Assembly (NCBI RefSeq): GCF_028369105.1
Contig: NZ_JAQNDO010000001.1
Span: 11,254,501 to 11,318,500, forward strand
DNA: 64,000 bases
Source: Polyangium mundeleinium
Lineage (GTDB): Bacteria; Myxococcota_A; Polyangia; Polyangiales; Polyangiaceae
Reading direction: 5' to 3'
The notes beneath the pieces were generated by a model. The model was not told the origin of the DNA, searched no databases, and saw nothing but the letters and a program-made list of their open reading frames with translations. The position numbers and the translations under genes were made by a program. Below are positions 1-64,000 of this stretch, one piece after another. Position 1 is the stretch's first letter; the number at the start of each line of letters is the position of its first letter.

Positions 1-1
1 G

Positions 2-1243
2 GATCATGGGTGGGATGCATTGATCCTGGGGGGCGGGCCCGGTGGCTCCACGCTCGCCGCGAGCCTCGCGCGGAGAGGCCGGCGGGCGCTCGTGCTGGAG
101 CGGGAGAAGTTCCCGCGGTTCCACATCGGCGAGTCGCTCCTGCCTCGATCCCGCGAGATCTTCGTCGAGCTCGGCGTGGACGAGGAGCTCGATCGCAGGT
201 TCTTGCGCAAGTACGGCGCGCGGTTCCTCTGCTGCGCGACCGGGCGCGAGAGCACGTATCGCTTCGAGGAGAGCTTCGACCCGAAGTTCACGTACGCCTA
301 TCAAGTCCCGCGGGCCGAGTTCGATCACGTGCTGCTCGAACACGCGCGCAAGCTCGGCGCCGAGGTGCGCGAGCAGTGGGAAGCGACGGACGTGCTCTTC
401 GAAGGCAGCCGCGCCGTCGGCGTGCGCGCGAAAAACCTCCTGAACCCCTCCGAGGTGGTGGAGCTCTTCGCGCCGATCGTCGTCGACGCGACGGGGCGCG
501 ACACGCTCCTGGCCTCACGCACGCGGCGCAAAGCGAACATCGCGCGGCTCGACAAGACCGCGCTGTTCTCGCACTACCGCGGCACGTTCCGGCCGAGCGG
601 GCAGGACGAAGGGAACATCCAGCTCGTCATCTTCGAACACGGCTGGTTCTGGTTCATCCCGTTCCGCGGCGACGTGACGAGCGTGGGCGTGGTCGTATCG
701 TCGGAGTGGATCCGGCAGAAGCAAAAAGGCGAATCACTCGATTCTTTTTACGATCGTACGTTCGCGCAATCGGCGATGGCGCGCGAGATCCTCGGAGGCG
801 CGACGCGGCTGCGGCCCGTGGGCGCGCTGGCGGACTTTTCGTATCGGATCGATCAGCTCGCGGGTGACGGGTGGCTCTTCGTCGGCGACGCCGGCGGCTT
901 CCTCGATCCGCTGTTCTCGACGGGCGCGCACCTCGCCATCAAGGGCGCCGCGCTCGCGGCCGAGGCGATCGATCACGCGCTCACGACGGGCGACGTGTCG
1001 CGCGCGGCGTTCGCCACGTACGAGGCGAACGTGCGCTACGCGGTCGATCTGTTCCTGGGCGTCGTGCAGAGCTTCTACGCGGGGCGGTTCCGCGAGACGT
1101 TGTTCGAGCCGAACCAGCGACCGACGATCCGCAAGCTCATCACGTCGATCCTCGCGGGCGACGTGTTCCACGTGGAGCGCCGTCCTCCGTGGGCCTCGTT
1201 CCTCCGCGAGCACTACCCGGCCGAAGTGCCCACGTTCGTCTGA
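2..1243 (+). CDS. FAD-dependent oxidoreductase, flavin-halogenase-like (5' end outside window)
   Basis: The reading frame is open to the left edge. The first visible codons (D-H-G-W-D-A) lead straight into the dinucleotide-binding loop GGGPGGSTLA, so only a few N-terminal residues should be missing; the TTG at position 20 falls inside the fold and is not a credible start. Visible landmarks are GESLLP near residue 43, a Lys in LRKYGARF (residue 70), the sequence WFWFIP (residues 215-220), which fits the WxWxIP signature of flavin-dependent halogenases, and a second FAD motif GDAGGFLDP near residue 295. The fold is that of the tryptophan-halogenase/geranylgeranyl-reductase-like group. Whether it halogenates or is an ordinary hydroxylase or reductase cannot be told from sequence. 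It converges with the small lipoprotein gene 7 bases downstream. Confidence 0.85.
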   Translation, partial: DHGWDALILGGGPGGSTLAASLARRGRRALVLEREKFPRFHIGESLLPRSREIFVELGVDEELDRRFLRKYGARFLCCATGRESTYRFEESFDPKFTYAYQVPRAEFDHVLLEHARKLGAEVREQWEATDVLFEGSRAVGVRAKNLLNPSEVVELFAPIVVDATGRDTLLASRTRRKANIARLDKTALFSHYRGTFRPSGQDEGNIQLVIFEHGWFWFIPFRGDVTSVGVVVSSEWIRQKQKGESLDSFYDRTFAQSAMAREILGGATRLRPVGALADFSYRIDQLAGDGWLFVGDAGGFLDPLFSTGAHLAIKGAALAAEAIDHALTTGDVSRAAFATYEANVRYAVDLFLGVVQSFYAGRFRETLFEPNQRPTIRKLITSILAGDVFHVERRPPWASFLREHYPAEVPTFV

Positions 1244-1250
1244 ACGCGCG

Positions 1251-1556
1251 CTACTTCGTGGGCACGGTCGCGAGGTTCTCCTTGCACGTCGCGGCGAGCC
1301 CTTCCTTGCCGCCGGGCGCTTGCGCGGCCTCACGCCAGGCCTGGCGCATTGCCTTGAAGCCGGGCTCACGCGCGGCGCGCGCCTCCTCGGGCAAACCATC
1401 GAGGAAGGCTTCCATCTTCTTCACGTACGCGTCGCACTCGGCGACGCCGATCGCGCCCTCGGATGTGGCAGCGGTCCCCTCGCCTTCGCTGCCCTTCTTG
1501 CAACCGAACATCGTCAGAGAAACCGCAAAGACCACCGCGATCGTCTCACGCCGCAT
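1251..1556 (-). CDS. small lipoprotein, unknown function
   Basis: This 101-residue protein starts at the Met that precedes a short basic stretch and a hydrophobic core ending in the lipobox LTMFGC (Cys19). The frame stays open 14 codons further upstream, but those codons would bury the signal peptide. After the lipidated Cys comes a charged spacer and then a mostly helical body with one internal pair of Cys residues (in AECDAY and ATCKEN) that could form a disulfide. It is predicted to be exported and membrane-anchored. I do not recognise a domain. It faces the flavoprotein gene tail to tail. Confidence 0.7.
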   Translation of the reverse strand: MRRETIAVVFAVSLTMFGCKKGSEGEGTAATSEGAIGVAECDAYVKKMEAFLDGLPEEARAAREPGFKAMRQAWREAAQAPGGKEGLAATCKENLATVPTK

Positions 1557-1640
1557 CTCGAACGTCTCCGTGGGAAAGCGGCGGGCATCCTGCCACACGA
1601 GGGCAGGACGGGGACAGTTCGTCGCGACTCCGCCCGGGTG

Positions 1641-3011
1641 CTAGGCGCGGACGAGCAGGATCGCGTGTTCTTGACGCGGACGTGATTCGAACGCGCGACG
1701 CGTGGGCGCATGGAAGTGCGGGCGCGGCTGCGAGGCGACGGTGTCCACGCGAAGGCGCGCGCGCGGCGCGACGCGGCGGATCACGTCGACGGAGTAGACG
1801 GGGCGGCCCGCGACGACGCTGTCAGCGAGGAGGAGGATCGCAGACGCGTCGGGGCGCATGACGCGGGCGAGCGCGGCGAGGGTGTCGCCGATCTCGCGCT
1901 CCCAGCGGGCCACGCCTTCGTCGGGGCCCATGGGATCGAGGCGGCGACGCGCGCCGATCTCGGCACGCTCGAAGCGCTCGGGGCGAAGGCGCAACCAACG
2001 AAGGCGCGCCTCGTGATGCGCGAGGTAGTCGTAGACGCCCGGGTACGGCGGCGACGTGACGACGAGATCCACGGAGCGATCGTCGATGCCGTCGAGGCGG
2101 CGCGCGTCGCCTTCGAGGACACGCGCGGGCGGCGCGGCGGCGAGGCGCGCGGAGGCCTCGGCGCGGCGCGCGACGAGCTCCTCGGCCTTGCGCACGAAGA
2201 GGCGCGCGGCGTAGCCGGAGGCGATGCGTCGTTCGAGCTCGCGCTCGGAGGTGTCGGAGGTGCGGCGGCTGAGCTTCGTGAGCATCGACGAGAGCACGAG
2301 CTCGAGCTCGCCGCGCACAGCGGGCTCTTCGATGCGATCGATCCCGGCCCGCACGCCGTCGAGTTCGAGGAGCACGTGTCGATCGAAGAGGGCGAGATCC
2401 TCGGGGCCGTACCGCCGCGTGGGTCCGCTCTTCGCCTTGCGGCGTTCGTCCGCGAAGAGCGCGACTGCGCGCGCCGCTTCGACGAACGCGGCACGATCGG
2501 CTTCCGTCGTATCGCGCAGCTTGAGCGCGGCGAGGCGCACGGCGAGCGGGTTCGCGTCGACGCCGATCGCCTTTCGACCGACGAGCCGCGCCTCGACGAG
2601 CACCGTGCCGCTGCCGCAGAACGGATCGAGCACGGCGCCTCCGGGGCGCGAGAAGGACTCGACGAGCCGCTGCGCCGTGACCGGGTGCATGCGCGCCGGG
2701 TAGCTGTGGAAGCCGTGCACGTGTGCGCGCGCGGCCTCCTCGGCGACCTCGGACGGGGGCACGTCGAGGGCTCTGACGAGCGCCGTGCCACGCGTGGGAT
2801 TTCCCTCGACGTGGGTCTCTCCGCCGACGTGGGAGAGCGCGCGCCGCACGTTGGGCTTCGTCGGCTCGCGGGGCGTCGTCTGCTCTCGGGGCTTCGTTCG
2901 CTCGTCGGGCTTCGTTTGCTCTCGGGGCCTTGTTCGTTCGCCAAGGTTCGTTCGCTCGCCGGGCTTCGTCTTCGTTCGCTCGCCGGGCTTCGTCTTCGTT
3001 CGCTCGCGCAT
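1641..3011 (-). CDS. DNA (adenine or N4-cytosine) methyltransferase with repetitive N-terminal tail
   Basis: This 456-residue protein is a SAM-dependent amino-methylase. The SAM motif DPFCGSGT is at residues 129-136, preceded by HSYPARMHP, and the catalytic TSPPY is at 319-323. Motif I therefore comes before motif IV, the alpha/gamma-type order. Residues 1-55 are low complexity: two exact copies of RTKTKPGE followed by decaying six-residue units such as RTRPRE and QTKPDE. The ATG at 3011 shares its A with the TGA of the upstream gene (TGATG), which decides the start and implies coupled translation. No restriction endonuclease is adjacent, so it is either an orphan modification enzyme or an RNA methylase of similar fold. 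Base specificity cannot be read. Confidence 0.8.
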   Translation of the reverse strand: MRERTKTKPGERTKTKPGERTNLGERTRPREQTKPDERTKPREQTTPREPTKPNVRRALSHVGGETHVEGNPTRGTALVRALDVPPSEVAEEAARAHVHGFHSYPARMHPVTAQRLVESFSRPGGAVLDPFCGSGTVLVEARLVGRKAIGVDANPLAVRLAALKLRDTTEADRAAFVEAARAVALFADERRKAKSGPTRRYGPEDLALFDRHVLLELDGVRAGIDRIEEPAVRGELELVLSSMLTKLSRRTSDTSERELERRIASGYAARLFVRKAEELVARRAEASARLAAAPPARVLEGDARRLDGIDDRSVDLVVTSPPYPGVYDYLAHHEARLRWLRLRPERFERAEIGARRRLDPMGPDEGVARWEREIGDTLAALARVMRPDASAILLLADSVVAGRPVYSVDVIRRVAPRARLRVDTVASQPRPHFHAPTRRAFESRPRQEHAILLVRA

Positions 3012-3412
3012 CACACCTTCTCGCGCGTGACGCCGGGCGCACGCGCCTCGGCCTCCGCCTCGGCTTCGGCCTCCGCTTCGATCGCCGCGAGGTCGGGGTT
3101 GTCTGGGGAGGCCCCGATCCGCATCCGCGTGAGGCTCCCGTCGTTGCGGACGATCTCGTGCGCTTCGAGCAGCGCGAGCAGCTCCTCCGCCTGCGGCTCC
3201 GCGATGGGGAGCGCTTCGGCGAGGGCGCGCGCCGTGACCGGTCCCTTGATCTGCGCGGCCACGTCCGCCGCCACCGAGAGCCACGCTTCGTCGAGCGCAG
3301 GCTCGATCTCCTTGCCTCGAGCCCGGGAGCGCGCGAGGAGCCAGGCGACGAGCCCTGCGAGCGGGCCGGCCGTCAGCACGCTCGCGAGGAAAAACCCGAA
3401 GCCCGGGTTCAC
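3011..3412 (-). CDS. small membrane-anchored protein, unknown function
   Basis: This 133-residue protein probably starts at the GTG at 3412, which overlaps the upstream TGA as GTGA; a second GTG lies one codon earlier. Residues 2-25 (NPGFGFFLASVLTAGPLAGL) form one membrane span followed by an Arg-rich cytoplasmic edge. The body resembles a small winged-helix-like fold (DVAAQIKGPVTARALAEALP), and the C-terminus carries the alternating acidic run EAEAEAEAEAEA. It is the middle gene of a fully overlapping three-gene operon between a zinc-ribbon/TM protein and a DNA methylase. The function is unknown. The winged-helix idea comes from the pattern of hydrophobics only. Confidence 0.65.
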   Translation of the reverse strand: MNPGFGFFLASVLTAGPLAGLVAWLLARSRARGKEIEPALDEAWLSVAADVAAQIKGPVTARALAEALPIAEPQAEELLALLEAHEIVRNDGSLTRMRIGASPDNPDLAAIEAEAEAEAEAEARAPGVTREKV

Positions 3413-3777
3413 CACGCCGACGACGCCGAGCAGGCGTAGATCGCGAGCAGGCCGATCGTCCCCACGAGCGCGACGCCCGTGAACACCGCGGCCGCGCGGT
3501 TCTTCGCGCGCCCCTTCCGCGCGAGCTCGGCGCGCTGCAACGCCGTGATCTCCTTGCCGCTCCGCCGCATCTTTCTCGTGTCGAGCGGCACGCGCGGCCC
3601 GCCGCAGACGTCGCAACGGAACCGGAGTTCGGCATCACGCGTCGCTCCCGCCGTAGCCCCGCAGTGCGGACAAACCTCCATGCGTTGCGAGGTCCCGCAG
3701 CGCGAACAAACGGCGGCCCCCGCAGGGACGCCCGTGCCGCAGGCGACGCAGCGACCTTCGGCCGATCCGGCCGTCAT
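3409..3777 (-). CDS. double zinc-ribbon protein with C-terminal transmembrane segment
   Basis: This 122-residue protein has four CxxC pairs (Cys10/13, 24/27, 36/39, 55/58), enough for two zinc ribbons. A basic stretch (DTRKMRRSGKEITAL) follows, then one hydrophobic span near residues 93-114 (VFTGVALVGTIGLLAIYA). The topology is probably zinc ribbons in the cytoplasm anchored by a C-terminal helix. It is the first gene of the operon that continues with a small TM protein and a DNA methylase, joined by GTGA and TGATG overlaps. Zinc-ribbon/TM proteins are frequent and mostly uncharacterised in myxobacteria. Confidence 0.75.
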   Translation of the reverse strand: MTAGSAEGRCVACGTGVPAGAAVCSRCGTSQRMEVCPHCGATAGATRDAELRFRCDVCGGPRVPLDTRKMRRSGKEITALQRAELARKGRAKNRAAAVFTGVALVGTIGLLAIYACSASSAW

Positions 3778-3992
3778 GGCGCCACGCGGGCGATCCGTCC
3801 GCGCGTCGCCCTCGCGCCCTTCGGAGCCGGCATGATGAACACGGTCGCGTGCATCAGGGGCGCATCTAATCCGGCGCCGGTCCCACGGCCAGAGGAGAGC
3901 GCACCGATCGACGCTGCGGGGTCGACGGATGGGAACGGGCGCCCGGCCGGGACGGCTCGGCTCGCTTCACGGCGAGGCAGGGACGTGCCAAC
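3778..3992. promoter_or_regulatory. divergent intergenic region between the methylase operon and the CPBP protease
   Basis: These 215 bases separate two divergently transcribed units, so promoters for both should lie here. I see no convincing -35/-10 pair, operator palindrome or riboswitch-like structure; the sequence is uniformly GC-rich. Confidence 0.4.
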
Positions 3993-4610
3993 ATGCCGGA
4001 CATGCGGGGACGGTGGACCCGGACGGGCCGGAACGCTGCAGCGTGGAGCGTGGCCGCCGGTTATGCGCTCCTTGCGTGCCTCGCGACCGCCCTCGCCCTG
4101 GCGCTCCGGGACGGCGCGCCCTGGATGTACCCGAACCCGTGGCTCGGCCTGACGCCGCTCGTCGGGACGCTCGCGAGCGCGCTCTCCGGCATCATCCTCG
4201 CCACGATCCTCGTGCTCACGACGCGCTTCGCGGTCGGTCGGTTCACCTGGGCCAGGCGCCTGCACGGCGAGCTTCGTCCGGTCGCGAAGGATCTTTCCGT
4301 CGGACAGATCCTCATCCTCGCGGGCCTGTCGAGCCTCGGCGAGGAGATCCTGTTTCGCGGGCTGCTCACGCCGGTGATCGGCGTGCTCGGCTCGGGCGTG
4401 CTCTTCGGCCTCTTGCATCAGATGCGCGGGCCGAGCCGCTGGGTCTGGACGACGTGGGCGACGGCCGTGGGCCTCATCCTCGGGGCGATCTTCGCGGCCA
4501 CGGGCTCGCTCCTCGGGCCGCTGCTCGCGCACGCGATCGTGAACGCGGTGAACCTCGGTTACCTGCGTGATCACGATCCGGGAGACGATCCCGAGCAGAA
4601 CCTCGCCTGA
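3993..4610 (+). CDS. CPBP family intramembrane metalloprotease (CAAX-protease-like)
   Basis: This 205-residue protein is strongly hydrophobic with about five to six membrane spans. It carries the three signature motifs of the CPBP/Rce1 family: EExxxR (Glu117, Glu118, Arg122 in GEEILFRG), FxxxH (His142 in LFGLLH), and HxxxN (His180, Asn184 in AHAIVN). These residues coordinate zinc and build the active site within the membrane. In bacteria the family is linked to processing of small peptides or to self-immunity; the substrate here is unknown. The gene stands alone and converges with the response-regulator gene 28 bases downstream. Confidence 0.85.
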   Translation: MPDMRGRWTRTGRNAAAWSVAAGYALLACLATALALALRDGAPWMYPNPWLGLTPLVGTLASALSGIILATILVLTTRFAVGRFTWARRLHGELRPVAKDLSVGQILILAGLSSLGEEILFRGLLTPVIGVLGSGVLFGLLHQMRGPSRWVWTTWATAVGLILGAIFAATGSLLGPLLAHAIVNAVNLGYLRDHDPGDDPEQNLA

Positions 4611-4638
4611 GGCGAACCCCCGCGCGCGGCGATCGCGC

Positions 4639-6441
4639 TCAGCGCTTCTTGTCGTTGACCGGGCCCGTATGCGGCTGACGCGGCGGGAGCGGCGGAGGCG
4701 GCGGAGGCGCCGGACGCACGCCGCTTTCGGTGAGATCGGGACGCGTCTGTACGGCTTGACGCGGCGGCGGCGTGGGCGAACGCGGCACGGGGCCGGCGCC
4801 CGGGTTCGGCAGCGGCGGCGGCGTGCTCTTCGAATGCGAGTGCGTGCCCGGCGCCGGCGGGCGCGCCGCGGGCGCGGGGCCGGGGAACGACGGGCGCGTG
4901 TACTCGCCGCTCGTGCGAGAAGGCGCGAGAGGTTGTCGCGGCGGCGGTCCCGGAAGCCGATTGGCCCCGCCTGGCGCGCGGGGCGGTGGTCCGGGCAAAC
5001 CCCCCGCAGTCCGCGTGGGCACAGGCTGACGCGGCGGCGGACCGGGCAACCCCGCAGACACCGCAGGTCGAGCGGCCGGTGTGTGGCGCGGCGGAGGCGC
5101 GCCCGGCGAGCGCGGCGCCATGGCGCCCGGACGAACCGGGCCTCCCGCTCCGTACGTTCCGGCAGGCCGCATCGGCCCTGCGTTCGCGGGCGCGGGGCGC
5201 ACGCCGGCTTGCCTCGGCGCGTTACCCCAGTTCGGTCGATAGGCCGGCGCGCCTTCGAGGTCTTCCTCTTCGAGCTGGTACTCGGACGCGGGCGACTCGT
5301 CGACCTCGTCGAGCGCTTCCGCGGAGAGCTCGGTGAGCTGCTCCGGCTCCTCGACGAGCTGCGCTTCGTCGCCGTACGCAGACTCGGGGACGAGCTCCTG
5401 CGAGCCCGGCGCGGCCTCCGCGCGGTTCGCGCTCTGCGGCGGCGCCACCGGCTCGTCCATGCCGAAGTCGGCCCAGTCGTAGTAGGCCTTCCGATCGGTC
5501 TCGTCGTCTTGTGCGGGCGCGGCAGCAGCGGGCGCGCGCGCTGCTTGGATCGGCTTCGCGGGCTCGGCGAGCGCCTTCGACGACGGAGGCCCGAGGTCGG
5601 TGCGCCGCGACGGAGGCCCGCCCATCGAGGGTGCGGCGAGGCGCGTGGAGGGCGCGGCCTTGCTCGATCGAGGTTGCTCGCCGTTGTGGACGCTCTCGTC
5701 TTCGAGGCGCACGGCTTCGAGCAAGAGGTGCCCGATCGGCTGCGCGTTGCCGGTTGGCGGGCGATCGGGCTGCGGGACGAACGAGAACCGACCGACCTTC
5801 CAGCCGAGGATGTTGCGCAGGATCGTGATCGCGTCGGTCGTCGTGCCGCCGATGGTCCCGGTCACGACGAAGCCGGTGGCGACCTCGAGCTGCACCTTGC
5901 GTTTCTTGCTGATGACCTCGACGACGCCCGTGCGCCGCTCGAGCTCGAGCACCGTGAGCACGGTGGCGATCGACATCTGACTGAGATCGCCTTGGATCGC
6001 CGTCGTTTCGGTCACGGACGAGGGCGGCACGGAGACGAGCGAGTCGCGCCGCTTGCGCAGCCGCCACGCCATCTGCACGAGCGCGCCGACCTGCGCGACG
6101 ACCTCGTCGACGCGAAAGGGCTTCGTCATGTACGCATCGGCGCCGACGTGAAATCCTTCGAGTCGCGCCTCTTGATCGTCGAGGGCAGAGAGGAAGAGGA
6201 ACGGCGTCACCGACACGCGCGAGGGCTGTGTGCGAACGTTCCGCGCGACCCAGTAGCCGTCGTTGTCCGGCAGATCGATGTCGCAGATGATGCAGTCCGG
6301 CTCGCGATCGCAGGCCGTATCGAGCCCAGCTTGCGCGGTGTTGCAGACGATGACGTCGTAGCCGGCGTCACGGATCGCGCCCGAGAGCAGGCTGCTGACC
6401 CACTCGTCGTCTTCGATCACGAGCACGAGCCCTCGGGGCAT
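4639..6441 (-). CDS. response regulator: receiver plus DUF4388 (PATAN-like) domain plus Pro-rich tail
   Basis: The start is taken at the Met directly before the first receiver strand (MPRGLVLVIEDDEW), giving 600 residues. The receiver (1-125) has the acidic pair D11/D12, phosphoacceptor Asp54 in CDIDLP and the conserved Lys107 in MTKPF. Residues about 148-230 (IQGDLSQMSIATVLTVLE, then a beta-rich stretch) match the DUF4388/PATAN family, a protein-interaction module common in delta-proteobacterial and cyanobacterial regulators. The remaining 350 residues are disordered: an acidic Glu-rich patch, then a Pro/Arg-rich tail with repeated LPGPPPR. There is no DNA-binding output domain, so signalling is likely by protein contact. 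No histidine kinase is adjacent. Confidence 0.85.
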   Translation of the reverse strand: MPRGLVLVIEDDEWVSSLLSGAIRDAGYDVIVCNTAQAGLDTACDREPDCIICDIDLPDNDGYWVARNVRTQPSRVSVTPFLFLSALDDQEARLEGFHVGADAYMTKPFRVDEVVAQVGALVQMAWRLRKRRDSLVSVPPSSVTETTAIQGDLSQMSIATVLTVLELERRTGVVEVISKKRKVQLEVATGFVVTGTIGGTTTDAITILRNILGWKVGRFSFVPQPDRPPTGNAQPIGHLLLEAVRLEDESVHNGEQPRSSKAAPSTRLAAPSMGGPPSRRTDLGPPSSKALAEPAKPIQAARAPAAAAPAQDDETDRKAYYDWADFGMDEPVAPPQSANRAEAAPGSQELVPESAYGDEAQLVEEPEQLTELSAEALDEVDESPASEYQLEEEDLEGAPAYRPNWGNAPRQAGVRPAPANAGPMRPAGTYGAGGPVRPGAMAPRSPGAPPPRHTPAARPAVSAGLPGPPPRQPVPTRTAGGLPGPPPRAPGGANRLPGPPPRQPLAPSRTSGEYTRPSFPGPAPAARPPAPGTHSHSKSTPPPLPNPGAGPVPRSPTPPPRQAVQTRPDLTESGVRPAPPPPPPLPPRQPHTGPVNDKKR

Positions 6442-6602
6442 TGGCGAAACCGTATCACGTGCGCTCGCCGGGGGGCCAAGTGGCAAGGGGCCCGCCCGGT
6501 CGGTTTCGTCCCCGGGGGGCGTGGGGGTCCCCGCGTCTCGGCCCGCCCGCCCGGAGGGATTCGGCCGCGCGCGCTGGGCTTTTCGGCGCTAAGCTGGGCT
6601 TC

Positions 6603-7718
6603 GTGACGAAAGGAACGCGGATCGTGGTCGCCATGAGCGGCGGAGTCGACTCCTCCGTGGCGGCCGCGCGCCTCTGTGACGCCGGCTATGACGTCATCGG
6701 GGTGACACTGCACCTCTGGGACTACCCCGACGACCGGAGCGAGCGGGGTCGTTGCTGCGCGCCCGAGGACCAACACGACGCGCGGCGCGCGGCGGATCAC
6801 CTGGGCATCCCGCACTACACGTTCGACCGCCGGGAGCTCTTCCGCGCGCACGTGGTCGATCCGTTCGTCGACGCGTACCTCGACGGCGAGACGCCGAGCC
6901 CCTGCGTCGCCTGCAACCGCTCGGTGAAGATGCGCGAGCTCTTCCCGCTGGCGGAGCGGCTCGGCGCGTCGTTCATCGCGACCGGCCACTACGCGCGCAC
7001 GGAGGTCGGCGAGGACGGGCGCGCGCGCCTGTATCGAGGCAAGGATCGCGTCAAGGATCAGAGCTACTTCCTGCACATGCTGCGCGAGGACGAGCTGCGG
7101 AGGCTCGTCCTGCCGCTCGGAGACGCGACGAAGGAAGAGGTGCGCGCCGAGGCACACGCGCGTCGGATCCCGCGCGCGGACAAGGGCGAGAGCCAGGAGC
7201 TTTGTTTCGTCCCCGCCGGCGGCTACGGCGCGTTCGTCGAGAACCGCGCGGGGCGCGAGCGGGTTCGTCCCGGCCCGATCGTCGACGATCGAGGGCGCAC
7301 GGTGGGGCACCACGAGGGCGTGCATCGGTTCACGATCGGCCAGCGCAAGGGCATCGGCGTGGCGCTCGGTCGGCCCGCGTTCGTCGTGGGGATCGACGCG
7401 GAGTCGGGCGCGGTGCGTCTCGGCGGCGAGGACGCGCTGCTCGCGACGGGCGCGCTGCTCGAAGCGGGCGCGTGGAGCGACGACGTGTCGTTCCCGTTCG
7501 AAGCCGACGTGCGGGTGCGCGCGCGTCACGAAGGAGAACGCGCGACGATCGAGCGCGTGCAGGATCCGGAGCGAGGCGAGGTGCTCGTCGCGCGCTTCCG
7601 CACGCCGGTGAAGGCGGTCTCGCCCGGGCAGGTCGCGGTGGCGTACGACGGCGATCGGGTCTGCGGCGGGGCCACGATCAAGGCCGCGATCCACGCTGGC
7701 GCGGGAGGCGCTGCGTGA
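6603..7718 (+). CDS. mnmA: tRNA-specific 2-thiouridylase MnmA
   Basis: MnmA makes s2U34 in tRNA-Lys, -Glu and -Gln using persulfide sulfur and ATP. The GTG at 6603 sits a few codons before the PP-loop AMSGGVDSSVAA and gives 371 residues, the usual family length; the frame is open further upstream but that stretch lacks family features. Both catalytic cysteines are visible, in CVACNRSVKM and in ELCFVPAGGY, together with the tRNA-recognition block KDQSYFLHML. The C-terminal beta-barrel ends in GGATIKAAI. The gene is followed, with a GTGA overlap, by a lipoprotein gene. The 161-base gap to the divergent response-regulator gene holds the promoters. Confidence 0.95.
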   Translation: MTKGTRIVVAMSGGVDSSVAAARLCDAGYDVIGVTLHLWDYPDDRSERGRCCAPEDQHDARRAADHLGIPHYTFDRRELFRAHVVDPFVDAYLDGETPSPCVACNRSVKMRELFPLAERLGASFIATGHYARTEVGEDGRARLYRGKDRVKDQSYFLHMLREDELRRLVLPLGDATKEEVRAEAHARRIPRADKGESQELCFVPAGGYGAFVENRAGRERVRPGPIVDDRGRTVGHHEGVHRFTIGQRKGIGVALGRPAFVVGIDAESGAVRLGGEDALLATGALLEAGAWSDDVSFPFEADVRVRARHEGERATIERVQDPERGEVLVARFRTPVKAVSPGQVAVAYDGDRVCGGATIKAAIHAGAGGAA

Positions 7719-8362
7719 GCGTGCGGCTCTGCCTCGTCGTCGCGTCGCTGCTCGCGCTCGGCGCGATGGGCTGCTCGCTCGGGCAGGGCGAAGGCGAGGT
7801 CAAGAGCGACGCGCTCGTCGCGAAGGATTGCTGGTTCGACGCCTACGATCTCCGCCCCGACTTCTTCGCGGCGGTGCCGTACCGCTCGACGCTCCAGATG
7901 CGCGTGCAGCGCGGGACCGATCTGCAAGAGGTCTCCGACGGGCTCGCGGTCCTGATCGAGGACGTGGGCAAGGTCCGAGAGGAGCTGCTCGGCAAGCCCC
8001 TCGACGTGACGCTCTCGCCGGGCGTCTTGCCTCCCGGCTCCGATTTCCCGGCCCCGCCGCCCGAGGATCAGCCGGCGATCCACGTCTCGCTCTACCTTCA
8101 GCGCTCCTGCCACAACCAGAACGTGATCCTCTACGCCGTGGATGGCTCGGTCACGTTTCATTCGCTGTTCAGCGGCGATCCAAACGAGGCCGAGGCCGCG
8201 GAGAAGTACACCGACGCCGAGTTCGACGTGTGGATGGGTGATCCTCGCGACGCTCCCGTGGATGCGCCCGCCAACGAGATCCCGAAGGAACTGCAATCGC
8301 GTGTGACGGGTTTCTTCCGCTTCTACTTCGAGCGTGGCCAGCCCGGTCAGCCCTTCCCCTGA
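7715..8362 (+). CDS. lipoprotein, unknown function, coupled to mnmA
   Basis: The GTG at 7715 overlaps the mnmA stop (GTGA) and opens a signal peptide ending in the lipobox ALGAMGC (Cys20) of a 215-residue protein. The mature body has two further Cys residues (AKDCWF and QRSCHNQN), a long helix pair and an acidic C-terminal third (SGDPNEAEAAEKYTDAEFD). I recognise no domain. The coupling to a tRNA thiolase looks positional rather than functional. The protein should sit on the periplasmic side of the inner membrane or in the outer membrane. Confidence 0.75.
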   Translation: MSVRLCLVVASLLALGAMGCSLGQGEGEVKSDALVAKDCWFDAYDLRPDFFAAVPYRSTLQMRVQRGTDLQEVSDGLAVLIEDVGKVREELLGKPLDVTLSPGVLPPGSDFPAPPPEDQPAIHVSLYLQRSCHNQNVILYAVDGSVTFHSLFSGDPNEAEAAEKYTDAEFDVWMGDPRDAPVDAPANEIPKELQSRVTGFFRFYFERGQPGQPFP

Positions 8363-8385
8363 AGTTCGAGGCGCTTCGATAGGGT

Positions 8386-8448
8386 GCCCACACCTGCGGG
8401 GTTTGGGGGCATCGCCCAGCTTGCCCGAGCGAGCCCGCAAACGTGGGC
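8386..8448. repeat. intergenic hairpin element, GGTTTGGGG type (copy 1)
   Basis: Arms GCCCAC (8386-8391) and GTGGGC (8443-8448) enclose a second pair, GTTTG (8401-8405) and CAAAC (8438-8442). The core from 8398 closely resembles an intergenic hairpin at 40252-40298: both read GGTTTGGGG, then a C/G-rich middle with CTTG and CCGAGCG, then AGCCC and CGTGG. It lies between the lipoprotein stop and the kinase start, and could be a terminator or a dispersed palindromic element. Confidence 0.5.
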
Positions 8449-8550
8449 GTGAAGGCGTGCTCGCCCGCTGAACATCCGGAAGCGTCCGTGCGCGCTCTCC
8501 GGCGCATGGAAAGTGGAATCGTTTTCGCGGTAGGATTCAATCAACGCGTC

Positions 8551-11001
<2,451 letters not shown>

Positions 11002-11004
11002 GAC

Positions 11005-11043
11005 GCACCGGGCCGCTCGCCCTGGAAACGGGGCGGGCGGTGC
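11005..11043 (+). terminator. hairpin after the kinase gene
   Basis: GCACCG (11005-11010) pairs with CGGTGC (11038-11043), and inside it GCTCGCCC pairs with GGGCGGGC with one mismatch. It starts 3 bases after the kinase stop and ends 31 bases before the next start. No T-run follows, as is usual in GC-rich genomes, so terminator function is inferred from placement. Confidence 0.45.
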
Positions 11044-11074
11044 ACGTGCGTTCGTCGTGACGTAGTCTCCCTAG

Positions 11075-12448
11075 ATGCCGCACGGAACGCGTCCCGCTGG
11101 GAGGCCGGACCGCAGGGACAAACCGGCGAGGCCGAAACAAGCGCTTCGCACGGAGCTCCTGCACATCGAGAACCTGGCCGCAGGTGGAGCCGGCGTGGCT
11201 CGCCTCGCCGATCGCACGGCCGTCTTCGTGCCGGGCACCGCGCCGGGCGAACGCGTGGAAGCCGAGGTCGACAGGAACACGCGACCCGCGCGGGGACGCC
11301 TCCTGCGGGTGATCGAGGCGAGCCCCGATCGCGTAGATCCAACGTGCCTGCACGTGGACGCATGCGGCGGCTGCGACTTCATGCACCTCTCGCAGCACGC
11401 GCAGGAGGCGGCGCACGCGGAGATCGTCCGGAGCGCGGTCGCGCATGCGACGGGCGAAGCGCCGCCCGCGATCCATGTGCATGCCGCGCACGAGCCGCTC
11501 GGCTACCGCACGCGCGCGCGGCTCTACGTGCGCGGCGAGCGTGGTCGGGTGCGGATCGGGTATCGCGCTCCGGGCTCACACGTGCTCGCCGCGACGCCGA
11601 CCTGCATCGTGCTCGCGTCGTCGATCGCCGGCGCGCTCGACGAGATCCCGGCGGTGCTCGCAGGCTCGACGGGCGAAGGCGACGTGCAGATCGCGCGAGG
11701 CGCGGGCGGGCGGCTCGTCGTGGATGTGTCGTGGCGCGGCGAGATCGCGCCCGCGGCGTGGACCGCGATCGATCGACGTGTCGTGGAGGGCGCGTGGGCC
11801 GGCGCGCGCGTGCGCATGGAGGGCGCGAAGACGCCGGCCGTGTTCGGCGATCCGCGGCCGGTGCTCGAAGGCGCGGACGGCGCGCCGCTCGTCATCGCGG
11901 CCGGATCGTTCGCGCAGAGCTCGGATCGCGGCGCGGTGCTGCTCGCTCGGCGCGTGGCGGAGCTCGCCCGCGCGGACGTCGATGCGCCGCGGGAAGGCGC
12001 AGGCGAAGCGACGAACGGGCACGTGCTCGAGCTCTTCGCCGGCAGCGGCACCCTCTCGATCCTGCTCGCGCGTGGGGCGGCGTCGTTCGTCGCGGTCGAG
12101 TCGGACGAGGGAGCTGCACGCTCGGCCCGGGAAAACCTCGCGGCGCGGGATCTTGCGGGCAAGGTCGTCGCCACGGACGCGGACGCTTACCCGATTCCGC
12201 CGCGCGTGGACGTCGTCGTCCTCGATCCGCCGCGGGCTGGCGCGGAGGGCGCGACGGCTGCGATCGCGGCCTCGCGCGTGCAACGTATCGTCTATGTCGC
12301 GTGTGATCCGGCCACGCTCGCGCGGGACCTCGGCGTGCTCTCGCGCGCGGGTTTTGCGCTCACGCACCTGGAGACGGTCGAGCTCTTCCCGCAGACGAGC
12401 CACGTCGAAACCGTGGCCCGCCTCGTGCGTCGCCGCGGGGCGCGTTGA
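11075..12448 (+). CDS. 23S rRNA/tRNA uracil-C5 methyltransferase, RlmD/TrmA family
   Basis: This 457-residue protein is a SAM-dependent RNA m5U methyltransferase. An Arg/Lys-rich tail leads into a TRAM-like domain (about 25-82). The Fe-S ligands are Cys91, Cys97 and Cys100 in CLHVDACGGC, with a fourth at Cys177 (TPTC), the RlmD/RlmC pattern. The Rossmann part has motif I ELFAGSGTLS, the DPPRAG motif (Asp384) and catalytic Cys410 in VYVACDPATLARDL. All expected catalytic residues are present, so the enzyme should be active. The target (U1939, U747 or tRNA U54) cannot be decided from sequence. The next gene starts 28 bases downstream. Confidence 0.9.
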   Translation: MPHGTRPAGRPDRRDKPARPKQALRTELLHIENLAAGGAGVARLADRTAVFVPGTAPGERVEAEVDRNTRPARGRLLRVIEASPDRVDPTCLHVDACGGCDFMHLSQHAQEAAHAEIVRSAVAHATGEAPPAIHVHAAHEPLGYRTRARLYVRGERGRVRIGYRAPGSHVLAATPTCIVLASSIAGALDEIPAVLAGSTGEGDVQIARGAGGRLVVDVSWRGEIAPAAWTAIDRRVVEGAWAGARVRMEGAKTPAVFGDPRPVLEGADGAPLVIAAGSFAQSSDRGAVLLARRVAELARADVDAPREGAGEATNGHVLELFAGSGTLSILLARGAASFVAVESDEGAARSARENLAARDLAGKVVATDADAYPIPPRVDVVVLDPPRAGAEGATAAIAASRVQRIVYVACDPATLARDLGVLSRAGFALTHLETVELFPQTSHVETVARLVRRRGAR

Positions 12449-12476
12449 GCGCTCGCGTGCGCTACGCTCTCGCCGG

Positions 12477-12671
12477 ATGATCCACCACGTCGACGAACGG
12501 CTCCGGCAGGAGGCGCGCCGCTTCCGCCTCGTGTTCACGTGCGGCGACTGCGCGCAGTACGATCCGGAAGGCGATCGTTGCTCGCTCGGATATCCGCACG
12601 TCATGCACAAGGAGCCCGACCTCGACGCGCGTGACGAGGTCGTCTTCTGCAAGGCCTTCGAGCTCCGTTGA
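12477..12671 (+). CDS. small CxxC protein, 64 residues, unknown
   Basis: The ATG at 12477 opens a 64-residue soluble protein with Cys in FTCGDCAQYD, DRCSLGY and VFCKAFE. The spacing CxxC-x9-C-x22-C could bind one zinc or a small Fe-S cluster. It ends in a TGA overlapped by the TTG start of tilS (TTGA), so the two are translationally coupled. There is no signal peptide. I know no characterised family. The position between an RNA methyltransferase and a tRNA lysidine synthetase hints at RNA metabolism, which is inference from context only. Confidence 0.75.
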   Translation: MIHHVDERLRQEARRFRLVFTCGDCAQYDPEGDRCSLGYPHVMHKEPDLDARDEVVFCKAFELR

Positions 12672-13558
12672 CCAAGCCCTCGCACCCGCCTTCGTTGCGA
12701 CGCCTCGCGGAGCGCACCATCCGCGACGAATCGCTCTTCGATCGCGGCGATCGCGTGCTCGTCGCCTGCTCGGGTGGCCCCGACTCGACGGCGCTCCTCC
12801 ACGTGCTCGCGCTGCTCCGCCGCACGATCGGCCATGACGTGGTGGGGCACGGGATCGATCATGGATTGCGCCCCGAGGCGCGGGACGAACTCGCGCTCGC
12901 GGCCGAGCTTGCCGACAAGTTCGGTGTTCCTTTCGAGGTGACGCGGATCGACGTCGAGCCGGGGGGAAACCTCCAGGCGCGGGCGCGCGAGGCGCGTCAT
13001 CGGGCGCTGCAGGACGCTGCGGCGCGGCACGGGGCCGCCGTGATCGCCACGGGCCACACGGCCGACGACAAGGCCGAGACGGTCCTCCTGCGCTTGCTCC
13101 GTGGCGCGGGCCCGCGTGGCCTCGCCGTGCTCGAACCACGCGCGCCTGCGCCCGTACCGCCGAGCGGCTCCGAAACGCCGCGCGACCTCGTGCGTCCGCT
13201 CGTCCGGGCGCGCCGGGCCGACGTCCTGCTTCACCTCGATCGTCACGCGATCGCGCACGCGCGCGACCCTTCCAACCTCGACCCTCGATTCACGCGTGTC
13301 CGGGTGCGCCGCGAGCTGATTCCCCTGCTGGAGGACTTATCACCACGGATCATCGACCATCTCTGTGCCCTCGCGGACATGCTGCACGACGTCCGTCCGG
13401 CGGAGGACCCGATGAGCGAACTCGGCCGGGCGCAACGCAGGACGATCGAGCGAGCCCAAAAGAAGGGCGTTCGGATTGTGAAGATACGTATGAAGGGGGG
13501 ACGAGAGCTCGACGTGACCTTCCCAGCCGGGAAGATCGTCCTTAACGAAAAGAAATGA
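12668..13558 (+). CDS. tilS: tRNA(Ile)-lysidine synthetase TilS, short form
   Basis: TilS converts C34 of the AUA-reading tRNA-Ile to lysidine with ATP. The N-terminal PP-loop [10 protein letters not shown] is at residues 35-44. The family block [15 protein letters not shown] follows, then the second signature [20 protein letters not shown] and [13 protein letters not shown]. At 296 residues the protein lacks the C-terminal domains of the roughly 430-residue E. coli enzyme and resembles the compact forms of other lineages. The TTG at 12668 is chosen because it overlaps the upstream TGA. The last 45 residues ([19 protein letters not shown]) form a small basic beta-rich tail I do not recognise. 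ftsH follows, a common arrangement. Confidence 0.9.
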
Positions 13559-13610
13559 TCGAGCCACGTCGGTACCGAATGGACGGCGCGGCTTGGCTTC
13601 CATTGGCGGC

Positions 13611-13629
13611 CATGCCACCGCGTGGCATG
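13611..13629. promoter_or_regulatory. perfect hairpin/palindrome in the tilS-ftsH gap
   Basis: CATGCCAC (13611-13618) and GTGGCATG (13622-13629) form an 8-bp perfect inverted repeat around the triplet CGC, about 78 bases before the ftsH GTG. It could be an operator, given its dyad symmetry, or a leader hairpin. No poly-T follows. Confidence 0.4.
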
Positions 13630-13706
13630 CTGGTGAAAAGAAGCGTTACATTTGGACGCAGTCTGCTTGTCCCGAGGAGATCGGGGCGGGCAACCCGAGG
13701 ATCCTC

Positions 13707-15650
13707 GTGAAGCAATCGCACAAGACGCTCCTCCTTTGGGTCCTGCTGATCATGATGTTCCTCGTGATCTGGCAGTTCCTGAGCCCCGATCGCCCGCCCG
13801 CGACGCAGGTCTCGTTCAGCGAGTTCATGAGCCAGGTTCAGGCCGATCGCGAGAAGGACCCGCATGTCGACTCCGTCTCGATCAAGGATCGTGAATACAC
13901 GTTCTGGGTAAAGGACCCGAAGAGCAACTCGAAGGTCAAAAAGGTCACGATCGGCCCGGACAACGCCGACGAGATCACGAAGACGCTGGTCGACAACAAG
14001 GTCGCCGTCACCTTCGAGAAGGAGGACGCGTCGCCGTTCTGGTCGGGCGCGCTCGTGACCATCCTGCCGATGGTCTTCCTCCTCGTCATGTTTTACCTGT
14101 TCATGCGGCAGCTCCAGGCGGGCGGCGGCAAGGCGATGAGCTTCGGCAAATCGCGCGCGCGGCTGCTCTCGGAGTCGCAGAACAAGGTGACGTTCGCGGA
14201 CGTCGCCGGCATCGACGAGGCGAAGGACGAGCTCGAAGAGATCATCGCCTTCCTCAAGGATCCGAAGAAGTTCCAGAAGCTCGGCGGCCGCATCCCCAAG
14301 GGCGTGCTCATGATGGGCCCGCCCGGCACGGGCAAGACGCTGCTCGCGAAGGCCATCGCGGGTGAGGCGGGCGTGCCGTTCTTCTCGATCTCGGGCTCGG
14401 ACTTCGTCGAGATGTTCGTGGGCGTCGGCGCGAGCCGCGTGCGTGACCTGTTCGAGCAGGGCAAGAAGCACGCGCCCTGCATCATCTTCATCGACGAGAT
14501 CGACGCTGTCGGCCGTCACCGCGGCGCGGGCCTCGGCGGCGGGCACGACGAGCGCGAGCAGACGCTGAACCAGCTCCTCGTCGAGATGGACGGCTTCGAG
14601 TCGAACGAGGGCGTGATCATCATCGCCGCGACGAACCGCCCGGACGTCCTCGATCCCGCGATCCTGCGGCCCGGCCGCTTCGATCGGCGCATCGTGGTGA
14701 ACCGCCCGGACGTGCGCGGCCGCGAGGGCATCCTCCGCGTGCACACGAAGAAGGTGCCGCTCGGTCCGGACGTCGACCTCGACATCATCTCCCGCGGTAC
14801 GCCCGGATTCGTCGGGGCCGACCTCGAGAACCTCGTCAACGAAGCCGCGCTGCTCGCCGCGCGCCAGGACAAGGACCTCGTCTCGATGGTCGACTTCGAG
14901 ATGGCCAAGGACAAGGTCCTCATGGGCACCGAGCGCCGCAGCATGGTCATCAGCGACGAGGAGAAAAAGACGACGGCGTGGCACGAGGCTGGCCACGCGC
15001 TCGTGGCGAAGCTGCTCGAGAAGAACGCCGACCCCGTGCACAAGGTGACGATCATCCCGCGCGGCCCGGCGCTCGGCATCACGCAGCAGCTCCCGAAGGA
15101 AGACCGCCTGAGCATGTCGCGCGACTTCGCGAAGGCGCGCCTCGCGGTGCTGATGGGCGGCCGCGTCGCCGAGGAGATCGTCTTCGGCCAGTTCACGACG
15201 GGCGCGGGCAACGACATCAAACAAGCGTCGAACCTCGCGCGCCGCATGGTGACCGAGTTCGGCATGAGCGACGTCATCGGCCCGATCTCGTACGCCGCGA
15301 ACGAGGAGAGCGTCTTCCTCGGCCGCGACTTCACGAGCCAGTCGCGCAACTACTCGGAGACGGTCGCCAACCAGATCGACGACGAGGTCCGCAAGTTCGT
15401 GTTCGACGGCCACGCCGAGGCGCGCCGCCTGCTCGACGAGAACCGCGAGGCGCTCGACAAGCTGGCGAACGCGCTGCTCGAGCGCGAGACGCTCGACGCC
15501 GAGGAGGTCGACGCAATCGTGGCTGGGCGCGAGTTGCCCGAGCGGCAGAAGGTCGTCATCCCGACCTACGCCGACCGCGAGCGCGCCGCGAAGGAGAAGC
15601 GCCGCGCCGCCAGCATCTTCGGCGCGCCGAAGCCGGCTCCGAGCACGTGA
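13707..15650 (+). CDS. ftsH: ATP-dependent zinc metalloprotease FtsH
   Basis: FtsH is a membrane-anchored AAA+ protease that degrades misfolded membrane proteins and regulators. The GTG at 13707 is preceded by GAGGA at 5 bases spacing and starts directly before TM1 (about 7-25), giving 647 residues. A periplasmic loop and TM2 (about 116-135) follow. The AAA+ module has Walker A GPPGTGKT (204-211), Walker [10 protein letters not shown] and second-region-of-homology [20 protein letters not shown]. The zinc site HEAGH is at 426-430, with the third ligand expected in GNDIKQAS. The C-terminal tail is short and basic. All catalytic elements are intact. The stop overlaps the next gene's GTG. Confidence 0.97.
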
Positions 15651-16276
15651 AAGGTAGGGCGATCGCGCCGGCCCTCGTCGCCGCGGCGTTCGCCCTGCCC
15701 GTCCCCTCCCCTCTCTCCGAAGCACCCCTCCCTCCCCCACGCAGAAGCACCGCCGCCGTGATCGACGCGGCGGCGGCGCCTGCTCCATCGCTCGATCCAC
15801 GCCCCGTGGATCCCGCAGCGGATGCACCTCCCGCGAAGAAACCGCTCGCGACGATCGTGCACGGTCACACGCAGGAGACCGTCGCGCTCACCGAGGACGA
15901 ACCAACGATCGAGCGCTTCTCCACGTTCCTCGCGGACCACGGTTACGAGCAAGAGACGCGCATCGATCCACGGCTGCTCGATCTGCTTCGTACGATCGCG
16001 AAGAAACACGAGGGCACGCGGATCGAGATCGTGAGCGGCTACCGGAGCCCCAAGCGCAACGAGGTGATGCGCAAGAAGGGCCGGCACGTCGCATCGCACA
16101 GCCAGCACACGCTCGGCATGGCGATCGATTTCCGCGTCGAGGGGCTCACCGTCCCGAAGCTCGCGGCCGAGATCCTGCAGGCGAAGTGGCAAGGCGGACT
16201 CGGCACCTACGCGGGGAAACGCGACAGGTTCGTGCACGTCGACACGGGGCCGAAGCGGCGCTGGAGCGGGATCTAA
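15647..16276 (+). CDS. DUF882/peptidase M15-like exported protein
   Basis: The GTG at 15647 overlaps the ftsH stop (GTGA). The 209-residue protein has a signal-like N-terminus ([16 protein letters not shown]) and a Pro/Ala-rich spacer, then the M15-like core. That core shows [24 protein letters not shown] (His near 154 and Asp near 161 as zinc ligands) and [12 protein letters not shown] (His near 197). This is the fold of D-Ala-D-Ala metallopeptidases and of the YcbK/DUF882 group, which act on or bind peptidoglycan. The stop TAA overlaps the stop of the convergent porin gene (shared CTAA). Confidence 0.8.
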
Positions 16277-17778
16277 GGCGCGCGCAGTACAGCCTGGAGA
16301 TACGCGAAGTGCTGCATGTCGGGCTGGCCGCGGCTCGACGCCTGGAGGATGTTCCGCGCGCCCTCGCCGGTCAGGAAGAGGCCGTAGGAGGCCTCGATCG
16401 CGAGCGGATCCCACGCACGCAGGCCGAACGTCGCGTCGACCTGGTGGCCGAGGACGTGCGACTCGTTCGTGGCCGAGGCGCCGATCGGGATCAACGACGC
16501 GCTCGTCCAGCGCCCCTTCGGCTCGGCGAGGCCAACGAAGCGGTAGCCGAGGTTCACCGAGAACGTGTCGGTCGGGCGCGCCGCGATGTCAGCGCCAGCC
16601 TCGATCAAGTTCGACCACGCGTAGAGGCCCATGCGGCCGTGCATCGGACGCTCTTCGGGGAGGATCGGATCAAAACGCGTCTGCACGGCGAGCGTGTCCG
16701 TGCTGCCGTTGTCCCCCGAAGCGTACGCGCCCGCCGCGCCGAACGTGAGATGCCAGGGCAGCGCCGTCTCCCACGTGACGCGCCCGGCGCCCGCGAAGGC
16801 ACGTAGATCGCGGTTCGCGCCGAAGCTCGAAATGCGGCCGAGCTCGTACGCGCCTTCGACGGCGTACCGAACGCCGCGGTAGTCCCCGGACAGGCGCGCG
16901 TCGATCACGTACGTATCGCTCGGCGTGAGATCGATCGCGACCGGCGGCCGGACGATCCGCGCGAGCGCCGTCACGTCCACCGCGAGCAGCGGGAAGATGC
17001 GAAAGACCGCGTGCGCGCCGTAGAGCTGGCTGCCCGTCTGCGGCCGGACCGTCGTCGTGGGCACCGTGCTGCTGTCCGTGCCCCCCGTCGATCCCCCGCC
17101 CGCCGCGCCGCCGAGGCTACCGAGCCCCCCGAGCGGCGACGTTCCGATGAGCGCTGCGAGCAGCTCGACGTCGATGTCCTTCCAGGACAAACCGAGCCGC
17201 GCGGCATCGAGCGCTCGTGGCCGTTGCGTAAAATCGCTCTCGCCGACGAGGCGCCCGTCGCCCCACACGACGCGCTGGCGACCGAGCCGGAACCACTGCC
17301 GGCGGTTCTTCCGATGCACGTCGAGGTACGCCTCGAAGAGCCCGAGGCCCGCGCCGAGCTGGTTGCCTTGCAGCACGCTGGACCCCATGGAGCCCGCGAT
17401 CGGGCGCGCGTCCTGCAGCACGATCGCCGCCGTCACCGGGCCTCGATCCACCGCGAGGCCGAGCCGCGCGCGGCTCGTCGCCGCCCACTGCGACGTGTAG
17501 ATCGGCGTCATGTAGCTCAGCCCGTCGAAGCGCGGCGGCAGGTTCGAGCCGTACGCGTCTTCGAGCACTGCCCCGCGCGTGAAATTCACGCCGCCGATGT
17601 CGAACGGATCGGTGCGGAACTCGCCGCGCACGCGCAGCTCGAACGAGGGCCGGAAGGTGAACGACCCGACCGGGATCGACTCGGGCAGCGGCGTCGCCTG
17701 CGCCTCGGCGCGAGGGCTCGCGAGCGAGAGCGCGAGCGCGGCCGCTGCGGCGAAGGCGTGGGGGTTCAGTCTTGTCAT
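16273..17778 (-). CDS. outer-membrane beta-barrel protein, alginate-export-like
   Basis: This 501-residue protein begins with a signal peptide (AAAAALALSLASPRAEAQA) and then shows alternating hydrophobic/polar strands throughout (SFELRVRGEFRTD, RQWFRLGRQRVVWGDGR, DTFSVNLGYRFVG). The RFRLGRQ-like repeat and the block VWGDGRLVGESDFTQRPR resemble the alginate-export (AlgE-like) porin family. A Gly/Ser/Thr-rich loop sits near residue 240. It starts 1 base after the stop of the upstream lipoprotein gene, as the last gene of the GYF-lipoprotein-porin operon. The substrate is unknown. Confidence 0.75.
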   Translation of the reverse strand: MTRLNPHAFAAAAALALSLASPRAEAQATPLPESIPVGSFTFRPSFELRVRGEFRTDPFDIGGVNFTRGAVLEDAYGSNLPPRFDGLSYMTPIYTSQWAATSRARLGLAVDRGPVTAAIVLQDARPIAGSMGSSVLQGNQLGAGLGLFEAYLDVHRKNRRQWFRLGRQRVVWGDGRLVGESDFTQRPRALDAARLGLSWKDIDVELLAALIGTSPLGGLGSLGGAAGGGSTGGTDSSTVPTTTVRPQTGSQLYGAHAVFRIFPLLAVDVTALARIVRPPVAIDLTPSDTYVIDARLSGDYRGVRYAVEGAYELGRISSFGANRDLRAFAGAGRVTWETALPWHLTFGAAGAYASGDNGSTDTLAVQTRFDPILPEERPMHGRMGLYAWSNLIEAGADIAARPTDTFSVNLGYRFVGLAEPKGRWTSASLIPIGASATNESHVLGHQVDATFGLRAWDPLAIEASYGLFLTGEGARNILQASSRGQPDMQHFAYLQAVLRAP

Positions 17779-17779
17779 G

Positions 17780-18571
17780 TCAGGGCTCGAAATCGTCGCT
17801 CGGCTTGGGCTTCGGCGCCGGCGATCCTCCCGCGGGCGCGCCGCCGCCGCCACCCCCGCCGCCGGGCCGCGGGCGCGCCGCCTTGCCGGTGAACTTCGCG
17901 AGCGCCGTGTCGGCCGCGCCGGTCTCCAGCGCCATCGCCAGGCCCACGACGAAGGACGACGCGAGCCCCGCCTCCGTCGTCGCGCGCCCGCGCAGCTCGG
18001 CGAGCACGATCCGCGCGCCTTCGAGCTCGCGCGGGGCGTCGCCCGACTTCGCCGCGGGCGTCGCGGACAGCTCCGTCCGTTTCGTGTCGAGGAACCGCGC
18101 GCGTTGTTCGAGCTCGCCCATGCGCCGCGCCACATCGAGCGACGCCTTCACGGATTGCTCCACGGCCTTCGCGAGCGCCTCGGGATCCTCGCTCGTCTTG
18201 CCTCGCTTCTGCGCGAGCACGAGGAGCTTCGCGTCGGGCGTGAGCTCGAGGTGCAGCGACGTGCCTGCCTCGTCGAGCGTCTTCGCCTTCTTCGCGGCCG
18301 CCTCCAGCGCGGCCCCGGCTTCGGCCGTCTCCGCGAGCCCGAGCGCCTTCACGAGATCGGCGCGCGCGGCCTTCCGATCACTCTCGGCGCGATCGACCTC
18401 GCCGCGCAGCGCGACGACGGACTTGAAGAAATCGTCGAGCGAGGGCTCCTTCGTGGTGATGGCCTTGCCCTGCTCGATCTGCGACAGCGAGGGCCCGCAT
18501 GCGGGCAGCGAGGACAAGCTCGCCGCCACGACGAAGGCCCACGCGAACGCTCGCCTCGACGACACTCTCAT
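17780..18571 (-). CDS. lipoprotein with long helical body
   Basis: The ATG at 18571 overlaps the TGA of the upstream gene (ATGA), which fixes the start. The signal peptide ends in lipobox SLPAC (Cys25). The 263-residue protein is rich in Ala, Lys, Glu and Leu, with heptad-like stretches (ESDRKAARADLVKALGLAET, EQSVKASLDVARRMGELEQR) that should form coiled coils. It ends in a Gly-rich linker and the acidic end PKPKPSDDFEP. It lies between a GYF-like membrane protein and an outer-membrane barrel, so an envelope-spanning or periplasmic adaptor role is a reasonable inference. Confidence 0.75.
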   Translation of the reverse strand: MRVSSRRAFAWAFVVAASLSSLPACGPSLSQIEQGKAITTKEPSLDDFFKSVVALRGEVDRAESDRKAARADLVKALGLAETAEAGAALEAAAKKAKTLDEAGTSLHLELTPDAKLLVLAQKRGKTSEDPEALAKAVEQSVKASLDVARRMGELEQRARFLDTKRTELSATPAAKSGDAPRELEGARIVLAELRGRATTEAGLASSFVVGLAMALETGAADTALAKFTGKAARPRPGGGGGGGGAPAGGSPAPKPKPSDDFEP

Positions 18572-21393
18572 CCGCACTGGAGCACGCCTCCCCAAAGCTC
18601 GTAGCTCGACTTGCCCCTCTGGAGGAACACCGCGGTCACGTACGCGCCCGCCACCGCGGCCATGCCCTGACCGAAGTTACCCGCGGGCGGCGAGAGCGCG
18701 ATCGGATCCCCCACGGGCACGAAATCCGGGCCGAGCGTCTGCGCACGAACGGCGCGCGCGCCCGCCGATCCTTCGGTCCAGATGAGCACCCATCGACCAT
18801 CCGGCAGGCCCGCGATCCCGGGCGCGAACGCGTCGCCGCCGGGACCTCCGGCCGGCAGCTCGATCACCTCGGTCGTCGCCGGGATCGAGCCAACAGGCGC
18901 GTGGCCGAGCCGGATCTTCCACGGGCTCTGATCGTCCTGACGATCGGCGAACAGGATCGCGACCTCGCGGCCGTTCCATCCGCTCATCGGCTTGCCCACC
19001 TGCCCGCCGGATCCCACGACCTTCACGAGCTCGCCGATCGGCTTGCGATCCGGGCCGATGAAGCCGCCCATGACGGCGCCGTCGCGCCGGAACGAGAGCG
19101 CGTAGCCCTTGTCGTCCGCGACCACCACGCGCGCCGCGTCGAGCGGATCCGTCCCCGCGATCGGCCAGAGCGCTTGCGGCGCGGCGTCGACACCATCGGC
19201 CGTCGCGAGGCTGCCTTCGGCGACACCCAGGAAAAACGCCGTGGACGCGGGCACCTGCACGATCGACTTGAGCGCGCCCGGCGCCTCCTTCGCCGCGACG
19301 AAGTACCCCTTGTCGGTCCCGGTCGGCGCGACGCGATCGATCTCGCCGCTCACCTTCTCGACGAAGCCTTCGTTCACCTGGCCGCTCGACGGCGTCACCT
19401 CGATGCCGACGGCCTCGTCCGAGCTCTTCGCGTAACCGATCGAGACGTTGCCCGAGGCGAGCGGCAAGAGCTCGAAGGGGACCTTGTTCGAGACGACGGG
19501 CGCCCAGCGCACGGGCTGCTTCGCCACCCAGCAAGGCTTCGGCGGCTGCGGCAGGGCGTCGCGGATCTCGCGGACCGTGTTCGCCAGGACCGAACGCGCG
19601 CCGCCGCCGGCCACCGTCGGCTTGACCGAGCAACGCCCCACGAAAAACGCCGAGATCACCATCATCACGAGCAAGCCGCAGCTCGTGGCGATCACCTTCA
19701 ACGGCAGCGAGCTCGCCGCTTGCTCGGGCGACACGGCGCGCATGCCGTCCGACGTCGCGTCGAGCGCGGCGCGACCGCGCGGCAAATCCGTGTACGACGT
19801 GTTCGGACCGACGGCGGCGATCTCCACCGCGGGCGGCGGCGGCGCCCCGCGGAAGGGGCCCTCTTCCAGCGCCGAGGGCAACGTCGTCGTCTCCCCGGAC
19901 GAACCCCGCGCGGCCGCTTCCTTTTCGGGCAGCGGCGACGTCGAGGGATCGGCGAGCAGCGCGTCGATCCGGATCGTCCGCGTGACCTCGTGCGCAAACT
20001 TCACCGCACCCGCCATCGACGGGCCGGTGTATCCGCCACCGCTGCTGTTGAGATCGGGCGGCAGGATCGCGGTCGTGCTCGGCTCGCGCGGAGGCGGCGC
20101 CGGGGGCAGCTCGTCGATGCGCGAAGGCGCCGTCACGGGCGCGAGCTCGGCCAGCGACGTGACCTCGGACGGCGGCATGGCGGGCGGCGGCTCGGTCGCG
20201 GCGAGCGGCGGAGGCGCGGCGGCCGCAGGCGGATCGGCTGGCGTGGCCGGCGGTTGCGCGGCGGGAGGCTCGATCGGCGCGGGCGGCGGCGCGCTCGGCG
20301 AGGCCTTCGCGGGCGACGTGCCCGGCGTGGCGCCCGCGCGGGGCACGGGCACGGGCGCGGGCTTGAGCAGGGCCGAGGGGCGCAGGATGGCCGAGGGCTT
20401 GTCCGCGGACTTGTCCGCGACGGGCCGCGGGAGCGTCGGCGATGCCGCAGGACGCGCGGCCGGCTCCGTGGGCTTCGTGAACACCTTCGACGGCGCGCGC
20501 ATCGGGCTCGGTCCCACCGTCGAGTACTCGGACGTCTTGGGGCCGAGGGGTTTCGGCGCAAGACCGACCGACGTATTCTCCGCGCTGGCGCCGGCCTTGC
20601 CGCGCGGGCCCTCGGCGGGCTTGACGGGCGCGGCGCCGGCCGGCGGCGGGCTCGATTTGGGCACCACGTGCGGCGGCTTGGCGGGGCTCTCGGCCGCGCG
20701 AGGTGCGACCATCGCGGGCTTCGGCAGCGCCGCGGCCGTCGTCTCTTTCGGCGGCTTCGCGGCGGGCGGGGCGAGATCGCCGACGTTGGTCGTCTCGTCG
20801 TCGTTGACGTTGCCCCAGAGCTCGTCGACCGCGCTCGTGCTCGTCGGAGGACGCCTCGCAGCCGCATCGGCGACGGGGCCCGGCACGGGAGGCCCGACGG
20901 GCGGCGGCGGACGAACGGCGGCCGGCGGCTCCGGCGACGCGTTCGGGCTTCGGGGAAGCGCGGCTTCGAACGCGGCGCCGCCGTACTCGGGCCGCAGCGT
21001 GATCGGCGCGGCGCCCGGGGGCGCGGCGTCGGTGCCTCCGCCCGAAGGCACCACGATCGGCGCGCCTTCGACGCCTTGTTGCGGCGCGCCGGGGCCCGTG
21101 AGCCCGAGCAGCGTGCCCATCTGGCCGCGCTTCTCGGGCAGCGTGGCGCCGAAACGAAACGGCGAGATGGTGGAGGGCTCGTGCCTCGGCGCAGCCGGCT
21201 CCTGCGTGGTGGGCGTGGCGTCGGCGAATTCGGGCACCGTGAAGGCGGGGACCCACTCGGCCATGCCCTCGCGCCAGACGAGGACGGACGGCGGGAGCAC
21301 GCGGGTCGCGATGGCTTCCCGCAGCTCCTCGGTTCGCACGAGCCGCTGTACGCCCTGCTCGTCGGTCCAGCGCCACTCGTCGCGGCTGGTCAC
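18568..21393 (-). CDS. large GYF-like (DUF4339) membrane protein with disordered Pro/Ala linker
   Basis: This 941-residue protein starts MTSRDEWRWTDEQG. Residues about 5-52 (QRLVRTEELREAIATR, VLVWREGMAEWVPAF) match the GYF_2/DUF4339 fold. About 500 residues of Pro/Ala-rich, probably unstructured sequence follow, then one TM helix near 562-585 (ATSCGLLVMMVISAFFVG). The roughly 350-residue extracytoplasmic C-terminal part has beta-propeller-like strands (VVADDKGYALSFRRDGAVMG, GNFGQGMAAVAGAYVTAVF) and ends with ELWGGVLQCG. Its ATG faces comF across a 147-base divergent gap. It heads an operon with a lipoprotein and a porin. No function is established. Confidence 0.8.
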   Translation of the reverse strand: MTSRDEWRWTDEQGVQRLVRTEELREAIATRVLPPSVLVWREGMAEWVPAFTVPEFADATPTTQEPAAPRHEPSTISPFRFGATLPEKRGQMGTLLGLTGPGAPQQGVEGAPIVVPSGGGTDAAPPGAAPITLRPEYGGAAFEAALPRSPNASPEPPAAVRPPPPVGPPVPGPVADAAARRPPTSTSAVDELWGNVNDDETTNVGDLAPPAAKPPKETTAAALPKPAMVAPRAAESPAKPPHVVPKSSPPPAGAAPVKPAEGPRGKAGASAENTSVGLAPKPLGPKTSEYSTVGPSPMRAPSKVFTKPTEPAARPAASPTLPRPVADKSADKPSAILRPSALLKPAPVPVPRAGATPGTSPAKASPSAPPPAPIEPPAAQPPATPADPPAAAAPPPLAATEPPPAMPPSEVTSLAELAPVTAPSRIDELPPAPPPREPSTTAILPPDLNSSGGGYTGPSMAGAVKFAHEVTRTIRIDALLADPSTSPLPEKEAAARGSSGETTTLPSALEEGPFRGAPPPPAVEIAAVGPNTSYTDLPRGRAALDATSDGMRAVSPEQAASSLPLKVIATSCGLLVMMVISAFFVGRCSVKPTVAGGGARSVLANTVREIRDALPQPPKPCWVAKQPVRWAPVVSNKVPFELLPLASGNVSIGYAKSSDEAVGIEVTPSSGQVNEGFVEKVSGEIDRVAPTGTDKGYFVAAKEAPGALKSIVQVPASTAFFLGVAEGSLATADGVDAAPQALWPIAGTDPLDAARVVVADDKGYALSFRRDGAVMGGFIGPDRKPIGELVKVVGSGGQVGKPMSGWNGREVAILFADRQDDQSPWKIRLGHAPVGSIPATTEVIELPAGGPGGDAFAPGIAGLPDGRWVLIWTEGSAGARAVRAQTLGPDFVPVGDPIALSPPAGNFGQGMAAVAGAYVTAVFLQRGKSSYELWGGVLQCG

Positions 21394-21540
21394 GCGTGCC
21401 TCGGCAACGTGCAGGTCGTGCGCGGATCGGGTTCGTGTCGGGCGAGCACGTCGCGCGAATCGTACAGCGACCCCTGCGACGTTGCGCAGAATTTCGTTCG
21501 CCGCGACGCAACTGCGGGGCGGTGCCTTCGATGTTCAGGC
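21394..21540. promoter_or_regulatory. divergent gap between the GYF operon and comF
   Basis: These 147 bases must hold promoters for both directions. I see scattered AATTTCG and TCGTAC words but no pair of boxes or dyad that I would defend. Confidence 0.35.
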
Positions 21541-22212
21541 ATGCCCCACGTACGTCCGTTCCTCCTCGCGTCCGTCGCCGCGCGCGCCCTCGCCCGCGCC
21601 CTCCTCGACACGCTCAGCCCCCCGGCCTGCGCGGCCTGCGATGCGCCCGTGCGCCGCGACCGCGTCTTTTGCTCCCCCTGCGCCGCGACCGTGCTCCGCG
21701 CCGCGAACGAGCCCGGCGAGCCGCTCGCTTTTGCGGCCTTCGGCGGCGCCGTCGCGGCTGCGCTGCGGCGGTTCAAGTACGGGGAGCGCCCCGATCTCGG
21801 ACGTCCGCTTGGCCATCTCCTGCGCGGGCTCATGCGCGAGGAGGCGCCCGGGGTGGACCTCGTCGTGCCCGTTCCGCTTCACCCACGAAGACTCGCGGAG
21901 CGCGGCTACAACCAGGCCGCGCTGCTCGCGCATGCAGCCGCCGACGAGCTCGACGTCCCTCTCGCAGCACGCGCGCTCGTGCGGCTTCGCGACACCACGC
22001 AGCAGGCGACGCTCCGCCGCGCCGAGCGACACGCAAACGTCGCGCGGGCCTTCGTGACGCGCTCCCCACGCGCCGTGCAGGGCCTCCGCGTGCTGCTCGT
22101 CGACGACGTGGCCACGACCGGCGCCACGCTCTCGGCTTGTCGTGATGCGCTCGTCGAGGCGGGCGCGCGGGACGTGATCACGTTGTGTGTCGCCCGCGCC
22201 GGGGACGGCTAG
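21541..22212 (+). CDS. ComF family protein (amidophosphoribosyltransferase-like)
   Basis: This 223-residue protein has an N-terminal zinc-finger-like block CAACDAPVRRDRVFCSPC and a type I phosphoribosyltransferase domain. The domain includes ALRRFKYGERPDLG, VVPVPLHPRRLAERGYNQA and the PRPP loop VLLVDDVATTGATLSA. These are the hallmarks of ComF/GntX proteins, which are needed for DNA uptake in naturally competent bacteria and are otherwise of unknown role. The ATG at 21541 begins immediately before the hydrophobic N-terminal helix. The stop TAG overlaps the stop of the convergent pseudokinase gene in the shared palindrome CTAG. Confidence 0.9.
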   Translation: MPHVRPFLLASVAARALARALLDTLSPPACAACDAPVRRDRVFCSPCAATVLRAANEPGEPLAFAAFGGAVAAALRRFKYGERPDLGRPLGHLLRGLMREEAPGVDLVVPVPLHPRRLAERGYNQAALLAHAAADELDVPLAARALVRLRDTTQQATLRRAERHANVARAFVTRSPRAVQGLRVLLVDDVATTGATLSACRDALVEAGARDVITLCVARAGDG

Positions 22213-24851
22213 CGCTTCTTCTTCCGCGGCACCTGCGGCGCCGGCCGACCCGGGACGACGTCGATCCGCAGCGACTCCTGACACGGCACGACCACCGTCT
22301 CCCCGGCCGAGAGCCACTCCGGATATTTCCCCTCGGCCGAGCTCGACACGCGCACGAACTTGCTCCCGCACGGCGCCTGGAACGCCTCGTTCGTGTGGCC
22401 GAGCTTCTTGCCGCTGACGTACACGTTTCCTTCCGACGGGAAGGCCACCGTGAGGAGGCCGTATCCCGCGGGAGGCGCGGCGGGCGCGGTCGACGGCGAC
22501 GCCACGGCGGTTTCGGTCGGACCGGTCTCGGGCGACGCGAGCGAAGGCTTGGCCGAGGACGAGGCCGACGCGCCGGCGTTGGGATTCGCGTTCGGATCCG
22601 AGCCGCTGGTCAGCAGCACGACGGCCCCCGCGGTGATCAACGCGACCGCGCCCCCGGCGATCGCCAGCGCGATGGGCGGCGGTCGCTTCTTGCGGCTCAC
22701 CGGTTGTGCGGCCGTGACGACGGGATCGGCCGTGGAGCCGGCGGCGGAAACGGCCGCAGGCGCGGCAGGCACGACGGGCGCGGACACGGCGGCCAGCGCG
22801 GGCGTCGCCGTGGGCGTGCCGAAGCGAGGCGGCACCGGCGGCGCGGCGATCGGCGGCATCGGCGGCGGGGCCAGCGCGGGCGGCTTCGTGGCGGCCGGCG
22901 GCATCGGCGGCGGCGCGAACGCGGGCAACGCCGCGGGCGGCGCCCCGGGAGACGGCGCCGTCTTCAGCGCCATCACCGTGTCCGCGAGCTCCAATCGCTT
23001 GTTCCCCACCTTCGATGCGGCCGCGGGATCGAGCACCTCCGGCAAGGTCGGGGGCACATCCTTGGGCGCCCCGGACCTGAAATCGAAAGGCGGGGGCACG
23101 TCCTTGGGCGCCCCCAGCCCAAAATCGACAGGTGAGGCGTCACCTTTCCCCGCTCCGGGCTTGAGCGGGGGAGGGACGGGCGTGACCTTCCCAGCGCCGG
23201 GCGTGAGCGGGGGAGGAATGGGCGTGAACTTCCCCGCGCCGGACGTGATCCTGGAAGGACCGGGGATGACCTTGTCCACGCCGCTCCCGATCTTCGGGGT
23301 CGACGGGACGACCTTCTCCGGTCCGGTCATGAGCTTGGCCGGAGGAGGCATCACCTTGCCCGCTCCGGGCGTGCCCTGGGGTGGAGGAGGCGTCCCCCTG
23401 TCTTTTCGCGCCGTGACCTGATCAGGTTCGGTGATCGCCAGCGCGGCCTTCTCCCGCTCCTCGGCGCCGATGCCCATCGCCGTCAGGCTGATGCCCGAGC
23501 GCGACGTCGCGTCGTCGAAGAGCTGGTCGAAGAGCTCCTCGTCCGGCACCGACTCCTTCCACTCGCCTTCCGGCACCACGGCCCCGAGCGGCGCCGCGAT
23601 CGACGGCTTCGACGGCCCCCGCGCCTGCGCCTGCGCCTGCGCTGGCCGCACCGTCGGCGCCTCCGGCTGCACGTCGGCATCGGCCTCGACCACCGCGAGC
23701 GGCAGCCTCGGCGGACCCGGCACGCGCTCGGCCAGGGCCCGGAGCAGCGGGTACACCGAGGCCGGCGCCGCATCTCCTGGGTCGGCGGGCCGCTCGGACA
23801 ATCGCACCGGCGGAATCGAACCCGGCGGCCGCGAAGGCGGCGGCACCGAGAGCCTCTGCTTGCTCGACGGCGGCGGCTTCGCGGGCCGCACCGATTCGAG
23901 CGGCACGCGCTTGCGTGGACCGCCGTCGACCTCCGTCGCCTTCGTTCGCGGCCCCTTGAGCGGCGCGACCTTCTCTTCGAGGTCCTTCTGCCCGAGCTCG
24001 ATCCCCTGCGCCTTGTTCAGGACGCGCTCGAGATCCTGGCACGACACCTTCCGTTTGTCCGGGGACGGCTCCAGCGCCCCGTCGATCGCGCTCGTCAGCT
24101 CCTTCGGCAGATCCGACCGCAGCACCGCGAGCGGCATGGGCCGCGTGCCCACCTCGGGCGGCTTCGCGCCCGCGTAGAGCGACCAGAGCAGGACCGCGAG
24201 CCCGTACACGTCCGCCTTCGGCGTCACCCGCTCGCCGCGCGCTTGCTCCGGCGCCATGAACCCGGGCGCGCCCTTGATCACGAAGGCCACCGTGTCCGGG
24301 CTTCGTCCGAGGATCTTCCCCAGCCCGAACCCCGTCAGCCGCACGTGCCCGTCCCAGCCGATCAGCACGTTCTCGGGGTGCATCGTCCGGTGGATCACGG
24401 GCGTCGGCGTCCCCTCCTCATCCTTCGCGGCGTGCGCGTGCGCGAGCGCGCCGCTGAGCGCGCGGCCGAGGAACGCGATCGTCCTGTCGTCGAACCTCGA
24501 CTTCTGCCGCCCGAGCAGGTCCTGCAGCCGATCGAGCGTCACGCCCTCCACGTGCTCGAGCACCAGGACGAGGTGCTTGTCGTGCTCGAAGAAGTCGAAC
24601 ATCCGCTGGATCGACGGGTGGTTCAGCACGGCGCAGATCGCCGCCTCGCGCACGAGCTCCTCGGCGAAGTGCGCGTCTCCCTCGATCGTGTTCCGGACGA
24701 GCTTCAGCGTGCAGAGCCGCGAGAAGCCCATCGGCCCTTCCATGCGTCCGACGTACACGTCCGCCGAGCCCGCTCCGGACAACCTTCGGAGCACTTTGTA
24801 CGCCCCGATACGCTCGGGAACGGGCTCACTCGGGAACATTGGCGCGATCAT
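22209..24851 (-). CDS. Ser/Thr pseudokinase with 14-residue repeats, TM helix and PEGA-like tail
   Basis: This 880-residue protein has a kinase-shaped domain (about 15-290). The glycine loop is LSGAGSADV, the ATP Lys50 is in CTLKLVR and the alpha-C Glu is near 69. The catalytic loop reads HRTMHPEN, with Thr156 in place of the catalytic Asp. The DFG triad reads TGFG, with Gly174 in place of the Mg-binding Asp. Both essential Asp residues are missing, so phosphotransfer is unlikely. A long disordered region follows, including eight 14-residue repeats; then a TM segment (LAIAGGAVALITAGAVVLL) and a PEGA-like domain with Cys pairs (FQAPCGSK, VVPCQESL). Met5 is an alternative start. Confidence 0.88.
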   Translation of the reverse strand: MIAPMFPSEPVPERIGAYKVLRRLSGAGSADVYVGRMEGPMGFSRLCTLKLVRNTIEGDAHFAEELVREAAICAVLNHPSIQRMFDFFEHDKHLVLVLEHVEGVTLDRLQDLLGRQKSRFDDRTIAFLGRALSGALAHAHAAKDEEGTPTPVIHRTMHPENVLIGWDGHVRLTGFGLGKILGRSPDTVAFVIKGAPGFMAPEQARGERVTPKADVYGLAVLLWSLYAGAKPPEVGTRPMPLAVLRSDLPKELTSAIDGALEPSPDKRKVSCQDLERVLNKAQGIELGQKDLEEKVAPLKGPRTKATEVDGGPRKRVPLESVRPAKPPPSSKQRLSVPPPSRPPGSIPPVRLSERPADPGDAAPASVYPLLRALAERVPGPPRLPLAVVEADADVQPEAPTVRPAQAQAQARGPSKPSIAAPLGAVVPEGEWKESVPDEELFDQLFDDATSRSGISLTAMGIGAEEREKAALAITEPDQVTARKDRGTPPPPQGTPGAGKVMPPPAKLMTGPEKVVPSTPKIGSGVDKVIPGPSRITSGAGKFTPIPPPLTPGAGKVTPVPPPLKPGAGKGDASPVDFGLGAPKDVPPPFDFRSGAPKDVPPTLPEVLDPAAASKVGNKRLELADTVMALKTAPSPGAPPAALPAFAPPPMPPAATKPPALAPPPMPPIAAPPVPPRFGTPTATPALAAVSAPVVPAAPAAVSAAGSTADPVVTAAQPVSRKKRPPPIALAIAGGAVALITAGAVVLLTSGSDPNANPNAGASASSSAKPSLASPETGPTETAVASPSTAPAAPPAGYGLLTVAFPSEGNVYVSGKKLGHTNEAFQAPCGSKFVRVSSSAEGKYPEWLSAGETVVVPCQESLRIDVVPGRPAPQVPRKKKR
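23033..23376 (-). repeat. eight tandem 14-residue (42-bp) repeats inside the pseudokinase
   Basis: The encoded segment splits without gaps into eight units: PGAGKVMPPPAKLM, TGPEKVVPSTPKIG, SGVDKVIPGPSRIT, SGAGKFTPIPPPLT, PGAGKVTPVPPPLK, PGAGKGDASPVDFG, LGAPKDVPPPFDFR, SGAPKDVPPTLPEV. The consensus is [PST]G[AVP]xKVxPxPxxxx, with Gly2 and Lys5 invariant. It is probably an extended, Lys-studded spacer or binding array. Confidence 0.8.
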
Positions 24852-24971
24852 ACCGGAGCCGAGTCGTCTTCCCCAAATCGCAGGCACGCTGTCGGCGGAT
24901 CCTGTCCGCCAGCCCCGTCTCCGAACGTCACAGGTGGAAAAATCGGCCGAAACGAAGGCGTTCGTAGGCAC

Positions 24972-24995
24972 GAGCACATCGTCGAAAGTGTGCTC
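24972..24995 (+). promoter_or_regulatory. leader hairpin just upstream of the deacetylase start
   Basis: GAGCACA (24972-24978) and TGTGCTC (24989-24995) form a perfect 7-bp stem with a 10-base loop that ends 15 bases before the ATG of the polysaccharide deacetylase. A second, weaker stem (GGCGGA/TCCGCC) lies at 24894-24910. A role in start access or attenuation is speculative. Confidence 0.35.
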
Positions 24996-25010
24996 AACTA
25001 CATCACCACC

Positions 25011-26051
25011 ATGCGCCTCAAACCGGTGCGCCCGACGGCGAAGCCTTCCAAGCGTGCGCGGCTCGCGCGCGCGTTCGACTCCCTGGGGATCCTGGATCGG
25101 ATGCTCTCGCTGCGGGCGAAGCTCACGACGCGATCCCTCATGGTGCTCACGTACCACCGGATCGCCGACGCCGCGGAGGTGGGAGAGCTCGACCCCGACG
25201 TGCGCGAGACCGACGCGCGTGGGCTCTCCGAGCAGATCAAGGTGGTGAAGCAACACGGCGCGCTCGTGTCGTTGCCCGACGTGCGGCGCTTCCTCCAGGG
25301 CGGGCCGCTGCCCTCGAACGCGGTGATGCTGGCGTTCGACGACGGCTATCGCGATTGCCACGACGTCGCCCTGCCCATCCTGAAAACAGCCGGCGCGACC
25401 GCGACGTTCTTCGTGCCCACGGCCTACCCCGACGCGGGGCGGATCTTCTGGTGGGATCGCATCGCGCTGCTCCTCGGGCGCTGCCAGAAGCGCACGCTCG
25501 CGCTCGCATATCCGTACCCGATCATGCTCGACCTCGGGCACGATCCCCTCGGCGCCAAGCGCCTCCTGCTCAGCCTCGTCAAGCGCACGCCGGGGCTCGA
25601 TCTCGCGCGCTTCTTCGACGAGCTCTCGCGCGCCGCAGACGTCACGCTCGACCCCGCGGAGGAGCGCTCGATCGCGGCGCGTACCATCATGGGCTTCCGC
25701 GATGTCCGGGCGCTCGCGGACGCGGGGATGAGCGTCGCCTCGCATTCCCACGAGCACCGCGTGATGGCCACGATGACGCCCGAAGAGGCGCTCTCCGATC
25801 TCCATCGATCCCGCCGCGTGCTCTCCGACGTGCTCGAGCAGGACGTGCGCACCGTGGCCTATCCCGTCGGGCACCAGGTCCAGGGGCCCTTCGTGCGGGT
25901 CGCTCGCGACGCAGGCTTCGACCTCGGCTTCACGAATGCGACGGGCGTCTGTATGCGCGACCAAGCGGACTTGCTCAACATCCCTCGCATCGCGATGGGC
26001 CCTGAGCTCGAAGGCGCGATGTTCAAAGCGCTGCTGATCGCGAGGCCCTAG
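25011..26051 (+). CDS. polysaccharide deacetylase family protein
   Basis: This 346-residue protein has a NodB-like core: LMVLTYHRIAD as the entry strand, LAFDDGYRD with Asp110 and Asp111 (catalytic base and metal ligand), and SHSHEH with His245 and His249 as metal-binding candidates. RTVAYPVGHQ follows, then a C-terminal ending typical of this clade. An insertion of about 70 residues between motif 1 and motif 2 (WWDRIALLLGRCQKRTLALA) is common in the polysaccharide-biosynthesis-associated subgroup. The ATG at 25011 has no obvious Shine-Dalgarno; a GTG at 24989 is the alternative. The likely role is de-N-acetylation of an extracellular polysaccharide or peptidoglycan. Confidence 0.85.
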   Translation: MRLKPVRPTAKPSKRARLARAFDSLGILDRMLSLRAKLTTRSLMVLTYHRIADAAEVGELDPDVRETDARGLSEQIKVVKQHGALVSLPDVRRFLQGGPLPSNAVMLAFDDGYRDCHDVALPILKTAGATATFFVPTAYPDAGRIFWWDRIALLLGRCQKRTLALAYPYPIMLDLGHDPLGAKRLLLSLVKRTPGLDLARFFDELSRAADVTLDPAEERSIAARTIMGFRDVRALADAGMSVASHSHEHRVMATMTPEEALSDLHRSRRVLSDVLEQDVRTVAYPVGHQVQGPFVRVARDAGFDLGFTNATGVCMRDQADLLNIPRIAMGPELEGAMFKALLIARP

Positions 26052-26163
26052 GCGCCTTTCACTCCGGACATCCTCGCGCCAGCGGCTCCGATCTGCCCAT
26101 CGCCGAGGCCCGGTGTTTGCCCCTCTCGCTCGCGGGCTTCCGCCCGGGAAGGTCAGGTGGCTC

Positions 26164-26861
26164 GTGTCACGCACACTCCGTCGTCGCTCCCTCGGGGCTG
26201 CATTGCTTTCGCTCGCCACGGCCTCCGCCGCTTTCGCGGCGGCCGGTTGTGGCGCGGCGCCGAAGGGAAACCGGGCCCGCTCGGCCAATCCGAACATCGT
26301 GAAGGTCGCGGGAAACACGGAAGACCCGGCCATCGTGGAGGCGGCGGACGAGCGCGCCGCGCAGCGCACCTGGTGCGAGTACCTCGAAGCGCTCTACCAC
26401 GCGCAACGGGCGATAACGAGCGCTGGCCGAGCCGGGACGAGTGCTTCGAGGCGAAGACGATGGCGTCGCCGGAGATGCTGCGACGGACGGCGAGCTGCTC
26501 GCGCGCCGCGCTCGACAAGTTCGACGGAGATCCCTTCACGAGCGCCTACGCGGCCGAGGTGAGCCGCTGCGGCTCGTCCGCGCTCGACGCGGTGGTGGTG
26601 AAGGTCGAGGAGATCACGCCGTACGTCACCGCGATCTGCGGGCGGATGGCCCGGTGCGGCGAGGCCACGTACGACGAATGCCGGGGCGAGCTCGGCAACG
26701 GCCTCGCGCCGCACCTCGAACGCGCCGTGGGCGCGATGAACCGGCGCGGCCGCATGGCATTCGAGGTTTGCCTGAAAAACCTCTCGTGTGGCGATGTCGG
26801 CTCGCAGGTCGTGAGTTGCCTCGAACCCATCATGGAAGGCCTGCTCTGGCTGCCTGGTTGA
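26164..26861 (+). CDS. Cys-rich lipoprotein gene broken by an apparent frameshift
   Basis: The GTG at 26164 opens a clean lipoprotein signal (ALLSLATASAAFAAAGC) and a coding-like stretch up to about WCEYLEALYH. That frame then turns into Arg-rich noise. The neighbouring frame continues convincingly from about RWPSRDECFEAKTMAS to the stop at 26861, with regularly spaced Cys residues (RCGSSAL, AICGRMARCGEAT, SCGDVG, SCLEP). The switch falls within roughly 26385-26425 and corresponds to one missing base, or to a -1 ribosomal shift. It is either a sequencing error or a decayed gene; programmed frameshifting is less likely because no slippery heptamer is evident. The joined product would be about 230 residues. 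Confidence 0.55.
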
Positions 26862-26884
26862 GGCCTGGGTTATGCTGCGCGGGT

Positions 26885-27169
26885 ATGGGTAAAAACGTCA
26901 TCGTGTCGGAGGAGACGCTCCGGGATCTCCTGGAGGCGCACGCATCTCTTTCGGCCTGGTATTACGAGCTCTCGGCCGCGCTCGCGACGGCCGGGGCCTC
27001 GGCGCGTTCGCCCGACGACGCGAGCCGCGCGGCGTTCGTCGAGGGGCTCGGCAAGATGTTCCCCGAGGTCGCGCAGGTCGCCGCCTCGATCCGCGTGCCC
27101 CGCCCCTTCGTGCCGCCCCCGCCCCGCATCTCGATCCCCGCGCCGATCACGGACGATCAAAAGCGCTGA
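26885..27169 (+). CDS. small hypothetical protein, 94 residues
   Basis: The ATG at 26885 begins MGKNVIVSEETLRDLLEAHA. The N-terminal half is an amphipathic helix pair (AWYYELSAALATAGA). The C-terminal 30 residues are Pro-rich (PRPFVPPPPRISIPAPI). There is no signal peptide and no Cys. It lies 23 bases after the frameshifted lipoprotein gene and converges with the HupE-like gene, 3 bases between stops. I do not recognise it. Confidence 0.6.
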   Translation: MGKNVIVSEETLRDLLEAHASLSAWYYELSAALATAGASARSPDDASRAAFVEGLGKMFPEVAQVAASIRVPRPFVPPPPRISIPAPITDDQKR

Positions 27170-27172
27170 CGT

Positions 27173-28294
27173 TCAGCCCTCCGCGTCCACGATTCGCAGG
27201 ACGAACCACACGAGCCCGAGCGCGGCAATGCCGAGGCTCAGGATCTTCACGCCTCGCTTCTCCAGCCATTTGCGCTTCTGCGCCACGACGAGCAGCGGGA
27301 GCACGAGGGCGAGCACCGCGAGCTGCCCGGCCTCGACGCCCAGGTTGAACGCGAGGAGCGCGCTCGGGATCTGCGGCCTGGGGAGCGTGATTTCGCCGAG
27401 CGCGCCCGCGAACCCGAAACCGTGCACGAGGCCAAACGGGAATGTGATGCGCCAGCGCTTCTCGGCGTCCTTCACGAGCTGGTTCTCGACACCGACGTAC
27501 GCGACGGAGAGCGCGATGATCGGCTCGACGATCCGCCCGCTCGGCGCCCAGATCCCGAGCACGGCGAGCCCGAGCGTGATCGAATGCGCCACCGTGAACG
27601 CCGTGACGACGAGGAGGAGCGCGCGCAGGCGACCGCCGACGAGCACGAGGCCGAAGAGGAAGACGAGGTGGTCGTAGCCGAACAGGATGTGCTCGATGCC
27701 CATCCGAAAAAAGCCGAAGAAGCCTTCGTTTTTCGCCTCGGCCTTCGGCGCCGCCGGGGCCTCGCCGCCACCGCCGGGCAAGCCCGCGATCCCGAGCTCG
27801 CGGTTCGCGCCGAAGAGCACGTGCTCTGTGGGCCCGGCGCCCGCGTCCGCGCGCGCGATGTGGCGGTGGCCGTAGGGGAGCTCGTCGAGCACGTCGAGGC
27901 GCACGCGCACGGCCCGGGGAGACGCGGGGCAGCGGTAGACGGCGCGCAGGGAAAACCCGTCCTCTTCCACGAGGAACGCGTCGTCGAGCATCCCCGGACA
28001 AGCCCCCTCGCCGGCGCGCACGGAGACGCGATCGACCACCGCGCGGCCGAGCGCCTCGCGGGCGTGCTGGATCTCCGTCGGTGAAATCGCGCCGTCGCCG
28101 TCCTCGTCCATGCTCCGGACGAGCGAGAGCACCTCGCGCCGTGCGAAGACGAACTCCGCGGTGATCGTCGCGCCATCGACCTTGTATTCGCCCCGGGACA
28201 ACCCCACCTGATGGGCCGAGGCGACCCGCGGCAGGAGCACGAGGAGCACGCCGAAGAGCGTGAGCAGCGCGGCGAACAGGGCGCGAGGCCGCAC
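27173..28294 (-). CDS. HupE/UreJ-like membrane protein with an EF-hand loop in its exported domain
   Basis: This 373-residue protein starts at a GTG, 3 bases after the TPR gene stop. A signal peptide ends near ASAHQ. A soluble extracytoplasmic domain (about 28-195) follows, with two Cys (GACPGM, YRCPAS). It contains a textbook 12-residue EF-hand loop at 63-74: Asp63, Asp65, Asp67, Gly68, Ile70 and Glu74, starting DEDGDGAIS. The C-terminal half has about six membrane helices with the HupE/UreJ-type signature: GIEHILFGYDHLVFLFG, VAHSITLGLAVLG, FPFGLVHGFGFAGAL. The His-rich helices suggest metal (nickel or cobalt) handling by analogy with HupE/UreJ. Confidence 0.82.
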   Translation of the reverse strand: MRPRALFAALLTLFGVLLVLLPRVASAHQVGLSRGEYKVDGATITAEFVFARREVLSLVRSMDEDGDGAISPTEIQHAREALGRAVVDRVSVRAGEGACPGMLDDAFLVEEDGFSLRAVYRCPASPRAVRVRLDVLDELPYGHRHIARADAGAGPTEHVLFGANRELGIAGLPGGGGEAPAAPKAEAKNEGFFGFFRMGIEHILFGYDHLVFLFGLVLVGGRLRALLLVVTAFTVAHSITLGLAVLGIWAPSGRIVEPIIALSVAYVGVENQLVKDAEKRWRITFPFGLVHGFGFAGALGEITLPRPQIPSALLAFNLGVEAGQLAVLALVLPLLVVAQKRKWLEKRGVKILSLGIAALGLVWFVLRIVDAEG

Positions 28295-28297
28295 GCG

Positions 28298-29671
28298 CTA
28301 GCCTCCCTCGCCGAGGAGCTTGTTCGCCTCGGCCACGGCGTTCGGCTCGAAGTGCGGGTTCATGGCGAGCGCCTCGCGGACGAGCTTCTCGCCCTCTTTT
28401 TTCTCACCCTGCGCGATGCGGATCGCGCCCGCGTGAAACAGCAGCACGGGCTCGCGCGTGCCGTGCGCGCGGGCCGCGTCGCTCTCCTTGCGCGCGGCGG
28501 CGAAATCGCCCTTTCGATAGAGCGCCCACGCGAGGACGTCGGTCGTGTGGATGCCTTTGCGCGCCTTCATCTCCTCGCGAATGAGCGCGAGCGCCTCGTC
28601 GGGATCCTTGTTCTTCGCCGCGAGGAACGCCGCGAGCGTGCGCTTGTCCGTCGCGCGGCCGATCGCCGCGACGCGTTGGTACGCCTCCTCCGCGCCCTTC
28701 TCGTCGCCCGCGGCCCTCCGCGCATCGCCGAGCAGCCACGCCGTCTCGCAGAGCGGGCTCTTCGCGAGCGCGCGCGCGGCGAGCTCGGCGGCGCGCTTCG
28801 CATCGCCCTTCGCGAGCGCCACGCGCGCCTTGCCCACGAGCGCAGGCGGATAGTCCGCGACGGCGCTGAGCGCGCGATCGAAGCCCTTGTCGGCGCCGTC
28901 GACGTCGCCCTCGTGCCAGAAGACTTTTGCCGCCTCCACGAGCACCCACGCGAACGGCTCGGGATCACGCGGGTCGCTCGCGTCCATCGCCGCGCGGTAG
29001 TTCTTCTTCGCGGCCGCGGGATCTCCTTGCAGCCAGCGCAAGAGGCCTGCGCGCCCGTACGCCGGCAGGCTCGGCTTGAGATCCATGAGCTGCTGCGCGC
29101 TCGAAAGCGCCTCGTCGAACGCGCCGAGCTCGAGCGCCGCGTCGGCCTTCGTGCCGAGCGCGAGCAGATCGTCCGCATCCTCGGCGAGGATCTGATCGGC
29201 GAGGTCCTTCGCCTCGACGAACGCGTGGCTCTCCAGCAGCACCGCCGCGCGCAGGTTCCGCGCCGGCCGGTTCTTCGGCTCGCGGCCGAGCACGAGATCC
29301 GCGACGGCCCCCGCGTTCAAGTAGTAGCCCGGATCCCCCTCGTACCGCGCCTTCCGGACCCACGCGCGCCCGAGCAGGATCCACGGATCGATCGGCTCGG
29401 GCGTCTTCTCGATGCGCCGCACGAGGATCTCGATCTCCTTGTCGACCGTGCTCGATCCGTTCGGTTTTTGCAGGGCGAGCGCGCGTGTCGTCCGCGTGGC
29501 TTCGTCCTGCGCGGGCGGCGACACGGACGCCGACGGAGCAGCGGCCGCCGACGCGATCGGCGCGGGTGGTGTTTCCTGCGCGGCCTTGTTGCAGGCCGGG
29601 ATCACGAGGACGAGCAGGGCGGCGAGGGCCCACCGGCTCGGGGTTCGGGAGATACGCTCGCTCGGGGGCAC
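28298..29671 (-). CDS. TPR-repeat lipoprotein
   Basis: This 457-residue protein starts at a GTG and has lipobox LVIPAC (Cys27). A disordered Ala/Pro spacer is followed by a helical array with TPR-type spacing: RALAKSPLCETAWLLGDARR, AEEAYQRVAAIG, KKEGEKLVREALAMNPHFEP. At least seven to eight TPR-like units are visible. TPR scaffolds bind partner proteins, so a lipidated one probably organises an envelope complex. It forms an operon with the HupE-like protein (3-base gap). The C-terminus ends ANKLLGEGG. Confidence 0.82.
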   Translation of the reverse strand: MPPSERISRTPSRWALAALLVLVIPACNKAAQETPPAPIASAAAAPSASVSPPAQDEATRTTRALALQKPNGSSTVDKEIEILVRRIEKTPEPIDPWILLGRAWVRKARYEGDPGYYLNAGAVADLVLGREPKNRPARNLRAAVLLESHAFVEAKDLADQILAEDADDLLALGTKADAALELGAFDEALSSAQQLMDLKPSLPAYGRAGLLRWLQGDPAAAKKNYRAAMDASDPRDPEPFAWVLVEAAKVFWHEGDVDGADKGFDRALSAVADYPPALVGKARVALAKGDAKRAAELAARALAKSPLCETAWLLGDARRAAGDEKGAEEAYQRVAAIGRATDKRTLAAFLAAKNKDPDEALALIREEMKARKGIHTTDVLAWALYRKGDFAAARKESDAARAHGTREPVLLFHAGAIRIAQGEKKEGEKLVREALAMNPHFEPNAVAEANKLLGEGG

Positions 29672-29776
29672 GATGGCTTCACGCGCTACGCGCGACGGGC
29701 CTCTCCGGCCCCGCGAAAACGTATCAAAAAAAGGCCTTGCTGTGCGGGGACCGTGTCTGCGATGCGATGACTACGC

Positions 29777-30739
29777 ATGAGGCCCGCTTTCCTTCTGCTC
29801 TTCGTTTTCGGCGTGTTCGGCGGCTGCACGTGCGGAAAAGACGCAGGGTCCGGGGCTGCGCCTTCGGCGAGCGCGCCCGCCTCCGCGGCGCCGAGCGCGA
29901 GCGCGCCCGCAGGGAACACGTCGGCGCCCGACGACGAGGTGCGGCCGGTGTATCCGAAGACCAACGATCCGCCCGATCCCCTCGCCGAGAAGCTCTGCGA
30001 CGCGCTGCACGGCGTGCCCACGAAACGCAGGGCGACCTGCTGCGGACACGCGCCCGGCTTCTCGCTCGCCGCCGAATGCACGCGCACGTTGAGCTACGCG
30101 CTGCGGGAGAAGGCTGTCACCGTGGACGCGGCCGGCGTCGATGCGTGCGTCAGCGCGATGGAGAAGGCGCACGATGGATGCGCATGGGTCGGGCCGACGG
30201 GCGCGCCGCTGCCCGCGGCGTGTGACGGCCTCGTGCGTGGCGTGCTCGCCGAGGACAAACCGTGCCGATCGTCACTCGAATGCAGCGACGGGCTCCGCTG
30301 CCTCGGCGTGGGACCGACGGACACGGGCACGTGTCGCAAGCCACTCCCGACGAGCTTTCCGTGCGGCGTCTCGGTCGACACGCTCGCGGCGCTCACGCGG
30401 CAGGATTCGTTCGAGGCGCGCCACCCCGAGTGCGGCGGCTACTGCGCGCAACGCCGCTGCCGGGAGATCGTGGCCGAGGGCTCTGCGTGCAAGCTCGATG
30501 TCGCGTGCGGCGCGGGCAAGATCTGCGACGAGGGCAAATGCCGCGCGGGCGCGCTCCCTGGCGAGGGACAAACCTGCAAGCTCACCTGCGCGGCCGGGCT
30601 CCGCTGCGAGAAAGGAACATGCGTCGGGCCGAAGGAGGAGGGCGCGGCGTGCGAGCGCGACGTCGAGTGCCGCGGCGGCTGCCTGCGCGGCGACGCAGGC
30701 AAAGGCGGCACGTGCGGGATGAAGTGCCGCATGTTGTGA
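29777..30739 (+). CDS. Cys-rich lipoprotein with EGF-like spaced cysteines
   Basis: This 320-residue protein has a signal peptide with lipobox FGGC (Cys17), a Ser/Ala/Pro-rich spacer, then a body with about 26 Cys residues. They are arranged as repeated short modules such as KPCRSSLECSDGLRCLG, SACKLDVACGAGKICDEGKC and AACERDVECRGGC. The modules look like the disulfide-rich mini-repeats common on myxobacterial surface proteins. It is exported and probably heavily disulfide-bonded. The function is unknown. The promoter should be in the 105-base gap shared with the divergent TPR gene. Confidence 0.8.
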   Translation: MRPAFLLLFVFGVFGGCTCGKDAGSGAAPSASAPASAAPSASAPAGNTSAPDDEVRPVYPKTNDPPDPLAEKLCDALHGVPTKRRATCCGHAPGFSLAAECTRTLSYALREKAVTVDAAGVDACVSAMEKAHDGCAWVGPTGAPLPAACDGLVRGVLAEDKPCRSSLECSDGLRCLGVGPTDTGTCRKPLPTSFPCGVSVDTLAALTRQDSFEARHPECGGYCAQRRCREIVAEGSACKLDVACGAGKICDEGKCRAGALPGEGQTCKLTCAAGLRCEKGTCVGPKEEGAACERDVECRGGCLRGDAGKGGTCGMKCRML

Positions 30740-30756
30740 CGAATGGGCGAGCTAGC

Positions 30757-31350
30757 TCAGCGCCACTGCAGCACGTCCGCTTCCATCTGCGGCGGCGGCG
30801 TCGCGGGCTTCGGCGGCGGCGCGGCCTGGCCCGTGTACGGATCCTTCCCGTCGAGTGGGCGCAAGAGCGAGAGCTGCACCTTGCCCCCGCGCACCGTGAC
30901 CTTCACCTGACCCGAATCAAGCAGCGCTTGCACCTTGCGCACCGCGGCCGCTCGCTCCTCGACCGAGCCTTGCTCCGCCGTGCGGCGCGCCGTCGCGACG
31001 TCGGCCTCGGCCGGCACCTCGTTCGCGTGAATCCGCGACACCATGCCCTCGACGCGCGCCAGCCGGGCGGACATCTCGGCGATCCGCCCGTCGCGCTCGT
31101 CGTCCCGGTCCCTGCGCGCGTCGCGGCCATAGCTCGCTTGCGCCATGGCCACCACCATGGCCATCTGCTGCGTGAATGCGGCTTGCCGCTCCTCCAGCAC
31201 GCGCATCTGCGCGTCCCGCGCGGCGGACTCCCGTCGCACGGCGTCGATCTCGGCGAGCGCCCGGTCCTCTCGCCCCGGATCGGCGCACCCGACCCCGAAG
31301 GCGCCGAGGCACGTGATCACGAAGCACCCTGTCACCCAGCGACTGGCCAT
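30757..31350 (-). CDS. lipoprotein with coiled-coil domain
   Basis: This 197-residue protein starts MASRWVTGCF and has lipobox FGVGC (Cys22). Residues about 28-110 are continuous heptad sequence (ALAEIDAVRRESAARDAQMR, MSARLARVEGMVSRIHAN), a predicted coiled coil. A Lys/Val-rich beta segment (VKVTVRGGKVQLSLLRPLDG) and a Pro-rich end follow. The layout resembles small periplasmic coiled-coil proteins of the YbgF N-terminal type, but I see no TPR part. The frame is open far upstream without coding character, which I ignore. Confidence 0.72.
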   Translation of the reverse strand: MASRWVTGCFVITCLGAFGVGCADPGREDRALAEIDAVRRESAARDAQMRVLEERQAAFTQQMAMVVAMAQASYGRDARRDRDDERDGRIAEMSARLARVEGMVSRIHANEVPAEADVATARRTAEQGSVEERAAAVRKVQALLDSGQVKVTVRGGKVQLSLLRPLDGKDPYTGQAAPPPKPATPPPQMEADVLQWR

Positions 31351-31431
31351 GCGCACCTCCACCAAGAACCATCGTATCCCGATCGTCCCGCAGGCGAAAT
31401 GTTCGCCTTCCGCGGACGCTGAGGCCCTCCG

Positions 31432-32235
31432 ATGAGCGGGAGCATGTCGGGCGGCCATTTCCTGGGTTTTTACGTCGCCGTGCTCGGGCTCGTGGCGCTC
31501 GTCGTCGCCCTCGCCCGCCCGCACATCGCGGCGCGCCTCGGGAGCCGCAGGATCCCCGTCGGCATCACCGCGACCCTGCTCCTCGTCGCGCTCGCCTTCT
31601 TCGGCAGCGGCAGCCGTCGGATCACCCTCCGCACGGCCGTCGGACCGAGCGGCGGCCTGCCTGCGCGCCTCTCCCAAGCGCACGTCGACGCGGCGCTCGC
31701 CCGCGCCACATCCCCCGCGTTCGTCGCGTACGTCGCGGCGCTCGGCGACCTCCCGCCGCTCGACCCCCCCGCTCGGCTCGGCCCGTGTTTGTCTGCCCGG
31801 CACGTCTCGGGCTTTGATCTTGCGAACGAGGGCCTTCGTATCTCGCCACCGCCCAAGGTCGGCGAGCCTTGGATCATCGTCTCGTACGACGACACCGAGA
31901 ATGCCGTGCGCGCGGCCTTCGACGGCGGCGAGGGCATGCGTCGCCTGCAGGTCGTGCAGCGCCTCGCGCTGGACGTATTGCCCGAGCTGATCGTGATCGA
32001 GGCAATCCGCGCGGCGCCCACGGATGCCGAAAAGATCGAAATCCTCCGCGGGCAAACCCTCACCGTGCCCCGCGCGGCCGAATTCTTGGCGCGCGCGCTC
32101 GACGAGATCGCGGCGAGCGCCTCGCCCGCGCTGAAAGACGTCCTCGCGTCGAAGCGCGCGTACGTGCAGAAATACGTCGACGACCCCACGATGCGGGGGT
32201 TGCCCCCGGGGACACGCCTCTCGCCGCCCCCCTGA
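31432..32235 (+). CDS. two-TM membrane protein, unknown
   Basis: This 267-residue protein has two N-terminal membrane helices (FYVAVLGLVALVVALA and VGITATLLLVALAFF) separated by a short basic loop. A soluble helical domain of about 200 residues follows (AHVDAALARATSPAFVAYVA, RLQVVQRLALDVLPELIVIE). A single Cys sits in LGPCLSARH. I recognise no family. It is followed within 6 bases by a strong hairpin that separates it from the convergent DUF4331 gene. Confidence 0.7.
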   Translation: MSGSMSGGHFLGFYVAVLGLVALVVALARPHIAARLGSRRIPVGITATLLLVALAFFGSGSRRITLRTAVGPSGGLPARLSQAHVDAALARATSPAFVAYVAALGDLPPLDPPARLGPCLSARHVSGFDLANEGLRISPPPKVGEPWIIVSYDDTENAVRAAFDGGEGMRRLQVVQRLALDVLPELIVIEAIRAAPTDAEKIEILRGQTLTVPRAAEFLARALDEIAASASPALKDVLASKRAYVQKYVDDPTMRGLPPGTRLSPPP

Positions 32236-32240
32236 AAAGC

Positions 32241-32268
32241 GGAAAGCCCCGCCGAGGCAGGGCTTTCC
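32241..32268. terminator. bidirectional terminator-like hairpin
   Basis: GGAAAGCCC (32241-32249) and GGGCTTTCC (32260-32268) form a perfect 9-bp stem with a 10-base loop, placed between two convergent genes. A-rich and T-containing flanks on the two sides fit a terminator used from both strands. Confidence 0.7.
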
Positions 32269-32299
32269 ATGGCAAACCGTCACGATCGAGGAGCGGCGA

Positions 32300-33706
32300 T
32301 CACTCGCCCTTTCCGCGCGTCGACCCCTCCCAGGGCGGCGCGAGGTACGGGAACGCGCTCTTGAACGTCGCGTCGTTCGTGTCCACGCCGTCGGGCACGT
32401 TCGCCGCGAGCTTGCAGAGCAGCAGGCTCAGCTCGACGTCGGTCACGTCCTCTTCCTTGTTCGTCCCCTTGTTGACCTTGCGGCCGTTCGGGAACGCCGA
32501 GGGAAGGCCGAGATCGACGCGCAGCACGTCGCCGATCGCCGTGATGTTGTGCCCGAACATGCCGTTCAGGCTGATGACGTCGATGACATCCGTGCGGTTG
32601 GTCTTGAGGGCCGCCGGCCCTCCCGGGCAGGCCGCGAGCGGGCCGCCGGCATTGTAAAAGCCCGCGAACTCGGCGTCGCGCACGATGACCGGGTTCAGGA
32701 TGTACGCGCCGAAGTTCGCCACGTCGTCCTTCGGGTGCGTCCGGTTGTACTTGTCCTTGTCCTGAATGCCGATCACCGCCTCGTTGATGAGCGGCAGGCC
32801 GAGGCGCGAGACCTGGACCCACGGGCCAAAGCCGTCCGCCGATTCCTTCTTGCGCAGAATGCGGGTCTTGCGGCGGCTCGCCGAGGCCCATACGCCGATC
32901 GTCTGGTTGTCGTTCGCCGTGCCGGGGACGACGGCCGTGCCGCCGTTCGCCACCGAGAGCGGGATTTCCAGGGCGATCGTGTGCACGTTGTAGCCCGACA
33001 CGTTGTCGTAGGGCGTGCCGCCGAGCACGGTCTCGAGGCCGGCGAGATCGAAGATCGCGCCGAGGTCCACGCCGAAGCCGTCGTCGCGCGGGCCCGCGAA
33101 AACGCGGCCCTCGCCGCCATTGAGGTTCCGCACGACGGACGTCCCGCTCTCGTCCACGAAGTACTGCTCGTACGTCTTGCCCGGCGGAATCTGATAGGCG
33201 AGCTCGTTCGTCCGCGGACCGACGTTCGGCGGGGCGACCGGCGCGTCGTTCACGACGACCGTCGGGTTTTTCCCGTCGACGAGCTTCGTCACCGAATACG
33301 TCTGCGTCGCGCCGGAGAGCTGGGAGAAGAACTCCTTGCCGCCGCCGACGGGGGCCGCCAGGTTCGCCGGATCGACATAGGGGTACGCCGTCGACTTGAA
33401 GCGGATCTGGTAGGTCAGCGCGTCATTGAGGCTGTTCGGGCCACGCGCGATGTGGATCTCGTAGAGCACGTCGTCCGAGAACTTGTGGAAGTTCGGGCCG
33501 GCCGCGGGCTCTTCGAGGGGGATGTAGTTCGCCAGGATCACGAGGTTCCCGCCCTCGACCCAGGCATACAGATCGGTGTTGTCGGCGCGAGGGTCCTCGC
33601 CGATGCCCGGCGCCTCGGCGTGGCTCGAAGCCATCGCCGTGCCCGCCGTCCCGAGAATCGTGAGTGCCGCGAGGGCAGCGCTCGTCCACGTCATTCGCTT
33701 CATCAT
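32300..33706 (-). CDS. DUF4331 family exported protein
   Basis: This 468-residue protein has a signal peptide (TWTSAALAALTILGTAGTAM, cut near AMASSHAEAP) followed directly by the DUF4331 signature SSHAEAPGI and DNTDLYAWV. Later family blocks include LTYQIRFKSTAYPY, YNVHTIALEIPLS and IGVWASASRRKTR. The family is widespread in bacteria, often beside secreted beta-propeller proteins, and has no proven activity. It follows the beta-propeller lipoprotein gene by 34 bases, probably in one transcript. Confidence 0.88.
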   Translation of the reverse strand: MMKRMTWTSAALAALTILGTAGTAMASSHAEAPGIGEDPRADNTDLYAWVEGGNLVILANYIPLEEPAAGPNFHKFSDDVLYEIHIARGPNSLNDALTYQIRFKSTAYPYVDPANLAAPVGGGKEFFSQLSGATQTYSVTKLVDGKNPTVVVNDAPVAPPNVGPRTNELAYQIPPGKTYEQYFVDESGTSVVRNLNGGEGRVFAGPRDDGFGVDLGAIFDLAGLETVLGGTPYDNVSGYNVHTIALEIPLSVANGGTAVVPGTANDNQTIGVWASASRRKTRILRKKESADGFGPWVQVSRLGLPLINEAVIGIQDKDKYNRTHPKDDVANFGAYILNPVIVRDAEFAGFYNAGGPLAACPGGPAALKTNRTDVIDVISLNGMFGHNITAIGDVLRVDLGLPSAFPNGRKVNKGTNKEEDVTDVELSLLLCKLAANVPDGVDTNDATFKSAFPYLAPPWEGSTRGKGE

Positions 33707-33740
33707 GATGAGGAAAACTCCTTGTTTCGCCCTCGGGCGC

Positions 33741-34817
33741 TCACGGGAACGTCACGCGAAACACGGTCCCGCCCTTGGCCGTGCTATCGACGAAAGCGAA
33801 CGTATTGCCGCCCTTTTTTGCGCGATGCAGACCCGCGGACTCGGTGAACGTGTCGATGTCCTTCGACAGGTATGTCGGCGCGTTCGTCGCGAGATCCACG
33901 GAGATCACGACGTCGGTCTGCTTTTCCGTGTCGAGCGCGGAGACGAGCAGGGTCTTGTCGCCGTTCATGAGCGCGACGCCGCAGGGATACCCCACGCGAA
34001 CCCCCGAAAGGATGGCCGTCGCCGTGCCATTCGGAGCGACGGCGAAGATGCTGCCGAGCCCGTCGCCCTGCACGGTATCGCAGGCGTACACCGTGCCTTC
34101 GACGGAAATGGCCACGCCGCTGGGATCCTGGAACGGATTGCCCTTGATGACGGTGGACACGCTGCCGCTTCCATCCGCGGCGAGCTTGAAAATGCCGGGC
34201 ACGCCCTGCGGATCGGTGCCGGCGAAATAGATCACGTCCTTGCCGCCCTCGTCGCGAATCTCGATGCCACGCGGCCGATAAGCGTCTGCCGCCGTGAGCC
34301 CGGTCAGCGCGCCGCCGTCATTGGCAATCGTGAAGATGCGGCCGCGATCCCCGACGGGATCCTCGGCGCCGACGTCGGCGAGGAAAAGCTTGCTGCCGTC
34401 GGTGCTCGTCGCGAGGTTGAGCGGCGCCACGAGCGGGGCGCCCGTGTGGAGCGCCGTCGGAGGCGCGGAGTTGTCGCCCTTCGCCTTGAAAAGCGCCGGC
34501 TCGCCGTTCGCGTCGAGCCCCGTGAAATACACGTCGTTGCCCGCCGGATCCGGGGTCGCGTCGAACGGGCGCTGGAACGACGCGTGATTCGAAGCGGTGG
34601 AGACGGCGAAATCGCCCGACCCGCCGCTGCCGCCGGTGCCACCCATGCCACCGGTGCCTCCCATGCCCCCCGTCCCGCCGCTTCCGGACGAGCTCGACGA
34701 TGTCGTCGTGTTTCCAGGCGGCGGTTCGTCGCTACAACCCTGCGCGGCGATGGCGACGAAAAGCAAGCCGGTCACGGCGATGGGGCGCAGGAGGCGGTGA
34801 TGCCTCGTTTCCCTCAT
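33741..34817 (-). CDS. beta-propeller-like lipoprotein with Gly-rich linker
   Basis: The start MRETRHHR (34817) is preceded by AAGGAGGA at good spacing, one of the strongest ribosome sites in the window. The 358-residue protein has lipobox IAAQGC (Cys28) and then a Ser/Gly linker with 18-bp repeats encoding GGTGGM. The body shows repeating blade-like strands (GNDVYFTGLDANGEPALFKA, GSVSTVIKGNPFQDPSGVAI, GLGSIFAVAPNGTATAILSG). The blades resemble NHL/SMP-30 propellers. It is the first gene of a pair with the DUF4331 protein. A surface ligand-binding or sensing role is inferred. Confidence 0.8.
   Translation of the reverse strand: MRETRHHRLLRPIAVTGLLFVAIAAQGCSDEPPPGNTTTSSSSSGSGGTGGMGGTGGMGGTGGSGGSGDFAVSTASNHASFQRPFDATPDPAGNDVYFTGLDANGEPALFKAKGDNSAPPTALHTGAPLVAPLNLATSTDGSKLFLADVGAEDPVGDRGRIFTIANDGGALTGLTAADAYRPRGIEIRDEGGKDVIYFAGTDPQGVPGIFKLAADGSGSVSTVIKGNPFQDPSGVAISVEGTVYACDTVQGDGLGSIFAVAPNGTATAILSGVRVGYPCGVALMNGDKTLLVSALDTEKQTDVVISVDLATNAPTYLSKDIDTFTESAGLHRAKKGGNTFAFVDSTAKGGTVFRVTFP
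34617..34690 (-). repeat. 18-bp repeats encoding a GGTGGM linker
   Basis: Three to four copies of an 18-bp unit encode GGTGGM/GGTGGS directly after a Ser run, joining the lipid anchor to the propeller. Copies differ at third positions, so the array is not freshly expanded. Confidence 0.7.
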
Positions 34818-35078
34818 GCTTCCTCCTTCAAATGGACCTCCCCACCCAGCCCCCGCGCTCGCAGCACGTGCCACGATCGATTAAGTGAGTGTCACGCGCT
34901 GCTGCGTGGAAGGTGCGTGGATCGACCCGCAATCCCCCTTTATCGGGGTTCGCGGGCTACGCCCGAGGAGTGGCCGCGGTTGCGCGGGTTCTGCGTGTTA
35001 TTCGTGAAATGGCGCGATCTCGTGACCGAGGTCGCGGGCATCGACCACGAACGACCCTCGATCTAGACTGCGCGCGCC
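34818..35078. promoter_or_regulatory. divergent gap upstream of kbl and the propeller operon
   Basis: This 261-base gap is the longest gene-free stretch. It contains a small hairpin CGGGC-TAC-GCCCG near 34955 and an AATCCCCC/CGGGGTT pair just before it. I could not assign promoter boxes, and I see no open frame with coding character. Confidence 0.35.
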
Positions 35079-36287
35079 ATGTTCGACGTCGCGAAGTCCA
35101 TCTACGCCCAAACCCTCAGCGAGATACGCTCGGCCGGCCTCTACAAGGACGAGCGCGTCATCACCACGCCGCAGGGCGCGAGCATCCGCACGAGCGGCGG
35201 CCCCTCGGGCGCCGCGCCGCGCGAGGTCCTGAACTTCTGCGCCAACAACTACCTCGGCCTCTCCTCGCACCCCGCGGTAATCGAGGCGGCCAAGCACGCC
35301 ATCGACACGCACGGCTTCGGCCTCTCCAGCGTCCGCTTCATCTGCGGCACGCAGGACCTGCACAAGCAGCTCGAAGGCACCATCAGCCGCTTCTTCGGCA
35401 CCGATGACACGATCCTCTACTCGTCGTGCTTCGACGCGAACGGCGGCCTCTTCGAGACGCTGCTCGGCGAGGAAGACGCGATCATCTCGGACGCGCTGAA
35501 CCACGCCTCGATCATCGACGGCATCCGCCTCTGCAAGGCCGAGCGCCACCGCTACGCGAACAGCGACATGGCCGCGCTCGAGGAGGCGCTGCGCAAGACG
35601 CAGGACAAACGCATCCGCATGATCGCGACCGACGGCGTCTTCTCGATGGACGGCTACCTCGCGAAGCTCGACGTGATCTGCGATCTCGCGGACAAGTACC
35701 GCGCGATGGTGATGGTCGACGACTCGCACGCGACGGGCTTCATCGGGCCGACGGGCCGCGGCACGCCCGAGGAGTGTGGCGTCCTGCACCGCATCGACGT
35801 GATGACCTCCACGCTCGGCAAGGCCCTCGGCGGCGCGAGCGGCGGCTTCACCACGGGCCGGCGCGAGATCATCGATCTGCTCCGCCAGCGCTCGCGCCCG
35901 TACCTGTTCTCGAACACCGTCGCGCCGCCGATCGCGGGCGCCTCGATCGCGGTCTTCGCGCTGCTCGAACGAGAGCCCGGGCTGCGCGAGCGGCTGATGT
36001 CGAACGCGCGCCGCTTCCGCGAGGGCATGACGGAGGCGGGCTTCACCATCAAGCCGGGCATCCACCCGATCGCGCCGATCATGCTGGGTGACGCGCGCCT
36101 CGCCACGGACATGGCCGCCGCGATGCTGGAGGAAGGGATTTACGTGATCGGCTTCTCGTACCCGGTGGTGCCGAAGGGCGAGGCCCGCATCCGCGTGCAG
36201 CTCAGCGCCGCGCACACGCCCGAGCACGTGGAGCAGGCGATCGAGGCGTTTGCCCGCGTGGGCAAGAAGCTCGGGGTCGTGGGCTGA
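35079..36287 (+). CDS. kbl: glycine C-acetyltransferase (2-amino-3-ketobutyrate CoA ligase)
   Basis: Kbl is a PLP enzyme that cleaves 2-amino-3-ketobutyrate with CoA to glycine and acetyl-CoA, the second step of threonine degradation. This 402-residue protein has the family blocks [40 protein letters not shown] and the Schiff-base Lys248 in [13 protein letters not shown]. Length and motifs match E. coli Kbl closely. Its partner tdh lies next to it but converges rather than sharing an operon. The C-terminus ends GKKLGVVG. Confidence 0.95.
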
Positions 36288-36304
36288 TCGCCCCTCACCC
36301 CCTG

Positions 36305-36331
36305 CCCCCTCTCCCCGCTGGGGAGAGGGGG
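36305..36331. terminator. 12-bp perfect hairpin between kbl and tdh
   Basis: CCCCCTCTCCCC (36305-36316) pairs perfectly with GGGGAGAGGGGG (36320-36331) around a 3-base loop. It lies between two convergent genes, 17 bases after kbl and 12 bases before the tdh stop. The sequence type (CCCCTCTCCCC/GGGGAGAGGGG) also recurs as an intergenic palindrome in many proteobacteria, so it may be a dispersed element serving as terminator. Confidence 0.65.
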
Positions 36332-36343
36332 TAAAGGGCCGCG

Positions 36344-37507
36344 TCAGTAGCGGATGACGACCTTCGGATAGGTCGTGATCGCCTTCTGGAAGTCCCCCGC
36401 GTCGTAGTCGCGGAAGTCGAACATCGTCCCCTCGCCGCGCTTGAGGATGACCTCCCAGATGAGGTCGTGGATGTTCGGATCACGCGACTCCAAGAGATGC
36501 CGCGTGATGTGCCAGGTCTCGAAGATCCGGCGGCCAATCACGCTGTGCAGGCTGATGCCGTCGACGATCAGCCGATCGAAGTTCTCGATCACCGCGTCGC
36601 CGCTCTTCAAGCCGAACAGGATCACGTCGCCGCCGCGACGAACCGCGTGGATCGCGTTGTTCACGCTGGAGTTCACGCCGCTCATTTCGAGGGCCACGTC
36701 CACACCGACGCCGTCCGTCAGCTTGCGGATGCGCTCCGTCAGCTCCGGATCGCTCTTGTGCGGCTTGTCCTTCGAACCGTTCTGCAACTGCGGCCGGAGC
36801 ACCACGTCCGCGCCGAGCCGCCGCGCCATCTCCGCGTGGCTCTCCATCGGCTCGACGCCGATGATGTAGTTCGCGCCCATCGCCCGCGCGACCGCCACCG
36901 CGAAGAGGCCGATCGTCCCGCATCCGACGATGGCCACGCGCTTGCCGCGCAGGTTGACCTTCGTGCACGCGTGCACCGCGTTGCCGAACGGCTCCTGGAT
37001 CGCCGCGACCTCCGGCCGGATCTTCGTGATGTCCGTCCGCCACAGGTTCTTCGCCGGCAGCTTCACGAGCTCGGCGAAGCAGCCGTCCTCGCTGATGCCG
37101 ATGATCTTGTCGTCGGCGCAGACGTGCGTGTCGCCGATGCGGCACTGGTAGCAAACGCCGCAGGGGATGTGGCTCTCCGTCGTCACCACGTCGCCCACTT
37201 CGAGCCCGTATTGCCGCCTCGCGTCCGTGCCGATCTCCACCACGCGGCCGAGCAGCTCGTGCCCGATCACGCGCGACGACTTCTTGTCGCGCTCGAGCGA
37301 CTTGAAGATCATGTCCTTGAAGGCCGAGCGGAACCAGATGCCGCGGTCCGAGCCGCAGAAGCCGGTCATGATGGGCTTGATGAGCACCTGCGACCGGTCG
37401 TGGTAGTCGCTCGTCTCATCGATGCGCGGCCTCTCGACCTCGGTCTTGCGCAGGCCCGTGGAGTTTTCCCACGGATCGGTCTCGCGGTCGTACGTCAGGG
37501 CCTGCAT
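36344..37507 (-). CDS. tdh: zinc-dependent dehydrogenase, probable L-threonine 3-dehydrogenase
   Basis: Tdh oxidises L-threonine with NAD+ to 2-amino-3-ketobutyrate, the substrate of Kbl. The start MQALTYDRET is chosen because the frame upstream of it lacks family character; the product is 387 residues. The catalytic zinc ligands are in GFCGSD and GHELLG. The structural zinc Cys cluster is CGVCYQCRIGDTHVC. The NAD fold is GCGTIGLFAVAVARAMGA and the C-terminus DFQKAITTYPKVVIRY is typical. It is somewhat longer than E. coli Tdh (about 340), with inserts around HKSDPELTER. The neighbour kbl supports the assignment; other zinc alcohol dehydrogenases remain possible. Confidence 0.85.
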   Translation of the reverse strand: MQALTYDRETDPWENSTGLRKTEVERPRIDETSDYHDRSQVLIKPIMTGFCGSDRGIWFRSAFKDMIFKSLERDKKSSRVIGHELLGRVVEIGTDARRQYGLEVGDVVTTESHIPCGVCYQCRIGDTHVCADDKIIGISEDGCFAELVKLPAKNLWRTDITKIRPEVAAIQEPFGNAVHACTKVNLRGKRVAIVGCGTIGLFAVAVARAMGANYIIGVEPMESHAEMARRLGADVVLRPQLQNGSKDKPHKSDPELTERIRKLTDGVGVDVALEMSGVNSSVNNAIHAVRRGGDVILFGLKSGDAVIENFDRLIVDGISLHSVIGRRIFETWHITRHLLESRDPNIHDLIWEVILKRGEGTMFDFRDYDAGDFQKAITTYPKVVIRY

Positions 37508-37625
37508 CGCGTCGCTCACGTTGTGCGCCTCCTCGAAAGACACGTCGGCCAGTGTCGTCGCGGCGCGACGCTGCGCAAGTCCCAAGGCGAGCCAAGTCTG
37601 CTTGACGCGTTGGGTTAACGCAGAG

Positions 37626-39089
37626 TCAACGCAGCTTGCGACCAGGCGGCGGCGTCGTTTGCGAGACGGGCGGGCGCTCGCGCATGCACTTGTCGAGGCC
37701 CGATTGCAGCGAAACGTCGAGCCCGCCAGGGAGCTTCGGACGGCCCATCACGTTCACGAAGAGCCTGTCCTGCGCGATACCGCCGCCCGGCGCGAAGCTC
37801 ATCCATACGAACATCGCGCGGCCCTTGATGTTCTCGAAGGGCACGCCCGCGCCCATCCCGCCGCGCCAGCTCCGCGAGTCGTGGCTGTTGTAGCGGTTGT
37901 CGCCCATCACCCACACCTCGTTCGCGTTGACCTTGAACGGGCCCTGGTGATGGCCGCAGATTCCCGCCTTGCACGACTGCCCGATCCCGCAGTCCTCTTG
38001 CCCCTTGCACACGGGCTCGTCCGGACCGTTCGGGTGCATGTCGTCGTGCGCGAACAACGTGAAGTACGACTTGTCCTCCAAGAACTCCACGTAGAGCCAG
38101 CCGTCGTGCCCGTACCGCCCCACGTAGCAGTGCGGCACGAGCCAGCCGTTGATGATCGGGCGGCCGTTGATCGCCTCCAGCGTGTCGCCGGGGGCCGCGA
38201 TCACCCGCTTGATGAAGTCTTGCTCCTTGTTCTCCGGGAACTTGAAGACCATCACGTCCCCGCGCGTGGGCGGCAGGCTCGAGAAGAGCCGCTTCTCCGT
38301 CCACGGGATCAGCGGGCCGTAGGTCAATTTGTTCACGAAGATGTGATCGCCGATCATCAGGCTCGGGATCATCGAGCCGCTCGGGATCTTGAAGGCCTCG
38401 ATCACGAACGCCCGCAAGATGAGCGCGACCGCCACCGCCACGCCGATCGACTCGGCGTACTCGCGCATCTCGCCCTTGCGCCAGCGCGACAGGTGCTCGC
38501 CGACCGCGCGGTCGGCCCGCGCGTGCGCCGTGTCGAACTCCGCGAGGTCGAACTTCTCGGCGAGCATCACCTTTTCGAGGCCGCTGATGGCCTCGTCGAG
38601 GCGCTCGCGCTCGGCGCTCCGGAGCCCCTTGGTCACCTCGCGCGCGTTCTGCTTGAGGATACGCCGCGCCTCGTCGACGAGCGCCTGCGCCTCCTCGAAC
38701 CGCGCCCGCGCTTGCGGCGGGATGTCCTTGCGTCCGACGCCGATCGCGCCCGAGAGCGGGAGCTCGTAGCGGTAGTGCCACGCGAGCATCGCGAAGATCG
38801 TGAAGAGCACGATGCCCGCTGGAATCTGCTGCTCCGCGACGAAGACGCGCAGGCCTCCGGCCGAGACGTCACCGGGCGCCGGGGTCAGGAGCCAGACGGC
38901 GAGAATGGCCAGGACAAACGGGAGCGTGACGATCCAGATCGCGTAGAAAACTCCGCGGAGCCAGGTCGGTCCGGCGCTGCCCGTGTTCGGCCGGTGTGAG
39001 GGGGACGGGTCGGATCCCTCCGTCGCGCCGCCTTCTTTGGCGAGGGCGGGCGAGCTCTCGGGAGACCGTTCATCCGGCGTGGTTGCCAA
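37626..39089 (-). CDS. lepB: signal peptidase I with extended N-terminus
   Basis: LepB cleaves signal peptides at the inner membrane. The catalytic Ser239 is in IPSGSMIPSL and the general-base Lys294 in DFIKRVIAAPGD. GDNRYNSHDSR completes the family signature. At about 487 residues it is longer than E. coli LepB (324). The N-terminal part has a disordered Ser/Pro stretch, two TM helices (VTLPFVLAILAVWLL, AGIVLFTIFAMLAWHY) and a charged coiled-coil-like block (ARFEEAQALVDEARRILKQN), then another TM before the active site. There is also a four-Cys insert, CKGQEDCGIGQSCKAGICG. The start is uncertain: TTG at 39089 or TTG at 39128. Confidence 0.9.
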   Translation of the reverse strand: MATTPDERSPESSPALAKEGGATEGSDPSPSHRPNTGSAGPTWLRGVFYAIWIVTLPFVLAILAVWLLTPAPGDVSAGGLRVFVAEQQIPAGIVLFTIFAMLAWHYRYELPLSGAIGVGRKDIPPQARARFEEAQALVDEARRILKQNAREVTKGLRSAERERLDEAISGLEKVMLAEKFDLAEFDTAHARADRAVGEHLSRWRKGEMREYAESIGVAVAVALILRAFVIEAFKIPSGSMIPSLMIGDHIFVNKLTYGPLIPWTEKRLFSSLPPTRGDVMVFKFPENKEQDFIKRVIAAPGDTLEAINGRPIINGWLVPHCYVGRYGHDGWLYVEFLEDKSYFTLFAHDDMHPNGPDEPVCKGQEDCGIGQSCKAGICGHHQGPFKVNANEVWVMGDNRYNSHDSRSWRGGMGAGVPFENIKGRAMFVWMSFAPGGGIAQDRLFVNVMGRPKLPGGLDVSLQSGLDKCMRERPPVSQTTPPPGRKLR

Positions 39090-39149
39090 GGGGTTAGCCT
39101 TTCTATACGCCGCCCTGGGGCAGGGCAAGGGCGAGGGGCGCCGCGAACC

Positions 39150-40214
39150 TCAAGGCGCGGCCCCGACTTCGACCGCGTAACTGACGAGAGCGGCCCGGTC
39201 GTCACCGGCCGCGCTGGGCGGAGCCGTCCTGCCGGCCGCCGCCGTGTTGTCGAAGACCACGTAGTACTGCCCGGCCGGCAGCGGCAGCGGCCTCCGCCAC
39301 ACCATGCCGCTCGACACGGGCTCGTCCAGGACGGGGGCCGCAGGCGGAGGCCCGAGCGCCACGCTCGTCGTGTACTGCTGAAGCCACGCATCCCCCACGC
39401 CGCGATGCACGACGATCACGTCGACCGCAGGCGCGCCGTCGACGGCCACGCTGAGATACAGGGCCTGCCCCTTTCCTTTCACCTCGAAGGGTCCCGCATA
39501 ATCGCGCTGGTTCTGGTGCACCTCGATGCGCTCGTTCACGAGCACGAGCCGGCCGTTGTCCGCGGTCTTGTACGGCGAGCCGGGCCGCTTGCCCTTCTCC
39601 ACGACGCCGAGGCCGAAGTCGACGCTGCCGTTGGAGTCACGGATGACCGTGAAGCCACGCCCAATCTCCTTCTTCAGCACCGCGCCGCCGACTTGATCGA
39701 GGAAGCCTTGGGTCGATCCGCCGGGCAGGCCGAAGGCCCCGGGCGCGGGCGGCTGCTCGACGAGGCGCGAGCCGAACGTCGTGGCGCTCGTCGCGCGCTC
39801 GCGGAAGTACACGTACATCGTGCTGCCATCCATCAGGAAGTCGTGGTCGTACTCGACGGCCGCGCTCGCATCGAAGCCGATGCGCTTCGTGAGGTTCGTC
39901 CAGGCGTAGCCATAGCCGCCGAACTGGAGGAAGAGGTTGCCCGAGGCGAGCTCCTGCGCGGCACACGAGAGCGGGAAGAAGCGGCCCGTCGCGGGATCTT
40001 CTTCGCGCAGCTTGAGCGGCACGCTGCGCTTCTGCACCTCGCGGCAGATCTCGCCGCGCGCGAACGACAAGATGCCGCGACGGAGCGTGAGGTTGCCCGG
40101 ATCGTTCACGACGCCGGGCATCACCGCGAGCGACGTCTGGCCGCAGCTCGCGCCCACGAAGGAGAGCGCGAAAGCGACGGAGAGAAGGCGCGCTGTGACG
40201 GCACGGAAGGACAT
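39150..40214 (-). CDS. exported lipoprotein, unknown function
   Basis: This 354-residue protein has a signal peptide with lipobox VGASC (Cys24). The mature part is beta-rich, with GILSFARGEICREVQKRSVP early and a second half of strands such as GRLVLVNERIEVHQNQRDY and GQALYLSVAVDGAPAVDVIV. It ends in LPAGQYYVVFDNTAAAG, reminiscent of a C-terminal Ig-like or carbohydrate-binding sandwich. Cys pairs are in EICREV and LSCAAQ. I do not recognise a named family. It is divergent from gpsA. Confidence 0.72.
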   Translation of the reverse strand: MSFRAVTARLLSVAFALSFVGASCGQTSLAVMPGVVNDPGNLTLRRGILSFARGEICREVQKRSVPLKLREEDPATGRFFPLSCAAQELASGNLFLQFGGYGYAWTNLTKRIGFDASAAVEYDHDFLMDGSTMYVYFRERATSATTFGSRLVEQPPAPGAFGLPGGSTQGFLDQVGGAVLKKEIGRGFTVIRDSNGSVDFGLGVVEKGKRPGSPYKTADNGRLVLVNERIEVHQNQRDYAGPFEVKGKGQALYLSVAVDGAPAVDVIVVHRGVGDAWLQQYTTSVALGPPPAAPVLDEPVSSGMVWRRPLPLPAGQYYVVFDNTAAAGRTAPPSAAGDDRAALVSYAVEVGAAP

Positions 40215-40254
40215 GGCGGGGGAGAATAGTGCATACGCACGGCCTCGGGCAGGT

Positions 40255-40291
40255 TTGGGGCGCAGCTCGGCTTGTCCGAGCGGAGCCCCAA
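40255..40291. repeat. intergenic hairpin element, GGTTTGGGG type (copy 2)
   Basis: TTGGGGC (40255-40261) pairs with GCCCCAA (40285-40291), and inside it GCTCGG (40265-40270) pairs with CCGAGC (40276-40281) around the loop CTTGT. It lies between the divergent lipoprotein and gpsA genes, 31 bases before the gpsA ATG. It closely resembles the element at 8386-8448. Confidence 0.5.
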
Positions 40292-40322
40292 GCGTGGAAA
40301 GGGGTGATAGCGTTTTTGCCTC

Positions 40323-41321
40323 ATGTCGAAGGTGGCAGTCCTTGGCGCGGGGGCGTGGGGCACGGCGCTCGCGAAGGTCCTCGCAGACAAACAGAACCCG
40401 ACGTTCCTCTGGTCGCACAGCGCCGATCTCGCGCTCTTGATCAACGAGCGGCGCGTGAACGAGCGGTACCTGCCCTCGGCCCCGCTGCCGCCGACGCTGC
40501 GCGCGACCGGCGACATCGAACAGGCGCTCTCCGGCGCCGAGCTCGTCGTGCTCGTCGTGCCCTCGCACGCGATGCGCGAGGTCGTGGCGATCGCGCGACC
40601 GTACATCCCGCAGCGCGCGCTCATCTGCAGCGCGACGAAGGGCATCGAGAACGACTCGCTCATGCTGATGAGCGAGGTCCTCGTCGACGTGCTCGGGCGT
40701 GATGTCGAGCCGCGGCTCTCGTATTTGTCGGGGCCGAGCTTCGCGAAGGAGGTCGCCGCGGGGCAGCCGACGGCCGTCGTCGTCGCGGGCAAGAGCAACG
40801 ACGAGACCGTGGCCGTGCAGCACGCGTTCGCCACGGAGCGGCTGCGCGTCTACCAGTCCGACGATGTCGTCGGCGTGGAGGTCGGCGGGGCGCTGAAAAA
40901 CGTCGTCGCCATCGCGGCGGGCGCGGTCGACGGGCTCGGCTTCGGGCACAACGCGCGGGCCGGCGTCATCACGCGTGGGCTCGCGGAGATCGCCCGGATC
41001 GCCATGGTCAAGGGCGGCAGCCCCCTCACGCTCGCGGGCCTCTCCGGGCTCGGCGACCTCGTGCTCACGTGCACCGGCGAGCTCTCGCGCAACCGGACCG
41101 TCGGCTACGAGATGGGGCGCGGGCGCACGCTCGACGACGTCCTTTCGCACCTCGGCCACGTCGCCGAGGGCGTCAAGACCGCGAAGAGCGCCTACGATCT
41201 CGGGGTGAAGCTCGACGTGGACCTGCCCATCACGACCGAGGTCTACCGCGTGCTCTACGAGCAAAAGACCCCGCTCCAGGCGGTCGTGGACCTCATGAAC
41301 CGGTCGCTGCGCAAGGAATGA
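40323..41321 (+). CDS. gpsA: glycerol-3-phosphate dehydrogenase [NAD(P)+]
   Basis: GpsA reduces dihydroxyacetone phosphate to sn-glycerol 3-phosphate for phospholipid synthesis. The 332-residue length is typical. The N-terminal dinucleotide fold is VAVLGAGAWGTALAKVL. Further blocks are ICSATKGIEND, YLSGPSFAKEV, the catalytic Lys in GALKNVVAIAAGAVDG and LSGLGDLVLTCTGELSRNR. All family residues are present. The TTTTTGCC tract before the ATG is one of the few T-rich spots nearby and may be part of its promoter. Confidence 0.95.
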   Translation: MSKVAVLGAGAWGTALAKVLADKQNPTFLWSHSADLALLINERRVNERYLPSAPLPPTLRATGDIEQALSGAELVVLVVPSHAMREVVAIARPYIPQRALICSATKGIENDSLMLMSEVLVDVLGRDVEPRLSYLSGPSFAKEVAAGQPTAVVVAGKSNDETVAVQHAFATERLRVYQSDDVVGVEVGGALKNVVAIAAGAVDGLGFGHNARAGVITRGLAEIARIAMVKGGSPLTLAGLSGLGDLVLTCTGELSRNRTVGYEMGRGRTLDDVLSHLGHVAEGVKTAKSAYDLGVKLDVDLPITTEVYRVLYEQKTPLQAVVDLMNRSLRKE

Positions 41322-41405
41322 CGCGCCCGATCGCGCCTCGCCGACACGGTCCGGTTTGCGCAGAAGAAGGCAGGAGAGCCGGAAAGGTGTAGACTCGGAG
41401 GCGCA

Positions 41406-42788
41406 ATGCTACGTGCGCGTTGGTTCGCTCTTCTTGCTGCATGCCTTTCCCTTGGCGCCGCTGCGACGGCCGCGGCGCAGAACCCGGTCCCGGATCCGTC
41501 CGGTCAGCCGCCGCCTCCGCAGCCCTTCCCGCTGCCGACGACGCTGCCCACGATCCCCGGCCTGCCGCCGCTCATCCCGCAGCAGCCCGCGCCGCAGCCG
41601 GATCCGAACCAGCCGCAGCAGCCGCCGCAACAGCAGCCCACGATTCCCGGCCTACCCACGATCCCCGGCCTGCCGCCGCTCATCCCGCAGCAGCCCACAC
41701 AGACGCAGCCGACGCAGCCCACGCAGCCGACCCCGTACGGGCAAACCCAGCCTTATCCGTACGGGCAGCAGCCGTACGGGCAGCAGCCGTATGGGCAGCA
41801 ACCTTACGGCCAGCAACCTTATGGGCAACAACCTTATGGCCAGCAGCCCTGCGTGCAGCAGCCGTACGGCCCTCCGTGCCCGGCGCAGACGCCCGTCCCG
41901 ATGTTGCAGGATCGGACGAAGCTCGAAATGGGCTACCTCTACGGCGCCTCGATCGCCTGGGGCGTGACCACCGGCGTCTGGATCGATCTCGAAGCGGAGA
42001 CCGAAAACCCCGGCCTCGCGCTCATCGCGCCCGCGCTCTTCGGCGCCGCCGCGCCGACTGCGATGTTCTTCCTCGATCGCCCGAAAATGCCCCTCGGTCG
42101 CCCCTCCGCGATCGCCACCGGCATCATGCTCGGCTCGGGCGAGGCCGCGCTCATCTGGACACGCCAGTACACCACCGCCAAATCCGGCGAGGAGTGGGGC
42201 CCCAAGCAATATTTCCGCGCCCACGTCATCAGCTCGACCATCGGCGGCGTCGGCGGCTACCTCGCGCATTACGGCCTCAAGTTCCGTCCGCAGACGAGCA
42301 TGTTCGTCGGCTCGGCGGCGCTCTGGGGCTCGATCGCGGGCGGCGCGTTCGGCGGCGGCGGAAGCAACGGATCGTGGAGCGCGTGGGCCAACGACGGCGT
42401 CTTCCTCGGCGGCCTGATCGGCTACAACCTCGGCATGGTCGCGGCCGCGGGCGTCTCCGCGGTGTGGACGCCGTCGTGGAACCAGCTCGGGTGGATGTGG
42501 GGCGGCTTCGGCGCGGGCGCCGCGGTCTCCGCGCTCGTGTACCCGTTCTACGCGCTCTCGGATGACGCGGATCCGCGCAGCGGCCTGATCTTCCAGGGAG
42601 TCCTCTCCCTGCTCGGCGTGGCCGGCGGCGCGCTGATCGGCGCCCCCGAGAGCAGCAGCGCAACGGCCCAGGCCCCCGCGACCACGGGCATCGGCAATCA
42701 CCCCAAGTTCGCGCGCATCCTCGGCCCCTCCATCATGCCGGTCCAGGGCCCCGGCGCAGGTGTCTCGCTCGTCGGCGAGCTTTACTGA
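41406..42788 (+). CDS. exported membrane protein with Pro/Gln-rich PYGQQ repeats
   Basis: This 460-residue protein has a signal peptide (WFALLAACLSLGAAATAAAQ). A Pro/Gln-rich low-complexity region (25-165) follows, with two copies of TIPGLPPLIPQQP and six tandem PYGQQ units. The C-terminal 290 residues are glycine-rich hydrophobic segments (GLALIAPALFGAAAPTAMFF, GVFLGGLIGYNLGMVAAAGV), probably a compact bundle of membrane helices or a hydrophobic barrel. I know no characterised homologue. The architecture suggests an envelope protein with a flexible, sticky N-terminal arm. Confidence 0.75.
   Translation: MLRARWFALLAACLSLGAAATAAAQNPVPDPSGQPPPPQPFPLPTTLPTIPGLPPLIPQQPAPQPDPNQPQQPPQQQPTIPGLPTIPGLPPLIPQQPTQTQPTQPTQPTPYGQTQPYPYGQQPYGQQPYGQQPYGQQPYGQQPYGQQPCVQQPYGPPCPAQTPVPMLQDRTKLEMGYLYGASIAWGVTTGVWIDLEAETENPGLALIAPALFGAAAPTAMFFLDRPKMPLGRPSAIATGIMLGSGEAALIWTRQYTTAKSGEEWGPKQYFRAHVISSTIGGVGGYLAHYGLKFRPQTSMFVGSAALWGSIAGGAFGGGGSNGSWSAWANDGVFLGGLIGYNLGMVAAAGVSAVWTPSWNQLGWMWGGFGAGAAVSALVYPFYALSDDADPRSGLIFQGVLSLLGVAGGALIGAPESSSATAQAPATTGIGNHPKFARILGPSIMPVQGPGAGVSLVGELY
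41758..41850 (+). repeat. tandem 15-bp repeats encoding PYGQQ (six units)
   Basis: Six consecutive 15-bp units encode PYGQQ. They differ by synonymous changes (TACGGG/TATGGG/TACGGC, CAGCAG/CAGCAA/CAACAA), so the peptide repeat appears maintained while the DNA has drifted. Confidence 0.8.
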
Positions 42789-42874
42789 AGCCCGGCGACG
42801 TAGCCTGGCCTTCTGACATCGAACAGCGCGCCGGAGCCGACGCTCGTGGCAAAAGCGCTATCCTCCGGGTCCCC

Positions 42875-44788
42875 ATGCCGACATTGAAGTACTTCGCCGC
42901 CCGCGGCGCGCCTCGGGTGTATGCCGTGCACAAGCCGGTCACGACGATCGGCAAGGCGCTCGGAAACGACGTCGCGCTCGCGGGGACGGGGCTCGCGGAC
43001 CACCACGCGCAGATCTCCTTCGACGGCCGGGACTTCGTGCTCGAAGAGCTCGACCGGGACGGCGACATCCAGATCAACGGCAAGAAGAAGCGTCGCGCGC
43101 GCCTCGTCCACGGCGACCGCGTCACGCTCGGCGCCGTCGAGCTCGGCTTCTCGATGTTCTCCGAGGCCACGAAGACGCGGTCCGACGACGACGAGACCGA
43201 AAAGCCCTCGACGCCCGGCGTCTCCGCGGAGCTCGCGGGCGTGCGCAAGCTCTTCGCGTTCAGCGAGAAGCTCATCAACCGGCGCAGCGTCGACGAGCTG
43301 CTCGAAGCGATGCTCGACGACATCATCGAGCTCACGCACGCGGACAAGGGTTTTCTCCTGCTCGTCGAGGGCGCCGAGGAGGCCGCGGATCCGGGCAAGG
43401 GCGCGCGACGCGAGGCCCAGGGCGAGGAGCGCAAGCTCGCGGTGCGCGCCTCGCGCAACGTGCGGCGCGAGGCGATGACGGACGCGCAGGGCTCGATCTC
43501 GGACAGCATCGCGCGGCAGGTCCTCGCCACGGGCCGCCCGATCATCGTCTCGGACGCGCTCGCGGACACGCAGTTCGGCCGCAGCGAGAGCGTCATCGCG
43601 ATGAAGCTCTCCAGCGTCATGTGCGCGCCGCTGCGCTCGCAGGGCGAGGTGATCGGCGCGCTCTACGTCGGCAACGACAAGGTCAAGCACCTCTTCGATC
43701 GCACGCAGCTCGAGCTGCTCGGCATCTTCGCCTCGCAAGCCTCGCTCATCCTGCAAAACGCGATGCTCTTGAGCGCGCTCCGAGCCGACAAGGCGAAGCT
43801 CGAAGCGGAGCTCAAGGACAAGAAGTTCGGCGAGATCATCGGCGCGTGTCCGAGCATGCTGGAGGTCTTCCGCAAGCTCACGAAGGTCGCGGCGACGGAC
43901 ATCAGCGTGCTCATCACGGGCGAGACCGGCACGGGCAAGGAGCTCATCGCGCGGGAGATCCACCGGCGTTCGAACCGCGAGGGCGGGCCGTTCGTCACGA
44001 TCAACTGCGGCGCGATCCCGGAGAACCTCATCGAGAGCGAGCTCTTCGGCCACGTGAAGGGCGCGTTCACCGGCGCCATCGCGAGCCGGCCCGGCAAGTT
44101 CCAGGTCGCGGACAAAGGCACGCTCTTCCTCGACGAGATCGGCGAGCTGCCGCTGAACTTGCAGGTCAAACTGCTCCGCGCGCTGCAAGAGCGTGTCGTC
44201 TTCCGCGTCGGCGATTCGAAGCCGGAGAAGGTCGACATCCGCATCGTTGCCGCGACGAACCGGAACCTCGAAGAGGAGATCCGCGCGAACCACTTCCGCG
44301 AAGACCTCTACTACCGGCTCAACGTCGTGAACCTGTGGCTCCCGCCCCTGCGCGAGCGCGGCGACGACGTGCTCATCATCGCGAAGATGCTGCTCTCGAA
44401 GTATGCAGACGAGCTCGGCAGCTCGGTGCGCGGCTACAGCCCCGCGGCGCTCGCGGCGGTCAAGAAATACGCCTGGCCCGGGAACATCCGGCAGCTCGAA
44501 AACCGCATCAAGAAGGCGCTCGTGCTCTGCGACAAGACGCTGCTCGGCCCCGAGGACCTCGATCTCGGGCCCGGCGCGGAGACCGCCATCTTGCCGCTCG
44601 AAAAAGCGAAAGAAGAATTCCAGCGCAGGTACGTCCTCGAAGTGCTGGAACGCAACAACGGCAACCGCACGCAGACCGCCCGCGACCTCGGCGTCGATCC
44701 ACGCACCATCTTCCGGTACCTGGAGAAAGAGCAGAACCCGATGCCGAGCGGCGCGGGCGGCACGCCGCGGGATCCTTCCGAAGGCTGA
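42875..44788 (+). CDS. sigma-54-dependent activator: FHA-GAF-AAA+-Fis
   Basis: This 637-residue protein combines four modules. Residues 1-95 form an FHA domain (TIGKALGNDV, LADHHAQI, DIQINGKKK). Residues about 115-300 form a GAF domain. The AAA+ sigma-54 interaction domain spans about 318-560, with Walker A GETGTGKELIAREIH near 350, intact GAFTGA near 396 and VAATNRNLEEEI. A Fis-type helix-turn-helix closes the protein (NNGNRTQTARDLGVDPRTIF). There is no receiver, so input is by phosphothreonine proteins (FHA) or a small ligand (GAF). The FHA consensus Arg and Ser are replaced here (GKALGN, ADHHA), so classical pThr binding is uncertain. The stop directly abuts the mutS2 ATG. Confidence 0.92.
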   Translation: MPTLKYFAARGAPRVYAVHKPVTTIGKALGNDVALAGTGLADHHAQISFDGRDFVLEELDRDGDIQINGKKKRRARLVHGDRVTLGAVELGFSMFSEATKTRSDDDETEKPSTPGVSAELAGVRKLFAFSEKLINRRSVDELLEAMLDDIIELTHADKGFLLLVEGAEEAADPGKGARREAQGEERKLAVRASRNVRREAMTDAQGSISDSIARQVLATGRPIIVSDALADTQFGRSESVIAMKLSSVMCAPLRSQGEVIGALYVGNDKVKHLFDRTQLELLGIFASQASLILQNAMLLSALRADKAKLEAELKDKKFGEIIGACPSMLEVFRKLTKVAATDISVLITGETGTGKELIAREIHRRSNREGGPFVTINCGAIPENLIESELFGHVKGAFTGAIASRPGKFQVADKGTLFLDEIGELPLNLQVKLLRALQERVVFRVGDSKPEKVDIRIVAATNRNLEEEIRANHFREDLYYRLNVVNLWLPPLRERGDDVLIIAKMLLSKYADELGSSVRGYSPAALAAVKKYAWPGNIRQLENRIKKALVLCDKTLLGPEDLDLGPGAETAILPLEKAKEEFQRRYVLEVLERNNGNRTQTARDLGVDPRTIFRYLEKEQNPMPSGAGGTPRDPSEG

Positions 44789-47221
44789 ATGGAAAGCATC
44801 GAAGTCCGGCCCCTCCCCCACCCCTGTCCCGACAAGACGCGCGCCGATCTCGAATGGGATCGGCTGCTCGCGGCGCTCGCCGATCGCGCGGCGAGCGAGG
44901 CTGGCAAGCGCATCGCCCGTGATCTCCCGTTCGCCTCGACACACGAAGGCGTGCGGGTTGCGCTCGGCGAGGTGAAGGAAGCCGTCGACCTCGATCGCAC
45001 GGCTGAGCCCTTGCCCGCGGCCGACGTGCCCTGGGTCGAGGCCGCGCTCGATCGCGCGCGCATCGGCGCGACGCTCGCGAACGAGGAGCTGCGCGCCGTG
45101 GGCCGTTGCCTCGCGGAGGCGGGCCGGCTGCGGCGGTTCCTCGCGGTGCGCAAGCAAAGGCTGCCGCTGCTCTTCCGCGCGTGCTCGACCGATCCGGGCC
45201 TCGACGCGCTCGAGCGCGAGGTGAGCTCCGCCTTCGATCCCGACGGCACGCTCTCCGACCGCGCCTCGCCGCGCCTCGCCGAGCTCCGCGGCGAGCGACG
45301 CAACCTGCGCGATCGCCTCGTCCGCAAGCTCGACGAGATCATGCGCAAGCACGCGGACATCCTGCAGGACACGTACTACACGGAGCGCGACGGCCGGTAC
45401 GTGCTGCCCGTGCGCGCCGACGCGCACGAGCGGTTCCCGGGGATCGTGCACGCGACGAGCGGGAGCGGCGCGACGCTCTTCGTCGAGCCGCGTGTCGTCG
45501 TCGACATGGGCAACCGCCTGAAGATGCTCGAGGCCCTCGTGCAGCACGAGGAGGAGCTCGTCTACGCGGCGCTCAGCGCGAAGATCGGCGGCGAGATCGA
45601 CTCGGTCGCGGCTGCCGTCTTTGCCCTCGCGCACGCGGACGTGCGCGCCGCGGCCGCGCGCCTCGCGAAGGATCTACGCTTCACGTTCCCCGAGGTGCAC
45701 GAGGCCGCATCGGTGGGGGCGATCCACCTCATCGGAGCGCGTCATCCGCTGCTCGCGCTCGACGGCGTCTCCGTCGTCCCGAGTGATCTCGGGATCACGG
45801 CGGGCCACGCGATGATCGTCTCGGGCCCGAACGCGGGCGGCAAGACCGTCGCGCTGAAGACGCTCGGCCTCGCCGCGCTCTGCGTGCGCGCGGGCCTGCC
45901 CGTGCCGGCCGACGAGGGCTCACGCGTCGACGTCTTCGAGGTCGTGCTCACGGACGTCGGCGACGATCAGAGCCTGCACAAGAACCTCTCCACGTTCAGC
46001 GCACACGTGCAGAACCTCGCGCACATCCTCGCGGACACGCGGCCCGGCGCCCTGGTCCTGCTCGACGAACTGGCGGGCGGCACCGATCCGCGCGAAGGCG
46101 AGGCGCTCGCGTCCGCCGTGCTCGACTCGCTCTGCGCGCGCGGCGGCACCGTGGCGACGACGACCCACTACGAGGGCCTCAAGGCGCTCGCGCTCGCCGA
46201 TCCGCGCTTCGAGAACGCCTCCGTCGGCTTCGACATCGCCACAATGAGCCCGACGTTCCGGCTCTCGATGGGCATCCCCGGCGCGTCGAGCGCGCTCGCC
46301 GTGGCGCGCCGCTTCGGCATCCCCGGCACCGTACTCGAGCGCGCCGAGCGCTTCCTCTCCCGCGAGGCCGTACGCTTCGAGGACATGGTCGCGAAGCTCC
46401 AGGCCGAGCGAAATGCGCTCGAAGTCGCGCGCACGTCGGCCGAGCGCGAGGCCGAAATCGCGCGCGACAAACAGCGCGCGATCGACGAGGAGCTCACGCG
46501 CCTCCGCGCCGAGGAACGACGCTTCGTCACCGAAGCCGGCCGCGAGCTGATGGAGTCGATCCGCAAAGCACGGCAGGACATCCGCGACGCCCAGGTGCGT
46601 CTCCGGGCCAAGCCCACGGCCGAGGACCTACGCGCCGCGGCCCGCGCGATCGACGCCGTCGCGCAGAAGACGAGCACCTTCGGCGAGCTCGAACCGACCG
46701 CGCGGGACGAAGGTTTGTCCCGTGGAACCGTCGCGCCGGCTGAGATCCGCGTGGGCACGCGCGTCTACGTCCCGCGCCTGCGCGCCGAAGCCGACGTCGT
46801 CGAGGTCCTCGCGGGCGGCCAGCTCCGCGTCGCCGCCGGTCCCCTCAAGCTCACCACGTCCATCGCGGAGGTGCGCGCGGCGGACGGGGGTTCGTCCGAG
46901 AAAGCCCGCGCGGGCGGCGGCAAAAAGCGCGTCGATTTCGACGCGGCCGCCGATCCGGACGTCCCCATCCAGACGAGCGAGAACTCCGTCGATCTCCGCG
47001 GCCTCCGCGCGCACGAGGCCGTCGGCATGGCCGAGCAGTTCCTCGATCGCTCCGTCGGCGCGGGCCGCCGCGTGGCGTTCCTGATCCACGGCCACGGCAA
47101 AGGTGCCTTGCGCGACGCCGTGCGGGACGCGATGCGCCAGAGCCCCTACGTCTCGCGCCTCCGCCCCGGCGAACCTCGCGAGGGCGGAGACGGCGTCACG
47201 GTCGTCTGGCTCCGCGCTTAG
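44789..47221 (+). CDS. mutS2: MutS2 family protein with Smr endonuclease domain
   Basis: This 810-residue protein has the MutS core ATPase (Walker A SGPNAGGKTV at 345-353, LVLLDELAGGTDPREGEAL) and lacks the mismatch-recognition domain, the MutS2 pattern. It has a long coiled coil (about 525-620, LQAERNALEVARTSAEREAE), a KOW-like segment and the C-terminal Smr domain with VDLRGL and HGHGKGALRDAVR. Bacterial MutS2 suppresses recombination or rescues collided ribosomes. The ATG follows the sigma-54 activator stop with no gap, so the two are probably co-transcribed. Its 3' end overlaps convergent nusB by 26 bases. Confidence 0.95.
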   Translation: MESIEVRPLPHPCPDKTRADLEWDRLLAALADRAASEAGKRIARDLPFASTHEGVRVALGEVKEAVDLDRTAEPLPAADVPWVEAALDRARIGATLANEELRAVGRCLAEAGRLRRFLAVRKQRLPLLFRACSTDPGLDALEREVSSAFDPDGTLSDRASPRLAELRGERRNLRDRLVRKLDEIMRKHADILQDTYYTERDGRYVLPVRADAHERFPGIVHATSGSGATLFVEPRVVVDMGNRLKMLEALVQHEEELVYAALSAKIGGEIDSVAAAVFALAHADVRAAAARLAKDLRFTFPEVHEAASVGAIHLIGARHPLLALDGVSVVPSDLGITAGHAMIVSGPNAGGKTVALKTLGLAALCVRAGLPVPADEGSRVDVFEVVLTDVGDDQSLHKNLSTFSAHVQNLAHILADTRPGALVLLDELAGGTDPREGEALASAVLDSLCARGGTVATTTHYEGLKALALADPRFENASVGFDIATMSPTFRLSMGIPGASSALAVARRFGIPGTVLERAERFLSREAVRFEDMVAKLQAERNALEVARTSAEREAEIARDKQRAIDEELTRLRAEERRFVTEAGRELMESIRKARQDIRDAQVRLRAKPTAEDLRAAARAIDAVAQKTSTFGELEPTARDEGLSRGTVAPAEIRVGTRVYVPRLRAEADVVEVLAGGQLRVAAGPLKLTTSIAEVRAADGGSSEKARAGGGKKRVDFDAAADPDVPIQTSENSVDLRGLRAHEAVGMAEQFLDRSVGAGRRVAFLIHGHGKGALRDAVRDAMRQSPYVSRLRPGEPREGGDGVTVVWLRA

Positions 47222-47717
47222 CGGGCCGGTTTCCACCACCGCCACCGCCGCCACCGCCGCCCTTGCCGCCGGGCGCGGCCGCCTTGTTCGCGGCCGCGCG
47301 ATCACGATCGACGCGGCCGAGATCCTCCGCGACCCGATCGAGCACGCCGTTCACGAACGCCGACGAGTCCTCGCTCCCGAAGCGCTTGGCGAGCTCCACC
47401 GACTCGTCGAGGATGACCGCACGCGGCACGTCCCCGCCGTTCATGAGCTCCCACGCGCCGAGGCGCAGCACGTTCCGATCGACCCGCGCCATCCGCTCGA
47501 GTCGCCAGTTCACACTCGCCTTGCGGATCGTCTCGTCGACCTTCTTGAGGTCCTTCTCGACGCCTCGCACGATCTGGTCGGCGTACTCCCGACCTTCCGG
47601 ATCTCCTGGCGTCAGACGCCAGTAGTGCATGATCACGCGCTCGGCCGAGCCAGTGCCCTGCTCAAGCGCGAACAACATTTGCAGCGCGGCCTCGCGGCCG
47701 GTCGACCGAGCGCCCAT
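47196..47717 (-). CDS. nusB: transcription antitermination factor NusB
   Basis: NusB binds boxA RNA with NusE to promote antitermination of rRNA operons. This 173-residue protein has GREAALQMLFALEQGTGS at the N-terminus and the C-terminal family block AILDESVELAKRFGSEDSSAFVNGVLDRV. A low-complexity tail (a run of Gly, then NRPAKRGARRP) extends about 30 residues beyond the E. coli protein. It is the last gene of the rne-PilZ-rib unit, 18 bases after ribH; ribH-nusB adjacency is a widely conserved arrangement. Confidence 0.95.
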   Translation of the reverse strand: MGARSTGREAALQMLFALEQGTGSAERVIMHYWRLTPGDPEGREYADQIVRGVEKDLKKVDETIRKASVNWRLERMARVDRNVLRLGAWELMNGGDVPRAVILDESVELAKRFGSEDSSAFVNGVLDRVAEDLGRVDRDRAAANKAAAPGGKGGGGGGGGGGNRPAKRGARRP

Positions 47718-47735
47718 GGTCCCGAGAGCTTTCGT

Positions 47736-48242
47736 TCAGAGCCTGGCGCCGTCGAGGGCCGAGGCGAGCGAGACCATCTCGATCGCGCTCACGGCGGCCT
47801 CCCAGCCCTTGTTACCAGCCTTCGTCCCGGCGCGCTCGACCGCCTGCTCGATCGTGTCGGTCGTCAGGACGCCGAACGTCACGGGCACGCCCGTCTGCAA
47901 GGAGACCTGCGCGATCCCCTTCGTCACCTCGGACGCCACGTAGTCGAAGTGCGGCGTCGATCCGCGGATCACCGCGCCGAGCGCCACGATCGCGCTCACG
48001 CTGCGCTTCTCCGCGAGCCTGCGGACGACGACGGGGATCTCCCACGCGCCCGGCACGCGCACGATCGTCACGTCCGACGTCAAACCACCGTGCCGCACAA
48101 TCGCGTCGAGCGCGCCCTCGACCAGCCTGTCGACGATGAAGTGGTTGAACCGGCTCACGACGAGGGCGAACTTCGCCCCCGACGGGACGACCAGGTGGCC
48201 CTCGACCGTGCGCGGAGCGCCGCGCTCTCCGTTGGTGCTCAT
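47736..48242 (-). CDS. ribH: 6,7-dimethyl-8-ribityllumazine synthase
   Basis: RibH condenses 5-amino-6-ribitylaminouracil with 3,4-dihydroxy-2-butanone 4-phosphate, the penultimate step of riboflavin synthesis, as an icosahedral or pentameric shell. This 168-residue protein has [57 protein letters not shown] and the C-terminal [13 protein letters not shown]. All substrate-binding segments are intact. It lies 10 bases after ribBX in the riboflavin operon. Confidence 0.96.
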
Positions 48243-48252
48243 CCGAATTTCC

Positions 48253-49407
48253 TCAAGCCTCGCCCTGCATCGACACGAGCGGCACGCGCTCGACCACCTC
48301 GAGCCCGAACCCGTCGAGCCCCGCGATCTTCGTCTGGCTGTTCGTCAGAAGCCGCAGCTTCTGGCAGCCGAGATCGGCGAGCACCTGCGCGCCGAGCCCG
48401 AACTCTCGCAGCGCCTGCTGCGGCGCACGCGTCTCCTGCGTCGTCGTGCGGCCCTTCGCTTCGAGCTCGGCCGCGAGATCGAGCCGCGGCGGGATGTAGA
48501 CCACCACGCCCTCGCCCGCCTTCTCGATCAACGAGATCGCCTCGCGCAGGTTCGACCCGCCCTCGAACGGCGTCGAGCTGAAGAGGTCGGCCACGAGCGC
48601 GCCCGAATGCATGCGGCAAAGCGTGGGCTTCGTGCCGTCCACGGTGCCCTTCACGAGCGTGAGAAACTGCCGCGCCTCGCCGATGATCTCGTAGACCACC
48701 GCCGTCCACGTCGTGCTCGTCAGATCGAGCCGGATCTCTCGCTCCGACACACGACGCACGAGCCGCTCGGTCTGGAGGCGGTACTGAATGAGGTCGGCCA
48801 CCGACAGGATCACGAGCTCGTGCTGAGCCGCGAACCGCTCGAGGTCCGGCATCCGCGCCATCGTGCCGTCGTCGTTCATGATCTCGCAGATCACGCCCGC
48901 GGCCCGGAGCCCCGCGAGCCGGGCGAGATCCACGGAGCCCTCGGTTTGTCCCGTCCGAACCAGCACGCCGCCGCGCCGCGCGCGCAGGGGGAACACGTGC
49001 CCCGGCGTGACGAGGTCGGTGGGCCGTGCGTCCGGCTGGATCGCGACCTGGATCGTCCTCGCACGATCGGCCGCGCTGATGCCCGTGGTCACGCCCGTGC
49101 GCGCCTCGATGCTCACGGTGAACGCCGTCCCGAGGGGCGGACCGCCGCGCCCCGGGGCGCTCATCATCGGCAGCTCGAGCCGATCGACCTGCTCCTCTTC
49201 GAGCGTCAGACAGATGAGGCCACGGCCGTGCTTGGCCATGAAGTTGATTGCCTCCGGCGACACGCGCTCGGCGGCCATGCAGAGGTCGCCCTCGTTCTCG
49301 CGGTCCTCGTCGTCGACGAGGATCACCATCCGACCGCTCCGGATCTCATCGAGCGCGCGGTTCACACGGCTGAGGACGGCAGAGTCGATCGTCAGTCGAT
49401 GCGGCAT
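48253..49407 (-). CDS. ribB: 3,4-dihydroxy-2-butanone 4-phosphate synthase fused to degenerate GTP cyclohydrolase II-like domain (RibBX)
   Basis: The N-terminal domain (1-205) is an intact DHBP synthase: [38 protein letters not shown] and [13 protein letters not shown]. The C-terminal domain keeps the cyclohydrolase II fold ([27 protein letters not shown]). The catalytic zinc region, normally HSECLTGD followed by CDC, reads [19 protein letters not shown], with all three zinc Cys gone. This matches RibBX-type hybrids, in which only DHBP synthesis remains, so GTP cyclohydrolase II must be encoded elsewhere. The start is ATG 49407; an upstream ATG at 49527 would overlap ribE by 71 bases. Confidence 0.92.
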
Positions 49408-49456
49408 GGTGCCCCCGCCCTTCTCGCTCGCGCGCGGGTTGGAAGTGGCGAGCTCA

Positions 49457-50197
49457 TCAAAGGAATCCCCCCGATCGGAGCTTCGCGAGGAGGCGTTCGT
49501 CCCTGGATTCGTGGTGGTGGTGCTCATCGTTTTCTGCGACCTCTCCTCCCCACCCCGGCGCCTCTTCCGACGAAGACGTAGCGCGCGCTCCGCTCGCGAT
49601 CGAAAGCTGGCGCGCCACGTAGCGCGCGAGCACATCGACTTCAAGATTCACGGCCTGCCCCGGCCGAAGATCGCCGAGGTTCGTCCGCCCGAGCGTGTGC
49701 GGCACGAGCATGACCTCGAACACGACCCGTGACGAGCGCCCCTTCCCCTGATCCGTCACCCGGTTGATCGTCAGGCTCACGCCGTCGATCGCCACCGAGC
49801 CCTTGTCGGCCAGGTACGGCGCCAATCCGCCGTCGGCCTCGACTACGAGCCGCGTCGCGTCCCCGCTCGGCGCTCGCTCGCTCACGCGCCCGATGCCGTC
49901 CACATGCCCGAGCACCATGTGCCCGCCCATGCGCCCACCGAGCTTCATCGCTCGTTCGAGGTGCACACGCGCGCCTACCATGAGCGCGCCGAGCGTCGTC
50001 CGATCGAGCGTCTCCGAGGACATGTCGCACTCGAACCCGGCCTTTCGGATCCGATCCACCGTCAGGCACGCGCCGTTCACGCTGATCGACTCGCCGAGCT
50101 CCAGCGGCCCGAGCGAGCACTCGATGAACGCGCGCGCGACGGGGCTGCCGGCCCTCTGCCGGAGGATCCCGATGGTCTCGACGAGGCCTGTGAACAT
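49457..50197 (-). CDS. ribE: riboflavin synthase alpha subunit
   Basis: RibE dismutates two lumazine molecules to riboflavin. The protein starts with the invariant MFTGLVETIG and shows two lumazine-binding repeats with SISVNGACLTV and GSVAIDGVSLTIN, plus GGHMVLGHVDG. At 246 residues it is about 40 longer than usual because of a disordered His/Glu-rich C-terminal tail (ENDEHHHHESRDERLL). The tail may partly reflect read-through into the space before ribBX. It follows the PilZ gene by 23 bases. Confidence 0.95.
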   Translation of the reverse strand: MFTGLVETIGILRQRAGSPVARAFIECSLGPLELGESISVNGACLTVDRIRKAGFECDMSSETLDRTTLGALMVGARVHLERAMKLGGRMGGHMVLGHVDGIGRVSERAPSGDATRLVVEADGGLAPYLADKGSVAIDGVSLTINRVTDQGKGRSSRVVFEVMLVPHTLGRTNLGDLRPGQAVNLEVDVLARYVARQLSIASGARATSSSEEAPGWGGEVAENDEHHHHESRDERLLAKLRSGGFL

Positions 50198-50220
50198 CCT
50201 CTTCGGCTCGATCCGAGGGC

Positions 50221-50565
50221 TTACTCTTTGTTTGCCTGCGCGGCGAGCAACCGATCGACGATCCGCTTCGCCTCGTCGCCGAGCTCCGTGAACACGACGC
50301 CCATGCCGGGCGGGTCGTCGTGGACGCGCACCACCTCGCCGACGCCCTCGATCGTCTCGATGTCGTCCATGATCACGGTGAAGCGCAGGTTGACCTTGGT
50401 GCCGACCTCGAGCGGGGTCTTCGAGCGGACGAACACACCCGTGCGGGAGATGTTCGACACGTACTCGTTGATGAACGAGTCGTAGCTCTCGAACTCCTTG
50501 TTGATGGTGACGCGCTCGTCCTTGCGCGGGCCAAGTTCAACAGGAGGACGGTCGCTCTCGCTCAT
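50221..50565 (-). CDS. PilZ domain protein, probable c-di-GMP receptor
   Basis: This 114-residue single-domain protein has the c-di-GMP elements of PilZ: a basic stretch ELGPRKDERV near the N-terminus and the second motif NISRTGVFVRS (NxSxxG). KTPLEVGTKVNLRF and DDPPGMGVVFTELGDEAKR follow. Its form matches the small PilZ proteins described in myxobacteria (TIGR02266-type). It lies 8 bases after the RNase gene and 23 before ribE, so it is embedded in a housekeeping operon. The N-terminal Arg spacing is not a perfect RxxxR, so ligand binding is likely but not certain. Confidence 0.88.
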   Translation of the reverse strand: MSESDRPPVELGPRKDERVTINKEFESYDSFINEYVSNISRTGVFVRSKTPLEVGTKVNLRFTVIMDDIETIEGVGEVVRVHDDPPGMGVVFTELGDEAKRIVDRLLAAQANKE

Positions 50566-50573
50566 GCGTCACC

Positions 50574-52799
50574 TCATCTGCCCAGCAGGTCGAACTGTTC
50601 GAGGTGGTATTCCTTGCGGGGAACGAGCTCGATCCGGCGCGTGAAGAGGCGCTCGGCCTCTTGCACGGCGACGCGCTCGTCGTTCTTCAGAAGGTCGACG
50701 ACCGCCGGGTGCGCGTTGACGATCACCACGTACCCCGGCAGGTTCATACGCTCGCGCCGGATCTGCCGCAGAATTTCGTACGCGATGCTCTGCTTCGACT
50801 GGAGCTGCCCGGTACCGTCGCAGTAGAAGCACGGCTCGAGCATGATGCGCCCGAGGCTCTCCCGCGTGCGCTTGCGGGTCATCTCGATGAGCCCGAGCTC
50901 CGAGATCCGGTTGAACGTGGTCTTGGCCTTGTCCCGTGACAGGAGCTCCTCCAGGCGCTTGCGCACCTTCTCGCGGTTGCCCGCGCGCTCCATGTCGATG
51001 AGGTCGAGGATGATCAGGCCGCCGATGTTCCGGAACCGGAGCTGGTAGGCGATCTCCTCGACCGCCTCCAGGTTCGTCGTGAGGATCGTCTCTTCGAGAT
51101 CACGCGATCCTTTGCCCACGAACTTTCCGGTGTTCACGTCGATCGCCGTGAGCGCCTCGGCCTGGTCGATGATCAGGTGGCCACCCGAGGGCAGCGGGAC
51201 CTTGCGCGACAAGGCGCGCTGGATCTCGTCCTCGATGCCGTACGCGTCGAAGATCGGCTCCTCGCCCTCGTAGAGCTCCACGGCGTCCACGCGCTCCGGC
51301 ATGAACATCTCCATGAAGCGCTTCAGCCGGACGTACTCCTCGCGGCTGTCGATCACGATCTTCTCGATGTCGTCCGTGAACAGATCACGCGCCGTCTTCA
51401 GCACGAGATCGAGCTCCGTGTAGAGGCACGCCGGCCCCCGCACGACGCTCTCGCGCTTCTTCACGACCTCGCCCCAGAGCCGCACGAGGTAACCGACGTC
51501 CGACTTGAGCTGCTTCTTCGTCAGCCCCTCGGCCACCGTGCGCACGATGAGCCCGCCCTGCGGCGGCTTCATCGACTCGATCGCCTCGCGCAGCCGCGAG
51601 CGCTCCTTCTCGGAGCCGATGCGCTTCGAGATGCCCACGTGATCGACCGTCGGCAGGTACACGACGTAGCGACCCGGCAGCGAGACGTGGCTCGTCACGC
51701 GCGCGCCCTTCGTCCCGATCGGCTCCTTCGAGACCTGCACGAGGACCTCCTGGCCCTCGCGGATCACCTCGCGGATCGGCGTCGTCTTCGAGACGCGCAT
51801 CGGCTCGTGGTGGCTGCCGTGCGCTCGTTTCGTGGTCGTACGATCGCCCCCGCGATCACGACCTCCGCGGCCTCCATCCCGGCCGCGCCCCTTCTCGCTG
51901 CGGTCGCGGCTGCGCCCTTCCTTCGGCGCACGCGACGTCTCGCGAGCGGCCTCCTTGGGCGCTTCCTTCACCGCCACCACCACCGCAGGCGCTGCGGCCT
52001 CCGGCCGACGATCGCGGGTTCGTCCGGACCGACGCACGCGTCCACGTTGCCCACGACCACGTCGTGAGCGCCCGCCGCGCGGCTCCGTCGGCGAGGTCTC
52101 GCCTTCGCCGGTCGCGCCTTCGACCTTCACCTCGGCCGCCTGCGCCTCCGCGCCTTCCTCGGCCTGCGCTGCGTCCTCTTGCTCCTCGGACTCCGCGCTC
52201 GCTTCGGTCGCCTCGACGGGCTCGACGTCGCCATCGTCTTCCGACGCCGTCGCATCGTCCGCACCTTCCTCGGCGCGCGCCTCGTCCGCGGCGAGCTCCT
52301 CCGAGGCCGGTTCGTCCGACGCTGGCCCTTCGCTGCTCTGCGCCTCGACGGCTTGCTCGTCCTCGGCCTCTTCGTAGACCTCTTCGCCGCTCGGCTCGGC
52401 CATCACGTCGAGCGCGGTCGGCAGCGAGATCGACACGTCGCGCTCGGTGCGCAGCGGCTCTTCGGGCACGTGCGCCGTGATCTCGGGCGGTACGTGCGCC
52501 GGACGTTCTTCTTCTTCGTGTGGCGTGCCGTGCGTGTGCCGACCCGCGAGGTACGCGTCGAAGTCATCCGGACGGATCAGATCCTCGACGTGCAGGAAGG
52601 CCGCGCGTTCGAGCCCGATGTCGATGAACGCGGCCTGCATGCCCGGGAGAACACGGCTGACCCTACCGAGATAGATGTTCCCGAGGGTCCCCTTCTGCGC
52701 ATCTCGCTCGATGTGCAGCTCGGCGATGATCCCGTTTTCGATGAGGGCGACTCGCGTCTCGCGGATGTCGACGTTGATGACGAGGAGATTCTTACCCAT
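50574..52799 (-). CDS. ribonuclease E/G family protein with large insert in the S1 domain
   Basis: This 741-residue protein (start MGKNLLVINVD at 52799) is an RNase E/G endonuclease. The first half of the S1 domain is at 36-74 (TLGNIYLGRVSRVLPGMQAA) and the second half resumes near 338 (REGQEVLVQVSKEPIGTKGA). Between them lie about 260 residues: first very acidic, then Arg/Gly-rich and basic. The DNase-I-like catalytic part has the metal Asp residues in TAIDVNTGKFVGKGSRDLEE and LIILDLIDMERAG. The zinc-link CFYCDGTG replaces CPxCxGxG. It ends soon after, like RNase G, without a C-terminal degradosome scaffold. It heads the six-gene run to nusB. Confidence 0.92.
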   Translation of the reverse strand: MGKNLLVINVDIRETRVALIENGIIAELHIERDAQKGTLGNIYLGRVSRVLPGMQAAFIDIGLERAAFLHVEDLIRPDDFDAYLAGRHTHGTPHEEEERPAHVPPEITAHVPEEPLRTERDVSISLPTALDVMAEPSGEEVYEEAEDEQAVEAQSSEGPASDEPASEELAADEARAEEGADDATASEDDGDVEPVEATEASAESEEQEDAAQAEEGAEAQAAEVKVEGATGEGETSPTEPRGGRSRRGRGQRGRVRRSGRTRDRRPEAAAPAVVVAVKEAPKEAARETSRAPKEGRSRDRSEKGRGRDGGRGGRDRGGDRTTTKRAHGSHHEPMRVSKTTPIREVIREGQEVLVQVSKEPIGTKGARVTSHVSLPGRYVVYLPTVDHVGISKRIGSEKERSRLREAIESMKPPQGGLIVRTVAEGLTKKQLKSDVGYLVRLWGEVVKKRESVVRGPACLYTELDLVLKTARDLFTDDIEKIVIDSREEYVRLKRFMEMFMPERVDAVELYEGEEPIFDAYGIEDEIQRALSRKVPLPSGGHLIIDQAEALTAIDVNTGKFVGKGSRDLEETILTTNLEAVEEIAYQLRFRNIGGLIILDLIDMERAGNREKVRKRLEELLSRDKAKTTFNRISELGLIEMTRKRTRESLGRIMLEPCFYCDGTGQLQSKQSIAYEILRQIRRERMNLPGYVVIVNAHPAVVDLLKNDERVAVQEAERLFTRRIELVPRKEYHLEQFDLLGR

Positions 52800-53033
52800 G
52801 CCCACTGGAGCGCCCTTACCGCGCCGCGAGCGAAGGGTTACCACGACAAGCCCGGGCCATGAAGCCGATTGGCTCGCCTTTCGTTCTGGGCTCGTCCTTC
52901 ATGACGGACCCGCGCTTCGCCGGTGCCCCCCGCGGCACGACCGAGCGCCGCCGGAGCGGGGCGCGGGTCGGGCCGGCCGAACCGCGGAAGTGCCGGAAAA
53001 GAGGAAGGTTTCAGCCTCGCTGCGGGGCCTTTC
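52800..53033. promoter_or_regulatory. region upstream of the rne-PilZ-rib-nusB unit
   Basis: The 234 bases between this operon start and the stop of the Cys-rich lipoprotein gene must carry the operon promoter. CATGAAG (52858-52864) and CTTCATG (52897-52903) form an inverted repeat with a long loop. I looked for an FMN riboswitch (RFN element) and see none here or before ribE. Confidence 0.4.
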
Positions 53034-53501
53034 TCACGGACAGAGGCTCGCGCTGTCGGAGCAAGAGGTCGCGCAGGAGTCGCAGATGATGCAGGTCACG
53101 AGCGTGTTGTACCGCTCGGCACCGAGGGGGTTTCCCATGGCACACCCGCTCTGGCAGCCGACGTCATCCTCGCAGCCGGCCATGCACATGTTGAATTCGA
53201 CACAGGATTTGTCGCCGAAGCAGCCCTCGTAGGCCATGAGACACGGGCCCTTCACCGCGCATCCCGTGCAGCCGCGGCTGTAATCGCCGCACAAAACGAG
53301 TTCGTCGCAGCTCTTGGGCGGATAGGCCGAAGCATCGGCCCCCGCGTCGCCCCCGCCGCCGGTGCCGACGCTGGCGGCGACCGACGTCGCCATACCTCCG
53401 GCGCCCCCGCTTCCTTCGGAAAATTCCCCCCCCTCGTCACCATGCGAGCAGGCCAGGAGGAACACGAGCGCCGCCCCGAAAATGCCGTTCCGTTGCGCCA
53501 T
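53034..53501 (-). CDS. Cys-rich lipoprotein (paralogue A)
   Basis: This 155-residue protein has a lipobox FLLAC (Cys18), a Gly/Ala/Ser-rich linker, then about 100 residues with 16 Cys (ELVLCGDYSRGCTGCAVKG, MCMAGCEDDVGCQSGCAMG). Its C-terminus YNTLVTCIICDSCATSCSDS matches the next gene downstream on the map (YNAVAVCLICDNCPSACAQQ), so the two are a diverged tandem pair. It is exported and probably disulfide-rich. The function is unknown. Confidence 0.8.
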   Translation of the reverse strand: MAQRNGIFGAALVFLLACSHGDEGGEFSEGSGGAGGMATSVAASVGTGGGGDAGADASAYPPKSCDELVLCGDYSRGCTGCAVKGPCLMAYEGCFGDKSCVEFNMCMAGCEDDVGCQSGCAMGNPLGAERYNTLVTCIICDSCATSCSDSASLCP

Positions 53502-53597
53502 AAGTGCAACGGATCAACGTACTTCGGGGCGGTTCCCCGCGAAAGGGCGACACCGACCTACATGGACAATGTCCGTCCGACTGTGCCGGTGGTCAGG

Positions 53598-54104
53598 TCA
53601 CGGCGGGCACATGGCGGCCTGCTGGGCGCAGGCGCTCGGGCAGTTGTCGCAGATGAGGCAAACGGCGACGGCGTTGTAGGACGCGAGGCCCGCCTGGTTC
53701 ATCTGCGCGCAGTTCTGCTGGCACGCGGCGTCCGCGCAGTTCTGGAGGCACTGCGCGAGCGTCGCGCAAGCCTGGTTGGTCTGACACGCCATGATCTGGG
53801 TCTGACACCCGCCGCCCATCTGCGTGCAGGCCTGGCAGCTCTGGCAGCTCGCGCCTGCCGTGTCGCAAGCCGGGTTGCCGCCGCCGGCGCCGCTGCCGCC
53901 GGAGCCGCTGCCGCCCGCGCCGCCCGTGCCGCCGCTGCCGCCCGAGGCGGAGGCCGCCGACGTGGTCTTGCCGCCGCCGTTGCCGCCGTCGCCGCCCCAG
54001 TCGTCACCGCCCTCGCCGCCACCACCGCCGCTGCCGCTGCCGCTGCCGCTGCACGCCACGAGCGCCCCGAGCGACACGAACAAAGCCGCGAACGTCCACT
54101 TCAT
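53598..54104 (-). CDS. Cys-rich lipoprotein (paralogue B)
   Basis: The start MKWTFAALF (54104) follows a clear GGAGG at good spacing; the frame continues upstream without coding character. The 168-residue protein has lipobox ALVAC (Cys18), a long Gly/Ser linker and a Cys-rich domain (SCQSCQACTQMGGGCQTQIM, CLQNCADAACQQNCAQMNQ). Cys spacing and the C-terminus match paralogue A. The gene starts about 105 bases after the acyl-CoA carboxylase stop, on the same strand. Confidence 0.8.
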   Translation of the reverse strand: MKWTFAALFVSLGALVACSGSGSGSGGGGGEGGDDWGGDGGNGGGKTTSAASASGGSGGTGGAGGSGSGGSGAGGGNPACDTAGASCQSCQACTQMGGGCQTQIMACQTNQACATLAQCLQNCADAACQQNCAQMNQAGLASYNAVAVCLICDNCPSACAQQAAMCPP

Positions 54105-54208
54105 CGGAAACCTCCAAGGATGTGCGACCTCGGCCTCGCAAGAGGTACGAAGGGCCGAGGACAAACGCGTCCGTACACGCGCGGCAGCAGCAAAGCAACG
54201 CGCTTTGG

Positions 54209-55777
54209 TCAAAGCGGAATGTTGCCGTGCTTCTTCGGAGGATTCTTGTCGCGCTTGTCACGAAGAAGCTCGAGCGCACGGTCGAGGCGGATGCGGAGCG
54301 TCCTCGGGTGGATGACCTCGTCGATGAAGCCGAGCTCCGCGGCCTTGTAGGGGTTCGCGAACTTCGCCTTGTACTCCTCGACGAACCGCGCGCGCGCCGC
54401 CGCCGGATCCGACGCCGACTGGATCTCCTTGCGGTAGACGATGTTCACCGCGCCGTCGGGCCCCATCACCGCGATCTCCGCCGTCGGGAAAGCGAGGTTG
54501 TAGTCCGCGCGGATGTGCTTCGAGGCCATCACGTCGTACGCGCCGCCGTAGGCCTTGCGCGTGATCACCGTGATCTTCGGAACCGTCGCCTCGGCGAACG
54601 CGTAGAGCAGCTTCGCGCCGTGCGTGATGATGCCGCCGTACTCCTGATCGGTCCCGGGCAAGAAGCCGGGCACGTCGACGAACGTGACGAGCGGGATGTT
54701 GAAGCAGTCGCAGAACCGCACGAAGCGCGCGCCCTTGATGCTCGCGCGGATGTCGAGGCACCCCGCGAGCACGTTCGGCTGGTTCGCCACGACGCCCACC
54801 GTCCGCCCGCCGACGCGCGCGAAGCCGCAGACGATGTTCTGCGCGTAGCGCTCGTGCACTTCGTAGAGGTAGCCGTCGTCGACGACCGCGCGTACGACAT
54901 TCTTGATGTCGTACGGCTTCGAAGATTCGCTCGGCACCATGGTGTCGAGCTCCGGCACCTCGCGATCCGTGGGATCGGTGCAAGGCCGCCGCGGCGGATC
55001 CTCGGTATTGTTGGAGGGCAAAAAGGCGAGGAGCTCCCGCACGCGCGCGAGCGCCGCGCGATCGTCGGGGGCCGTCAGGTGGCAGACGCCGCTTTTTGCC
55101 GCGTGCGCCGAGGCGCCGCCGAGGTCCTCCTTGGTCACGTCCTCGTTCGTCACCGTCTTGATGACCTCGGGGCCCGTGATGAACATGTAGCTCGTCCCCT
55201 CGACCATCATGATGAAGTCCGTGATCGCCGGCGAGTACACGGCGCCGCCCGCGCAAGGGCCCATGATGGCGCTGATCTGCGGCACGACGCCGCTCGCCAG
55301 CGTGTTGCGCAGGAAGATGTCCGCGTAGCCCGCGAGCGACTCGACGCCTTCCTGGATCCGCGCCCCGCCGGAGTCGTTGAGCCCGATCACGGGCGCTCCG
55401 ATCTTCATCGCGAGATCCATCACCTTGCAGATCTTCTGCGCGTAGGCCCCCGAGAGCGATCCCCCGATCACCGTGAAGTCCTGCGCGAACACGCAGACCT
55501 TGCGGCCGTCGACGAGCCCCCAGCCGGTCACCACGCCGTCGCCGAGGACCTTCGACTTGTCCATGTCGAAGTCGTTGCAACGGTGCACGACGAAGCGGTC
55601 GAGCTCGACGAAGGATCCAGGGTCGAGCAAGAGCTCGACGCGCTCGCGCGCGGTGAGCTTGCCGGCCTCGTGTTGCTTTGCGATTCGCGCCGCGCCGCCC
55701 CCCTCGAGGGCACGGCGGTTCATGTCGTCGAGTCGTTCGATCGCGTCTTTCGCGCGGGAGCTCTGTTGTTCGGACAT
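54209..55777 (-). CDS. acyl-CoA (propionyl-CoA-type) carboxylase beta subunit
   Basis: This 522-residue protein is the biotin-dependent carboxyltransferase of the PccB/AccD5 family, which moves CO2 from carboxybiotin to acetyl- or propionyl-CoA. Family blocks include [97 protein letters not shown] and [16 protein letters not shown]. Both glycine-rich oxyanion-hole regions are intact. No biotin carboxylase or biotin-carrier gene is adjacent. The end [12 protein letters not shown] is the typical PccB tail. In myxobacteria such enzymes feed methylmalonyl-CoA to polyketide and fatty-acid synthesis. Confidence 0.95.
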
Positions 55778-55962
55778 CGCGGAGGGCCCCTACCATGGGC
55801 ACGCGCGCGCCGCCTCCCTTCGCCGCCCAGCGGCCGAACGGGCGTTGCGCCGCGCGCTCCACCAAGTACGATTTCCTGGCCCGAGCGAGCCCGCGCCTGC
55901 GCGGAGACGAGATGAGCGACGGAAAGTAGAGGGGGGCCGCGCTCGCCTCGGGCAGCTCACGC
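55778..55962. promoter_or_regulatory. divergent gap between the carboxylase and kinase-FGE genes
   Basis: These 185 bases hold both promoters. A purine stretch GACGGAAAGTAGAGGGGGG lies 27 bases or more before the kinase ATG. I see no clear boxes or dyads. Confidence 0.35.
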
Positions 55963-58464
55963 ATGAAGCCCGCTCCGACCTGCGAGGCCGGCGCATCGGC
56001 ACTGCCGAACGCCAAAGGCGATGCACCCTCGTTCGAGGAGATGGATCCCATCGCACCCACGCTCCCCGACGGAGGCGCACGCTACTGCATCGTCGAGCGC
56101 CTCGGCACCGGCGGCACGGGCGTCGTCTACGCCGCCGAAGACCGCGCCGCGAGCCGCCTCGTCGCGCTGAAGACGCGCAAAGAGGACAGCGACGATCCGG
56201 ACGGGAGCCAAGGCCTCTTCCTCCACGAGGCGCGCGTCGCTGCGCAGCTCGAGCACCCCAACATCGTCCCCGTCTACGACGTCGGCCGCCTGCCCGACGG
56301 CCGGCCCTTCTACACGATGCGCATCGTCAAGCAGCAGAACTTGCACGACGTGCTCATGCAGCCCGAGCTCCACCCGAAGTGGCCGCTCGCGCGCCTCGTC
56401 TCCGCATTCGTCCAGATCTCGCGCGCCCTCGCCTACGCGCATCGCCGCGGCGTCGTGCACCGCGACATCAAGCCGGAGAACATCCTGCTCGGCGACGAGG
56501 GCGAGGTGTACCTGAGCGACTGGGGCAACGCGCGCATGCTCACGGGCATCGAGCCCACCTCACCGATCTCGCTCCCCGACGACGATCCTTTCTTCATCCG
56601 CGGCGAAGGTGGTTATCCGAGCGGTTTGTCCGGGACCCCGGGTTACATCGCCCCCGAGCAGATCCGCGGCGAGCGCGCGAAGATCGATCACCGCGCCGAC
56701 ATCTTCGCGCTCGGCGTGGTGCTCTACGAAATGCTCACGGGCGAGCACCCCTTCGACGCACCCACCGTGCTCGGCGTGATCCTCGCGACGCAGACGCGGG
56801 ATCCCAGGCCGCCGCGCGCCGTCGCGCCGAGCTGCCCGCTCGTGCTCGAGGACCTCTGCCTCGCCATGCTCTCGAAGGATCCCGCGAAACGGCCGCACTG
56901 CGCCGCGCTCGTCGCGGGCGGAGCCGAGGCTTTCCTCGAAGGCGCGAAGGAGCGGGATCGTCGCCGCGCCGAGGCGCGATCGCTCTGCGAGCTCGCGCGT
57001 GAGCCGGCCCAGCGCGACAAGGCCCTGCGCCTCGAACGCGCGCAGCTCGACGCCGAGGCGCGGCGCCTGCGCGCCGACGTGAAGAGCTACGATCCGATCG
57101 ATCGCAAGCGCCCCGCGTGGGCCCTCGAAGATCGCGCCGCCGCCGTGGAGCGCGAGCAGGCGCGTGCCATGGCCGAAGCGATCGACCTCTACACGAAGGC
57201 GCTCGCGTACGATCCCGAGCTTGAAGAGGCGCGCTCGGGCCTCGCCGATCTCTACTGGGCCCGCGCCCTCGCCGCTGGCGCCGAGCGTCGCCACGCGAGC
57301 CGCATCTACTACGAAGCCCTCGTCTCCGAGTTCGACGTCGGCAGTTACGCCGCGCTCCTCCGCTCCGACGCGTGCCTCGCGATCGAAACGAACCCGCCCG
57401 GCGCGCGCGTCCTCGCCTATCGCTACGTCGAAAAGGATCGTGTCCTCGTCGCGAGCGAAGAGCGCTACCTCGGCCGCACGCCCATCACCGAGGTCCGCCT
57501 CTCGCCGGGCAGCTACCTGCTCGTGCTGCGCCGCCCCGGCTTTCGCGACGTTCGTTACCCCGTCTTGCTCCGCCGCGGCGAGCGCCACGAGGCCACGGTC
57601 AACCTCTACACGGAGGAGGAGATCGGCGATGGCTTCGTCTACATCCCCGGCGGCTCGTTCATCGCGGGCGGCGACGACGACGCGCCCGACGCGCTCGCAC
57701 GTACCGAGCCTGTCGTCGCCGATTTCGCGATCTCGCGCTTCCCCGTCACCTTCCGGCAGTACTGCGACTTCCTCGACCGCATCGAGGAGCGCTCCCACGC
57801 GCTCGCGCTCATGCGCGCCCCGCGCGACTTCCGCGGCACCGAAGGCTACGTCGTGCGCCGCGGCGAGCACGGTCAGTGGGAGCCCGTCTCCGGCCTCATC
57901 GAAGGCGATGCGCGCAAGCAGTTCCCCCACGAAGAGGGGCACCTCCTCGACGTGCCCGTCCTCCTCGTCGATTGGTTCGACGCCGCCGCGTACTGCGCGT
58001 TCCACACCGAACACGAGGACTTCGAGATGCGTTTGCCCACGGAGCTCGAATGGGAGAAGGCCGCGCGCGGCACCGACGGCCGCATCCATCCCTGGGGAGA
58101 TCCTTTTGATCCCACCTTCTGCCTCATGCGCGCCTCGCGCCCCTACCTCCCGCAGCCCGAGCCTGTCGGCACCTTCCCGCTCGACGAATCACCGTACGGC
58201 GTCCGCGACATGGCGGGCGGCGTGCGCGAGTGGGTTGGCGACGTGCACGGCGAGCGCACGTGGTCCGAGACGAGCACCGAGCCCGAGCCCGGCGCTGGCG
58301 CCTTGCGCGATGCCTCCGAGTGGCGCGTCATCCGCTCGGGCGGTTGGTCCACGACGCCCGAGTACACCCGCAGCGCTGCGCGCACGCGCTTCTTCGCCCT
58401 CACCCGCGCGACGCACCTCGGCTTCCGCGTCGCGCACGATCTCCCGCGCCGCCACCCGCGCTGA
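55963..58464 (+). CDS. Ser/Thr kinase fused to PEGA-like and FGE/SUMF1-type domains
   Basis: This 833-residue soluble protein has three parts. The kinase (about 40-320) has glycine loop GTGGTGVV, ATP Lys70 in VALKTRK and HRDIKPEN with catalytic Asp168. Its Mg motif is DWG (Asp186 in LSDWGNAR) instead of DFG; since the Asp is kept, it should be active. A helical TPR-like stretch (DLYTKALAYDPELEEARSGL) and a PEGA-like domain (about 463-550, AIETNPPGARVLAYRY, PGSYLLVLRRPGF) follow. The C-terminal domain (556-825) is formylglycine-generating-enzyme-like: FVYIPGGSFIAGGD, RLPTELEWEKAARGTDGR, GVREWVG and LGFRVAHD. No FGE-type Cys pair is visible, so that domain is more likely a binding or kinase-output module. 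No TM helix is seen. Confidence 0.92.
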   Translation: MKPAPTCEAGASALPNAKGDAPSFEEMDPIAPTLPDGGARYCIVERLGTGGTGVVYAAEDRAASRLVALKTRKEDSDDPDGSQGLFLHEARVAAQLEHPNIVPVYDVGRLPDGRPFYTMRIVKQQNLHDVLMQPELHPKWPLARLVSAFVQISRALAYAHRRGVVHRDIKPENILLGDEGEVYLSDWGNARMLTGIEPTSPISLPDDDPFFIRGEGGYPSGLSGTPGYIAPEQIRGERAKIDHRADIFALGVVLYEMLTGEHPFDAPTVLGVILATQTRDPRPPRAVAPSCPLVLEDLCLAMLSKDPAKRPHCAALVAGGAEAFLEGAKERDRRRAEARSLCELAREPAQRDKALRLERAQLDAEARRLRADVKSYDPIDRKRPAWALEDRAAAVEREQARAMAEAIDLYTKALAYDPELEEARSGLADLYWARALAAGAERRHASRIYYEALVSEFDVGSYAALLRSDACLAIETNPPGARVLAYRYVEKDRVLVASEERYLGRTPITEVRLSPGSYLLVLRRPGFRDVRYPVLLRRGERHEATVNLYTEEEIGDGFVYIPGGSFIAGGDDDAPDALARTEPVVADFAISRFPVTFRQYCDFLDRIEERSHALALMRAPRDFRGTEGYVVRRGEHGQWEPVSGLIEGDARKQFPHEEGHLLDVPVLLVDWFDAAAYCAFHTEHEDFEMRLPTELEWEKAARGTDGRIHPWGDPFDPTFCLMRASRPYLPQPEPVGTFPLDESPYGVRDMAGGVREWVGDVHGERTWSETSTEPEPGAGALRDASEWRVIRSGGWSTTPEYTRSAARTRFFALTRATHLGFRVAHDLPRRHPR

Positions 58465-58590
58465 GGTTCGTACTTCCGAACCCTAGAGCAGCGACATGCT
58501 CGCTGCTCTGCGAGATCGCGAAGCGAACTCGCCTCGGGGGGTGAATCGGCCGGGCTTCGCCTGGCCGAGAGGGGGACGCGAGGCGTCCCC
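58465..58590. other. run of five consecutive hairpins between convergent genes
   Basis: Five perfect or near-perfect stems stand end to end. First: GGTTCG/CGAACC (58465-58482). Second: AGAGCAGCG/CGCTGCTCT, 9 bp (58485-58509). Third: GCGAG-A-TCGC/GCGA-A-CTCGC, 9 bp with one A-A mismatch and loop GAA (58510-58532). Fourth: TCGGCC plus inner pairs to GGCCGA, about 10 bp (58546-58568). Fifth: GGGGACGC/GCGTCCCC, 8 bp with loop GAG (58572-58590). They fill almost the entire gap between the kinase-FGE stop and the convergent isomerase stop. A structured 3' element, a small RNA or a stacked bidirectional terminator are the options. Confidence 0.65.
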
Positions 58591-58597
58591 TTCGGGA

Positions 58598-59677
58598 CTA
58601 AGGCGCGCCCGCGTCGCCCGCGCCGCCGTCCGCCGCTTCTTGCCCGGGCGGCGTGTATCCGGGCAGCGCCCACGGCCCCGGATCCTGGCCTTCGAAGGGT
58701 TTCACGCCTTCGGGGAGCTTCACCTTCGCGAGCGCCGCGTCGTCGATCTCCACGGCGAACTTCTTCTTGAGCTCCGCTTCAAGCGCCTTCTCGCGCTCCT
58801 GCATCTTCTGCTGCAAGAGTTTCACGCGGATCGAGCGATCCGCTTCCTGGAGCGTTCGGCTGTGCGCCGCCGTGATGCCGTTCATTCGCACCACGTAAAA
58901 CCGACCGTCCGCCTCGACGATCTCGTCGAGCACCGACCCCACGCTGCCGATCTTGAACACCGCTGCGCGGATCGACTCGGGGATCTTCGGGTTCTTGCCG
59001 CGCGGATCGTCGGGCGCGCCGACCACGCCGAGATCCCCCGCGAGATCCACCGACGCGCTCGGATCCTTCGTCTTCGCCGCCGTCACCGAGTGCTTGTAGA
59101 AAAGCTCGCCCCACTCGGCCGCGGTTTTGATCTTCGTCGCGTCCTTCAACACGCGCTCTGCCGTCTTCTTGTCGGACAGCACGATCGCCGCGACGCGACG
59201 CCGCTCCGGCTCGCGGAATTCCTCCGCGTGCGCCTCGTAGTACGCGCGCACCTCGGTCGCCGGAATCTCGCCCGGCGCGGGCAGACCTTTCCGCGCATCG
59301 GCGAGGATCGCGTCGCGCAGGATCTGACGGATCGCCTCTTCCGTCTCGGGCTGCTTGTCGAGCCCGCGACGCCGCGCCTCGGCGGCGAGCAGCTCCACGT
59401 CGATGATCTCGTCGAGCAGCTCTTTTCGGCGCTCCTTCGTCTGGTAGCGGAGCCTGTCGAACTGATCCATCCGCTCCAGCGTCGCGGCGAAGTCGCCGAG
59501 CGTGATCACCCGATCGCCGACCTTCGCCAGCGTCCGCGCGGCTTGCTCTTGCGAGAGCCCTGCCGCGGGCGGCGCCGCGTCCGCTGCGGACGGCGCCACG
59601 GCCTTGTCGTTGCAGCCCGCGGAGAGCGCGACGATTGCCGCGACGAACAGGGACGATTGCGCGCGCCTCACCAGCAT
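58598..59677 (-). CDS. SurA/PpiC-type peptidyl-prolyl isomerase lipoprotein
   Basis: This 359-residue protein has lipobox ALSAGC (Cys22), then a SurA-N-like helical chaperone part (LAKVGDRVITLGDFAATLER, QTKERRKELLDEIIDVELLA). A parvulin/PpiC domain follows (about 165-280), with VAAIVLSDKKTAERVLKDA, GELFYKHSVTAAKTKDP and DLGVVGAPD. The likely role is folding or delivery of outer-membrane proteins in the periplasm. The C-terminus is a Pro/Gly-rich tail with AADGGAGDAGAP. It faces pyrH divergently. Confidence 0.88.
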   Translation of the reverse strand: MLVRRAQSSLFVAAIVALSAGCNDKAVAPSAADAAPPAAGLSQEQAARTLAKVGDRVITLGDFAATLERMDQFDRLRYQTKERRKELLDEIIDVELLAAEARRRGLDKQPETEEAIRQILRDAILADARKGLPAPGEIPATEVRAYYEAHAEEFREPERRRVAAIVLSDKKTAERVLKDATKIKTAAEWGELFYKHSVTAAKTKDPSASVDLAGDLGVVGAPDDPRGKNPKIPESIRAAVFKIGSVGSVLDEIVEADGRFYVVRMNGITAAHSRTLQEADRSIRVKLLQQKMQEREKALEAELKKKFAVEIDDAALAKVKLPEGVKPFEGQDPGPWALPGYTPPGQEAADGGAGDAGAP

Positions 59678-59814
59678 CGAGCGGCCGGTCTAGCACTTCT
59701 CTGGCGTGATTGGGGGGCGCTTCTGCGAGGTTTGGGTGCAGCACCTTGCCGCTTCTCCGGCCTTTTGCCGAACGACGCGTTGCGGACGAGGCGAACCGGG
59801 GCTACGAGACCCGC

Positions 59815-60594
59815 GTGACCCGCGACGCGACCCGTCAAGACCGCGATGACTCGACTCTTCCCCCTCCGCCGAGCCCGGCCCCTGGCCTGAAGTACCGCCG
59901 CATCGTCCTCAAGATCAGCGGCGAGGCCCTGTGCGGCGAGGGCAACTTCGGCATTCACCCCGACACGCTCCAGCGCGTCGCCGCCGAGATCGCGGAGCTC
60001 TCCTCGCTCGGCGTGCAGATCGGCATCGTCGTCGGCGGAGGCAACATCTTCCGCGGCTTGAAGGGCGCGAGCGCCGGCATGGATCGCTCGCAGAGCGACT
60101 ACATGGGCATGCTCGCGACGGTCATCAACTCGCTCGCGCTCCAGGACGCGCTCGAAAAACACGGCGTCCCCACGCGCGTGATGACGGCGATCGAGATCCG
60201 CCAGGTCGCCGAGCCGTACATCCGGCGCCGCGCGATGCGACACCTCGAGAAGGGCAGCGTGGTCATCTTCGCGGCCGGCACGGGCAACCCGTTCTTCTCG
60301 ACGGACACCGCGGCGGCGCTCCGGGCGATGGAGATCCAGGCGCAGGCGCTCTTCAAGGCCACCAAGGTCGAGGGCATCTACGACCGCGATCCGGCGCGCC
60401 ACGAGGATGCGCAGATGTTCACGAAGCTCTCGTACGACCGCTTCCTCGTCGACCGGATCGGCGTGATGGACTCGACCGCCGTCACGCTCTGCCGCGAGAA
60501 CAAGCTCCCCATCCGCGTCTTCAAGTTGACGACGCGCGGGAACATCCTGCGCGTCTGCAAAGGCGAAAACATCGGCACCGTCGTCGAGGCGTGA
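59815..60594 (+). CDS. pyrH: UMP kinase (uridylate kinase)
   Basis: PyrH phosphorylates UMP to UDP and is typically a GTP-activated hexamer in bacteria. The GTG at 59815 gives 259 residues with a short charged N-terminal tail before [13 protein letters not shown]. Other blocks are [74 protein letters not shown] and [18 protein letters not shown]. The frame is open 35 codons further up without family features. rpoZ follows after 106 bases. Confidence 0.95.
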
Positions 60595-60601
60595 CCTACG
60601 T

Positions 60602-60652
60602 GTTCCCGACGGACGGGCTGTTCAACGACGCCCCAAACCCCCGATCGGGAAC
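60602..60652. terminator. inverted repeat between pyrH and rpoZ
   Basis: GTTCCCGA (60602-60609) pairs with TCGGGAAC (60645-60652) across a 35-base loop that itself contains ACGGGCTGTTC and the GGTTTGGGG word on the minus strand (60628-60640). It starts 7 bases after the pyrH stop. It could be a terminator or an attenuator before rpoZ. Confidence 0.4.
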
Positions 60653-60700
60653 GCAAGTTGCGCGTTTCCCCGAGGACGGCTAACCTCCCGAGTCCCACCT

Positions 60701-60940
60701 ATGGCACGCGTCACCGTCGAAGATTGCCTCGAGCGCGAAGAAAACCGCTTCGCCCTCGTCGTCCTGGCCTCGAACCGCACCCGGCAGCTCATGAAGGGCG
60801 CTGAGCCTCTGCTGAAGACGAGGAACAAGCCCGCTGTGACAAGCTTGCGCGAGATCGCGGCTGGCAAGGTGCACTTCCACCGGAACTCCTCGGAAGTCGT
60901 GTACGAGTGGCTCCGCCACCAGCACGCCCTCGACCGCTGA
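60701..60940 (+). CDS. rpoZ: RNA polymerase omega subunit
   Basis: This 79-residue protein has the omega signature [20 protein letters not shown] and [11 protein letters not shown]. It supports assembly of the beta-prime subunit. The helical core and the C-terminal [11 protein letters not shown] are as expected. The unlinked methyltransferase gene starts 24 bases downstream, so the two may share a transcript. Confidence 0.95.
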
Positions 60941-60964
60941 TCGCCCCGCCGGGGAGCCCCGGAC

Positions 60965-61813
60965 ATGTCCTCTCCCCGAAGCACTCCTCCTCAGCGCACG
61001 CGCCCGCGTGCCCGGCGTGATCTCGAGCTCGAGGCTGGCACCTCGGCTCATTACGAAGACCCCGCCTACTACACGAAGACCTACCGCTCGCGGCTCGACG
61101 ACGTCCGTTTTTACGCGGACTACGCGGCCGAGCGTGGCGGCCCCGTGCTCGAGTACGGCTGCGGCAACGGACGCATCACGCTCCCGATCGCGCGACTCGG
61201 CCTCGACGTCACGGGCGTTGATCTCTCCAGCGAGATGCTCGCGGACCTGCGCGCGCGCCTTCGCGAAGAGCCTGCGGACGTCCGGGCGCGCGTCAGCACG
61301 AAGCGCGGCGACATGCGGACGGTCCGCCTTGGCCGCCGCTTCCCGCTCGTCTTTTGCCCTTTCAACGCCTTCCTGCACCTCTACACGCGGGTCGACGTCG
61401 AGCGCTTCCTCGAGCGCGTGCGGGAGCATCTCGCGCCGCGCGGCGAGCTCGTCTTCGACGTCTCGATCCCCGAGCCCGAGGAGCTCGCGCGGGATCCTGG
61501 GCGCGCCTATGCGACGCCGCGCTTCAACTACCCGAGGCCCGACGGCAAAGGCATGCCCGTCCGGTACACGGAGCGCTTCGATTACGACAAGATCCGCCAG
61601 ATCCTGTTCGTCGCGATGGAGTTCTCGCCGGTCTCGGGCGAGGACGCGTGGATGACGCCGCTCGCGCACCGGCAGTTCTACCCGCGCGAGCTCGAAGCGC
61701 TCCTCCACTACAACGGCTTCGAGATCCTCGACGCGTGGGGCGACTTCGACCGCTCGCCCCCGACCCGCGACTCGATCACGCTGATCCTGCGCGCCCGCGC
61801 CCGCCGTCGCTGA
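60965..61813 (+). CDS. class I SAM-dependent methyltransferase, substrate unknown
   Basis: This 282-residue protein has a basic N-terminal tail and a Methyltransf_25-type Rossmann fold. Motif I is VLEYGCGNGRITLPIARLGL, the acidic motif-II loop is TGVDLSSEML, then come KRGDMRTVRLGRRFPLVFCP and YTRVDVERFLERVREHLAPR. The C-terminal half has a beta-hairpin insert (RYTERFDYDKIRQILFVAME) that often shapes a small-molecule pocket. It is placed after rpoZ. The substrate could be a metabolite, lipid or protein. Confidence 0.85.
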   Translation: MSSPRSTPPQRTRPRARRDLELEAGTSAHYEDPAYYTKTYRSRLDDVRFYADYAAERGGPVLEYGCGNGRITLPIARLGLDVTGVDLSSEMLADLRARLREEPADVRARVSTKRGDMRTVRLGRRFPLVFCPFNAFLHLYTRVDVERFLERVREHLAPRGELVFDVSIPEPEELARDPGRAYATPRFNYPRPDGKGMPVRYTERFDYDKIRQILFVAMEFSPVSGEDAWMTPLAHRQFYPRELEALLHYNGFEILDAWGDFDRSPPTRDSITLILRARARRR

Positions 61814-61836
61814 TCAAGCAACCCGCAGGGCGCACA

Positions 61837-61942
61837 CGTCTCCGTTCAACCCCGCGGAGACGCAAACGCCTCAGCTCGAACCCGCGGGGGGTGTGGGGGG
61901 CAGAGGAAGGACTGCAAAGCAGTCCGACCGGCGCCCCCCCAC
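61837..61942. terminator. tandem hairpins between convergent methyltransferase and phosphoesterase genes
   Basis: CGTCTCCG (61837-61844) pairs with CGGAGACG (61855-61862). Further on, GGACTGC (61909-61915) pairs with GCAGTCC (61919-61925) around AAA. That stem is flanked by TGGGGGGC (61894-61901) and GCCCCCCCA (61933-61941), which can close a second outer stem. It is probably a bidirectional terminator. Confidence 0.55.
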
Positions 61943-61947
61943 CATGA

Positions 61948-62685
61948 CTAAACGCCGATGTACAATCGATGCGCGAAGTTCCGCTCGAGCTTCGCCCGCA
62001 GCACCTTTTCTGCTGCGGTTTCGATGTCGTACTCGACTCGTTTGAACTCGAAGCGTTTTACTTCGCTGTCGTAGATCGTGTAGCTCGCGCGGTTGTCGTA
62101 GTCGCGCGGCTGGCCGACCGATCCGACGCTCACGATGTACTTCCTGTTAGGGTCGAGCGTGAAGTCGACCGCGGGCAGCTCTTCCACGGTCGTCGGCGTC
62201 AGCGCGAAGACCTTGCAGAGGTGCGAGTGGCCAATGAGGGTCAGATGCCCGAGCTCGCTGTACATCGGCAGGCACTCGCGTGCTTGCTCCGGGGCGAAGA
62301 TGTACTCGAACTCCTCCAGGCGAACCGGCGAACCGTGGCAGAGGTCGACGCCGATGTCGGTCAACTTCTCCTGGTACGGCAGGTTCTTGAGCCAGGCGGC
62401 GTTCTCGGCCGAGAGCATCGACGCGTGGGTGTCGAGTGCCTGACGAGCGGCCTCGTAATAATACGAGTAGTCCATTCGTCCGGCGACGGCCGCATCGTGA
62501 TTCCCGAGGATCGTTTTCTTGGCGATCTTCCGGACCAGATCGGCGCATTCGTTTGGGGATCCGCCATAGCCTACCGTGTCGCCCAGACAGTAGTAGACAT
62601 CGATGCGCTCGCGCCGGTACGCCTCCAGCACAGCACTGAGCGCCTCGTAGTTGGCATGCGTGTCGCTGAAGACTCCAATCCGCAT
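61948..62685 (-). CDS. calcineurin-like metallophosphoesterase (YfcE/MJ0936-like)
   Basis: This 245-residue single-domain protein has the dinuclear metal-site motifs in order: GVFSDTHANYEAL (Asp and His), YCLGDTVGYGGSPNE, TILGNHDAAVAG, LCHGSP and LIGHSHLCKVF. This is the class III (YfcE/MJ0936-like) cyclic-nucleotide and phosphodiester phosphatase group. The substrate is unknown. The start MRIGVFSDTH is standard. Its promoter is in the A/T-rich, palindrome-bearing gap upstream. Confidence 0.92.
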   Translation of the reverse strand: MRIGVFSDTHANYEALSAVLEAYRRERIDVYYCLGDTVGYGGSPNECADLVRKIAKKTILGNHDAAVAGRMDYSYYYEAARQALDTHASMLSAENAAWLKNLPYQEKLTDIGVDLCHGSPVRLEEFEYIFAPEQARECLPMYSELGHLTLIGHSHLCKVFALTPTTVEELPAVDFTLDPNRKYIVSVGSVGQPRDYDNRASYTIYDSEVKRFEFKRVEYDIETAAEKVLRAKLERNFAHRLYIGV

Positions 62686-62717
62686 GTGCGTGAGGACCGG
62701 AGGGTAGCATGAGGCAC

Positions 62718-62732
62718 CTACCGTTACGGTAG
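62718..62732. promoter_or_regulatory. 15-bp perfect palindrome (candidate operator)
   Basis: CTACCGTTACGGTAG is a perfect dyad of two 7-base arms around a central T. It lies 33 bases upstream of the phosphoesterase ATG, in the divergent gap, next to the A/T island at 62733-62780. The size and symmetry fit a homodimeric repressor site. Confidence 0.6.
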
Positions 62733-62780
62733 TATTTTCGTCGAAAAAAATTTTCCTTCGGAACGGCCTTTTTTAAAGGG
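62733..62780. promoter_or_regulatory. A/T-rich promoter island between phosphoesterase and acidic-protein genes
   Basis: This is the most A/T-rich stretch in the window (TATTTTCGTC, then AAAAAAATTTT, then CTTTTTTAAAGG). It is followed by an imperfect 11-bp hairpin: AAGGGTTTCGT (62776-62786) against ACGATGCCCTT (62795-62805). Such islands are typical promoter spots in GC-rich genomes. Exact -10/-35 boxes are not assigned. Confidence 0.5.
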
Positions 62781-62906
62781 TTTCGTCGCTTAAAACGATG
62801 CCCTTCGTTAGAGAACGAACACGAAGATCCAGCGTGTTCTCGCGCCTCACGAACGCAAAGCGAGCGCTCGTGGCTCCCACGCCGAAAAGATGGAAGGAAG
62901 GGTCGC

Positions 62907-63701
62907 GTGACAGGGACGAACGGGAAAAGCAACGGCAAAGCCAACGGTCACGTGATCCCATCGGCGACCACGCAGGGCACGAGCGAACGTTCGAACGCGC
63001 CCATCACGCCGCCGCCGCCGCGCGCGGTGCAGGACCTCGCGGACTCCTGCGTTCGATTCGTCGAGCGAGCCATCGGCTTCAAGCTCGACTTCGAACCCGA
63101 GACCTTGCCCGTGCTCGATCACTACATCGAGAAAGCACGCGAAGACACGCGTGATCGCAAGGAGGCGCGCCCGCTCCTCGCGCAGGCCATCGGCGCCTAC
63201 CTCGGCGAGATCGCGCGCCGCAAATTCCAGGGCTTCTGGCGCCTCGAAGACGAGCACGATCCGCGCTCGTGGCGCGTCGAGCTCGAGCCCGTTTACTTGA
63301 TCCTCCGCCCGATCGAGCTCGCCACGCGCGCGCTCGATCTGCCCCCCACGCCCCCGCGTGACGCTTCTCCGATCCAGGGGCGCAAGGACGAGGACGCAGA
63401 CGAGGACGACGACGAGAACGAGGGCACAGAGGCGGCCGCGGAGAGCGAGGCGACGCCGGACGAGGTCGTCATCCCCGATCCCATGGATGACCTCGGCCCT
63501 GCGCTCCTCGAACTCGACGAGGACGACCAAGCGGCCGTCGCCGAGCGCCTCGCCTTGCTCCCGCCCGTCTCCGACGCCGAGTACCACGCCCCGTCGACGC
63601 ACCTGGAAGTCGTCGAGATCATCGTGGAGACCATCCGCGCCCGCCGCATGGCCGCTGGCATGGAGGCCGACGCGCACCTCGAGCCCGACGACTACTCCTG
63701 A
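62907..63701 (+). CDS. acidic protein of unknown function, next to TssM-like gene
   Basis: The GTG at 62907 begins a 264-residue protein with a disordered N-terminus (NGKSNGKANGHVIPSATTQ). A helical domain (about 40-140) follows: DLADSCVRFVERAIGFKLDF, LLAQAIGAYLGEIARRKFQG, WRVELEPVYLILRPIELATR. A very acidic linker (EDEDADEDDDENEG type) then leads to a C-terminal helical part (ALLELDEDDQAAVAERLALL). There is no signal peptide or TM. I recognise no family. It is followed 80 bases on by the truncated membrane protein. Confidence 0.75.
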   Translation: MTGTNGKSNGKANGHVIPSATTQGTSERSNAPITPPPPRAVQDLADSCVRFVERAIGFKLDFEPETLPVLDHYIEKAREDTRDRKEARPLLAQAIGAYLGEIARRKFQGFWRLEDEHDPRSWRVELEPVYLILRPIELATRALDLPPTPPRDASPIQGRKDEDADEDDDENEGTEAAAESEATPDEVVIPDPMDDLGPALLELDEDDQAAVAERLALLPPVSDAEYHAPSTHLEVVEIIVETIRARRMAAGMEADAHLEPDDYS

Positions 63702-63781
63702 ACACGCGTCTTCCTGCGAAGACGGCCTCGATCCGAAGGATGCGGAGCGAGGGCGGCCCCTCGTGATAAGGTCGCTCCACC

Positions 63782-64000
63782 GTGTGGTGGGTTCTATCTG
63801 CGCTCCTCGCGCTGATCGTCTGGGCGCTCTGGTACATCCTCAAGCTGCCGCTCTGGCTCCCGATCGTCGGCACGGTGCTCATCGTGCTCGTCTCGGTCGT
63901 GCGGCTCCTCTGGAACCGGATCCGGGCAAGCCGCGCCGCCTCCGCGCTCGAGCGCGCCATCGCGCAGCAAGGCGCGCAGCAGGCGCTCAACGCGCGGCCC
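63782..64000 (+). CDS. probable TssM/IcmF-like membrane protein, N-terminus only (runs off window)
   Basis: From a GTG at 63782, after an AAGG-type ribosome site, 73 codons are open to the window end. Two hydrophobic segments (VLSALLALIVWALWYILKLP and LPIVGTVLIVLVSVVRLL) precede a basic edge RIRASRAASALERAI and then QQGAQQALNARP. The pattern of two TM helices, an Arg-rich turn, an ALExAL helix and an AxxARP end resembles the start of ImcF/TssM proteins of type VI secretion systems. The P-loop that would confirm this lies beyond the edge. Confidence 0.6.
   Translation, partial: MWWVLSALLALIVWALWYILKLPLWLPIVGTVLIVLVSVVRLLWNRIRASRAASALERAIAQQGAQQALNARP

Follow-up and report, generated by a model that had tools for sequence, protein, structure and literature searches.

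Stems 2 to 5 of the five hairpins that fill a 133-base convergent gap in the Polyangium mundeleinium genome are, we think quite likely, a copy of a MITE-like non-autonomous repeat that an IS1182-type transposase moves in trans. We regard the repeat as a new MITE-like family found in Polyangium, ordinary in kind and probably driven by a transposase of the IS1182 type. This reading would account for a recurrent hairpin-rich feature of Polyangium genomes and tie it to a named transposase family. A literature search that reached a minority of subscription papers turned up no description of such repeats from Polyangium or from myxobacteria at large. Among the four options of the original prediction, namely a structured non-coding RNA, a stable 3' end, a multi-site protein target or a composite mobile palindrome, the last is favored by the dispersed copies, the filled and empty sites, the CTAG target and the IS-like ends, whereas the structured RNA has little in its favor beyond covariation and a weak G.T excess.

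Hairpins of the convergent gap

The window, i.e. the whole 64,000-nt stretch of DNA analyzed here, belongs to a genome of 13.25 Mb in two contigs. The gap lies between the stop codon of a + strand gene, ending at 58464, and that of a - strand gene at 58598. The features annotated in and around it are as follows.

55963..58464, + strand: left neighbor, 833 aa, protein kinase, PEGA and FGE-sulfatase domains (Pfam)
58465-58482, unstranded: stem 1, 6 bp, GGTTCG/CGAACC
58483..58486, unstranded: left CTAG, the target at the left boundary of the repeat (from the left ends of copies)
58486..58597, + strand: inserted repeat, short form without hairpin RH, 112 bp (from filled and empty orthologous gaps)
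58485-58509, + strand: stem 2, hairpin LH, 10 bp
58510-58532, + strand: stem 3, hairpin H2, 9 pairs with one mismatch
58533..58545, + strand: unpaired linker CTCGGGGGGTGAA, columns mostly invariant or more than 90% conserved (copy alignment)
58546-58568, + strand: stem 4, hairpin H3, 10 pairs with one G.T
58569-58593, + strand: stem 5, hairpin H4, 11 pairs with one G.T
58598..58601, unstranded: right-hand CTAA, counterpart of the left CTAG (from the sequence and the gene end)
58598..59677, - strand: right neighbor, 359 aa, PpiC-type peptidyl-prolyl isomerase domain (Rotamase_2, Pfam)

Matches to SurA_N in the right neighbor were below the curated Pfam cut-off. Five stem-loops had been predicted to span the gap and this is confirmed by the folding energies. 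The + strand of 58455-58600 folds at -86.8 kcal/mol compared to -63.3 +/- 4.4 for shuffled sequences (z -5.32) and the - strand at -81.0 kcal/mol compared to -57.5 +/- 3.9 (z -6.04). None of the 200 dinucleotide shuffles of this segment used as controls was found to fold as stably, on either strand. All five stems are present, although the fifth was found to have 11 pairs with one G.T and not the 8 bp first described.

The right-hand gene is present in all six Polyangium genomes (the P. mundeleinium genome, G000, and G001 to G005) and the orthologous gaps were compared. Stem 1 is kept in all six gaps, including those of G001-G004 that contain no repeat; its MFE stem has five or more pairs in every gap and is weakest in G001 and G003. 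Stems 2 to 5, on the other hand, are found in full only in the P. mundeleinium gap; the gaps of G001-G004 are empty and that of G005 is partly filled, with LH and H2 followed by the right end. As stem 1 occurs in all the gaps and stems 2 to 5 do not, stem 1 is host sequence and stems 2 to 5 are an insertion. The idea of five hairpins forming a single string therefore holds for the last four of them, which make up the inserted repeat, and fails for the first. Stem 1 itself may form a 3' end hairpin for the two converging genes.

The flanks of the window copy are unequal, with CTAG on the left and CTAA on the right, where the CTA at 58598-58600 is the antisense of the TAG stop codon of the peptidyl-prolyl isomerase gene on the - strand. 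The empty alleles at this site in G001-G004 are CTAC (twice), CTAT and TTAC, compared to CTAG...CTAA in the filled one. The LH arm of the window copy has the AGC/GCT form and matches the IS end described below at 14 of 20 nt, which counts against our reading. This copy, which has no RH, is probably an immobile remnant.

Copies, forms and covariation of the repeat

The genome-wide search for the same string that had been suggested recovered it many times. At least 45 BLAST matches were found in the P. mundeleinium genome, several of them pieces of tandem arrays (40 of the 122 candidates were scored), and when 71 distinct copies were used to build a covariance model, it counted 51 copies in this genome and 73, 25, 53, 38 and 11 in the other five, with the highest count in G003 (73) and with 53 in G002 and 25 in G004. 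The repeat thus occurs in all six Polyangium genomes with 11-73 copies each, while BLAST found none in 33 genomes of other genera (19 from the same family and 14 from the same order). An exact 24-mer of H4 occurs in at least 120 stretches of named genomes, and all 120 of the matches listed belong to Polyangium, with P. fumosum and the strains sp. 6x1, 15x6 and y55x31 among the hosts. Our copy set contains 169 copies, 41 of them from the P. mundeleinium genome and a few counted twice where records overlap at locus edges. Full-length copies are about 113-167 bp long and contain no transposase gene, so that the 51 copies of the P. mundeleinium genome are multiple, dispersed and short, as expected of a MITE. 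The G+C content of the repeat (70.5%) is close to that of the host window (69.7%).

The order of the elements in the repeat is CTAG, LH, H2, the unpaired linker, H3, H4 and GGGA. The family form of the LH outer arm is CTAGAGCGCCGAACGGTTCG, which corresponds to an IS1182-type terminal repeat. In the long form, GGGA is followed by about ten bases, an inner CTAG and the terminal hairpin RH flanked by CTAG; here LH in its AGCATCGAACGGTT form and RH (AACATCGATCGGTT) are alike as inverted repeats. According to rough pattern rules, LH is present in 121 of the 169 copies and RH in 53. RH is therefore absent from 116 copies, the window copy among them, and the fact that most copies have no right terminal repeat counts against the MITE reading. 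Among 100 counted copies without RH, GGGA is followed by CTAA in 20, by CTAG in 17 and by other tetramers in the rest, which are perhaps eroded ends. RH without the body also occurs, at the loci L213, L212 and L204.

The inner hairpins H2-H4 form a body with a putative role only, and some sites show tandem amplification. Tandem H3-H4 units occur in L053, L055, L130 and L186; a unit of about 63-65 bp is amplified to four units at L055:1477-1752, and three tandem units, the first one partial, are found at L053:1514-1695. Another left end, in which CTAGAACCGTT or a close form adjoins CTCGGGGGGTGAAT, was observed in L088, L093, L131, L158 and L166, and the common upstream sequence of these copies together with their odd left end suggests mosaic repeats. 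Two more MITE-like elements with long CTAG-bounded inverted repeats were observed in or beside copies (L215:1697-1796, the same site as L081; L205:9564 onward; and L199), where one of the two sits within a long-form copy between H4 and RH.

Compensatory base changes among relatives, whose absence was to speak against the original prediction, were seen in 71 distinct copies, and because the covariation is clear the prediction does not fall on this point. The 71 rows remained from 81 of the 169 copies, those with recognizable LH and H4 at 105-124 bases, after removal of duplicates, odd lengths and two named rows. Of the 2880 cells 97.7% are paired, compared to 93.6% after shuffling, and the pairing falls to 36-47% when the partners are slid by 1-3 columns. 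Ten of the 41 pairs have changed on both sides (6.1 in shuffled alignments), with 130 both-side-changed cells compared to 40.4 +/- 10.4, and 31 further pair types were found compared to 27.7, a number matched by 13 of 500 shuffles. These statistics should be read in the light of the relatedness among copies, which makes the rows dependent on one another, and the same signal arises from DNA palindromes. The changes in the LH stem are compensatory among the copies and five of the nine pairs of H2 show changes on both sides. The ten pairs of H3 are paired in 96.5% of cells, and the eleven pairs of H4 in 99.7%; H4 hardly varies and is the most conserved part, partly by construction since many rows were fetched with its exact 24-mer.

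Read on the + strand, and with pair 77/87 left out, the alignment contains 20 G.T cells and 7 A.C cells. The distinct states number 15 and 4 respectively, with p 0.019 under an independence that the rows do not have. This excess of G.T is weakly suggestive of a folded single strand of + sense. Both the compensatory changes and the G.T excess, which a folded strand allows, would also be expected if selection acted on the fold of an RNA encoded by the repeat, either a structured non-coding RNA or an element at an RNA 3' end. We consider this quite unlikely, as covariation is equally expected of palindromic DNA elements, the repeat is missing from this gap in four of the six genomes, and the copies favor neither orientation (of 144 classified copies, 86 are read into from the left gene and 98 from the right gene). 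A known RNA family was rejected as no Rfam family reached its threshold in 58300-58800 in a search with E up to 5; the one match (E 0.4; 13.5 bits against a gathering score of 38) lies outside the repeat. It is likewise unlikely, with some chance of being right, that selection maintains a strand-specific fold of the hairpin body, which would serve as a folded single strand during transposition or as an RNA 3' element. The IS1182-type system would then insert at CTAG stop codons instead of replacing stem-loops, and would spread almost free of cost. The compensatory changes, the tolerance of G.T over A.C and the nearly invariant unpaired linker are the bases of this reading, which we hold with little confidence.

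CTAG target, empty sites and gene ends

The left end of the repeat is CTAG in 59 of 90 usable copies, with GTAG (13) the next most common. The joined flanks of twelve insertions were searched in the genus. Ten of them were inspected, in two relatives each although more matched; of the other two, L006 lacked a contiguous match, and for L050 a single one was present, in G001. The empty alleles carry CTAG in both relatives at six of the ten sites (L004, L008, L029, L037, L042 and L044). At L044 the empty allele reads gcgggcg-CTAG-cggttg and the filled one gcgggcg-CTAG...CTAG-cggttg, and the duplication is equally clean at L037, a short form; CTAG...CTAG compared to a single CTAG, the target duplication expected of a MITE, was seen at L044, L037 and L004. 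Two sites (L026 and L034) have CTAC in both relatives when empty and CTAG on both sides when filled, which counts against our reading, and the empty alleles of the remaining two (L002 and L038) are ambiguous. The repeat targets CTAG, or else CTA with one further base, and the CTAC empty alleles together with the tetramers at the window site may point to a duplication of the three bases CTA.

According to parts of PMC5678879, IS1272, a studied member of the IS1182 family, makes no target duplication and replaces stem-loops, the latter being stated also in a part of PMC4923244. An IS1272-like replacement of a target stem-loop, in which the hairpins would be leftover palindromic targets, finds some support in the conserved stem directly to the left of the insertion at the window site. 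However, the left flank of CTAG is no more prone to form hairpins than the controls, as the 30 bases left of CTAG in 90 copies showed no hairpin excess (mean z 0.003 compared to -0.06 in controls, one-sided p 0.75), and clean CTAG duplications with no stem-loop lost were found at L044 and L037. This explanation is very unlikely. The IS1272 mode, stem-loop replacement without duplication, was not observed: in contrast to IS1272, the Polyangium repeat lies between CTAG copies, as does the IS itself at the one site with an empty counterpart, which has CTAG on both sides compared to CCAG when empty. A palindrome beside the target as a targeting signal was rejected, since no hairpin excess was found in these 90 of the 169 copies.

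Outside the repeats, CTAG is about 14-fold depleted, with 225 sites compared to 3108 expected from base composition in 1.10 Mb, an area made up of the window and the loci and slightly redundant. Of these sites 66 are stop codons, 131 are intergenic and 28 lie inside genes; the window alone has nine CTAG compared to 178 expected, none of them in genes and four at stops. An intact TAGAGC end is present in 71 of the 146 classifiable copies, and in 40 of these the left gene terminates at the left TAG, which exceeds the proportion of stop codons among CTAG sites in general (66 of 225). Genes were called with a home-made program that scores codons, with the window as its training sequence.

We propose that an IS1182-type transposase supplied in trans would recognize the terminal palindromes, which would be LH at the left end and, in the long form, RH (CTAGAACATCGA.CGGTT) at the right end. 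Staggered cleavage of CTAG would then lead to duplication of its bases, and the duplication would rebuild the TAG stop. As CTAG is rare and found mostly in stop codons or intergenic DNA, and TAG would be rebuilt, insertions should seldom be harmful and the repeat would come to sit in such gaps. The scarcity of CTAG, its overlap with stop codons and the restored stop would together give a simple reason for the location at gene ends.

The context could be classified for 146 of the 169 copies, the rest being in short loci or near edges. There are 57 copies in convergent gaps, 70 in codirectional and 17 in divergent ones, with one intragenic copy and one at an edge; in the same loci, 160 of 767 gene pairs are convergent when the repeat-bearing gaps are included. 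The convergent copies, and the convergent gap of the window copy, would suit an intrinsic or bidirectional terminator cluster of a convergent pair. Such a role is extremely unlikely, as a scan of 58400-58700 gave no terminator-like site, the gap has no repeat in four of six genomes and dozens of further gaps carry this sequence. A plain intrinsic terminator, i.e. a GC-rich stem with a T run, was rejected; nowhere in 58456-58610 do three T or three A stand in succession.

The proposed IS1182-type partner and comparison with known systems

Matches to DDE_Tnp_1 were found in all six Polyangium genomes (47 matches, 30 of them given loci). Inverted repeats bounded by YTAR were found in 13 of these 30 loci and were absent from 17, and three of the 13 candidates (L248, L253 and L254) have LH-like ends that start with AGCGCCGA or close variants. 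The transposases of L253 and L254 score 308.7 and 301.6 bits with the NCBIfam model NF033551 (IS1182; cut-off 270) and contain the Pfam domains DDE_Tnp_1, DDE_Tnp_1_6 and DUF772. With the IS5 models of NCBIfam the L254 transposase stays under the cut-offs (59.9 against 140, 55.5 against 275 and 27.3 against 140).

End identity was measured over CTAG plus 16 nt. The family LH arm matches the IS ends at 20 of 20 nt for L253_R (G001) and for L273 and L277 (G002), and at 19 of 20 for the IS fragments L279 and L287 of the P. mundeleinium genome, while the other ends match at 15-19. The full IS copy of this genome matches at 17 of 20 nt on its left end and 18 of 20 on its right end. The left end of the repeat is therefore common to an autonomous IS, as expected of a MITE, whereas RH reaches 17 of 20 at most. 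Its best IS end, L272 (G005), shares 17 of 20 nt with RH and 16 of 20 with LH, so the link of RH to the IS is loose.

The IS1182-type copy of the P. mundeleinium genome has an uninterrupted frame. At L254:477-2871 a second, partial copy of it comes next in inverted orientation. The two together are flanked by CTAG on both sides, with CCAG at the empty site in G003. Transposase matches were found in four of the six genomes, being full in G000, near-full twice in G001, partial in G005 and end fragments in G002. No relative of the IS1182 transposase was detected in G003 or G004, which have 73 and 25 copies of the repeat, so that in these two genomes, and in G002 with its fragments, the driver has been lost, is unassembled or is a different one. 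This is the weakest point of the proposed partnership, as the repeat is most numerous in G003. Among the pattern matches listed, no autonomous partner carries the 18-nt end of the repeat at IS spacing, and the only pair of such ends in the loci examined (L114) lies between two repeat copies. No match to the repeat body H2-H4 was seen in the IS loci, where blastn of the whole repeat returns the 20-nt end alone.

REP/BIME elements with RAYT transposases are extragenic and palindromic, with a modular organization and tandem clusters. The Polyangium repeat shares with them the extragenic palindromes, a tetranucleotide at the hairpin foot and modular or tandem arrays, and a Y1 transposase (RAYT or IS200/IS605) as the mover of a REP/BIME-like element could be supported by the presence of Y1_Tnp in G001, G003 and G005, with G003 having the most copies. 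No match to Y1_Tnp (PF01797) was found, however, in the P. mundeleinium genome, G002 or G004, two of the four Y1 loci are without any CTAG, and the ends of the repeat match a DDE-type IS of the IS1182 type instead. We regard such a mover as highly improbable, and a RAYT or Y1 driver was rejected as the three genomes just named gave no Y1 match.

With MITEs the repeat has in common that it is short, is present in many copies, carries no transposase gene, shows target duplication and has ends like those of an IS from the same genus. In archaeal MITEs only the borders, generally of less than 20 nt, resemble the partner IS, according to a part of PMC3852290. The Polyangium repeat differs from MITEs in its three-hairpin body with tandem amplification, in the right terminal hairpin, missing from most copies in our rough classification, and in its G+C content, since MITEs are typically AT-rich according to a part of PMC10969869. 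The likeness to the IS1182 family (NF033551) lies in the transposase, as the Polyangium IS with the ends of the repeat encodes one of this family, and such an IS1182 relative may use a sequence target instead of stem-loop replacement. The preference for CTAG is shared with IS5 of E. coli, which duplicates Py-T-A-Pu, mostly CTAG (15 of 24 sites listed in a part of PMC5493358); the Polyangium transposase differs in being below the cut-offs of the IS5 models.

Because other CTAG-bounded IS groups occur in the genus, CTAG alone cannot identify the driver, and it is the end sequence, that of the left end, which does so. At least three other such groups, their inverted repeats flanked by CTAG or YTAR, were observed, namely AAGTCATCTCATAAACC (about 0.9 kb; L252 and L258), CACTACTCTGCCATC (about 1.5 kb; L245, L256, L265 and L267) and CAGCCCGTGGATCTA (about 1.5 kb; L261, L262, L264 and L268).
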